DNA of 39,845 bases. Origin: Bacteroidota bacterium (GTDB taxonomy: Bacteria > Bacteroidota > Bacteroidia > Bacteroidales > JAAUTT01). The position numbers were made by a program, and so were the translations under genes. Under the pieces are notes generated by a model that made no database searches, was not told where the DNA came from, and worked only from the letters and a program-made list of their open reading frames with translations. The stretch covers positions 1 to 39,845 of the forward strand of contig JAJYAG010000044.1 in the NCBI GenBank assembly GCA_021779665.1, in the 5' to 3' direction. Shown piece after piece: positions 1 through 39,845 of this stretch (position 1 is its first letter; the number at the start of each line of letters is the position of its first letter).

Positions 1-1473
1 GATCTTCAATATATTCTCTCGGGCGAAGGAACTGAGGTTTATGAACCTTCATTTACTTATTTCGGGTTTCGATACGTGGAAATTACGTCCGACAAGCCAT
101 TTACTCTGAACGAAGTTACAGGAAGGGTGGTTCATTCGGCAAACACTCCTGTCGGGAACTTTGAGTGCGGCAACGATCTTGTAAATAAAATTCATAAGGC
201 AACGGTGTGGTCGCAAAAAAGCAATATGCTGGGATATCCCATGGATTGTCCGCAGCGCGACGAACGGCTTGGCTGGCTTGGCGATGCACAGGTATCGGCC
301 GATCAGGCGATGTTTAATTTCGATATGGCCTTGTTTTACCAGAACTGGTTCAGGGGGATCCGGGACAACCAAAATGAAGTCACCGGAGACCTTCCTATTA
401 TTTCGCCACAGCCTTACATGCCCGACGAAGGCATTGAATGGAGCAGCACCTACCTGATAATGCTGTGGCAGTTCTATCTTAATTATGGGGATGAAAACAT
501 TCTCCGCGAGCATTATCCAGCCATGAACCGGTATATGGAGTTTCTGGCTGGACTTTCGAAAAATCATATTTTACCACAGGGATGGATTGGTGACTGGGGC
601 AGCCTGGTGTTTGGCTGGAAAGAGGGACAGCCGGAGTCGGTGCCCTCGGCGTTTTATATTCTGAATGCGCGTATTATGGCCAAAACCGCTGCAGTTTTAG
701 GTTATGATGCCGATAAGAAAAAATTTGATCTTCTCGAAAATGATATCACCAAAGTCTATAATCAGAAATATCTCAACCTCCAAACCGGAAATTATCTTGC
801 GGGTTCGCAGATGGACAATGCTTTCCCCTTATACCTTGATATTGTTCCGGATACGCTCAGGCAAAAGGTGCTCGATAATCTGGTTGCCGATATCGAAAAC
901 ACAAACCACATGCATCTTACAACCGGTGTGCTTGGAACCAAATATATGCCCGAAGCTCTGGCAATAAATGGCAGGGCCGATATCGCCTGGAAGCTGATCA
1001 ATCAGAAATCATATCCAGGCTGGAACCAGATGATGGAAAAATATACAACGGTATGTGAATTCTGGACTTTAAAACAATCAAAAAACCATGTGATGATGGG
1101 CAGTATCGATGCCTGGTTCTATAAATATGTGGCCGGGATACAGATTGATCCTGCACATCCGGGTTTTGAGAAGTTTATTATAAAGCCTGTTTTCCCGGAA
1201 GGACTTTCGCATGCAAGCGCTTCAACGGGAACCATCAAAGGCAGAATTTCGGTTAGCTGGGAAAAACAGAATGACCACGTCTTAATGAATGTTCATGTTC
1301 CTTTCAGTACCTCTGCAATGGTTTATATTCCCGGAAAGCGAGATGCCGAAATTACTGAAGGAGGCCGAAACCTTAAAAACATTCCTGAAATCAGGTACCA
1401 CGGTTATAAGGATGGCTTGCATGAGGTTGAAATTCCCTCGGGTGACTATCAATTTAGCTTCAATCAAAAGTGA
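1..1473 (+). CDS. alpha-L-rhamnosidase, GH78 (C-terminal part, 5' truncated)
   Basis: The reading frame is open from base 1, so the N-terminal domains lie outside the window. The visible part holds the GH78 (alpha/alpha)6 catalytic barrel and a C-terminal beta domain. Family signatures seen are FTYFGFRYVEI just before the barrel and DCPQRDERLGWLGDAQ near 244-291 nt, which carries the acidic residues typical of the rhamnosidase active site; a Trp/Glu-rich stretch (CEFWTLKQSKNH) follows near 1050-1090. The enzyme should release terminal alpha-L-rhamnose from plant-type or microbial glycans in the periplasm or at the cell surface. It ends one base before the start of the GH92 gene, so the two are surely co-transcribed. 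No signal peptide can be judged because the start is missing. The family call is confident; the substrate is inference. Confidence 0.93.
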   Translation, partial: DLQYILSGEGTEVYEPSFTYFGFRYVEITSDKPFTLNEVTGRVVHSANTPVGNFECGNDLVNKIHKATVWSQKSNMLGYPMDCPQRDERLGWLGDAQVSADQAMFNFDMALFYQNWFRGIRDNQNEVTGDLPIISPQPYMPDEGIEWSSTYLIMLWQFYLNYGDENILREHYPAMNRYMEFLAGLSKNHILPQGWIGDWGSLVFGWKEGQPESVPSAFYILNARIMAKTAAVLGYDADKKKFDLLENDITKVYNQKYLNLQTGNYLAGSQMDNAFPLYLDIVPDTLRQKVLDNLVADIENTNHMHLTTGVLGTKYMPEALAINGRADIAWKLINQKSYPGWNQMMEKYTTVCEFWTLKQSKNHVMMGSIDAWFYKYVAGIQIDPAHPGFEKFIIKPVFPEGLSHASASTGTIKGRISVSWEKQNDHVLMNVHVPFSTSAMVYIPGKRDAEITEGGRNLKNIPEIRYHGYKDGLHEVEIPSGDYQFSFNQK

Positions 1474-1474
1474 A

Positions 1475-3784
1475 ATGAGATATTGGGTTGTTTTCTTTAT
1501 GTTTCTGGCAACATGTCAATCTCCTGTTAAACAGGCGAAAAGTGTTGTTGATTTTGTAAACCCGTTTATCGGCACAGGTGGCGAAATGGGTGTCGGGTTC
1601 GGAAATACATTTCCCGGCGCAGCTTATCCGTTCGGCATGATCCAGCTGAGTCCTGATAATGGAGGACATAACTGGCAATATTGCGCAGGATACCGGTATG
1701 CTGATAAATATATTGTTGGTTTTTCGCACACCCACCTGAATGGAACCGGTGTGGCCGACTATTGTGATATTTCGGTGATGCCGACCATCAAACCCATCGA
1801 GGAAAAATATTTTGTCCAGGATGACTCAACGGTGAGCCGTATTATAGCTGAGAATAATCTTGATCCCAATAGCTTTATCGATCGCGATGGTCATCCGGGT
1901 CCGTTCGATAAGCATTTTTTTCTGAAGTACCGGTCAGCCTTTTCCCACACGCAGGAGAAAGCTTCGCCTGGCTATTACAAGGTGAAACTGCTTGATGACG
2001 ATATTGATGTCGAATTGACCACAGCTGAGCTGGCTGCCATGCATCGCTATCGGTTTAACAAACACTCCGATTTGCAGCATGTTATCCTCAATTTGGGTTT
2101 TACCACTTCCGACAAAACCCTGGAAACAAAAATACTTTCCCGTACGCCCGATTTAATTACCGGTTACCGTTATTCTGCCGGAAAAGCTACCCACAAGGTG
2201 TTTTTTGCTTTGCAGTTTTCGCGGCCTGTAAAGCAATATCAGTTTTTTATGGCCGATTTTGCTGAGAACCTTCAAAACGCTAAAGGTGAAGATCAACCTG
2301 CCGGTGTTTTTTCTTTTGATGGAAAGGAGAGTGATGAATTGCTTATCAAAGCAGCTATTTCCTCAGTAAGTGAAGAAGGTGCTCTGGCTAACCTGAAAAC
2401 TGCCGGTGAGTTTGACTGGAATTTCGATGCCATGCATCAGGCAACCCGCCGTAAATGGGACAACGAGCTTTCGAAAATTGCCATAATAACGGATGATTCA
2501 GTTAAAAGGACAATCTTCTATACGTCCCTGTATCATTGCTATCTGGCTCCTTACCGTTTTTCGGATGCGAACGGCTTGTACAAAAATTTTAACAATATCC
2601 CGGAAAAGGCGGAAGGTTACACGCATTACACGCTTCTTTCCCTCTGGGATACTTTCCGTGCCGAAAATCCGCTCCTGCTTTTGATGCAGCCCAAAGTGGA
2701 AGAGGGTATCATTCATTCGATGATGGCAAAATTCCGGCAGACCGGTGAGCTGCCCTACTGGGAAATATGGGGACAGGAGGGTGGCTCCATGATTGGGTAC
2801 CATGCTGCTGTTTTAATGGCCGACGCCCTGGCTAAAAAAGTTGGCAGCTACGATGTTGAGGAAATGTACAAGGCGCTCGTGGCAGCATCTGAGACCAACC
2901 GCAAAGGATTAGGTTATTACCGCGAGTTTCATTTTGTCCCGACTGATAAGGAAAAGGCCGGAACGGTTTCCAAAACACTCGAGTATTGTTTCGACGACTG
3001 GTGCATTGCGCAGGTGGCAAAACATCTGGGCAAAGATGCCGATTACAGGAAATACATGGAACGGTCGCAGTATTATAAAAATCTCTTCGACCCTTCCTAC
3101 AGGCTTTTCCGAGGAAAAAACAGCGACGGAACATGGTACGAACCCTTCCACCCGCGCTTTGCCGAATATGGTAATCCGCACTGTGTCGAAGGAAATACAT
3201 GGCAGTATTCCTTCTTTGCTCCGCACGATATGGATGGACTCATTGAACTGATGGGCGGGAAACAGGGATTTGAAATGATGCTGGATTCGCTTTTCACCCA
3301 GACCTCAGAATTACTTGGCGAAGACACGGAAGATGTAACCGGCATGATTGGTCAGTATGCCCACGGGAATGAGCCCAGTCATCATGCAGCGTATCTCTAT
3401 AGCTACATCGGTAAACCCGGGAAAGCTGCCTTCTATACAAATAAAATTATGAACACCCTGTATGCCAACACTCCTGAAGGATTATGCGGCAACGAGGACT
3501 GCGGGCAGATGTCGGCCTGGTATGTGTTCAGCGCTATGGGTTTTTATCCTGTAAATCCGGTGAGTGGTGATTATTATCTCGGTAGTCCGCAATTTGAGGA
3601 GGTGAGTTTAAATCTTCCAAACGGAAAGAAATTCACGGTTAAGGCAAAAGGTGTTTCCAAAGAGCATATCTATATCAAATCGGGCCGGTTGAATGGAAAG
3701 CCTTTTGACCGCCCTTATATCACCTGGAACGAAATTCAGGCTGGTGGCACTTTGGAACTCGAAATGGGAAATAAAATGAATTAA
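1475..3784 (+). CDS. GH92 alpha-mannosidase, lipoprotein
   Basis: Calcium-dependent exo-alpha-mannosidase of family GH92, about 769 residues, the usual length. I chose the ATG at 1475, one base after the rhamnosidase stop, because it opens with a lipoprotein signal (MRYWVVFFMFLATC, lipobox Cys14); the frame stays open back to 1289 but that part overlaps the upstream gene. Family hallmarks are NPFIGTGG and GNTFPGAAYPFGM near the N-terminus (beta domain), HLNGTG, and in the catalytic (alpha/alpha)6 domain GNEPSHHAAYLY followed by GLCGNEDCGQMSAWYVFSAMGFYPVNP. It is probably anchored in the outer membrane or faces the periplasm. Its neighbours suggest joint attack on a glycan carrying both rhamnose and alpha-mannose; that is inference. 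Confidence 0.95.
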   Translation: MRYWVVFFMFLATCQSPVKQAKSVVDFVNPFIGTGGEMGVGFGNTFPGAAYPFGMIQLSPDNGGHNWQYCAGYRYADKYIVGFSHTHLNGTGVADYCDISVMPTIKPIEEKYFVQDDSTVSRIIAENNLDPNSFIDRDGHPGPFDKHFFLKYRSAFSHTQEKASPGYYKVKLLDDDIDVELTTAELAAMHRYRFNKHSDLQHVILNLGFTTSDKTLETKILSRTPDLITGYRYSAGKATHKVFFALQFSRPVKQYQFFMADFAENLQNAKGEDQPAGVFSFDGKESDELLIKAAISSVSEEGALANLKTAGEFDWNFDAMHQATRRKWDNELSKIAIITDDSVKRTIFYTSLYHCYLAPYRFSDANGLYKNFNNIPEKAEGYTHYTLLSLWDTFRAENPLLLLMQPKVEEGIIHSMMAKFRQTGELPYWEIWGQEGGSMIGYHAAVLMADALAKKVGSYDVEEMYKALVAASETNRKGLGYYREFHFVPTDKEKAGTVSKTLEYCFDDWCIAQVAKHLGKDADYRKYMERSQYYKNLFDPSYRLFRGKNSDGTWYEPFHPRFAEYGNPHCVEGNTWQYSFFAPHDMDGLIELMGGKQGFEMMLDSLFTQTSELLGEDTEDVTGMIGQYAHGNEPSHHAAYLYSYIGKPGKAAFYTNKIMNTLYANTPEGLCGNEDCGQMSAWYVFSAMGFYPVNPVSGDYYLGSPQFEEVSLNLPNGKKFTVKAKGVSKEHIYIKSGRLNGKPFDRPYITWNEIQAGGTLELEMGNKMN

Positions 3785-3794
3785 TAAATTAAAT

Positions 3795-6065
3795 ATGAGA
3801 AACTTCAAACATCTGACTACCCGAATTACCTGGATACTGGCATGCATTGTGGTACTTGCCTTTAACTCATGCTCAAAGGCGTCCAAAGGAGCCAAACAGA
3901 GCGACGATGTTCAAACCTATACCGACGTTCCTTTTATCCAGGAATATCACGATGGTTACATAATAAGCAGTAATCCCAAAGATAACGATGTTCGAAGCAT
4001 TGCCCTCGATAATCAGTCCAATGTTTGGATTGCCACTGCTTCGGGGATATTTATGAAAAAAGCCGGCGACCGCAACTGGGAACCTGTTATCTCGGGCGAA
4101 GATCGTGGTCCGGCGTATTCAGTCCTGACAAAACCCGATGGAACGGTACTTCTGGGTACATGGAATGGTTTGTATTCCTTCTTAAATAACGAGTTGAAAA
4201 AGGAAGAAGGTCCGAAACCTCCTGTTTCGGCGATCTGCTCGAAGGATGATGAAGTTTATGCGCTGGGACCAAATGGCGTCTGGCAGCTTGTGGATGGCAA
4301 ATGGAACCAGCTTAATTACAATATTGCCCGTTCGGTGAGAAGTGCCGTTACAGACGGCAAAGGCAGTCTGTGGGTGGGTACCGATGCCGGTATCTTTTTG
4401 TGCAGGGATGGAAAAACAAAACTTTATCAGAATACTAATGAATTGATTAGCGCCTATGTAAGGGCTATCGGATTCGCTCCCGGCGGCGAGTGCTGGGTGG
4501 GTACCATGGGTGGTATTGCTGTCCGCAAGGATGAAAAGCTTCAGAAAAAAATCACTCCTGCCGAAGGTCTCTCCAATGCTTTTGTCACCTGTATTGAACC
4601 ATCGCCCGACGGAACCATGTGGGTAGGTACTGAACTTGGTGTTGTCCGTTTTGACAAGGATTTCAAGCCATCGTTGCGTTTTAGCCGCAGATGGCTGATG
4701 GGCGACCATGTGAAGGATATCGCGTTCGATAGCGATGGCAATGCCTGGATTGCAACAACGGGCGGTGTGAGTGCCATTAAACGCAAATCGATGACACTGG
4801 CCGGTAAAGAGCAGGATTTTTACCGTCAGCTGATGTACAGGCATATCCGCGAGCCCTGGACATGCAGCAGCGTTCATCTGCGTATTCCGGGCGACACAGC
4901 ATCGTGGGAGCCGGAAGATGATGACAACGACGGCGAATATACCGGAGGATATCTGGCAATGGAAAGCTTCCGTTATGCCGCTACCGGCTCCGAAGATGCT
5001 CATGCGAAAGCCCGCAAGGCTTTCGACTTTCTGCGTAAGCTTCAGACCGTGACCGGAACCCAGGGATTTTTTGCCCGTTCCATTGTACCTGTCAGCTGGA
5101 CAAAAGTACACGACCTGAACAGGAAGTATACCCCGCAGGATCTTGCCGAAGAACTCGTAAAGGATCCGCGTTATAAACCTGTGGAAGAGCGCTGGCGAAA
5201 AGCCGACGATGGTATCTGGCTATGGAAAGGTGACACCAGCACCGACGAGATGGATGGCCATTTTATGAGCTATTTCTATTTTTATGAATATGCTGCTAAT
5301 GAGGAAGAGAAGCAGATGATCCGCGATCACGTTACGAAAATTCTCGATGAAGTGATCCGCAATGATTACAACCTCGTGGATATCGACGGAACTCACACCC
5401 ACTGGGCTGTCTGGTCGCCAAAACTTTTGAATGGCGATCCCGACTGGGCTGCGGAAAAGAGCCTTAACTCATTTGAAATGCTGGCTTATCTTAAGTTTGC
5501 CTACGGTATCACCAAAAACGAGAAATATCAGAAGGAGTACCTCCGGCTGATCAATGAGGAAGGATATCTCGAGAATGCCAAAGGCCTCAATTATAAAAAT
5601 CCTGCATGGCAGATTTATTTCGACAGAACGCTGGAGGGATATACCTTTCCGATGTTGTTCAGGTACGAAACCGATCCGAAGTTTAAAAAGGTCTACAGCG
5701 AAATGCTCGAAAAATGGATGGAAGATCAGCCTTATGGCGAAAATCTCATTAACAACATGGCTTACACACTTTGTACCGGACGCAAAATCAATGTGCAGCA
5801 AACCATCGATTTTTTGAAGGATGCACCGCTCGACCTTGTGGAGTGGAATATTGATCACACGCTGCGTGAGGATGTTAAACTTGTACGAAGTCCCATTCTT
5901 GAAGATATTCAGATTGATCAGCTTCCGCCGGCAAGCATGAGGGCTACCGTGAGGTGGGATAAAAACCCGTGGGATGCCCGTCAGGGAAATACTTCATCCA
6001 TGAGAGAGCCTGTTTTCTGGCTATGGCCTTACTGGGAAGCCAGGTATCTCGGTATTATCAAATAA
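3795..6065 (+). CDS. lipoprotein: N-terminal beta-propeller plus unassigned C-terminal helical domain
   Basis: A 756-residue lipoprotein (signal peptide ending FNSC, Cys26). Residues ~55-335 contain about six two-component-regulator-propeller-like blades, each with a WVGT/WIAT-type strand (WIATASG, LLGTWNG, WVGTDAG, WVGTMGG, WVGTELG, WIATTGG). In hybrid sensors such blades bind glycans, but no kinase follows here. Residues ~340-756 are helical and aromatic-rich (YTGGYLAMESFRYAATG, DEMDGHFMSYFYFYEYA, GTHTHWAVWSP, NPAWQIYFDRTLEGYTFPM). This looks like an (alpha/alpha) toroid as in many glycosidases and lyases, but I cannot place it in a known family. Conserved-looking acidic and His residues (DEMDGH, DGTHTHW) could form an active site. 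It starts 10 bp after GH92, so it belongs to the glycan operon. The propeller call is solid; an enzymatic role is inference. Confidence 0.8.
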   Translation: MRNFKHLTTRITWILACIVVLAFNSCSKASKGAKQSDDVQTYTDVPFIQEYHDGYIISSNPKDNDVRSIALDNQSNVWIATASGIFMKKAGDRNWEPVISGEDRGPAYSVLTKPDGTVLLGTWNGLYSFLNNELKKEEGPKPPVSAICSKDDEVYALGPNGVWQLVDGKWNQLNYNIARSVRSAVTDGKGSLWVGTDAGIFLCRDGKTKLYQNTNELISAYVRAIGFAPGGECWVGTMGGIAVRKDEKLQKKITPAEGLSNAFVTCIEPSPDGTMWVGTELGVVRFDKDFKPSLRFSRRWLMGDHVKDIAFDSDGNAWIATTGGVSAIKRKSMTLAGKEQDFYRQLMYRHIREPWTCSSVHLRIPGDTASWEPEDDDNDGEYTGGYLAMESFRYAATGSEDAHAKARKAFDFLRKLQTVTGTQGFFARSIVPVSWTKVHDLNRKYTPQDLAEELVKDPRYKPVEERWRKADDGIWLWKGDTSTDEMDGHFMSYFYFYEYAANEEEKQMIRDHVTKILDEVIRNDYNLVDIDGTHTHWAVWSPKLLNGDPDWAAEKSLNSFEMLAYLKFAYGITKNEKYQKEYLRLINEEGYLENAKGLNYKNPAWQIYFDRTLEGYTFPMLFRYETDPKFKKVYSEMLEKWMEDQPYGENLINNMAYTLCTGRKINVQQTIDFLKDAPLDLVEWNIDHTLREDVKLVRSPILEDIQIDQLPPASMRATVRWDKNPWDARQGNTSSMREPVFWLWPYWEARYLGIIK

Positions 6066-6134
6066 TAATACTTCCGAGTGAATACTTTATGAACTGAATG
6101 CTTTAAAAATATGTAAACATTAAATTATATCGAA

Positions 6135-7100
6135 ATGAATGTGATGTATCGATTGTTTGTTTTGGGCGGCCTCATGGTTGCATCGTTGAATATAATTGCT
6201 CAAAAAGCTGATGTTGTAAAAATAGGCATGTGTACTGATGTTCACCTCCCCACCATGCACGATGGTGAATACCGGATCACAACCTTTATCGACTATATGA
6301 AAAAGAAAAAGCCCGATTTCATCATCGAGCTGGGTGATTTCGTTACTCCCGATCCGAAATACGCCGGTATGGTTGCCATTTGGAATTCCTATCCGGGTGA
6401 AAAATACCATGTTATTGGCAATCACGAGATGGATGGTGGAACATCGCACGAGAAAGCTCTAGAATACCGCAATATGAAAAGTGGTTATTACTCTTTCGAC
6501 AAAAACGGTTTTCATTTTATAGTGCTCGATGGCAACGATAAAAAGAACCCCGAGGTGAAGGGTTACAAGCAGTTTATCGGTCCTGCGCAGGTAAACTGGC
6601 TCAAAGAGGATTTATCGCAGGCTAAAAGTCCTGTAGTGATATTCTCGCATCAGGGATTGGCCTTTTATCATGGTGTGGACGAAGATTACGGTATTGAAAA
6701 TTACCAGGAAGTTCAGGATCTTCTTACATCTCATAACGCCTCACATCCCCTGGCAAAGGTAATAGCCTGTTTTAACGGCCACACGCATTGGGACTATGCT
6801 GAAAACATCAAAGGCATCTGGTACATTACAATCACCTCCATGTCGTACCACTGGCTGGGCGAAAATTACGAGCACATCCGCTACAGTCCTGAGGTGGATA
6901 AAAACTTCAAATGGATAAAATACACAGCGCCTTTCAAAGAACCGCTGTTTACAATTGTTGAAATTTCATCCAAAGGTACTATCCGCATTGCCGGAAAGAA
7001 AACAGAATGGGAGGGGCCATCACCCTGGGAGATCAACTATCCTGCCGAAATGAACAAGTACATGCGGCCTGCAATTTCGGCGAGGAAACTGAGGTTTTAG
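6135..7100 (+). CDS. secreted calcineurin-like metallophosphoesterase
   Basis: A 321-residue protein with a Sec signal peptide (residues 1-22, ending IIAQ) and the metallophosphoesterase core motifs in order: DVH (Asp35, His37), GD (67-68), GNHE (95-98), SH (His172) and GHTH (215-218). These residues bind the two metal ions. It should act in the periplasm on a phosphate mono- or diester, but the substrate cannot be read from sequence. A second ATG lies three codons in (6144) and is equally plausible. It begins 69 bp after the propeller lipoprotein on the same strand, with a strong hairpin only after it, so it is probably the last gene of the operon. Phosphoesterases in glycan clusters often remove phosphate decorations; here that is inference. 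Confidence 0.9.
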   Translation: MNVMYRLFVLGGLMVASLNIIAQKADVVKIGMCTDVHLPTMHDGEYRITTFIDYMKKKKPDFIIELGDFVTPDPKYAGMVAIWNSYPGEKYHVIGNHEMDGGTSHEKALEYRNMKSGYYSFDKNGFHFIVLDGNDKKNPEVKGYKQFIGPAQVNWLKEDLSQAKSPVVIFSHQGLAFYHGVDEDYGIENYQEVQDLLTSHNASHPLAKVIACFNGHTHWDYAENIKGIWYITITSMSYHWLGENYEHIRYSPEVDKNFKWIKYTAPFKEPLFTIVEISSKGTIRIAGKKTEWEGPSPWEINYPAEMNKYMRPAISARKLRF

Positions 7101-7243
7101 GAATATCGGAAGATAAACAAAACAGGTCGTAATCATCATGGAATGGTTTGATTGAACCCTCAAAGGAAAAGAGTAGCACTATTTAATTAATTTTTCAATA
7201 TTTTGATTATCTTTGACATAGTTAGAACTTATTTCTGACTCCC

Positions 7244-7280
7244 AAAACGGCTGATTACTTTGAAGGTAATCAGCCGTTTT
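7244..7280. terminator. perfect 15-bp hairpin, bidirectional terminator
   Basis: Left arm 7244-7258 and right arm 7266-7280 are exact reverse complements, with a 7-nt loop (TTTGAAG). Each arm starts or ends in four A/T, so the stem gives a short U run on either strand. It lies 144 bp after the phosphoesterase stop and most likely ends the glycan operon. A -7-like TATCTTTG box at 7208-7215 sits just upstream, so the hairpin might instead lie in the leader of the next gene. Confidence 0.75.
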
Positions 7281-7343
7281 GCTTATACGGACGGCCTTGA
7301 TAGTATTTCAATTAATTTCTTTGATAATCTAAAATTTCAGGCT

Positions 7344-7952
7344 ATGAAAAAACTAACTAAAAACCTGGTAGGAATAAACCTGTTATTATGCTGTTTATTT
7401 TTGTTTTTCGGATGTAGTTTAATTGACAAATCTTCGTCCGATGATAATTATGGGTATAAATACTGGACCGGCTCTATTCCTAATTCTTATTATCTCCTGA
7501 ATATTTACGGGGACAGAGGGCTTAAAATAACCGGAAAACCTTTTATGGTAGTTAAATACGATAAGGTTTCCCTGAAGATATTGGATTGTGAATTTGGTTT
7601 AAGCGAAGTAACACAAACAGGGATACCCACCGCTCATGGTCTGGCTGTTGCTCCCCAACCTACAGTTGATGCGGCTACCATTGATTATAAGGATAAATTG
7701 GGATTGAAATCTCCTGTCGATCTTCTTGTGTCGTGGAATATAATGGGTTTTGCTACCAAATCGGATATTACCAATGGCGTTCAAAATTTCTCTTTCAAAA
7801 GAGGCTCATCTCCCGGCGGAGTAGGTTATAATGAAGAATGGTACTTCTCATACACCAATAATACAATGGTAGGAGGAGTAAAAAATATAGATCTCAAATA
7901 TTATATGGGTGGCGATTCGGACAACAATGCCTTTAATTTAATTCCGAAGTAA
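7344..7952 (+). CDS. small lipoprotein of unknown function
   Basis: About 202 residues from the ATG at 7344. The frame is open back to 7260, but that would start inside the 7244-7280 hairpin, and the 7344 start gives a clear lipoprotein signal (MKKLTKNLV..., hydrophobic core LLLCCLFLFF, Cys24). The mature part is beta-rich and Gly/Asn/Tyr-rich (SYYLLNIYGDRG, KYYMGGDSDNNAFNLIPK), compatible with a small beta-sandwich exposed at the envelope. I do not recognise a family. It is convergent with the split phospholipase-D gene and separated from the upstream operon by the hairpin, so it is probably a single-gene unit. Confidence 0.75.
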   Translation: MKKLTKNLVGINLLLCCLFLFFGCSLIDKSSSDDNYGYKYWTGSIPNSYYLLNIYGDRGLKITGKPFMVVKYDKVSLKILDCEFGLSEVTQTGIPTAHGLAVAPQPTVDAATIDYKDKLGLKSPVDLLVSWNIMGFATKSDITNGVQNFSFKRGSSPGGVGYNEEWYFSYTNNTMVGGVKNIDLKYYMGGDSDNNAFNLIPK

Positions 7953-8003
7953 GTTACCCTTAGTATTGCGGAAGTTCCTGAATTTAAGGTTTGACAGGAA
8001 TTT

Positions 8004-8822
8004 TTACAATATATCTTTAGGTATTATCTTCTTTGTAAAAGTCTTTACCCTTTTGGTTTTACTTACATACGAATCGGGGTTAAAGTTCAAAGTTGTGTGC
8101 CAGGAGTTTTCGGGTTTATATTCTTCTTCCATGCCTTTTAAAACGCCATTGGCAACCTGTCGGGAATAGATAACTGCAAAACACTCGGTATTTAAATTGG
8201 CGCTTCGCGGATCGAGATTAAAAGTGCCAACTACAGTTATATTTCCATCCACAATCATCGATTTGGCATGAAGACCAAACACAGGCGTATAATTGAGCTT
8301 TTTCTGAAGGGCTCCGGTAGCAATTTTTACTCTTTCAGAGGCATCGGGTCTGAATTCATAAATTTCAACTCCGGTTTGGAGCAATTCCTTTCTGTTTTTC
8401 TGATAGCCGGCAAAAGCTTCGGTATTGTCGGTTGAAGCAAGGCTGTTGGTTAGTATCCTTATTTTTACTCCGCGTGCCACTGCTTCTTTAAAAAGCTTTT
8501 GTCCAACTTCTGTCGTGATCAGGTAAGGACTTTGTATATCAATGGTATGCTTTGCCTGCCTGATTAAACTGATAAGTTCAGAAGTGGTTATGCCTCCACC
8601 TTTTAGTCCTTCGGTGCCATCATTTTTACCGGGATTGTCGGATACGAAAAATACACTGTCGGTCCAGACTACTCCTCCTGATTTTATAATTTCATGGAAT
8701 ACCACGGGAAGGTTTTGAATCTGCTCACGCAATTGAGGCCAGAAATTTTCGGGATTACAGGCATATTGATGTAACCGCTCAAAACGGTTCTCATCCGAAA
8801 AGGTATTGTTTTTTTCTTCCAC
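8004..8822 (-). CDS. phospholipase D-like protein, C-terminal half (gene split by in-frame stop)
   Basis: This is the second half of a cardiolipin-synthase/phospholipase-D-like protein. It carries the second HKD motif (LHAKSMIVD followed by GTFNLDPRS). It lies in exactly the same reading frame as the upstream half (8841-9557), separated only by a TAA at 8841-8843 and six sense codons (VPVSQL). The only start is a GTG at 8822, which would give a 272-residue protein without membrane anchor or first HKD motif. The family needs both HKD motifs to form one active site, so this half is not expected to be active alone. It is either the 3' part of a pseudogene or the result of a single base error. 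Confidence 0.8.
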   Translation of the reverse strand: MEEKNNTFSDENRFERLHQYACNPENFWPQLREQIQNLPVVFHEIIKSGGVVWTDSVFFVSDNPGKNDGTEGLKGGGITTSELISLIRQAKHTIDIQSPYLITTEVGQKLFKEAVARGVKIRILTNSLASTDNTEAFAGYQKNRKELLQTGVEIYEFRPDASERVKIATGALQKKLNYTPVFGLHAKSMIVDGNITVVGTFNLDPRSANLNTECFAVIYSRQVANGVLKGMEEEYKPENSWHTTLNFNPDSYVSKTKRVKTFTKKIIPKDIL

Positions 8823-8840
8823 CAGCTGACTTACAGGTAC

Positions 8841-9557
8841 TTAGAGCGGACTGTTCCAGAAGTTTTCGAACGACGTTTCCATAGTGTTTACGACTTTACC
8901 CATCAGCAATACATCCCTGTCGCGGAAATTGTATTCATGGTCATAATCAAAATATTCATCGGCCACATTTCGTCCTCCGGTAATGGCAACTTTACCATCC
9001 ACCGCAAAAATTTTATTGTGCATGCGCTGGTTTACGCTCCTGAAATTGGTTGCCAGCTTTCCTATCTTCTGAAAGATATTTTTTCCAAGGTTTACCCCAG
9101 GGTTGTAGATTTTTATGGAAATATTCTTGTGCGAATTAATGGTCAGAATCTCGTGAATACCAGCTTCGACCATAATGTCGTCGACAATAATACGCACCTG
9201 AACACCGCGATCAGCGGCTCTTACCAGGTAGTCGGTGGCGATTAGCCCTACATTATCGGTTGAAAAAATAAAGTATTGCACATCTATGGTTTTCTCAGCA
9301 TGTTCGCAGAGCCAGGCACGGGTGAGCAACGATCCTCCGCTGTCTTCGAGAACGTAAGCTCCCGTTTTTGTATCAATCAGTTTTTGAAAGGGCAGGAGTT
9401 CTGTGCTTAGTTTTGCGGTATCGGTATTGTGAATGCTGGAGCAGAAGTCGTTCAGTTGTGGAGGAACTATTTCCTTCTCCTTACCTGGCCACAGCCATAG
9501 TAAAATCGAAACAAGAAAAATAACAACGATAGCAATCAGGCTCTTACGGCTTTTCAT
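8841..9557 (-). CDS. phospholipase D-like protein, N-terminal half (ends at premature TAA)
   Basis: 238 residues with one N-terminal membrane segment (LIAIVVIFLVSILLWLW) and the first HKD motif (MHNKIFAVDGKVAITGGRN). The frame stops with TAA at 8841-8843 directly after FWNSPL and then continues in frame into the C-terminal half. Intact relatives run through this point; a TCA serine codon changed to TAA would explain it. The full product would be a ~517-residue membrane-anchored phospholipid-modifying or cardiolipin-synthase-like enzyme. Regulation is not visible. The family call is confident; loss of function is inferred. Confidence 0.82.
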   Translation of the reverse strand: MKSRKSLIAIVVIFLVSILLWLWPGKEKEIVPPQLNDFCSSIHNTDTAKLSTELLPFQKLIDTKTGAYVLEDSGGSLLTRAWLCEHAEKTIDVQYFIFSTDNVGLIATDYLVRAADRGVQVRIIVDDIMVEAGIHEILTINSHKNISIKIYNPGVNLGKNIFQKIGKLATNFRSVNQRMHNKIFAVDGKVAITGGRNVADEYFDYDHEYNFRDRDVLLMGKVVNTMETSFENFWNSPL

Positions 9558-9640
9558 AAAGGATAAAGGTTTCTGTTCTGTTGTATGTTTTTGAGTGAAT
9601 ATAGCATTGATGAATATAGGTATTATTAGTTTCTGATCAA

Positions 9641-10222
9641 TTATCCAGGAGTATCTGATTCGTTAAATTTCCTTTTAGGTCTTTTAATAAAGTCTTTCAG
9701 TTCCAAACCTGTTTTACCAGCAATACCTTTCGCTATTTCTAAAGCTTTGTAATAATTTCTGTATTCAGCAAGAAATATTTCTCTTTTATCAACCTCACTT
9801 ACAAGTTTCAAATGATAATAATGGTAGGTGTCTGATGAATATTCCGCGTCTTCGGAGTTACCTACGGTGACATTTTTCTGAGTTAAAGAAAGTGTTTTGA
9901 ATTCCCTTAGATCCGACCATTTCCCGAATCGGAACCATAGAAAGGATTTATAATCTCTTATGGAGTGTGTTCGTTTATCAAGTTCAATTCCACGTAAATC
10001 AAGGGCAAGGTTTAGAGCTAAAATTCCCAGGATTCCGGAAAGCAGGGACAGGATATATTCATTTTCCTTAATCAGTGCAAATGAAGTAATGATCGACATT
10101 AAGAAGAAAGTGGCGAGCAGTGCACTTCCTCTGGCTTTAAACTGAGGCCCCTGCGGAATCCGAATGAAATGACTTTGTGAGTCGCCCAACGCATTAAGCT
10201 TACGGGTGAGAGATGTCTCCAT
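9641..10222 (-). CDS. two-helix membrane protein of unknown function
   Basis: 193 residues. Two adjacent hydrophobic segments at about residues 33-50 (ALLATFFLMSIITSFAL) and 57-75 (ILSLLSGILGILALNLAL) are followed by a soluble, beta-rich part (IELDKRTHSIRDYKSFLWFRFGKWSDLREFKTLSLTQ) that resembles the PH-like domains of small bacterial membrane proteins. I do not recognise a named family. It stands alone, 84 bp upstream of the split phospholipase-D gene on the same strand, so co-transcription is possible. Confidence 0.65.
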   Translation of the reverse strand: METSLTRKLNALGDSQSHFIRIPQGPQFKARGSALLATFFLMSIITSFALIKENEYILSLLSGILGILALNLALDLRGIELDKRTHSIRDYKSFLWFRFGKWSDLREFKTLSLTQKNVTVGNSEDAEYSSDTYHYYHLKLVSEVDKREIFLAEYRNYYKALEIAKGIAGKTGLELKDFIKRPKRKFNESDTPG

Positions 10223-10637
10223 TATAATTTGCTGATTCAGGGTTTATTTCCACGCGTTCATTTCTTCTTTTATCTGAATGATTTCGCATTTATTTTTTAT
10301 ACAAGTAAACTTAAAAGTTTTGAAAATAAACACAAAAGGTTAGAGCAATTTTTAACATCATCCGGAATGCTTTGTTTTATATGAAATTGGTTTTAGGATG
10401 AGCGAGAAACAAGATGTCGGAGAAAATGAAGAACTAAAGCAGATTGCTGAAATTCGTCCGGAACTTTTTCCTGACCGGGATAAAGAGTTTTATTCTTCTC
10501 CATGCTCGATGAGGGAGTTTGAAGAAGAGGAAGAATAATTGCAAATGAAATCAGAGATATAAAAATTCCCTGTTGCGTTTTACTTTTCAGAAATATAGTA
10601 CTAAGCCCGGTTTTCTTTTAATTATATGCAGAACTTA
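10223..10637. other. intergenic stretch with one possible micro-ORF
   Basis: A 415-bp A/T-rich gap between two minus-strand membrane-protein genes. Apart from the possible 46-codon ORF at 10398-10538 I see no RNA gene, repeat or clear hairpin. It must hold the promoter of the 9641-10222 gene, but no convincing TTTG/TAnnTTTG pair was found. Confidence 0.5.
10398..10538 (+). CDS. possible 46-residue acidic small protein
   Basis: An ATG-to-TAA frame of 47 codons with Bacteroidetes-like codon use. The product is strongly acidic (starts MSEKQDVGENEELKQ, ends REFEEEEE) and has no membrane segment. It is on the opposite strand to both neighbours and occupies the middle of a gap that otherwise has no gene. 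There is no family match I can name. The acidic, charged composition argues for real coding, its short length against. Confidence 0.4.
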   Translation: MSEKQDVGENEELKQIAEIRPELFPDRDKEFYSSPCSMREFEEEEE

Positions 10638-11810
10638 CTATTGAACAACAATATAATATGGAATTTTATATAATCCTCCGCTGAAAAAAATCAACGCCGA
10701 ATCCCCAACTTCTTTTTCATTGTAGATATCCCGGGCAACCGTTACTTCATCAACCTCTTGCTGCGGACCCCATTTGCTGAGTTCGAGATAGTAGGTTTTA
10801 CTTTTTCCCGACGATATTCTTTTGTCCAAAACTTTGGCTTTATAATATTGCGGTTGCGACTGATCAAAAACAGAATTGCTGGTTATAATAAATCCGTATG
10901 CATACATACCGCCGAACATAAGCATTCCCAGAATTGTAAAATAAGTCATCACTTTTTTTAAATCGAATTCTACATAGGAATTCTTAATCATCAGATAAGC
11001 TAAGGAAGCAAATATGGGTATTACGGGTTTCCAGAAATTTGCGTAATTAAAAACATTGTAGTCCATAAGCGCCCGAAGCATCAAAACGCAGGCGGGTATA
11101 AAAAAGGTGGATAAAAGATTTGGGTGCGCCGAATTAGGTTTATCGTCAATTTTAATGATTCCTTTAAACTGCTTGTAAATAACAAAGCCTATGATTGGTA
11201 GAGCAGCGCAGATAATTACCTGGAGGGTATAGAAGTATGGGAAAAACCATAGCGAAATAGCACTTATCCAGGAAATTGTATTGATAACTTTGGTAACCTT
11301 TTTGGCTTTTTTCAGAAGCGCTTCTCTTTCTTCCGCTGTTTCGCCGAAATCTTCATTGGTTAGAATTTCTTCTTCCTCTTTTATTATTTCCTGTATATCG
11401 AGGTTGGTAAAATTTTCCCCGGCCCAGCTAACCAGATTGCTGAATTTCCCAACATAAGAACTTACTTTAATTTGCTTGAGATTTTTATTAAGGGGAATAA
11501 AATACAGGTAATTATTGTCCTTTTTAAATCCTTTTATTTCTGAAAACTTCAGGATTCGCGTTTTAAATACTCCGATGGATGTAAGTGTATCTTTTTCAAG
11601 AATGATTTTACCCTTAAGCAAATCGATGATAGCAAGTACCAAAAAGAATTCCAGGGCTATCGAAAGTATCGTCAGGAAAATCTTAGCTGTTAAATCAAAA
11701 CCTTCTATGTAGGGCATTATTCCTAAATATCCGAAACCAAAAATTAAAATCGGAATAAATATCCATAAGAAAATTCGCCAGCCTTTGGCGTATCTGTATT
11801 CTTGATTCAT
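10638..11810 (-). CDS. multi-pass membrane protein of unknown function
   Basis: 390 residues. Two N-terminal membrane segments (IFLWIFIPILIFGFGYLGIM; IFLTILSIALEFFLVLAII) precede a soluble PH-like stretch (residues ~70-165, ending in an acidic run IIKEEEEILTNEDFGETAEEREALL). Further hydrophobic segments follow between ~180 and 310, and a C-terminal beta-rich region (YYKAKVLDKRISSGKSKTYYLELSKWG...DEVTVARDIYNEKEVGDSALIFF) resembles the solute-facing domain of DUF3592-type proteins. No catalytic motif is seen. It may be related in architecture to the 9641-10222 protein, since both join membrane helices to a PH-like domain. Confidence 0.7.
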   Translation of the reverse strand: MNQEYRYAKGWRIFLWIFIPILIFGFGYLGIMPYIEGFDLTAKIFLTILSIALEFFLVLAIIDLLKGKIILEKDTLTSIGVFKTRILKFSEIKGFKKDNNYLYFIPLNKNLKQIKVSSYVGKFSNLVSWAGENFTNLDIQEIIKEEEEILTNEDFGETAEEREALLKKAKKVTKVINTISWISAISLWFFPYFYTLQVIICAALPIIGFVIYKQFKGIIKIDDKPNSAHPNLLSTFFIPACVLMLRALMDYNVFNYANFWKPVIPIFASLAYLMIKNSYVEFDLKKVMTYFTILGMLMFGGMYAYGFIITSNSVFDQSQPQYYKAKVLDKRISSGKSKTYYLELSKWGPQQEVDEVTVARDIYNEKEVGDSALIFFSGGLYKIPYYIVVQ

Positions 11811-11862
11811 TTTGAGATGATATTGGTTTTTGTTGTTTTTAATGCATAACGAGTTACTTAAC

Positions 11863-12480
11863 TCATTTTATGTCTGGTATTTCAATTCTTGCTTTACCTT
11901 TTTCTTTGGGAGGAAACTTCTTTTCGAATTCAACCAGGTTTTCTTCGGTGGTTACGAAGGCTTCATCTTCAAAGAACCGGCCGGTCACGTTATCCAGTGC
12001 GTGCTCCTGAAGCTCAAGCACCATGAACGGATCGAAGTTGTTTCCCTCTTTGGTGGTTATCTTATACTGTTGAGCATTTACAAATCCAAAACGGTTGTAA
12101 TACGCCGGATCGCCGAACAGGATCATAGCCTTAAAGCCAAGCTTCCTTGCTTCAGAAATTGAATGATTGATAAGCTTACTTCCTATTCCTTTGCCCTGAA
12201 GGGAAGGATGAACTGAAACAGGACCAACGCACAATACTTCATTTGCATTGTTCTGCGAATCTGTCACCAGCGCCCGGGTCGAGATAATATGCCCAACGAT
12301 GTTGCCTTCATCAATTGCTACATTGTCTAATTGGTTCACATAACTCTTGCTTTTCCTGAGTTGATTCAATACCAGATGTTCGTCGCATCCGGGTTTGTAT
12401 AAGTTCCAGAACGCCTCCCTGGTGAGGTTTTCGGTTGCATGAAACTCGTTTTTGCTTGTATTCCTTAGGGTTAGTGTCAT
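11863..12480 (-). CDS. GNAT family N-acetyltransferase
   Basis: About 205 residues from the ATG at 12480 (MTLTLRN). Earlier ATGs at 12504 and 12522 run into the end of the TPR gene; relatives usually begin shortly before the LRN strand, which favours 12480. The GNAT acetyl-CoA site is clear: VGPVSVHPSLQGKGIGSKLI is motif A with the Q/RxxGxG/A loop, followed by FKAMILFGDPAYYNRFGF, typical of the YhbS-like subgroup. The N-terminal LTREAFWNLYKPGCDEHLVL is also characteristic of this subgroup. The substrate is unknown. It lies 8 bp downstream of the TPR gene, so the two are probably one transcript. Confidence 0.88.
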   Translation of the reverse strand: MTLTLRNTSKNEFHATENLTREAFWNLYKPGCDEHLVLNQLRKSKSYVNQLDNVAIDEGNIVGHIISTRALVTDSQNNANEVLCVGPVSVHPSLQGKGIGSKLINHSISEARKLGFKAMILFGDPAYYNRFGFVNAQQYKITTKEGNNFDPFMVLELQEHALDNVTGRFFEDEAFVTTEENLVEFEKKFPPKEKGKARIEIPDIK

Positions 12481-12488
12481 CGGGGTTG

Positions 12489-13538
12489 TTAGTTGGTTTT
12501 CCATACAAATTTGCCCGACCATTCCAGAAATTTATCAACTTCGGCTTTATGCGAGTTAATCCATTTGGCTACATACGATTCATTCGATGATGAAAATGCA
12601 AGGTAGGCGAAGGTTTCAATAAAATGGTTATTATTCATTTCAATGAAATAAGGAGCATAATACTTCCAGTAAAAGCCACTGCCTTTTTCCTGACTTTCTC
12701 CTAATACCGAGCTAATAGCTTCTAATTTTCTGCTAAATCGCTCTACTTCTGTTTCTTTTTTGTATTTTTTATCGTAATCCAAAGCTCCGGCCATGGAAAG
12801 AATAAGATCGGCAGTTGAAAAGTTGTTTTCGCCATCTTTTCCCGGGTTTTTAAGCATATCGGAATCGAGGCTTATAGTAACTGATTTTTCGCCGGTTTGC
12901 TTAACATTTTCTTTCAGTTTATTCTGAAGCCTTTCAAGGTTCGATTTAGCCCTGTCACTTTTTGCATCGAGCGATAAATACCGGCACAAGGCCAGTACGG
13001 AAGGAATTTTGTTATTTTCGAGTACCGCAATGGCGTGGTGCGAACTTGCATGTCTGGGGTTCAGGGTAGCCGATTTTTGAAAACATAAAAGTGCATCATC
13101 AGTTTTTTCCATGCCACTGAGCGTAATGCCTTTGTTAAAATGTAACTGGTAATAATCAGGGAATACTGCAATGCCTGTGTTGTAAATCTCAATGGATTCT
13201 TCCGGTTTTTTAAGACCATCCAAAGCATTTCCATAGGTAACATAAACCAGTTTCAAATCACTTTCTCCGGGATGTTTCTCAATGGCTCTTCTGCAACATT
13301 CAATTGTTTCGTTGTATTTCTTCATCGAAATAAGTGAATATGCTTTTTCGGCAAGTGCAATCAGGTTATCGTTATCCAGCTCAAGAGCTTTGTCGTATTT
13401 GGATATAGCAGTTGCATAATCTCCTTTGTCGTGATAAATGATTCCTTCACTTATAAGCTTTTCGGCTTCAGCTTTTTGCTGAGCCATTAAAAAGTTACTC
13501 AAAAAAGTCAGGGTTAATACTAGAATTAGATTTTTCAT
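12489..13538 (-). CDS. secreted TPR-repeat protein
   Basis: About 349 residues from the ATG at 13538 (MKNLILVLTLTFLSNFLMAQQ, a Sec signal peptide ending at LMAQ). A start six codons earlier (13556) would only lengthen the N-terminus. Four to five TPR units fill residues ~30-200 (for example GIIYHDKGDYATAISKYDKALELDNDN). The C-terminal ~150 residues (SLDSDMLKNPGKDGENNFSTADLI... SNESYVAKWINSHKAEVDKFLEW) form a globular domain I cannot name. The TPRs imply protein-protein contacts in the periplasm. It overlaps or abuts the GNAT gene and may share its transcript. Confidence 0.8.
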   Translation of the reverse strand: MKNLILVLTLTFLSNFLMAQQKAEAEKLISEGIIYHDKGDYATAISKYDKALELDNDNLIALAEKAYSLISMKKYNETIECCRRAIEKHPGESDLKLVYVTYGNALDGLKKPEESIEIYNTGIAVFPDYYQLHFNKGITLSGMEKTDDALLCFQKSATLNPRHASSHHAIAVLENNKIPSVLALCRYLSLDAKSDRAKSNLERLQNKLKENVKQTGEKSVTISLDSDMLKNPGKDGENNFSTADLILSMAGALDYDKKYKKETEVERFSRKLEAISSVLGESQEKGSGFYWKYYAPYFIEMNNNHFIETFAYLAFSSSNESYVAKWINSHKAEVDKFLEWSGKFVWKTN

Positions 13539-13675
13539 AAAGTGTTTGTTGTTCATTGAATGTTAATTGTCCGAAAATATTCGGTGTAGTCTGGTTTCTG
13601 CAGGTTTGTAAGTTGAATCTGAATTTGTCCTAAAATTATAAATTTCTCTTAGTTAATGAAAACTGTTGCAAAAAA

Positions 13676-13708
13676 ATAAAAGCTGCCTGTTTCGAAAGCA
13701 GCTTTTAT
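13676..13708 (-). terminator. rho-independent terminator (minus strand)
   Basis: Arms 13676-13686 and 13698-13708 pair over 11 bp (core AAAAGCTGC/GCAGCTTTT) around an 11-nt loop. On the minus strand the stem is followed by TTTTTTGC. It lies 78 bp past the stop of the 13786-14121 gene and should end that transcript. Confidence 0.75.
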
Positions 13709-13785
13709 GGGAAATGAATTAAGTCTTTTGTGAAAATACAAGTCTGTTATATTGGCTATTTTAGGTTTGTAACGATGAGTATGAA

Positions 13786-14121
13786 TCACTGATTTTCAGA
13801 TTTCTTAAGGTTAAGTAAAATATACACGCAGCAAAATACTACAAGTATTCCAATTAACTTGAACAACGCCGATAATGAAAGAAGCTTTGGAATTCCGAAT
13901 TTTATAAGGGACAAAGACATTCCAATTAAAGGAATAAACACTCCCAGGTACAAGGGGTACAGCTTTTTATTAAAAAGTAAGACGCCGGTTATCAAATAAA
14001 TTATACCAAAAGCAAGAATACCAATACTGCCTGGATTGTCTGACAAATTCATATATTCGAAAACATGCAGTATGCCATTAAGGACAAGGAGTAATCCTGA
14101 AATTTGACGAATTGTTTTCAT
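13786..14121 (-). CDS. small multi-pass membrane protein
   Basis: 111 residues with about four hydrophobic helices (ISGLLLVLNGILHVFEYM; SIGILAFGIIYLITGVLLF; LYLGVFIPLIGMSLSLI; LIGILVVFCCVYILLNL) joined by very short loops. There is no signal, catalytic or metal motif. It may resemble small DoxX-like or DUF-type membrane proteins, but no assignment is safe. It is followed by a terminator at 13676-13708 and preceded by the S9 peptidase terminator, so it is probably transcribed alone. Confidence 0.65.
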   Translation of the reverse strand: MKTIRQISGLLLVLNGILHVFEYMNLSDNPGSIGILAFGIIYLITGVLLFNKKLYPLYLGVFIPLIGMSLSLIKFGIPKLLSLSALFKLIGILVVFCCVYILLNLKKSENQ

Positions 14122-14260
14122 AATATCAGAGTTAAGGTTTTGGAATCGTTTCTACCTGGGTAAGATGGCAGGGTTCAGGTTATTTTACAATGGACAATTT
14201 ACGAATTTTGAGCTTATTAACGACCTTTCTCCTTCTTTTTTGTTTATTATTTTCATTTTC

Positions 14261-14294
14261 AAAAAAAAGGCCACCAGACTTTTGTCCGGCAGCC
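14261..14294 (-). terminator. rho-independent terminator after the S9 peptidase
   Basis: On the minus strand an 11-bp stem (14284-14294 with 14269-14279, including two G-U pairs, loop of four T/A) is followed by eight T (14268-14261). It lies 44 bp beyond the peptidase stop. This is a textbook intrinsic terminator. Confidence 0.85.
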
Positions 14295-14337
14295 CTGTAT
14301 TTATATTCTGCTAGTTACCCGTTACTTGTACTCAGTG

Positions 14338-16434
14338 CTACTTTAGCCATTTATCCAGCCATCCAAAAAACTCCCGTTGCCAGAGAATACTGTTTTGTGG
14401 TTTTACAACCCAATGATTTTCGTCGGGGAAGATAAGCAGTTTGCTCGGAATGCCTCTGAGCTGGGCAGCGTTAAAAGCCTGCAGACTTTCAGTATATGGA
14501 ATACGGAAATCTTTTTCGCCGGTGATCAACATGATAGGTGTATCCCAGTTCTGAACAAATTTATGCGGCGAAAAATCGTAGCTTTTTGGCTTTGGAGTTT
14601 CCCAATACGGACCTTTCAGGTCGAATTCTGCAAAGAACGTTTCTTCGGTTTGTGCGTACTGGCTCTCGAAGTTATATATACCGCAGTGTGAAATAAATGC
14701 CTTGAAACGTTTCTGGTGATTTCCCGCCAGGAATAATACGGAATAACCTCCATAACTGGCACCAACAGCTCCCAAACGGGTTTCGTCCACATAAGGTTCT
14801 TTTTTGATGGCATCGGTAGCGCTCAGGTAATCGCGGATGTTTTGTCCGCCGTAATCGCCCGAAATCTGAAGGTTCCATTCGCTGCCAAATGTTGGTAGCC
14901 CGCGACGGTTGGGAGCGATTATAACATAATCGTTAGCAGCCATCATCATAAAGTTCCAGCGATAGGAGAAGAACTGGCTTACAGCGCTCTGCGGACCACC
15001 CTGGCAATAGAGCAGGGCAGGGTAGCGTTTGGTGGAGTCGAAATCGGGAGGCAACACAACCCATACAAGCATTTGCTTGTTGTCAGTGGTCTTCACCCAT
15101 TTCTGGGTTACTTTACCCATTTTTATTTTATCGTAAATATTTTTATTGGTGAAGGTAATTTGGGTTTCCTTTCCATCGGCAGGGTTAATTCTGAAGATCT
15201 CCGAAGACATGCTCATCGACATTTTGGTTCCGACAAGGTCATTGCCGGCTAATTTTAAGCTGGTGTAATCGTGCCAGCCATCGGTTATCTTTTTGGTTTC
15301 ACCAGTTGCGACATTAGCCGAATATATCTGGTAAGTAGCCTGAATGCCGCTGATGAAATAGATGGTGGATCCATCGGGTGTCCAAATCATGTTCGAGGCA
15401 CTCTGGTCCAGGTTCCGGGTGAGATCGGTACGTGTTTTTGCAGCGATGTCGTAAACCATCAACCGGTCCTTATCCGATTCATAACCAGCAGTAACCATGC
15501 TGTTGTAAGCCATCTTTTTGCCATCGGGCGAGAAAACGGGGTTACGGTCGTAACCCGGATTTCCTTCGGAGATGTTAACAACGCTTCCAGCTTTCAGGTT
15601 GTATAAATAAATGTCGGAATTGGTGCTTACGGCAGCTTCGCGGCCTTTCAGCTTTTTGGATGTGTAGGCAATGTAATTACCGTCGGGGCTCCAGGCAATT
15701 TCGTTACTATCAAAATATGGGGCCAGCGGAGAGTCAAAAGCTTCTTTGCCCAGAATGTCGGTGCCGGTTTCATAACTGCCATTCTTCAGTTCCGATACAA
15801 AAATGTGGCTGTACGAATAGTCGCTCCATGAATCCCAGTGGCGGTACATCAAATTGGTGATCACACGACCCGAAGCTTTTGGCAGGTCTGGATATATATC
15901 CTGGGTGGTCGAGTCCATTTTTACATCGGCCAGATACCAGATCTTGTTTCCGGTGGGAGCATATTCAAAAGCGTTCAAGTCCTTATCTGCTTTCGAAACC
16001 TGAGTTTTTCCCGATCCATCTGCATTCATTTCCCAAAGCTGCATGGAGCCTGATTTCGATGTTATAAATCCAATCTTTTTACCATCAGGTGTCCACCTGG
16101 GGTTGTAGCACGACGGAAAATCTTCGCTCAGGTTCTTAGGCTCACCACCCTGAACGGGAACAGAATAGATGTAGGTAATCTTTTTATCAGTCTTCACATC
16201 GGCTCGTGAAATGGTGTATAAAACGGTTTTACCATCGGGCGACGCCTGCAATTCGCCTACCCGCCCAAATTTCCAAAGGATTTCCGGAGTAAGCTTACCT
16301 CCAGCAATCTCCTGTTCAGTAAGAGTGTTGGAGAAGTCCGGCTGCGGTTCATCTTTGGTTTTGTCCTTTGTAGGAGCATTACATGAGAGTAGTATGGCAA
16401 CTACTGCGAATGCTGAAATTAGCTTGTTGAACAT
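14338..16434 (-). CDS. S9 family prolyl oligopeptidase-type peptidase, lipoprotein
   Basis: About 698 residues from the ATG at 16434; this start gives a lipoprotein signal (MFNKLISAFAVVAILLSC, Cys18), whereas the earlier ATG at 16464 would add ten unneeded residues. Residues ~50-400 form a WD40/PD40-like beta-propeller (WTPDGKKIGFIT, WSPDGNYIAYTS, FSPDGKKMAYNS, WTPDGSTIYFIS). The C-terminal alpha/beta-hydrolase domain carries the catalytic triad: Ser in GASYGGYS, Asp in TGEKDFRIP and His in DENHWV. It should release di- or oligopeptides, as DPP-IV/acylaminoacyl-peptidase relatives do, in the periplasm. The gene is flanked by its own terminator (14261-14294) and by a palindromic repeat upstream. 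Confidence 0.93.
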   Translation of the reverse strand: MFNKLISAFAVVAILLSCNAPTKDKTKDEPQPDFSNTLTEQEIAGGKLTPEILWKFGRVGELQASPDGKTVLYTISRADVKTDKKITYIYSVPVQGGEPKNLSEDFPSCYNPRWTPDGKKIGFITSKSGSMQLWEMNADGSGKTQVSKADKDLNAFEYAPTGNKIWYLADVKMDSTTQDIYPDLPKASGRVITNLMYRHWDSWSDYSYSHIFVSELKNGSYETGTDILGKEAFDSPLAPYFDSNEIAWSPDGNYIAYTSKKLKGREAAVSTNSDIYLYNLKAGSVVNISEGNPGYDRNPVFSPDGKKMAYNSMVTAGYESDKDRLMVYDIAAKTRTDLTRNLDQSASNMIWTPDGSTIYFISGIQATYQIYSANVATGETKKITDGWHDYTSLKLAGNDLVGTKMSMSMSSEIFRINPADGKETQITFTNKNIYDKIKMGKVTQKWVKTTDNKQMLVWVVLPPDFDSTKRYPALLYCQGGPQSAVSQFFSYRWNFMMMAANDYVIIAPNRRGLPTFGSEWNLQISGDYGGQNIRDYLSATDAIKKEPYVDETRLGAVGASYGGYSVLFLAGNHQKRFKAFISHCGIYNFESQYAQTEETFFAEFDLKGPYWETPKPKSYDFSPHKFVQNWDTPIMLITGEKDFRIPYTESLQAFNAAQLRGIPSKLLIFPDENHWVVKPQNSILWQREFFGWLDKWLK

Positions 16435-16490
16435 ATTGTATTGTTTTATAATTAATCGTTTCATTTAAATATCGCCACAACTTAAGATGC

Positions 16491-16600
16491 TGTGTGAAAA
16501 GGTCGTGAGGACTTCGACTTCGCTCAGTATGACCGTTGACTATCAGTTGTTTGTCATATTGAGCGGAGTCAAAATATGGGTAAAAGTTGACTTTTCACAC
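16491..16600. repeat. REP-like long palindromic repeat
   Basis: A nested inverted repeat. The outer arms GTGTGAAAAG (16492-16501) and CTTTTCACAC (16591-16600) are exact complements. The inner 18-bp arms 16516-16533 and 16553-16570 pair with only two G-U positions (cores GACTTCGCTCAGTATGAC and GTCATATTGAGCGGAGTC). It lies between the recA terminator and the peptidase start. The 'cttcgctcag-tatgac' type of sequence is known to me as a dispersed extragenic repeat in Bacteroidota genomes; only one copy is in this window. Confidence 0.7.
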
Positions 16601-16631
16601 TGTCTCTTCTTAACCCAGACCGTAAATTTAC

Positions 16632-16660
16632 AAAAAAAGCGTAGCCATCGACTACGCTTT
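16632..16660 (-). terminator. recA terminator
   Basis: Arms 16636-16644 and 16652-16660 (AAAGCGTAG/CTACGCTTT) pair perfectly over 9 bp with a 7-nt loop. On the minus strand they are followed by a run of T (16638-16632). It lies 20 bp after the recA stop. Confidence 0.85.
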
Positions 16661-16679
16661 CATGCTGGTTTATATGATT

Positions 16680-17750
16680 TTAGTCATTCCCGCCCTTTAA
16701 AGGAGCCGTCTGAAGTTTTTCCTTGATTTTCCTTTCCAGTTCCGATGCCAGCTCTGGATTGTCCTGAATAAGAGCTTTCACGGCATCGCGGCCCTGACCA
16801 AGTTTGGTATCGCCATAGCTGAACCATGAGCCGCTCTTTTTAATGATTTCCAGCTCTACGCCCAGGTCGATGATTTCGCCCACACGGGAAATTCCTTCGC
16901 CATAGATAATGTCGAATTCGGCTTTACGGAATGGAGGCGCAAGTTTGTTCTTCACAATTTTCACTTTGGTACGGTTACCCATTACGTCTTCACCTTCTTT
17001 GATCTGGTTGATACGACGAATGTCCACACGCACCGAAGCATAGAACTTAAGAGCATTACCACCGGTTGTTGTTTCAGGGTTACCAAACATCACCCCAATT
17101 TTATCGCGCAATTGGTTGATAAAAATACAGGTGGTATTTGTCTTGCTGATATTAGCCGTGAGTTTTCTCAAAGCCTGCGACATCAGACGGGCCTGAAGTC
17201 CCATTTTCGAGTCGCCCATTTCACCTTCAATTTCTGCTTTGGGAGTTAAGGCGGCAACAGAGTCGATTACAATAATATCGATAGCTCCCGAACGAATGAG
17301 GTGGTCGGCAATTTCCAGTGCCTGTTCACCATTGTCGGGTTGGGAGATGTAAAGGTTGTCGAGATCAACACCAAGCTTATCGGCATAAGTGCGGTCGAAA
17401 GCATGTTCGGCATCGATAATGGCAGCAAGGCCTCCGGCTTTCTGCGCTTCGGCAATGGCGTGAATGGCCAGTGTGGTCTTACCCGAAGATTCAGGGCCGA
17501 AGATTTCGATCACCCTGCCACGTGGATAACCACCGATTCCCAGGGCAACATCGAGTGCTACAGAACCTGAGGGGATAACCGGAACTTCAACAATGGCACG
17601 GTCGCCCATCTTCATAATGGTGCCTTTGCCATAGTCTTTATCTATTTTGTCGAGCGTAAGCTGTAACGCTTTTAATTTCTCGAGGTTGGCTTCTTTTTTC
17701 CCGGGAGTTGCGTCTTTGGCGTTTTTAACTTCTTTGGTTTGTTTTTCCAT
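16680..17750 (-). CDS. recA: recombinase RecA
   Basis: 356 residues, full length. It contains Walker A GPESSGKT (residues 85-92), the DNA-binding loop region ([26 protein letters not shown]), [28 protein letters not shown] (loop L2) and the RecA C-terminal domain. It promotes homologous strand exchange and drives the SOS response. A short lysine-rich N-terminal tail precedes the core. The gene lies 26 bp downstream of the bcp gene on the same strand and ends 20 bp before its terminator, so bcp-recA is a two-gene operon. No LexA box was recognised. Confidence 0.99.
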
Positions 17751-17776
17751 AATTGTTTTTAGGGTTTAACAGGCCG

Positions 17777-18241
17777 CTATTTACCTGCACCTTCCAGAAC
17801 CTGGTTTGCATGGTTTTTAGTGTCGACCTTTTCTATGATGTTTTCAATTTTTCCGTCTTCCGAAATTATAAAAGTGGTCCTGATAATCCCCTCATAGCTT
17901 TTGCCGTACATTTTCTTCTCACCCCAGGCTCCGTATGCCTGGATCACTTTTTTATCAGTGTCGGCAATGAGCCTGAACGGCAGATTGTGTTTTTTGGCAA
18001 ATCCCTGGTGCGACTTTTCGGAGTCGGCACTTACGCCTATCACATCGTAACCCGATGTGGAAAGGATTTCGTAGCCATCACGCAAGCTGCAGGCTTCATC
18101 GGTGCAACCCGGAGTATTGTCCTTAGGATAGAAATAGAGAATAATCTTTTTCCCTTTGTAATCGGAGAGGGAAATAGAACGACCATCCTGGTCAACAGCT
18201 TGAAAATCGGGGGCTTTATCGCCTACTTTTAATTTCGACAT
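17777..18241 (-). CDS. bcp: thioredoxin-dependent thiol peroxidase (Bcp-type peroxiredoxin)
   Basis: 154 residues with the peroxiredoxin Q/BCP signature FYPKDNTPGCTDEACSLRD: peroxidatic Cys46 and the putative resolving Cys51, five residues apart. GVSADSEKSHQGFAKKHNLPFRLIAD and RTTFIISEDGKI complete the fold. It reduces hydrogen peroxide and alkyl hydroperoxides in the cytoplasm using thioredoxin. It is the first gene of the bcp-recA operon, whose promoter must lie in 18242-18462, but no full consensus was found there. Confidence 0.96.
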   Translation of the reverse strand: MSKLKVGDKAPDFQAVDQDGRSISLSDYKGKKIILYFYPKDNTPGCTDEACSLRDGYEILSTSGYDVIGVSADSEKSHQGFAKKHNLPFRLIADTDKKVIQAYGAWGEKKMYGKSYEGIIRTTFIISEDGKIENIIEKVDTKNHANQVLEGAGK

Positions 18242-18401
18242 AGTGGTAAAAGTATTAAGTTATTATGGAATAGTTTTAATAATTGTGCAACAATTTTTCA
18301 ACAGTTTAACACGAGTTCATAACAACATATTTTTTCGAATGTTCGCTTTTTAGCTGTTGGAGAAATGTATTTTGATGTTTCCCGGAGCGCCGATACTTCT
18401 T

Positions 18402-18409
18402 TATATTTG
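18402..18409 (+). promoter_or_regulatory. possible -7 box (TATATTTG)
   Basis: A match to the Bacteroidetes -7 consensus TAnnTTTG, 54 bp before the TPR/SPOR gene. The best TTTG upstream (18371) is too far away for the usual 19-21 bp spacer, so only half of the promoter is supported. Confidence 0.35.
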
Positions 18410-18462
18410 GCTAATTCCAAAATTTCATATAGGTTTGAAATCTTGAATCTACGGTGTGTTAA

Positions 18463-20256
18463 ATGATAAACAGAATATTTGTTTTTTGGGTTATTGTAAT
18501 TGTATTTGCTGGGAAAGTTGATGGTCAGGATAAACTGTCGAAGCAGGAAATTATGCAGCGGATGAAAGACGGTAAATTTGCCGAAGCTTTTAACTCTCTC
18601 GAAGCGAATTATAAAAAATATCCCAAAGACCCCGACTATATTTATTATCTGGGAGTATGTAAGGTTCAGTTAAATTATGACATACCCGGTGCTTTGGATT
18701 TGCTTAACGAGGCCACGCAACAGGATGTTCACAAAGGAAGCTGGTTTTATTTGGCAAAAGCTAAATTACTGGGCTATGATTTTGCCAGCGCCAATGAATT
18801 ATTTACCCGCTTCGGAGAAAAGGCAACCCGGGATGAAAAGGAAAAGGTGCAGTTTACGCTCCATCAGGCTATGTGCCGAAATGCTGCTGATATCTGCAGC
18901 AGAAGCAGAAAAGTTACAGTGTTAAAAGTCGATACTGTTTACGAAAAGGACTTGTTTTCTTTCCTTAATAAACAGCATGTCGGGGGACGACTTATGAAAA
19001 CAGACGATGCTGAAAAGCTTTCCTCCCGAAGCAGCAGCGGAGTTAAATTTTCAGCAGCCAGTTTTGTGATAGAGACCCGGTATTCATTCGGTAAAAAACA
19101 AAAAGATATTTTTATTTCAGAGGGTGATGATGTTGAGGTAAAATCGAAAACCATTGGCAATGTTGTAAATTCGAATCAGGAGGAAGAATTTGTTTATTAC
19201 GATGAAACGGTTCCGGCCTTGTATTTTTCTTCGCAGGGGCACAATTCTGCCGGTGGATACGATATCTTCAAAACTTATTATGATAAAGTCACCCGCAAAT
19301 GGTCGAAACCAGTAAACCTTGGTTTTCCGGTGAACACTCCCGGCGACGAAATAGCATATGTAAACCTTCCGGGAACAAAGCGTTCAATACTTGCTGCAAA
19401 GCGTAATACGGCTCCGGGAAAGGTAGTTGTTTACACACTCGAAAATGCTGAAGATGCTCCTGAAGAGCAGATATCACCGGCGCAGGCTTTAGAACTTTCG
19501 ATGCTAAAGGCTGGAAAACAAATCTCAGTTGCAGGATCAAAAACCTCTGCAAACGATAAAAAGCCGGGTGTTAGCAAAAAGAATGAAACGCCTGCTGAGA
19601 TCAGGGATGAAAAATCGTACCAGAAGTTGATTCATGATGCGCTTAGTCTGCAGGTCAGGAGTGATTCCGTAAAAAGGATCAGCGATGAAAAAAAGGAACG
19701 TCTTGTTCTGGCTAAAACCGAAAGTGAAAAGACAAAACTTTGGCAGGAAATCAGGGCTCTTGATGCCAAAGCCGATGAAATTCAGCTGAAGGCCGACGCT
19801 TTATATAAAAAAGCCCGGCAGATTGAGGTTGAAAAGCAGGAAATAACAAGGCGCAATTCTGAGGAACTTGCAAAAAAAGCTTTTTCTGGAAAAAACAATT
19901 CCTCCGCAAATCAAAATGAAACGCCTGTAAAATCCGGTGAGAATTCAAAACAAAACCTGACCCCAAATGTCCACGATGTTCGCTACAGGATTCAGGTGGG
20001 AGTCTTCTCGAAACCACAGCCAGAGAGCCTGTTCCATGAGTTTACGAATCTTTATAAAGAGGATTTGAGAGATGGAACTGCCTTTAAATATTATGTCGGG
20101 TTATACAAAAAAATTGAAGAAGCCGAAAAAGGCCTTATCAAAGCGAAGAATGCCGGATTTAAAGATGCTTATATTATTGGGTTTTACAATGGAAAAATAG
20201 TTCCGCTTTCACGGGCAAAAGAGCTGGAATTGACTAACGGAAAAGGTCAGGAGTAG
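18463..20256 (+). CDS. secreted TPR / coiled-coil protein with C-terminal SPOR domain
   Basis: 597 residues. A Sec signal peptide (residues 1-22, ending VDGQ) is followed by two to three TPR-like repeats (~30-140), a PD40-like beta region (~225-320: FVYYDETVPALYFSSQGHNSAGGYDIFKTYY, as in OmpA/PorE-linked envelope proteins), a Lys/Glu-rich coiled coil (~385-470) and a SPOR domain (~504-590: RYRIQVGVFSKPQ...YYVGLYKKIEEAEKGLIKAKNAGFKDAYIIGFYNGK). SPOR domains bind denuded peptidoglycan strands, so the protein is probably a periplasmic cell-wall-associated scaffold. It is preceded divergently by bcp-recA and followed by a hairpin at 20305. The exact role is unknown. Confidence 0.85.
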   Translation: MINRIFVFWVIVIVFAGKVDGQDKLSKQEIMQRMKDGKFAEAFNSLEANYKKYPKDPDYIYYLGVCKVQLNYDIPGALDLLNEATQQDVHKGSWFYLAKAKLLGYDFASANELFTRFGEKATRDEKEKVQFTLHQAMCRNAADICSRSRKVTVLKVDTVYEKDLFSFLNKQHVGGRLMKTDDAEKLSSRSSSGVKFSAASFVIETRYSFGKKQKDIFISEGDDVEVKSKTIGNVVNSNQEEEFVYYDETVPALYFSSQGHNSAGGYDIFKTYYDKVTRKWSKPVNLGFPVNTPGDEIAYVNLPGTKRSILAAKRNTAPGKVVVYTLENAEDAPEEQISPAQALELSMLKAGKQISVAGSKTSANDKKPGVSKKNETPAEIRDEKSYQKLIHDALSLQVRSDSVKRISDEKKERLVLAKTESEKTKLWQEIRALDAKADEIQLKADALYKKARQIEVEKQEITRRNSEELAKKAFSGKNNSSANQNETPVKSGENSKQNLTPNVHDVRYRIQVGVFSKPQPESLFHEFTNLYKEDLRDGTAFKYYVGLYKKIEEAEKGLIKAKNAGFKDAYIIGFYNGKIVPLSRAKELELTNGKGQE

Positions 20257-20304
20257 AATATTTTCTGTAAAATGAATAATTTTGCTAAAACTGATTATAT
20301 TTGA

Positions 20305-20335
20305 ACAAATTAAACATTCAAGTAGTTTAATTTGT
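20305..20335 (+). terminator. hairpin terminator after the SPOR gene
   Basis: Arms 20305-20315 and 20325-20335 pair perfectly over 11 bp (A/T-rich), loop 9 nt, followed by CCCTTTTGGTTTTTA. It lies 49 bp past the stop codon. The stem is weak in GC, so efficiency is uncertain. Confidence 0.55.
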
Positions 20336-20406
20336 CCCTTTTGGTTTTTATTTAGGCAAAACCTGACAATGTACTTGATTTTGTGCTGAATCTAATCTAA
20401 TTTGGG

Positions 20407-20414
20407 TATATTTG
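20407..20414 (+). promoter_or_regulatory. possible clpS -7 box (TATATTTG)
   Basis: TAnnTTTG match 24 bp before the clpS ATG. A TTTG at 20380-20383 lies 23 bp upstream, slightly longer than the usual 19-21 bp spacing. Confidence 0.4.
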
Positions 20415-20437
20415 ATGAACAATTAATTATTTTGGCA

Positions 20438-20722
20438 ATGGGAGAAAAAGAGAAATGTCCCGGGCATTTTAATTTTGAAGATGAGATTCATGGCAGTGCG
20501 AATGTTAACAGCCTGATTTTGCACAATGACGATGTTCACAGTTTTGAATATGTGATTGATGTTTTGGTAAAGGTTTGCGATCATGATGTATTTCAGGCCG
20601 AACAATGCGCTTATATTACCCATTATAAGGGAAAATGCGATGTTAAAAGAGGTGTAATCGACGATCTGGCGCCTCTTCGTTATCAACTCATCGAAAAGGG
20701 ATTACAAGCTACAATCGATTAA
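20438..20722 (+). CDS. clpS: ATP-dependent Clp protease adaptor ClpS
   Basis: 94 residues from the ATG at 20438; the frame is open back to 20402, but that start would overlap the promoter box. The core LILHNDDVHSFEYVIDVL and the downstream ITHYKGKC match ClpS: the acidic pair in the NDD motif and the His in the ITH motif form the N-degron pocket. ClpS hands proteins with destabilising N-terminal residues to ClpAP/ClpCP. It is 10 bp ahead of nfeD and so probably shares a transcript with nfeD and floA. Confidence 0.93.
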   Translation: MGEKEKCPGHFNFEDEIHGSANVNSLILHNDDVHSFEYVIDVLVKVCDHDVFQAEQCAYITHYKGKCDVKRGVIDDLAPLRYQLIEKGLQATID

Positions 20723-20732
20723 TAAATAAAAC

Positions 20733-21203
20733 ATGTATGGCTTTGGCATTGCAGGTTTAATCCTGCTTGGAGTTATATTATTTCTGATGGAAGTTTTAGT
20801 GATTCCGGGGATCGGGTTTGCCGGTATCGGATCCTTTGTGCTGATTGCACTCGGAGTTTTTCTATCCTATCAGCATTACGGAAACGAAGTTGGAAATTAT
20901 ACCCTGCTCGGATCGGTCATATTCTTTGTGGGTATGACAGTTTATGCCATGCGCGCTAAAACCTGGAAACGATTGTCGCTTGAGACGGCAATCGACTCAA
21001 AAGTAAATGTTGTTTCGAAAGAAGAAGTGAGTGCCGGGGAAGAAGGTATCGCCGTATCCCGTTTAGCGCCGATGGGTAAAGTAATGGTAAATAATAAAAT
21101 TTACGAAGGCAAATCTCTGGGAGAGTATATTCCCGAGAATACGCCCATCACTATAATAAAAGTAAACGAGTCTAATCTTATTGTAAAACCCACTAATTCT
21201 TAA
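20733..21203 (+). CDS. NfeD-family membrane protein (short form)
   Basis: 156 residues. Two to three N-terminal membrane helices (GIAGLILLGVILFLMEVLVIPGIGFAGIGSFVLIALGVFL; YTLLGSVIFFVGMTVYAM) are followed by a C-terminal OB-fold (GEEGIAVSRLAPMGKVMVNNKIYEGKSLGEYIPENTPITIIKVNESNLIVKP). This is the short NfeD type without the serine-protease domain. It lies 3 bp upstream of floA; the NfeD-flotillin pairing is widespread and suggests shared work in membrane microdomains. Confidence 0.9.
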   Translation: MYGFGIAGLILLGVILFLMEVLVIPGIGFAGIGSFVLIALGVFLSYQHYGNEVGNYTLLGSVIFFVGMTVYAMRAKTWKRLSLETAIDSKVNVVSKEEVSAGEEGIAVSRLAPMGKVMVNNKIYEGKSLGEYIPENTPITIIKVNESNLIVKPTNS

Positions 21204-21206
21204 AAA

Positions 21207-22190
21207 ATGGATAATTCTATTCTTCTTTATTTAGTAATACTTGTTGGAGGTATCATTGCTCTTTCTGTATTGCTATACCTTGTTCCTCTTGGACTGTGGT
21301 TTCAGGCAATTATTACCAATGTGCGTGTCGGACTTCTTCAGTTAATTCTGATGCGTTGGAGAAAAGTTCCACCCTCAATAGTGGTGAATGCAATGATCAA
21401 CTCAAAGAAAGCAGGTTTGGATTTAAGTCCTGATCAGCTCGAAGCACATTATCTCGCTGGTGGTCATGTTCAGAAGGTGGTAAATGCTTTGATATCGGCT
21501 GATAAGGCTAATATTCCCCTCGATTTCAAAGCTGCTACAGCAATCGACCTTGCAGGCCGCGATGTTTTCGAAGCCGTTCAGATGTCGGTACAACCAAAGG
21601 TTATCAATACACCTCCGGTTGCTGCAGTAGCAAAGGACGGTATTCAGCTTATTGCCAAAGCAAGGGTTACTGTACGTGCCAACATCAAACAATTGGTGGG
21701 TGGTGCCGGTGAAGAAACCGTGCTTGCAAGGGTTGGTGAAGGTATTGTATCTTCTATCGGTTCCTCGGTAAATCATAAAGCAGTACTTGAAAATCCCGAT
21801 TTTATATCGAAGAAAGTTCTTGAAAAAGGTCTTGACTCAGGAACCGCATTCGAGATTCTTTCGATTGATATCGCCGATATTGATGTTGGAAAGAACATTG
21901 GTGCCCAGCTGCAGATGGATCAGGCCAACGCCGATAAAAATATTGCCCAGGCACGCGCCGAAGAAAGAAGAGCTATGGCTGTTGCCCAGGAACAGGAAAT
22001 GATCGCCAAAGCTCAGGAAGCCCGTGCAAATGTTATCCAGGCCGAAGCTCAGATTCCTATGGCTATAGCCGAAGCCTTCCGTTCGGGAAATCTCGGCATA
22101 ATGGATTATTATAAGCTGCAGAACGTTCAGGCCGATACGTCTATGCGTGAGTCCATTGCCAAACCCGGACAAGGTAAGAAAGATAAATAG
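21207..22190 (+). CDS. floA: flotillin-like protein FloA
   Basis: 327 residues, the usual length. An N-terminal hydrophobic hairpin (residues ~5-42) anchors the protein in the membrane, followed by the SPFH-like domain ([33 protein letters not shown] ... [30 protein letters not shown]) and a C-terminal coiled coil rich in Ala/Glu ([29 protein letters not shown]). It forms lipid-raft-like membrane domains. It is the last gene of clpS-nfeD-floA and is followed by a hairpin terminator. Confidence 0.95.
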
Positions 22191-22216
22191 CACAGGATTG
22201 TTAAAAACTATTTCAG

Positions 22217-22244
22217 ATTATTTTCACCGATAAGTGAAAATAAT
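22217..22244 (+). terminator. floA terminator hairpin
   Basis: Arms 22217-22227 and 22234-22244 (ATTATTTTCAC/GTGAAAATAAT) pair over 11 bp with a 6-nt loop, followed by TTTGG. It lies 26 bp past the floA stop. Confidence 0.65.
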
Positions 22245-22275
22245 TTTGGTAATCTAAGGGGATTTTATACTTTTG
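22245..22275 (+). promoter_or_regulatory. tRNA operon promoter (TTTG - 19 bp - TACTTTTG)
   Basis: A TTTG at 22245-22248, a 19-bp spacer, then TACTTTTG at 22268-22275: a full match to the Bacteroidetes -33/-7 consensus. Transcription would start near 22282 and give a ~110-nt leader before tRNA-Ser. The leader contains a small hairpin (TTCCGG 22341-22346 with CCGGAA 22352-22357). Confidence 0.65.
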
Positions 22276-22391
22276 TCGAGCTTTTAAAAAGACGGGTATA
22301 AAGTCCCCGACAGTTTTAAAGCACTTGTTACAGCAATGATTTCCGGTTGAGCCGGAACGACATATCGAACAGGAAAGTGAAAACTTTTTTA

Positions 22392-22482
<91 letters not shown>

Positions 22483-22509
22483 GAGGTTGCAAGTTATAAA
22501 TTCAAATAT

Positions 22510-22582
22510 CGGGGTGTAGTACAGTTGGTAGTATGCCTGCTTTGGGAGCAGGAGGTCGTCGGTTCGAGTCCGGCCACCCCGA
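22510..22582 (+). tRNA. tRNA-Pro (anticodon TGG)
   Basis: A 73-nt tRNA. Acceptor CGGGGTG (22510-22516) pairs with CACCCCG (22575-22581); the anticodon stem CCTGC/GCAGG encloses TTTGGGA, anticodon TGG (Pro, CCA and wobble codons). T arm GTCGG-TTCGAGT-CCGGC. CCA is not encoded. It lies 29 bp after tRNA-Ser in the same transcript, and its 3' end is the nearest plausible integration target for the integrase that follows. Confidence 0.96.
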
Positions 22583-22606
22583 CAAAAGGGATACAATCCC
22601 AAAAAC

Positions 22607-22643
22607 AAAAGCTCGTAAATCTTATGATTTACGAGCTTTTTTA
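22607..22643 (+). terminator. tRNA operon terminator
   Basis: Arms 22607-22621 and 22626-22640 are exact complements over 15 bp (core GCTCGTAAATC) with a TTAT loop, followed by further T. It ends the tRNA-Ser/tRNA-Pro transcript 24 bp after tRNA-Pro. Confidence 0.9.
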
Positions 22644-22690
22644 TTTTTCTAATACAAAATCGAAACAATTATTTTCAACCAAAATGTGAC

Positions 22691-22736
22691 CTATTCGGAT
22701 ACCAAAATTAAAGTTTACTTTTGGGTTACCGAATAG
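22691..22736. promoter_or_regulatory. inverted repeat enclosing a -7 promoter box, upstream of the integrase
   Basis: Left arm CTATTCGGATACC (22691-22703) and right arm GGTTACCGAATAG (22724-22736) are complementary at 11 of 13 positions. The 20-bp spacer contains TACTTTTG (22716-22723), a Bacteroidetes -7 box facing the integrase 148 bp downstream. This layout suits an operator that controls integrase expression, or arm-type recombinase binding sites. Confidence 0.5.
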
Positions 22737-22870
22737 CACGTAAGTAATTTATATGCAATTAGTTGAATAATATTATTTAGGTGTTTTTGATAGGTTTTAA
22801 TTGTCAAATTTCAGCAATGAAGTTGACAAGGTTTTTAAAACGAATTAATAACAACTAAATCGTATTTCGT

Positions 22871-24100
22871 ATGACAACAACAAACACCTTCGGAATCGTG
22901 TTTTATCTAAAAAAACAAAAACAGAAAAAAGGTAAAGCTCCCATCTATGCTCGGATAACCATTGATGGTCGGCGTGTTGAAATCTCTATCAAAAAAGACA
23001 TTGATGTTGAAAACTGGAGCAAAGGTAAAGGAATGGCTAAAGGTAAAGGAGAAGAAATAAGAGCACTAAATACCTTTCTAGAACAGATACGGAGCCGAAT
23101 GGTAGAATGCTATCAACAATTACAATTAAAAAAGCAGTTGATCACTGCTGTTGCTGTTAAAAATAAATTCCTGGGCATCGAAGAAAAAGAACATTCCTTA
23201 ATGAGTTTATTCGACTTCCACAACGAGCAGATGAAAAATGTTCTCGAGTGGGGAACGATGAAGAACTATTATACCACAAAAAACTACTTTCAACTTTATC
23301 TAAAAGAAACTCTTCACATTTCAGATATCTACCTTTCTCAACTTAGTTATATGTTCATAGTTGGTTATGAGAAATTCATGAAAGAATATACACCTCTTCA
23401 GCCCAAAAAACCTTGTGGACAAAATACAATAATGAAGCATATTGAGCGACTCAGGAAAGTCATAAATCTTGCAATTAAAAATGAATGGTTGGATAGAGAT
23501 CCATTTCAAAAGTTTCAACCGACATTTTTAAAAACTCATCGACATTTTCTTACTTCCAATGAACTTGCTTCTATAGAGGAAAAGGTTTTTAAAAGTCAAC
23601 GCTTACAGCATGTTAAGGATGTTTTTATATTCAGTTGTTACACAGGACTCGCTTATATTGATGTTTATGAACTCACCCCAGATAATCTATTTTTAGGTGA
23701 TGATGGAGAATTCTGGATTAACACTTTTCGTCACAAAACAGATATTCAGGTTAAAGTACCTATTCTCCCTCAAGCAATGGAAATCTTAAAAAAATATAAA
23801 AACTATAGCAAAGTCGTCGAATCTGGTAAATTATTGCCTGTATATTCAAATCAAATTCTTAATAATTACTTAAAAGAAATTGCAGATTTCTGTGGAATTG
23901 AAAAATCTTTAACCTTTCATATTGCACGTCACACCTTTGCTACAACAGTTACACTTACAAATGGAGTACCTATCGAAACAGTTTCAAAGATGCTTGGACA
24001 TACTAGTATAAAAACAACTCAGATTTATGCCAAAGTAATCGAACAAAAAGTGAGCGAGGATATGCGCATTCTTCGCAATAAAATGGCTGAAAAAAAGTAG
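22871..24100 (+). CDS. tyrosine recombinase / integrase (IntDOT-like)
   Basis: 409 residues. An N-terminal arm-type DNA-binding domain (FGIVFYLKKQKQKKGKAPIYARITIDGRRVEISIKK) is followed by a SAM-like core-binding domain (~residues 110-215) and the catalytic domain. Seen in the latter are HIARHTFATT (His ~351, Arg ~354), LGHTSIKTTQIYAK (His ~376, nucleophile Tyr ~384). At the position of the first catalytic Arg the sequence reads TGLAYIDV, i.e. Ala; loss of that Arg is known from IntDOT of CTnDOT. It catalyses site-specific integration and excision of a mobile element. Position just beyond a tRNA-Pro and a fall in GC content afterwards mark the likely island edge. Confidence 0.93.
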   Translation: MTTTNTFGIVFYLKKQKQKKGKAPIYARITIDGRRVEISIKKDIDVENWSKGKGMAKGKGEEIRALNTFLEQIRSRMVECYQQLQLKKQLITAVAVKNKFLGIEEKEHSLMSLFDFHNEQMKNVLEWGTMKNYYTTKNYFQLYLKETLHISDIYLSQLSYMFIVGYEKFMKEYTPLQPKKPCGQNTIMKHIERLRKVINLAIKNEWLDRDPFQKFQPTFLKTHRHFLTSNELASIEEKVFKSQRLQHVKDVFIFSCYTGLAYIDVYELTPDNLFLGDDGEFWINTFRHKTDIQVKVPILPQAMEILKKYKNYSKVVESGKLLPVYSNQILNNYLKEIADFCGIEKSLTFHIARHTFATTVTLTNGVPIETVSKMLGHTSIKTTQIYAKVIEQKVSEDMRILRNKMAEKK

Positions 24101-24586
24101 TTGCATATTTTTTTAATTATTAAAGGTTCTAATCTCTTGTTTACAGCCTTATTAAATTAAAGCTTTCAGTAATATTACGAGGGTTATAGAGGGCTTTGAA
24201 AATACTGACTACTGAAAAAAAGAACTAGGGTTCGTGATTTCTGTTCGAAATAAAAGCATACTCATTTATAAGCTCCTTAGTTTTAAATTCGGATTTAATC
24301 CTTTACTTGACTCATTTGTAGTATAGTTAATTTAGAAAATTGCCTCATCAATTCTGTCCTTTTTTATTATGATAGACTATTGAACTTATTCTCATTCCTA
24401 GGATAGGTTTTATTATCTAACCTATTTACCCCCTATATTTTTAAATTACATATAATATCAAATAAAAATTTCTCATAACTTAAAAAAAATCGTTTTCAAT
24501 TTTAAAGTTGTAATTTAGATCGTTTTAATTAAATAAAAAATTATGATTTTGATTCGATATTAAGAACGGTTTAAAAAAAAACTAAT
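24101..24586. other. A/T-rich gap after the integrase
   Basis: 486 bp without a gene. The only structure seen is a small inverted repeat (24403-24409 with 24419-24425, loop 9 nt) that could be a weak terminator. No tRNA fragment or duplicated att sequence was found here. Confidence 0.4.
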
Positions 24587-25027
24587 ATGAATTCAATGAA
24601 ATCAGAATATTTGAAAGATTTTGAAGTCAATATAAAACTCAAACTTGCTTTTCTTTGGGTTGCAGTTATGTTTTGCTATGTATATGGTGACTATTTTGAA
24701 TTATATGTACCTGAAAAAGTCTCTGGTTTACTTAGTGGCAATAATTTATTAAATAGTCCAATGAAACTTTTTCTGGCATCTATATTAATGACTATTCCCG
24801 CTTTAATGACTTATTTGTCTTTAACATTAAAGCCAAAGGTAAGCAAGTTGCTAAATATTATTTTTGGAACCTTTTTTACCGTTGTTATGGTATTTATAGC
24901 GGGGATATCAATTAGTCTGTGGCGCACTTTTTACATTTATTTATCAGTTGTGGAAATTATCCTTACAATTATTATAGTTTGGAGTGCTTTAAGATGGCCA
25001 AAGTTGTCAATTAAAAATGAAATCTAA
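24587..25027 (+). CDS. DUF6326-like four-helix membrane protein
   Basis: 146 residues. The N-terminus (DFEVNIKLKLAFLWVAVMFCYVYGDYFELYVP) and the ending (IYLSVVEIILTIIIVWSALRWPK) match what I recall of the DUF6326 family. Four membrane helices are predicted: ~18-35, ~62-80, ~92-112, ~115-135. A second ATG at 24596 is possible. No function is known for the family. It follows the integrase in a low-GC segment and is 68 bp ahead of the methyltransferase gene, so the two may be co-transcribed cargo. Confidence 0.75.
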   Translation: MNSMKSEYLKDFEVNIKLKLAFLWVAVMFCYVYGDYFELYVPEKVSGLLSGNNLLNSPMKLFLASILMTIPALMTYLSLTLKPKVSKLLNIIFGTFFTVVMVFIAGISISLWRTFYIYLSVVEIILTIIIVWSALRWPKLSIKNEI

Positions 25028-25095
25028 TTTTCTATCTATAATCGAAATTGAATATCAGAGTCCGTTTTCTCAATTAAATAATATTTAATATCTAA

Positions 25096-25905
25096 ATGAA
25101 AAATCATGAGTATTTACACGGTTATTCGAAAAAGGAGGGTTTAAGACTTAATAATCAAGCTGCTACATTAGAGGATCTTATTCATTATGATTCAATATTC
25201 CCAAGACATGGTTTAGTACTTGAGGCTGGATGTGGAGTGGGGGCACAAACTAAAATAATTGCATCCAAGAATCCAGATTCTTGTTTTATTTCAATTGATA
25301 TATCTCAGGATTCGATAACTGAAGCTGAAAGAGTAATAAGATTTTTGGGAATTTCTAATGTTGAATTTAAGCAAGCAGATATATGCAAGTTACCATTTAG
25401 AGATGGGATGTTTGATTGTGTAATCATTTGTTTTGTATTAGAACATCTACAAAATCCATTACAAGCCCTCACTGAATTAAAAAGGGTATTAAGAAAAGGA
25501 GGAACCATGATGGTAATTGAGGGTGATCATGGTTCAACGTTCTTCTATCCTGATAGTAATTATGCTTACTTATCTATAAATTGTCAAATTCAACTTCAGA
25601 AACAAAGTGGTGGCAATGCGAATATTGGGAGAGAATTATATCTTTTGCTTAATACACTAAACCTTTCTAATCTCTCAATTTCTCCTCGAATTGTTTATGT
25701 TGATTCCAGCAAGCCCCAACTTGTTGAAGGTTTTATAAAAAATACTTTTATTTCTATGATTGAAGGAGTAAAGGAAAAGGCAATCCAAAAAGGTATTATT
25801 GATAATCTGACATTTGAAAAAGGGATAAATGATTTATATAGGACCACCCAATCTGATGGTATATTTTGTTACACATTCTTCAAAGGATGTGGTATAAAGA
25901 AATAA
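25096..25905 (+). CDS. class I SAM-dependent methyltransferase
   Basis: 269 residues. SAM-binding motif I is VLEAGCGVGAQT (residues ~41-52); motif II acidic residue in FISIDIS; motif III-like FKQADICKLPFRDGMFDCVIICFVLEHL; post-motif RVLRKGGTMMVIEGDH. It resembles UbiE/COQ5-type and small-molecule methyltransferases (PF08241/PF13847). The C-terminal ~120 residues form the substrate cap and give no hint of the substrate. It follows the DUF6326-like gene and is convergent with the sulfatase. Confidence 0.9.
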   Translation: MKNHEYLHGYSKKEGLRLNNQAATLEDLIHYDSIFPRHGLVLEAGCGVGAQTKIIASKNPDSCFISIDISQDSITEAERVIRFLGISNVEFKQADICKLPFRDGMFDCVIICFVLEHLQNPLQALTELKRVLRKGGTMMVIEGDHGSTFFYPDSNYAYLSINCQIQLQKQSGGNANIGRELYLLLNTLNLSNLSISPRIVYVDSSKPQLVEGFIKNTFISMIEGVKEKAIQKGIIDNLTFEKGINDLYRTTQSDGIFCYTFFKGCGIKK

Positions 25906-25962
25906 AAGTACATTGAAACTTCATAAAGAAGTAATGTCTAACTTCCTTATGGCGACTTAATA

Positions 25963-27504
25963 TTAGTGAACTTTTGTTTTAACTAGATCTAGCTTTGATT
26001 TTAACTTTTGGACTATCTGAGGATATTCTTTGTATAAATTATTTTTTTCGGCTGGATCACCAGATAAATCATACAATTGATCCGTTGCGGAATTACCATA
26101 TTCAATGTTTGTCTCCTTCCCGACAGCCGGGCCTTTACCTGCAGCAATTAATTTCCAGTGTCCATCTTCAATGGAAAGGTTATTGTTTGTATTCTGGAGA
26201 ATCAAATATTCTCTTCCTTTACCGCCATTATTCAGCCATGTACTGAGCTGATTTTCGCTGTCGGGAGCAGCTCCTTTGGGAATAGTTATATTCAACAGGC
26301 CTGCAAACGACGCCAGCATATCCACCTGGCAGACTAATTTATCCGAAATAGCGGGTTTAACTTTTGAGGGCCATGATAATATTCCAGGAACCCTCGTACC
26401 ACCTTCATAACTGCTGTATTTGCCTCCTCGGAAAACTCCAGCCGGCTTATGACTACCAAGCAATTCAATCGCCTGATCCTTATAACCATCGTCCACCACA
26501 GGACCATTGTCGCTTGTAAGAATTACGATGGTATTCATATCAAGATTTAGTTCTTTCAAAACATCTAAAACCTGACCTACGCTCCAGTCGAACTCAAGAA
26601 TGGCATCGCCTCTGGGTCCCATGCCGCTTTTGCCTGCAAAACGAGGATGTGGCACTCTGGGAACGTGAATATCCTGAGTGGCAAAGTATAAAAAGAACGG
26701 AATATTTTTACTCCTGCGAATAAAGTCAATGGCTTTACCTGTCAGCACTTCAGCAATTTCCTCATCTTTCCAGAGAGCCGATTTTCCACCTTTCATAAAC
26801 CCGATACGCGAAATACCATTTACAATGGACATATCGTGTCCATGACTGGGATGCATTTTCAGCAATTCGGGGTTATCCTTTCCGGTAGGCTCACCTTCAA
26901 AGTTCTTCAGATAACTTACTGAAATGGGATCGTTGGAATCGAGGTTGACAATTTTTTCGTTCTCAACATAAACACATGGAACACGGTCGCCCGTTGCTGC
27001 CATGATAAATGAATAGCTAAAACCCAAATCTGATGGCCCGGGAGAGATATGCCCGTTCCAGTCCTGCGTACCGGTTTTGTCTCCCAACCCGAGATGCCAT
27101 TTTCCAACAGCAGCGATTTGATAGCCGGCATCTTTGAAAACATTGGCCAAAGTATACCGCTCAGGGCGGATAATAGAACCTGCATCGCCTGTGGCAATTC
27201 CGGTCCCCTCTCGCCGCCAGGCATACTCGCCAGTAAGAAGAGCGTATCGCGAAGGAGTTGAAGTAGCCGCGGTACTGTGCATATTTGTAAACCGGACGCC
27301 TTGTTTAGCAAGCCTATCGATATTGGGCGTTTGAATAGTTTTGGAACCATTGCAACTTATATCGCCAAAACCAAGATCGTCGGCATAGAGATAGATGACG
27401 TTAGGTTTGGGAGTCGGAATTTTCTGCTGAGCCAGGGCTTGGTGGTTAGTTCCGGCAACAATTCCAATTAGTCCAAAAATGCAGGGGGCATTATATTTCT
27501 TCAT
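25963..27504 (-). CDS. secreted sulfatase, S1 family, Ser-type active site
   Basis: 513 residues with a Sec signal peptide (residues 1-26, ending ALAQQ). Metal-binding Asp42/Asp43 lie in YADDLGFGD. The formylglycine motif is S-T-P-S-R at residues 82-86 (TAATSTPSRYALLTG), i.e. the Ser form of the usual C-x-P-S-R; it needs an anaerobic-type radical SAM maturase (anSME) rather than the Cys-only enzyme. Further motifs are GKWHLG and LTSDNGP. It removes sulfate from a glycan in the periplasm. It lies 77 bp after the LacI gene on the same strand. Confidence 0.94.
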   Translation of the reverse strand: MKKYNAPCIFGLIGIVAGTNHQALAQQKIPTPKPNVIYLYADDLGFGDISCNGSKTIQTPNIDRLAKQGVRFTNMHSTAATSTPSRYALLTGEYAWRREGTGIATGDAGSIIRPERYTLANVFKDAGYQIAAVGKWHLGLGDKTGTQDWNGHISPGPSDLGFSYSFIMAATGDRVPCVYVENEKIVNLDSNDPISVSYLKNFEGEPTGKDNPELLKMHPSHGHDMSIVNGISRIGFMKGGKSALWKDEEIAEVLTGKAIDFIRRSKNIPFFLYFATQDIHVPRVPHPRFAGKSGMGPRGDAILEFDWSVGQVLDVLKELNLDMNTIVILTSDNGPVVDDGYKDQAIELLGSHKPAGVFRGGKYSSYEGGTRVPGILSWPSKVKPAISDKLVCQVDMLASFAGLLNITIPKGAAPDSENQLSTWLNNGGKGREYLILQNTNNNLSIEDGHWKLIAAGKGPAVGKETNIEYGNSATDQLYDLSGDPAEKNNLYKEYPQIVQKLKSKLDLVKTKVH

Positions 27505-27581
27505 ATTGTTAGATCCTTTCGAATTAAATAATTAGTATAAAAGGTGAAGAGTAAAATGATTGATAAGTAAAAAAAGGTATA

Positions 27582-28643
27582 TTATTCGTTTTCAATAATA
27601 TAATAATTTAAGTTTTCCTTCGTAATTATGTCTAAAGGCAGATATTTAATATTGGGGACTTCCTTTTTTAATACAAGATATTGAGTAAGGAGTTGTAAAC
27701 TCCAAAAACCTTGTCCTCTTGCATTTTGGTTTATCAAAAAGTTAATAGTTCCATTTTTTAAATGTGTTATATTTTGAGGAATAAGATCATAGCCTACAAT
27801 CTTAATATTTGTTATAAATCTATCTCTTAAATACGATGCAATTAGGAATGCTTTAGAATTCGTGACAAAAATGCTACGAAGATTAGGATCCTTGTCTATT
27901 AGATCATCCATTTGATTTATGAATCTAGAATAATTTGAACTATTTAATTCTTGACAAATAAGTTGATAGTTCAATTTGTTTTGAAGAAAATAATCTCTGA
28001 ACCCCTTTTCTTTTCTTGTTAAATGAGCTGCATTAGAAAGTTCTTCATCAAAATGTGCAATTAAAATAGTACAGGGTTCATTTTGGCCATAATGAATTAA
28101 CCTGCCAGCTAGAAGGCCGCTTTGATAAGAATCTTGTCCGATATAGCTTAAAGGGAATATTTCTGAAATTTGAGTATTGAATAGGACAAAGGGTATATTG
28201 GTTTCTTTCCAACTTTTAAAAAAGGGAAGACCCTCTCTGTAGAAAATGGGAGACACTATAATTCCATCTGGTCTCTCATATAATACTTCAGAGGCTTTTT
28301 CCTGGAAAGAATCAATAAAATTGGGATTAAACATCAATATGGTAAGTATTATGCCATATTCCTTTAAATCTTTAAATGCACTTTCAATTCCTTCCTTTGG
28401 GTAAGACCAATACATATCATATTGCGGATCAGGAATGAGAGCAACAATTTTGTAATTTTTTTTTGAGCTTAATGCTCTTGCTATAAGATTAGGCTGATAA
28501 TTCAATTCTTTAAGGATCTTAAGCACCTTTTCCTCCACAGCAGGCTTGACCTTACCTCTTCTATGTAAAACCCTGTCTACAGTTCCTATTGATACATTCG
28601 CCTTAAGTGCTATATCCTTTATTCTAATTCTTCTGGAATTCAT
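27582..28643 (-). CDS. LacI family transcriptional regulator
   Basis: About 353 residues from the ATG at 28643 (MNSRRIRIKDIALKANVSIGTVDRVLHRRG). The longer frame to 28670 starts with TTG and would overlap the -7 box. An N-terminal LacI helix-turn-helix (residues 8-30) and the hinge (KVLKILKELNYQPNLIARALSSKKNYKIVALIP) precede a periplasmic-binding-protein-like sensor domain. The sensor end ENLNYYIIEN is common in regulators of sugar genes. It most likely represses the nearby GH2/GH109 operon by binding TGTTATCGAACACA-type sites at 33789 and 33844, released by a sugar ligand. Operator assignment is inference. Confidence 0.92.
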   Translation of the reverse strand: MNSRRIRIKDIALKANVSIGTVDRVLHRRGKVKPAVEEKVLKILKELNYQPNLIARALSSKKNYKIVALIPDPQYDMYWSYPKEGIESAFKDLKEYGIILTILMFNPNFIDSFQEKASEVLYERPDGIIVSPIFYREGLPFFKSWKETNIPFVLFNTQISEIFPLSYIGQDSYQSGLLAGRLIHYGQNEPCTILIAHFDEELSNAAHLTRKEKGFRDYFLQNKLNYQLICQELNSSNYSRFINQMDDLIDKDPNLRSIFVTNSKAFLIASYLRDRFITNIKIVGYDLIPQNITHLKNGTINFLINQNARGQGFWSLQLLTQYLVLKKEVPNIKYLPLDIITKENLNYYIIENE

Positions 28644-28667
28644 CAAATCCTTTTTTAAGTGTACGCT

Positions 28668-28675
28668 CAAATTTA
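28668..28675 (-). promoter_or_regulatory. -7 box of the LacI gene (TAAATTTG)
   Basis: On the minus strand TAAATTTG matches TAnnTTTG and lies 24 bp before the ATG at 28643. No clear TTTG partner is seen 19-21 bp further upstream. Confidence 0.45.
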
Positions 28676-28770
28676 ATGAAATAAATTATTTACCTTTTTG
28701 TATTATTTACGTTTTAACTGTCCTAAATGATTATTGATACCTAAACACTCTTTTTATTTTAAAATAAAAT

Positions 28771-28808
28771 AATAAAAACCTTCTGAGAGATTCGCACCTG
28801 ACAGAAGG
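28771..28808 (-). terminator. hairpin with T tract (minus strand)
   Basis: CCTTCTG (28779-28785) pairs with CAGAAGG (28802-28808) around a 16-nt loop. Read on the minus strand the stem is followed by TTTTTATTATTTTA. It should stop transcription coming from the GH2/GH109 operon before LacI. Confidence 0.6.
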
Positions 28809-29067
28809 AACTAGTTTTACTAACATAATACTAGAGAATAATTATAACTTAACAACAAACATCCAGACTCAATTATTCACCAATTGGCTTTATTGCTTTA
28901 AAACCTTCTTTTCGCTAATTGTATTTATTTACTAATTCAACTCATATATCGTTTTTTTGATTTAACCAGCTTCTTTCCGTTGGGGATAATAAGTTTTTTC
29001 AAAAAAAATGAGATTTACCTTATTTCAATCTGGGATATTAGCGCCAGTTATAAATTATTAACAAAAC

Positions 29068-29133
29068 GAAACAAGATACCGGAACATTGATTTTATCGTA
29101 CGGAGTTAATAATATTATTCCGGCACTTGTTTC
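29068..29133 (-). terminator. imperfect hairpin after the GH109-like gene
   Basis: GAAACAAG...CCGGAA (29068-29084) pairs with TTCCGG...CTTGTTTC (29118-29133) with a small internal mismatch; loop 33 nt; on the minus strand it is followed by GTTTTGTT. It starts 18 bp after the stop at 29151, so it probably ends or protects the operon's mRNA. Confidence 0.45.
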
Positions 29134-29150
29134 TTTTGTAAAATGATTTT

Positions 29151-30575
29151 TTATTGAATTTTACTCTTAACATTTGTATTACCCCCACCTTCAAGGGACA
29201 AGGAAACTGGTTTATTTGTTTTCCAATTACCCTTTGTGAAATCAACAACATCAATTGAACATGACCTTTTTTTAACCGACATTTCGCTTAAGGGAGAAAT
29301 TGCGCTCCAGAGAGCTGCATCATATACGTCCTGATCCAAGGGTAAACCATTGCGAAGACAATCTATTAAACGCCAGTCCATCATAAAATCCATTCCTCCA
29401 TGCCCGCCTACTTTTTTGGCCATCTCTCCGATTTTTGTCACAATCTCCGGTGTATATTGGTCTTCCAGTTTCTTCATTTCTTCGGAAGATATCCAATCTT
29501 CTCCAAATGAGATCCGTGATGGTTCTGGCCACTTCTGAGCTATTCCTTTTGTTCCACTCAAAAGATGTATTCTTGAATAAGGGCGCAGAGATGTAACGTC
29601 ATGCTGGACTAATATACTTTTGCCTTTATTGGTGCGGATGAGAGTTGTATTCATATTGCCGCGGAATTTTTTATTTTCGAAACCTGAATAGAAGGCATCT
29701 GATTTGGCAAGTTCGTTTGCCTTTGCTTCCATTTGAAAATCGAAAGTGGACAATGAGGTCAGATATTCCATTCTATCTCCCCGGTTAATATTTAGTACCT
29801 GACAAATTGGACCCAACCCGTGAGTAGGGTAAAGGTTTCCATTACGATAATTTTCTTTCAGCCGCCACATATTGTAATATCCACGTTTACTAAAATTTAA
29901 GTCGACAAGATTATGGATGTATGCTCCTTCTGTGTGCACAATTTCTCCTAAAAGACCATTACGCGTCATGTTCAAAGTAAGAAGTTCAAAGAAATCATAA
30001 CAACAGTTTTCAAGCATCATACAATGTTTTCTGGTATTTTCTGAAGTCTCAACTAGTTCCCAACATTCTTCCAGTGTTTTGGCTGCTGGCACTTCAACTG
30101 CTACATGTTTCCCTTGTTTCATGGCATAAACTGCCATGGGAGTATGTAAATGCCATGGAGTACAAATATAAACCAAGTCAATATCTGGTCTTTCACAAAG
30201 CACTTTCCATGAATCCTCCTGACCAAAATATTCAGCAGCCTGGGGTAGTCCATAATCCTTAAGAAATTTTTGAGTATTTTTTACCTTCTCTTCCTGTATA
30301 TCACATAAAGCTTTGATCTCTACGCCTTCAATATTGGCTATGCGTCTTGGTGCGCTTGAACCTCTCATTCCTAAACCAATGAATCCGATTCTTACAGTTT
30401 CTATTTTGGAGGCTCCATAACCACACATATTAAAATTTTGCGGTCTGTTCGATAGTATTTTATTAAAATATTTTTCTTCGGAATTAGAGCTATTAGAAAT
30501 CCCGGGAATGCTGCTGAAAAATAATCCAGCTCCTAAAGTTGTATTCTTAATAAAATTTCTGCGATTTGTGCTCAT
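29151..30575 (-). CDS. Gfo/Idh/MocA oxidoreductase-fold enzyme, GH109-like
   Basis: 474 residues. The N-terminus has a Tat-type signal (RRNFIKNTTLGAGLFFSSIP). A Rossmann fold follows, with GFIGLGMRGSSA, VEIKALCDIQ and VYICTPWHLHTPMAVYAMKQGKHVAVEVPAAKT. The stretch MMLENCCYDFFELLTLNMTRNGLLGEIVHTEGAYIHNL is close to GH109 alpha-N-acetylgalactosaminidases, which use NAD+ tightly bound for a redox/elimination mechanism. Other Gfo/Idh families remain possible. Only 26 bp separate it from the end of the upstream GH2 gene, so they form one operon acting on an exported oligosaccharide. Substrate is inference. Confidence 0.85.
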   Translation of the reverse strand: MSTNRRNFIKNTTLGAGLFFSSIPGISNSSNSEEKYFNKILSNRPQNFNMCGYGASKIETVRIGFIGLGMRGSSAPRRIANIEGVEIKALCDIQEEKVKNTQKFLKDYGLPQAAEYFGQEDSWKVLCERPDIDLVYICTPWHLHTPMAVYAMKQGKHVAVEVPAAKTLEECWELVETSENTRKHCMMLENCCYDFFELLTLNMTRNGLLGEIVHTEGAYIHNLVDLNFSKRGYYNMWRLKENYRNGNLYPTHGLGPICQVLNINRGDRMEYLTSLSTFDFQMEAKANELAKSDAFYSGFENKKFRGNMNTTLIRTNKGKSILVQHDVTSLRPYSRIHLLSGTKGIAQKWPEPSRISFGEDWISSEEMKKLEDQYTPEIVTKIGEMAKKVGGHGGMDFMMDWRLIDCLRNGLPLDQDVYDAALWSAISPLSEMSVKKRSCSIDVVDFTKGNWKTNKPVSLSLEGGGNTNVKSKIQ

Positions 30576-30601
30576 GTTTTTTATTTGATGGTTTTATAAA
30601 T

Positions 30602-33600
30602 CTATAGTGGTTTTATTATGTAACTGTACTTATAACCATGGAAAGAAATCCTGTATTTTTCCATAGGCCAGGATCCCCAGCTGTCGATTCCTTGTACACC
30701 AGTCTGCTGCAGGTCGATATGCATATAAATTTCGTTACGTGGAACCAATTCGCCGGAATGGTATTGCTTTTTATCGGCTTCGGGGTCGAGATCGTCGAGG
30801 CTGTAAGGTAATGCCGAGCAGTTGAGCAGGTCGGTTGCAAATTCAACACGGAGACCTCTGCCTTTGGCGTTGGTAAGGCTGTACCAGCGAACGTCCGACT
30901 TATTGCCGCTCTCCTGTGGGCGGGCGTAAGGATAATATTGTTCCGAAAGCGTTTGGCTGTATATTCCAACCAACGATGCGGTTTTACGGTCCCAATAACT
31001 TTCGCCGGGTCCACGGCCATACCAGCTGATTTTATCTAACTGTCGGTTAATTTTCAGGTCATTGCCAATGCGCATCATCAGCTTATAGTTGCCTTTTACA
31101 GCTTCAAAACTGTTGTCGACTTTGATGGCACCATCGGCATAAACAGTCATTTTCTGCGAAGCAACCGCATCGCCATTCACGAGATTTTTGCTGAAGATTA
31201 CTTCAATCTGCTGCGGACTTACAACGTTTACCTTTGCGTCGGCTATTGTTCCTTCCTGGTAGGCATTGCGCCACATGCGCATCGATTTGTTAAAGCCTGC
31301 CCCTATGTCATTGTCGGTTGGGGCTCTCCAGAACGATGGTTGTGGCCCGTTTTCAATAATACTGGCTCCTTTAAAACTGTAAGATTTTAGTACCCCGGCC
31401 TGTAAGTCGAATACAGCTGTAAAGTCCTTGCCTGTGATAGTGCATAGGTTTCCACTGGTATTTGATTTCAATTCTCCTTTGGCAACACTTTCCGCAGCAG
31501 CAACCGGTTTCCCAAGCTCAAACTGATCGTAGGCCATTACATGTCCTGCTTCCAGAAATGGTTCTGCCTGTTTTACTGAATAAAATACATTCAGGAAATA
31601 TTCGTTACCCGATTTCTGCTTCGATTTAACCGGAATAGTAAAATCCCTGGATTCTCCGGCAGCAATGGGAATGGATGGGATTACTCCTTTTTCGGTTTCT
31701 TTTCCATTCTCCAGCAATGTCCAGTCTATTTGCACATTATCAATATTTCTGAAGAAATAACCATTCGTTACCGTCAGTTTGTAATTTTCACCAAGTCTTG
31801 ATTTGATGTGCTGGTAAACTTTTTTTACTTCTACCGCCATGGGTGTCATGCCGCGATAAGCCGTAACCACTCCTTTCACACAGAAATTATTATCGCTCAG
31901 GTTTTCGTCTACCGGCTCATAGAGTGGAAAATCTCCGCCATAGGCCATAATGCGTTTTCCATTCTTCACCGTATCTATTGCCTGATCAATCCATTCCCAG
32001 ATAAAACCGCCCTGCAGATACGGGTTGTTTTCAATGACATCCCAGTATTCCTTGAAATTGCCTAAACTATTTCCCATGATGTGAGCATATTCGCTCATAA
32101 TCAGAACACGGTCCGGGTTTCGTTTTGAGTAACGGATCATCCATTTGGGGTCCGGGTACTGAGGTACTATCATATCAGTATTGTAATCCCACTCTGCCCG
32201 CTCATACTGAACAGGACGGGTATCTGTTTTCTTAAGCCAATCGTATGCCTCGTACATTACGGTGCCATTTCCAGCTTCATTACCCAGCGACCAGGTAACA
32301 ACCGATGGATGATTCTTGTCGCGCTCGTACATGCGCTGAATTCTTTCCAGCTGTGGAATACGCCATTGTTTATTGTTTGCTAGGGTATGTTCCAGGCTGT
32401 ACCCTAATCCATGCGATTCGATGTTTGCTTCGTCAACCACATACAATCCATATTGGTCGCAGAGTTCCAGCCAATAAGGGTCGGGTGGGTAATGAGAATG
32501 ACGCACGGCATTTACGTTGAGTTTCTTCATCATCTCCATATCTTTCAGCATATCCTCTTTCGACAGGGTATGTCCTTTGGTTGGATTATGCTCATGACGG
32601 TTTACACCTTTCAGGAAGACTCGTTTGCCGTTAACCAGGAAATTACTGTCTTTGATCTCGATGGAACGGAAGCCAACTTTAACAGGTACCACCTGAAGAA
32701 TAGCACCTTTCTTATCTTTGAGCGTGATAAAAAGGGAATATAAATTTGGTAATTCAGCCGACCATTTTTCAACGGAAGGGATTTCGGTGCTGAAAGTCAC
32801 CTTTTTAAAATAGTTTCCAAGCACCGATTGAGATCCGCGGGTCTGATCCCTCCAAATTGTTTTGCCATTTTTGTCAGTAAGTACGACTTCCAAAGAGAAC
32901 GTATCAGGGCGACTATGTAAGGTTTTCTGATCAATTTTATAGCTGGTTACTTCAATTTCCGCCTTGAAAACACCATTGGTGTATGAAGGATCGAGTGTAC
33001 TAGTTATTTTGAAGTCTCGGATATCGAGTTTTGGTGTAGAGTAAAGATATACATCACGTTCAATCCCTGAAATGCGCCACATATCCTGGCATTCGAAATA
33101 ACTACCATCGCTCCATCGGTAAACCTGCAAGGCAACAAGGTTTTCTCCTGGTTTCACATATTTGGTAATATCGAATTCGGCAGCAAGCTTGCTGTCTTCG
33201 CTGTATCCGACTTTTTCGCCATTTACCCAGATAAAGAATGCAGATTTAACAGCCCCCAGATGTATAAAGACCTGGCGGCCATTCCAGTTTTCGGGAATGT
33301 TAAATTTGCGGCGGTAGGAGCCTACCGGATTATAATCTTCAGGAATGTCAAAAGGTGGATTCAGCTTTCCGTACCTTTTGGCATGACCGGTAAATTCGTA
33401 TGGCTGATTTACATAAATGGGAACTCCGTAGCCATTTACCTCCCAGTTAGCGGGCACTTTAAAGTTATCCCAAGATTGATCATTGAATTCGGTCTTGTAA
33501 AAATCCAGAGGTCGTTTTCGGGCATCGCGTACCCAGTTAAACTTCCATATCCCATTCAGGTTGACAAAATACTGCGATTTAGCTTTTACATTTTCTTTTG

Positions 33601-33679
33601 CCAGATCAGAACTTTCGTAACCAAATGCAGAGGCTCTCATTGGCATACGGCCCAACGATACAACCTCAGGAGTTTGCAA
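30602..33679 (-). CDS. beta-galactosidase-type GH2 enzyme (LacZ-like)
   Basis: A ~1025-residue five-domain GH2 enzyme. Seen in order are a jelly-roll domain (WKFNWVRDA ... VPANWEVNGYGVPIYVNQPYEF), an Ig-like domain, the TIM barrel (KGVNRHEHNP; acid/base Glu468 in SLGNEAGNG; nucleophile Glu530 in IMSEYAH) and the C-terminal Bgal_small_N domain (FWRAPTDNDIGAGFN). It hydrolyses terminal beta-galactosides. The frame's first start is a TTG at 33679; codons upstream in the same frame encode a signal-peptide-like stretch without a start, while an ATG at 33750 is one frame off (see 33680-33750). Numbering starts at the TTG. It is the first gene of an operon with the GH109-like enzyme. Confidence 0.94.
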   Translation of the reverse strand: MQTPEVVSLGRMPMRASAFGYESSDLAKENVKAKSQYFVNLNGIWKFNWVRDARKRPLDFYKTEFNDQSWDNFKVPANWEVNGYGVPIYVNQPYEFTGHAKRYGKLNPPFDIPEDYNPVGSYRRKFNIPENWNGRQVFIHLGAVKSAFFIWVNGEKVGYSEDSKLAAEFDITKYVKPGENLVALQVYRWSDGSYFECQDMWRISGIERDVYLYSTPKLDIRDFKITSTLDPSYTNGVFKAEIEVTSYKIDQKTLHSRPDTFSLEVVLTDKNGKTIWRDQTRGSQSVLGNYFKKVTFSTEIPSVEKWSAELPNLYSLFITLKDKKGAILQVVPVKVGFRSIEIKDSNFLVNGKRVFLKGVNRHEHNPTKGHTLSKEDMLKDMEMMKKLNVNAVRHSHYPPDPYWLELCDQYGLYVVDEANIESHGLGYSLEHTLANNKQWRIPQLERIQRMYERDKNHPSVVTWSLGNEAGNGTVMYEAYDWLKKTDTRPVQYERAEWDYNTDMIVPQYPDPKWMIRYSKRNPDRVLIMSEYAHIMGNSLGNFKEYWDVIENNPYLQGGFIWEWIDQAIDTVKNGKRIMAYGGDFPLYEPVDENLSDNNFCVKGVVTAYRGMTPMAVEVKKVYQHIKSRLGENYKLTVTNGYFFRNIDNVQIDWTLLENGKETEKGVIPSIPIAAGESRDFTIPVKSKQKSGNEYFLNVFYSVKQAEPFLEAGHVMAYDQFELGKPVAAAESVAKGELKSNTSGNLCTITGKDFTAVFDLQAGVLKSYSFKGASIIENGPQPSFWRAPTDNDIGAGFNKSMRMWRNAYQEGTIADAKVNVVSPQQIEVIFSKNLVNGDAVASQKMTVYADGAIKVDNSFEAVKGNYKLMMRIGNDLKINRQLDKISWYGRGPGESYWDRKTASLVGIYSQTLSEQYYPYARPQESGNKSDVRWYSLTNAKGRGLRVEFATDLLNCSALPYSLDDLDPEADKKQYHSGELVPRNEIYMHIDLQQTGVQGIDSWGSWPMEKYRISFHGYKYSYIIKPL

Positions 33680-33750
33680 TTCCCAGGGAAGAACTTGAGA
33701 ATAGACAGAGATGATTTTAAAGAGTAATAAAAAAAAGGTATTCTTTTCAT
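33680..33750 (-). other. signal-peptide coding region of the GH2 enzyme, out of frame by one base
   Basis: From the ATG at 33750 the minus strand reads M-K-R-I-P followed by a run of eight T (33736-33729). In the gene's own frame the codons after that run spell FLLLFKIISVYSQVLPWELQ, a typical Sec signal peptide and the expected start of the mature enzyme. With nine T in the run the two parts join without a break. As printed, the gene has lost its ATG and signal peptide by a one-base deletion. Confidence 0.7.
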
Positions 33751-33788
33751 TTTTAAGTATTTAATTTTTTGGATATAAGTCAAAAGAT

Positions 33789-33804
33789 ATGTTATCGAAC
33801 ACAT
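33789..33804 (-). promoter_or_regulatory. LacI-type operator, copy 1
   Basis: ATGTTATCGAACACAT, a 12-of-14 match to the palindrome TGTTATCGATAACA, the common LacI-family pattern with central CG. It directly abuts a -7-like TATCTTTTG on the minus strand (33789-33781), 39 bp before the GH2 ATG at 33750, a position that suits repression. Confidence 0.55.
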
Positions 33805-33843
33805 TAATCTATTTCAGTATATTAGTGCTAAATAAATAAAAAA

Positions 33844-33859
33844 AATGTTATCGAACACA
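33844..33859 (-). promoter_or_regulatory. LacI-type operator, copy 2
   Basis: An exact second copy of the 16-bp sequence at 33789-33804, 55 bp further upstream of the GH2 gene. Two identical sites a few helical turns apart are typical for LacI-family repressors that loop DNA. It lies 96 bp upstream of the divergent RteC-like gene. Confidence 0.55.
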
Positions 33860-33954
33860 TATGTATAAACAATTTATTTTCAGATAAAAATCTTACATTT
33901 ATTTCGGATAGTAAATGCAAAAAACTTTAGCAATCACCCATATGACCAGCAACA

Positions 33955-35142
33955 ATGCCTGATGGAAGATTATTTTCTTTGCACTATGAATTAAAAGTAC
34001 TTGACGAGCTTGTGCTTGATAAGATGAATCCAGAACGTGATCCAATGGATAATATTGATTCTTTAATGGGTTTCGAAAGTGTTGCCAAAGCTCAAAAAGA
34101 ATTAATTAAAAAAAAGCTAGTATGTACCGCTTATTCCCTTTCTGATGAAAGAATTACTATTACATACATACATAATCACCAAGCTAGTTTGAGTCATTTG
34201 ATTGAAGTACTCTTTAATTATTCCAATGATGAAAAATTAAAAAAATATACAGAATATCAAATAGTCATTAACCAGATAATAAATCACCTAGTTGACTTAA
34301 TGATCTTCTTGGCTGAAACATTCAGGAATTACTTCAATTATGATGCAGAATCAACAATTTCATTTAAAGGAACTGCTTCAGCACATTTTAGAGGACAATT
34401 GATGAAATTCCATCCTAGAAATTCATGCAAATTTCAGACTATACTTGATATTGCATTAGAACCAATTATAGAGTTTACCACAAATCCGTTAGTGAAGTCG
34501 ACGACTTTTAGGAAATTGATGTATTTTGATAATTTGATTAAATCTCTATTATTGATATATGACTCTGAAATATTTGATCCACAAAAAATTAAAATTCTTT
34601 TAATCGAATTAAACTTTAATTCTAATCATTTTTTTTGGTACATTATTAATGAAATTGAGTTAGAGATTTTATCTTTTTCAGGAGATACAGAGAAGATTGA
34701 AAAACTTTCCTGGTATTTGAAACAAGTTAATCAAATTCAAATGAGAAAAGATTTGATTTTTGAGCCCAAGCAAGAATCTATTAAAGAAAAAATAATCAAT
34801 TGGTTACTTGAAGAAATTTGCTTTCTTGAGAAAAGTATCAAAAAAGAATTTTTAGAAATAAGAAATGAAGAAAAGTATGGGAGTTTTAAATTAACTACTA
34901 ACTTATCGGTACCGGTCTATGGCCTTTTACTTCATTTATTGTTTGAGTGTGATGTTTATGAAAGGCATCAACTTGCTCAATCATTGAGGTTCTTTGCCAA
35001 TCACACTAAAACAAAAAATGTAAATGAGATTGCAGAGGAAAGTTTAAGACAAAAATATTACAAACACGAACAAAGTGTTAAGGACAAAGTCAAAGCACTA
35101 ATAATTAAAATGCTAAAAAAATTAAATGAGGATTTTGATTAA
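33955..35142 (+). CDS. RteC-like mobile-element regulator
   Basis: 395 residues. The C-terminal ~110 residues match RteC (PF09357) features: FKLTTNLSVPVYGLLLHLLFECDVYE (a winged-helix-like pattern with T-x-LSV), then IAEESLRQKYY and KVKALIIKMLKKLNEDF. The long N-terminal part is helical without known motifs. RteC in CTnDOT activates excision genes under RteA/RteB control. No rteAB-like two-component genes are in this window. Its TAA shares the TTAA at 35139-35142 with the opposite-strand alpha-CTD-like gene. It lies between the sugar cluster and the replication genes. Confidence 0.68.
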   Translation: MPDGRLFSLHYELKVLDELVLDKMNPERDPMDNIDSLMGFESVAKAQKELIKKKLVCTAYSLSDERITITYIHNHQASLSHLIEVLFNYSNDEKLKKYTEYQIVINQIINHLVDLMIFLAETFRNYFNYDAESTISFKGTASAHFRGQLMKFHPRNSCKFQTILDIALEPIIEFTTNPLVKSTTFRKLMYFDNLIKSLLLIYDSEIFDPQKIKILLIELNFNSNHFFWYIINEIELEILSFSGDTEKIEKLSWYLKQVNQIQMRKDLIFEPKQESIKEKIINWLLEEICFLEKSIKKEFLEIRNEEKYGSFKLTTNLSVPVYGLLLHLLFECDVYERHQLAQSLRFFANHTKTKNVNEIAEESLRQKYYKHEQSVKDKVKALIIKMLKKLNEDFD

Positions 35143-35363
35143 ACGTCAGACAACATAGATTCAAGTTTATAAAACTTCAGTATTGTTATCAGTTCTTCCA
35201 AGACATGATAATTAAAGTAAGGTAGCTTAAGTAAATGATTTGAAGAAAAACTTGTTATTTCGTATAAATTTCTGAAGTTATTCATACGTACCATTTCTTC
35301 GAATTCTTTACTTAATGCAAAATCGCTAATTGGTCTTAGTAAGATTGAATCTTTATCTACCAT
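35139..35363 (-). CDS. RNA polymerase alpha-CTD-like micro-protein
   Basis: 74 residues. The pattern ISDFALSKEFEEMVRMNNFRNLYEITSFSSNHLLKLPYFNYHVLEELITILKFYKLESML matches the alpha C-terminal domain of RNA polymerase: a helix with L-S-x-R/E-x..N, an interrupted helix then L-L-x-L-P/R-x-F and a final x-E-L-x-x-L-x-x. Alone, such a domain could bind UP-like DNA or contact activators. It is convergent with the RteC-like gene and overlaps its stop codon. Family assignment is by pattern only; it could also be another HhH-type protein. Confidence 0.6.
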   Translation of the reverse strand: MVDKDSILLRPISDFALSKEFEEMVRMNNFRNLYEITSFSSNHLLKLPYFNYHVLEELITILKFYKLESMLSDV

Positions 35364-35762
35364 TATTGTGGAAGTTAGCTATAGTACAAAAAAAATAGCG
35401 TGGGTTATCAATTCCCAGCCACAGAGGTACCGCCAAGCACCCACAGCACTGATGAACTGAGCCCACGCATAGCGTGAGCGACCAGTCTATTTCCGAGTGC
35501 TGTTGAAAATTTGGCGGTTTTCTGTGGCTCAGTTATAGCTTTCGCTACTTATATTTAATTAAATAATGTTCAAATCAATACAAATATAAGCAATTACATC
35601 TAATGCTTATTGGATTTTAGCCTTATACTAGTTCTGAATAACAAATTAAAAATTTAAATTACTTATAATAAGGTAATTATAGGAGGGTTACATGACCCTT
35701 GTGACTGGAATTTATTCTATAATCTATTTTGTTTTGTAATGAATTAATTTAAACCTATCATC
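35364..35762. other. gap containing a structured inverted-repeat element
   Basis: 399 bp. Positions 35377-35540 are an unusually GC-rich nested inverted repeat (separate entry); the rest is A/T-rich. A small palindrome AGGGT-tacatg-ACCCT lies at 35684-35699, 63 bp before the HTH gene. Confidence 0.5.
35377..35540. repeat. nested inverted-repeat element or structured RNA
   Basis: Four nested pairings share one centre: AGCTATA 35377-35383 with 35534-35540; GCCACAG 35418-35424 with CTGTGGC 35522-35528; ACCGCCAA 35429-35436 with TTGGCGGT 35511-35518; ACAGCACT 35443-35450 with AGTGCTGT 35496-35503. At the top is the hairpin CACGC/GCGTG (35464-35468 with 35472-35476). CCCACGC (35462-35468) can instead pair with GCGTGGG (35398-35404). 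The element is far richer in GC than its surroundings. It may be an ncRNA, a mobile miniature element with terminal repeats, or a recombination/transfer site. Confidence 0.6.
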
Positions 35763-36044
35763 ATGCCAGCACAAATTATTACAATCGATGACCTTCAAGA
35801 ACTTAAGATTGAGTTGCTCGAAGATTTTAAACGATTACTAAAGGAATATGGAGGTCACCCTACAAAAAAATGGTTGAAATCCCCTGAGGTTAGAAAACTA
35901 TTAAACATTTCACCTGGTACCCTTCAAAATCTCCGAATTAATGGTACTCTTCCATTTACAAGAATGGGAGGAGCATTGTATTACGATTATGAAGATATTC
36001 AAAGGATTCTGCAGGCAAATAAAAAACAGAATCTTTTTTTTTAA
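35763..36044 (+). CDS. helix-turn-helix (excisionase/MerR-like) DNA-binding protein
   Basis: 93 residues. After an N-terminal helix come WLKSPEVRKLLNISPGTLQNLRINGTLPFTRMGGALYYDYEDIQRIL, the HTH_17/excisionase fold: S-x-E-V-x-x-L-L-x-I-S-x-x-T-L then a basic wing and Y-x-x-x-D-I. Such proteins sit next to replication or excision genes in Bacteroidetes mobile elements and act as recombination directionality factors or regulators. It is 28 bp ahead of the DnaD-like gene and should be in one operon with it. Confidence 0.85.
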   Translation: MPAQIITIDDLQELKIELLEDFKRLLKEYGGHPTKKWLKSPEVRKLLNISPGTLQNLRINGTLPFTRMGGALYYDYEDIQRILQANKKQNLFF

Positions 36045-36072
36045 TTGTTGCTCCTTTTAAATTAAGTGTAAC

Positions 36073-36873
36073 ATGAATTATATCCGTCATCTTACAGCTT
36101 TTTATGTTAAAGCAGCTATAGATGAAAGGCTTAATCCCACTCATTTGAGCTTATATCATGCATTATTTCAACTCTGGAATTTGAATCGATTTGAAAATCC
36201 AATATCAGTAACTAGAACACAAATAGTAAAGTTAAGTAAAATAGGTTCACACCATACTCTTTATAGGTGTTTTTCCGATTTACATAATTGGGGATATATT
36301 GTGTATAGACCCTCTCATAATCCTTTAAAAGGTAGCTATGTAAACATGTGCAATTTCGACAAAAATTCCGAAACCATTTTCCAATTAACTTGTGCAAAAA
36401 TGGAACAAGATTTGCCAAATTCCTTGTGCAAATTCGATACAAGTTATGCACCAAAAATGCACCCTCTTATAAATAATAAAGAATATTTAAACAATAAATT
36501 ATTATGTGGTGAAAGCAACCAATCCCAAATTGTTTCACCTGAAAATATGGAAATGCCTCAACAGAGAATGAGATTTTTTTATGAGGATTCTAAAAGAAAA
36601 AAAGTTTCGGTAAAAAAAGAAAAAGTATTTATTCCTCCAGTGTTAAAAGAAACTATTGATTTTTTCATATCTGAAAGATATCCTGAAATAGAGGCCAAAA
36701 AGTTTTTCTATCATTTTGAAGCAAATGGCTGGAAAGTAGGGGGTAAAACGCCTATGAAAAGCTGGGAGGCGGCAGCACACCACTGGATGTTAAACGCAAT
36801 TGAGTATGAGCCTAAAACCCGGAATAAAAAATTAAATCAAAACAACTCTAAAGACTATGGCGAACCTCTATGA
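36073..36873 (+). CDS. DnaD/replication-initiator-like protein of a mobile element
   Basis: 266 residues. The N-terminal winged-helix region (HLTAFYVKAAIDERLNPTHLSLYHALFQLWNLNRFENPISVTRTQIVKLSKIGSHHTLYRCFSDLHNWGYIVYRPS) recalls the DNA-binding part of phage and element initiators. The C-terminus (IDFFISERYPEIEAKKFFYHFEANGWKVGGKTPMKSWEAAAHHWMLN) is a DnaD/DnaB_2-like helicase-loader motif. It overlaps the following AAA+ gene by 17 bp, so the two are translationally coupled. Together they probably load a helicase during element replication. This role is inference. Confidence 0.75.
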   Translation: MNYIRHLTAFYVKAAIDERLNPTHLSLYHALFQLWNLNRFENPISVTRTQIVKLSKIGSHHTLYRCFSDLHNWGYIVYRPSHNPLKGSYVNMCNFDKNSETIFQLTCAKMEQDLPNSLCKFDTSYAPKMHPLINNKEYLNNKLLCGESNQSQIVSPENMEMPQQRMRFFYEDSKRKKVSVKKEKVFIPPVLKETIDFFISERYPEIEAKKFFYHFEANGWKVGGKTPMKSWEAAAHHWMLNAIEYEPKTRNKKLNQNNSKDYGEPL

Positions 36874-37477
36874 TTTAGATTCTTATATCAAGATAATTGA
36901 ATGGAAAGGAATAGAATTGTTTGGAGAACATTTTAAAATTTATAAGGAGGATTCTAATCTTATTAACAGATTACTAGCTTACTTTTTAAAGAATAATGAA
37001 CTATGCAGTAAAAATGGAATTTCTTTAAAAAAAGGAATCTTGTTGACAGGACCTGTAGGATGTGGTAAAACTACGCTTATGTCTTTATTAAGACTATTTC
37101 AGCCAGCGGATAATCGTTATATAATGAAGTCGTGTCGAGAAGTAAGCTTTGAATTTATTCAGGAAGGATATTCTGTTATTTTGAAATATAGCCGGCAAGC
37201 ATTTAATCAGGATAAGCCCAAAATATTTTGTTTTGATGACCTTGGCACTGAGACTAATTTAAAGTATTATGGAAATGAATGTAATGTGATGGCAGAAGTC
37301 ATTCTTTCGAGATATGACCAATATATTACTAAACATATGATTACTCATGTCACCACTAATCTAAATAGTTCTGAAATAGAAGGTTTATATGGGACAAGAG
37401 TCAGAAGTAGAATGAAAGAAATGTTTAATCTAATATCTTTTCAAAATTCTGCGCGGGATAAAAGAGGGCATAATTAA
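36857..37477 (+). CDS. DnaC/IstB-like AAA+ ATPase
   Basis: 206 residues. Walker A is GPVGCGKTT (residues ~56-64), Walker B IFCFDDLG (~122-129), sensor-1 HVTTNLN and an Arg-finger-like YGTRVRSRMKEMFN near the end. This is the DnaC/IstB/DnaI group of helicase loaders. It overlaps the DnaD-like gene, a combination often found in the replication module of integrative elements and phages. No relaxase, MobC or primase gene follows in the window. Confidence 0.85.
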   Translation: MANLYDLDSYIKIIEWKGIELFGEHFKIYKEDSNLINRLLAYFLKNNELCSKNGISLKKGILLTGPVGCGKTTLMSLLRLFQPADNRYIMKSCREVSFEFIQEGYSVILKYSRQAFNQDKPKIFCFDDLGTETNLKYYGNECNVMAEVILSRYDQYITKHMITHVTTNLNSSEIEGLYGTRVRSRMKEMFNLISFQNSARDKRGHN

Positions 37478-37766
37478 TTCTTGTAATTGCAATAAGATAT
37501 GACTATTATAAAATTTTATCTGATGAATATATAGCATTATAACTATTTAGAGAACTTTATGGTTAAAAATAGTTTGAATTCGAGTTGAAAAAAATGTGAC
37601 GGATCATCTTTTCTTTTAAAATTACTCAAATTGAAAACACACTCTACATTGTATTATTATTTGTAGGAGGTTGATTTAAACCTTCAATTCTGTTCTTTTA
37701 TTGAAATGTTAAAACATTTCCAACTTTTACTGTTAATTTTACGTCTATAGATTATTCAATTTAATT

Positions 37767-38519
37767 ATGATGCATATTGAAAAAAAAAAATGGAGAATAA
37801 TCAGGATGATTTTTATAGTATTCATCTACTTTTCAGTACTCAATGGATGCAAAAAAGATAGCCTAACACATCCTGTTAAGGTAACCTTTAGTATCAATTT
37901 GGAGCAAATTAAAGGTTTGCCTGCATACATAACTTCCTCGCAGTCTGTCGTTAGTATAGGTAGTATAAGCTTTCTTGGTTTACGACAACAAGGGGGAGAT
38001 GTACACTTTGATACCAAACCAGGTACAACTCAAGGTACTTATATTTTAAGTTCTGGAAAATCTGCAGAATATGTTACATATTTTGATATTCCTCAGGGAG
38101 TGTATGATTATATGAATTGGAGTATTATTTTAAATGAAATTGATGAAGAAACATATGACAATACTCTAGTCGACTCTGAAGATTACGGTTTATTGATCTC
38201 AGGAATTTACACAAAGTTAGATGGGGCAAAAATCCCATTTTATTTTATGATAGATCCCTTACATAAATTTTCTTTTGAGGCATCTGACATAAAAGGATCA
38301 ACTCCAATGTCTATTATTGATGGACAAATGTATGACATTCTTATAGAATTAGGTCCATCTGAAGCTATTTTAAATATTAACCGTGATTATTTTGAAAAAG
38401 CAACCATTGAATCTGATGATGATAATGAATATATTATTATATCCCCTGAATCTAATATAAACTTTTACCAATATTTTCTTTTCCAATTGGAAAAAACCCG
38501 CAGAGCTACGGTGAACTAG
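37767..38519 (+). CDS. lipoprotein of unknown function (DUF4382-like?)
   Basis: 250 residues with a lipoprotein signal (basic N-terminus, hydrophobic core IFIVFIYFSV, lipobox LNGC, Cys28); a second ATG follows directly at 37770. The mature part is beta-rich and acidic (VTFSINLEQIKGLPAYITSSQSVVSIGSISF; FDIPQGVYDYMNWSIILNEIDEE; GQMYDILIELG), resembling small DUF4382/BACON-like carrier domains, but no match is certain. It is 19 bp ahead of the ECF sigma gene and may be its co-expressed envelope partner. Confidence 0.65.
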   Translation: MMHIEKKKWRIIRMIFIVFIYFSVLNGCKKDSLTHPVKVTFSINLEQIKGLPAYITSSQSVVSIGSISFLGLRQQGGDVHFDTKPGTTQGTYILSSGKSAEYVTYFDIPQGVYDYMNWSIILNEIDEETYDNTLVDSEDYGLLISGIYTKLDGAKIPFYFMIDPLHKFSFEASDIKGSTPMSIIDGQMYDILIELGPSEAILNINRDYFEKATIESDDDNEYIIISPESNINFYQYFLFQLEKTRRATVN

Positions 38520-38538
38520 TTCAACTTAATAATTGTGG

Positions 38539-39075
38539 ATGAACGCTATAGAAAACTTGTCAGAACAGCAACTTATTGATGGATGTTTAAGGAATGACAG
38601 GAGAATGCAGGAATTACTTTACAGAAAATTTGCCAATGAAATGTATTCCATTTGTTTAGCATATGAACCTGATAGAGATTCAGCCAAAGATATATTCCAA
38701 GAAGCATTCGTTAAAGTTTTTAAATGTATTAAAACATATGATAATAGAGGATCCTTGAAAGGTTGGATTAGGAGAATTATTACCAACACAGCCATTGACC
38801 ACTTTAGACAAAAAGTTAATAGTGATAAATTTATTGAGGTTGAAAAGATCTCAAATATAACTTCGGGCAATAGTGATGCTATTGAAAATTTAGAGACACA
38901 AGATATTCTCTCTCAGGTAAAACGTTTACCAGAGAGAGCTAGAATAGTATTTAACTTATATGCTTTAGAGGGATTCTCTCATAAGGAAATTGCTGAGATG
39001 TTATGCATAACTGAAGGGACTTCGAAATCTCAATTTAGCAGGGCACGACAACTTTTACAGGAATGGATTAAATAG
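38539..39075 (+). CDS. ECF-type RNA polymerase sigma factor
   Basis: 178 residues from the ATG at 38539; a TTG two codons earlier (38533) is unlikely. Region 2 is DRDSAKDIFQEAFVKVFKCIKTYDNRGSLKGWIRRIITNTAIDHFRQ, region 4 LPERARIVFNLYALEGFSHKEIAEMLCITEGTSKSQFSRARQLLQEW. It directs transcription in response to an envelope signal and is held inactive by the anti-sigma factor that starts 10 bp downstream. Together with the preceding lipoprotein it forms a three-gene unit. Confidence 0.93.
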   Translation: MNAIENLSEQQLIDGCLRNDRRMQELLYRKFANEMYSICLAYEPDRDSAKDIFQEAFVKVFKCIKTYDNRGSLKGWIRRIITNTAIDHFRQKVNSDKFIEVEKISNITSGNSDAIENLETQDILSQVKRLPERARIVFNLYALEGFSHKEIAEMLCITEGTSKSQFSRARQLLQEWIK

Positions 39076-39085
39076 AAAGTTGTAA

Positions 39086-39845
39086 ATGAACGAAAAAGAG
39101 TTAATAGAACAGTATCGAATTCAATTAGAACGCTCGAACGATCAAGCTCCTGAGGATCTTTGGAACGATATTGCTAATAATTTAGATATTGATGATGTTT
39201 GGAATAATATTGCTGCTGAACTTGATTCTGAGGAGCGAAGTCGTCCTATTACATGGATTAACAAGTATTGGGCTGCGTCTATTTTATTTCTTTTATCATT
39301 AGCATTATCTGGGTTATGGTATATGAATGAAAATAAGCAACCTATAACTAAAAAAAATGATTTTACAATAAACTCAAAAAAAGCCTCAGGAACTAAAAAT
39401 GAACAACCTATAACAAAAATAAACAATCTTTCCACTTCAAAACTGATAGTGACGGATTTAAATAAATATAAAGAAGATAAGGATAGTAAAAACTATATCT
39501 CAATAAATAAAAATTCAGATAAAAAAATAAATAGTAGCAACTATCAAGTGGAGATTAATGATATACAAAGAATTACTCTTATAAAGGCGGGAGGTTCAAG
39601 TTTAGACACTTTATATTCTCAGCAAATAGCAATCTCTCAAACAAATATTGATGGAGAATCAAAACAGTTTCAGAAATTATATCAAGCAGTTCCTAATGAC
39701 ATACAAAAAATTGCTCCTATCCAAGGGAGAGTCTTAAGTTTGGACACATTGTTCTTCCGGCAAATATATCTTTCACAGACAAATATTGATGGGCGATCAA
39801 AAAGTGTTCGGAAATTATATGGGGGAATAACTACTTCTGAGATCG
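39086..39845 (+). CDS. anti-sigma factor-like membrane protein with internal repeats (3' truncated)
   Basis: Open from the ATG at 39086 to the window end (253 codons seen). An acidic N-terminal domain with two DLWNDIANNLDI/DVWNNIAAELDS-like helices is the usual sigma-binding part of Bacteroidetes anti-sigma factors. One membrane segment follows (YWAASILFLLSLALSGLWYM, residues ~62-81), then a Lys/Asn/Ser-rich periplasmic region. Residues ~158-203 and ~204-249 are a tandem repeat of 46 residues (NDIQ..., SLDTL, SQTNIDG). The C-terminus lies outside the window. Function as regulator of the sigma factor is inferred from position and architecture. Confidence 0.8.
   Translation, partial: MNEKELIEQYRIQLERSNDQAPEDLWNDIANNLDIDDVWNNIAAELDSEERSRPITWINKYWAASILFLLSLALSGLWYMNENKQPITKKNDFTINSKKASGTKNEQPITKINNLSTSKLIVTDLNKYKEDKDSKNYISINKNSDKKINSSNYQVEINDIQRITLIKAGGSSLDTLYSQQIAISQTNIDGESKQFQKLYQAVPNDIQKIAPIQGRVLSLDTLFFRQIYLSQTNIDGRSKSVRKLYGGITTSEI

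Follow-up and report, generated by a model that had tools for sequence, protein, structure and literature searches.

What is a long nested inverted repeat doing in the genome of a Bacteroidota bacterium, and does it act as RNA or as DNA? The window, by which we mean the whole stretch of 39,845 nucleotides analysed here (contig JAJYAG010000044.1), contains such a repeat, which the original prediction had placed at 35377-35540 and described as richer in GC than its flanks and capable of two alternative folds. The options offered for it were an untranslated regulatory RNA, a transfer or replication origin, a part of a retro-element and a miniature mobile repeat. The nested repeat is present, and on both strands it folds better than all 200 shuffled sequences (plus strand, 35360-35560: −74.6 kcal/mol, z −6.95; minus strand, 35364-35575: −72.0 kcal/mol, z −5.54; 0/200 shuffles as good in either case). 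Its GC content is indeed raised, at 0.48 (35380-35539) compared with 0.26-0.36 in 160-base windows clear of the element. The coordinates shift slightly, as the conserved unit, defined by its covariance-model match (130.2 bits), spans 35391-35553 and is read as a leader RNA on the minus strand, the strand being assigned from an asymmetry between G-U and A-C pairs. Judging from its relatives, the element is apparently one copy of an undescribed, switch-like leader RNA family found in many Bacteroidota.

DNA similarity searches identified matches in 5 of 60 genomes, the host genome included, as well as one weak match to an archaeal plasmid and none to a phage record. The relatives have the tip GCCCACGC-NTN-GCGTGAGC in common, and the long stem varies on both sides of it. 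Scanning 295 genomes of the order for this tip pattern yielded 15 places, 12 of which were relatives on inspection (the window among them); the pattern also occurred in 73 viral stretches. The viral relatives recognised on inspection comprise two distinct sequences, L041 and L082, with repeats of one sequence counted once; a scan of viral contigs found no relatives of the 266-aa ORF. Two short matches on host contig C90, which had suggested an element with an insert, fall inside ORFs and were dismissed as chance.

We built a covariance model, R1, on an alignment of 15 sequences picked by eye from the DNA and pattern matches. At E ≤ 0.001, R1 matched 59 of the 149 genomes searched from the order, a count that includes the own and seed genomes; across the phylum, 25 of 247 genomes matched at E ≤ 1e-4 (own genome included, 11 candidates scored each). 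All six named genomes that were preselected for a conserved 5′ pattern also matched, with 1 to 5 copies each. This 5′ pattern occurs in at least 120 stretches of genome contigs, and 112 of the 119 searched loci from the 5′-pattern scan were matched by R1. Carriers matched by R1 include Draconibacterium orientale, Alistipes sp. dk3624, Dysgonomonas, Sunxiuqinia, Mariniphaga and Pedobacter jejuensis. The search for multiple copies that had been proposed gave a divided answer: the host genome has a single copy (by DNA similarity and by the covariance model, with 150 candidates scored), and other genomes have several, up to at least 19 in one of them, where the best 19 candidates were scored per genome. 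Two copies, L176 and L227, are located on contigs labelled as Heliobacteriaceae and Sulfurospirillaceae MAGs; it seems likely that these contigs are misbinned Bacteroidota.

For the comparative analyses, reverse-strand echoes and truncated or weak matches (L148:5440, L114:1533, L202, L250 and the second matches in L213 and L218) were omitted, as were L200, L214, L248 and L275, which are copies of records already included. Dropping near copies and units with fewer than 58 nt downstream reduced 183 units to 146. Eighty of these 146 copies were found through the exact 5′ pattern, which suppresses variation in one of the hairpins described below (H1), and results for the other 66 are therefore also reported separately. 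Rfam searches of the window and of 22 other loci gave no match that covers the element, and a literature search found no description of this leader RNA. Two other studies report thousands of microbiome RNA candidates, including palindromic ones from Bacteroidetes near phage genes (PMC8040213), and structured 5′ UTRs in Flavobacterium psychrophilum (PMC9723704).

A MAFFT alignment of the 146 copies, which was not fitted to any structure, revealed three long-range helices with strong covariation that together form a rod. On the minus strand of the window, helix A pairs GCCACAGA (35521-35528) with UCUGUGGC (35418-35425), helix B pairs CCGCCAA (35511-35517) with UUGGCGG (35430-35436), and helix C pairs CAGCAC (35497-35502) with the region CAGUGCUG (35444-35451). 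The rod is capped by an apical core hairpin, GCUCACGC-UAU-GCGUGGGC (35461-35479). Across the alignment, 94.3% of the cells in helix A are paired with 370 double changes, 97.5% in helix B with 452 and 82.9% in helix C with 295, compared with 0.49, 0.41 and 0.47, respectively, for the best slid controls. All seven pairs of helix B are complete in 133 of the 146 copies, which have 54 different left strands. The 80 pattern-found copies have paired shares of 0.954 (A), 0.971 (B) and 0.888 (C). Since the 5′ pattern lies outside these three helices and the same pairing is found in those 80 copies, the rod was not created by structure-based selection of sequences. The terminal stem AGCGT/ACGCT built into R1 proved to be just one option among several (P0, a small 5′ hairpin and H1 stem 1). 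By eye, UAUAGCU after the U-run in the window is complementary to AGCUAUA at the 5′ end of the leader (35377-35384 and 35534-35541); this further, possible pairing corresponds to the outer arms described in the original prediction.

The element can also fold as two separate hairpins. The first, H1 (AGCGA...UCGCU, 35477-35546, minus strand), has the left strand of helix B as its loop. The second, H2 (GCGUGGG...CCCACGC, 35398-35468, minus strand), is terminator-like, has the right strand of helix B as its loop and is followed by a U-run (UAUUUUUUUU, 35388-35397, minus strand). The 5′ arm of H2 is the 3′ arm of the apical hairpin of the rod, so that CCCACGC ahead of the U-run pairs with the GCGUGGG of that hairpin, again with covariation. 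This is the switch of CCCACGC to an upstream GCGTGGG that had been proposed from the single sequence, and all seven pairs are complementary in 113 of 134 scoreable members.

The two hairpins go together in constrained folding. When the 5′ helix UUAUUCUUG/CAAGAGUAA was enforced, the H2 stem formed in 108 of 131 copies (92 of 131 when the U-run is included), and when H2 was enforced, the 5′ helix formed in 110 of 146. Each half is also stable alone relative to dinucleotide shuffles, the median z being −3.10 (left half, with 114 of 146 copies below −2) and −3.89 (right half, with 140 of 146 below −2); the corresponding values for the window are −1.97 and −2.80. Double changes exceed all 200 shuffles in six of seven stem segments in the 146 copies, in a comparison in which the shuffles ignore relatedness. 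H2 stem 3 is weak, its value being reached by 5 of 200 shuffles in the full set and by 79 of 200 in the 66 non-pattern copies, where H2 stem 2a is reached by one of 200. Because the bases themselves are conserved, the paired share is only slightly above that of shuffled alignments (e.g., 0.916 versus 0.902). The bases that are conserved yet unpaired in the rod are paired in the two-hairpin state, GAAA with UUUC in H1 and GGUA with UACC in H2, and thus need not represent a ligand pocket. The rod and the two-hairpin fold are mutually exclusive, and both are conserved across the 146 copies, with covariation for each in copies from other Bacteroidota, as the original prediction of two alternative folds had asked of them.

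Which strand is used can be read from wobble pairs. In the minus-strand sense, six helices contain 522 G-U cells versus 82 A-C cells. Wherever one strand has a G-U pair, the opposite strand has an A-C mismatch, and the imbalance therefore suggests selection on the minus-strand RNA. Helix A, the core, the 5′ helix and the terminator stem account for the excess, with about half of the G-U count in the core due to one conserved U-G position, and helices B (8 versus 8) and C (27 versus 22) are without asymmetry. The switch partners noted earlier thus remain, but it is on the minus strand that they are informative: there, GCGUGGG comes first, CCCACGC leads into the U-run, and a promoter box belongs to the element. 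This box, TAnnTTTG, which we take to be the Bacteroidota −7 box, is present at most 120 nt upstream in 119 of the 146 non-redundant copies (94 of 121 in an earlier set), compared with 12.2 on average and at most 20 in 200 mononucleotide shuffles, and with 18 for the reversed box. In the window it reads TATATTTG (35581-35588, minus strand) and ends 27 nt ahead of the element. On the other side, a U-run (at least five U in eight) follows the element in 132 of 146 copies, versus 30 of 584 control windows. The copies tend towards a common order on the minus strand of the window: first a TAnnTTTG box, then the element and a U-run, and in many cases an ORF. Between box and element, 32 of 94 box-carrying units have a start codon followed by a stop within two codons (e.g., ATGACATAA; units such as L158, L160 and L150), an uncontrolled count.

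We then looked at what lies downstream. An ORF of at least 100 aa starts within 350 nt in the RNA sense in 77 of the 146 copies; the remaining 69 are without one, for which contig borders, shorter ORFs or a lack of ORFs may account. Fifty-six of these 77 adjacent ORFs have an exported-like start, versus 158 of 530 other ORFs in the same loci (Fisher p 9.5e-13), by a simple hydrophobic-stretch test rather than a trained predictor. Start codons cluster, with 28 of the 77 located 43-57 nt after the element. Pfam searches with 74 downstream ORFs, the window ORF included, returned 71 families, of which the type IX secretion sorting domain (seven ORFs) and Fib_succ_major (four) were the commonest, and SprB, BACON, laminin-G-like and leucine-rich-repeat families were found in two ORFs each. 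No single common pathway emerges from these 74 ORFs, 71 families and a commonest family in seven; export is the only trait that the downstream genes have in common. The six copies in L180, L189, L191, L223, L230 and L235 are followed by small ORFs that belong to a single family, which has a CPF-type cysteine motif.

The ORF that follows the element in the window (35139-35363, minus strand) is an exception to the export trend. It encodes 74 aa without a signal-like start, begins 27 nt after the leader and has no curated Pfam or NCBIfam match; homologues occupy the same place in two other genomes, G041 and G037. On the plus strand, 33955-35142 encodes a 395-aa protein with homologues beside the same element in G041 and G037. 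Two gene labels given to this neighbourhood found little support: RteC for 33955-35142 is unsupported in Pfam or NCBIfam, and an alpha-CTD in the small ORF is backed by just a sub-threshold match in one homologue (E 0.072).

Among the options named at the start, an untranslated regulatory RNA is the one favoured by the promoter box, the strand-specific wobble pairs, the two folds, the U-run and the ORF bias. The accompanying idea of action in trans, as for RteR, fares less well, since the element reads as a cis leader of the minus-strand ORF at 35139-35363. A stand-alone small RNA that ends at the U-run and acts in trans, with the downstream ORFs as mere neighbours, would agree with a promoter and a terminator-like end that together delimit an RNA of about 165-220 nt. 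It would also agree with nine copies elsewhere in the phylum (L298-L306) that conform less closely to the leader layout: a long ORF follows within 60 nt in only two of them, and three lack any ORF of 50 aa within 330 nt. However, neither the bias towards exported-protein ORFs nor their clustered spacing is expected for a trans-acting RNA, and we regard this explanation as unlikely.

The copies occupy many genomic contexts, and some form same-direction arrays. In L166, a 348-bp stretch of promoter box and leader occurs twice (4290-4637 and 7402-7748), 96% identical and 3.1 kb apart; the duplicates precede two different ORFs, and their identity ends exactly at the U-run. In L163 and L162, tandem units of leader and gene have leaders that are 95% identical over about 520 and 580 bp, which suggests amplification of whole leader-gene units. 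The copies in the window, G041 and G037 adjoin related genes, and an ORF upstream in G037 matches a Pfam phage integrase. The ORFs of G041 and of a second G037 copy look alike by eye. An ORF beside another copy (L109:1180-1854) presumably encodes an IS200-type (RAYT-like) transposase.

These observations bear on whether the element is instead a miniature mobile repeat or an attC-like cassette recombination site that folds as DNA. The L166 duplicate, with different genes after the point where identity stops, speaks for a mobile repeat, and so do the many copies per genome in some carriers and the same-direction arrays. Integron attC sites, which were considered because of the arrays, are likewise imperfect hairpins next to ORFs, sometimes in arrays, and they end in RYYYAAC and GTTRRRY boxes. 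Such boxes were not seen by eye at the ends of the element, which, unlike attC, has a conserved tip, a promoter box and a U-run, and attC was set aside for the missing end boxes. The single copy in the host genome argues against a mobile repeat, and the wobble asymmetry, the promoter box and the ORF bias argue against both versions, leaving folding as DNA a very unlikely explanation. The varied contexts, the L166 duplicate and the related neighbours indicate that the unit may spread, whereas the wobble asymmetry and the ORF bias argue for an RNA function; the one does not preclude the other.

A transfer or replication origin of the adjoining mobile element would be in keeping with the position of the element in both the window and G041, where it lies just upstream of an HTH_17 gene and of an operon that looks replication-like. 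Yet most inspected copies lie elsewhere, in many contexts without such an operon, and Pfam named no relaxase among nine neighbouring ORFs (four of the nine were without any match), so that we assign the origin next to no probability. The same nine ORFs, with the same four lacking a match, include none named by Pfam as a reverse transcriptase, and the suggested retro-element finds no support there.

We propose that the element is probably a cis-acting, bistable 5′-leader RNA, that is, a transcription attenuator, on the minus strand. Transcription would start near the TAnnTTTG box, and the left half of the leader would fold on itself as H1. With H1 formed, the right half would fold as H2, a GC-based hairpin followed by the U-run, and transcription would stop. 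If H1 were opened or did not form, the left half would pair with the right half through helices A, B and C, and the resulting rod would tie up both arms of H2, allowing the polymerase to read on into the ORF. As each hairpin loop corresponds to one strand of helix B, a kissing contact between the loops may start the exchange. The promoter box, the strand, both folds, the U-run and the ORF association follow from the sequence statistics given above; from these we infer that H2 terminates transcription in the cell, that the rod corresponds to read-through and that the balance is determined by an event involving a ligand, a protein or the ribosome.

Folding calculations place limits on this mechanism. 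In simulations of the growing RNA, the left half alone formed the 5′ helix of H1 in 100 of 146 copies, a number that fell to 2 of 146 as soon as helix B was possible. Unconstrained folding favours the rod: H2 appears in only 6 of the 146 minimum-energy structures, and forming the two-hairpin state comes at a cost of about 14 kcal/mol; for the window element, the rod was computed at −69.4 kcal/mol and H1 plus H2, with the terminator enforced, at −52.7 kcal/mol. Considering that H2 is rare in free folds and comes at this cost, stopping must be kinetic or aided by a factor.

Alternatively, the leader might act on translation or mRNA stability instead of termination, the U-run being merely part of the fold. 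A GUCCC/GGGAC hairpin encloses the U-run in many copies (score 14.4 versus 10.3 shuffled, means of n = 66, mean empirical p 0.18), and as this later hairpin is common, translation may be affected. In addition, a 5′ A-run can pair with the U-run (P0, in 99 of 146 folds), and the clustering of start codons at a set distance past the element fits such a role. Against this, H2 and the U-run are conserved in the form of an intrinsic terminator, and the window is without the GGGAC partner. Control of translation or stability therefore appears fairly unlikely, and the attenuator remains our preferred reading.

Compared with known systems, the attenuator-like leader resembles attenuators and riboswitch expression platforms in being promoter-proximal, in having two exclusive folds and in ending one of them with a GC-based hairpin and a U-run. 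It differs in that the whole leader is selected for both folds, with two loop-complementary hairpins on one side and one rod on the other, and in that riboswitches control genes of a shared pathway, which the downstream genes of this family do not form. UpxY/NusG-type antitermination acts at Bacteroides capsule leaders and is likewise a control of surface genes by leader read-through in Bacteroidota, to the extent that read-through of the present leader can be inferred. RteR is a small RNA of CTnDOT and, compared by description, has in common with the element the idea of a regulatory RNA in a Bacteroidota mobile element; here, however, the leader faces a minus-strand ORF, and the family extends well outside mobile elements. 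Structured RNAs of the same phylum also include Flavo-1 and other Rfam motifs (PMC2864571, PMC9723704), but no Rfam match covers the element. We would class the family as new, its leaders being of a familiar, attenuator-like type but built in an unusual way from two hairpins and a rod.

A broader possibility, which we put forward tentatively, is that these leaders form a phylum-wide, new class of signal-responsive RNA switch controlling exported and surface proteins of Bacteroidota, in which loop-complementary hairpins (stop) would exchange with a rod (go). Few cis-regulatory RNAs are generally known in Bacteroidota, though these bacteria are dominant in the gut and many other environments. 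If the proposal is true, the family would provide one common handle on the choice of surface and secreted proteins in Bacteroidota. It would also provide a clear example from nature of one RNA apparently under selection for two structures at once, an example that is directly testable by compensatory mutation.
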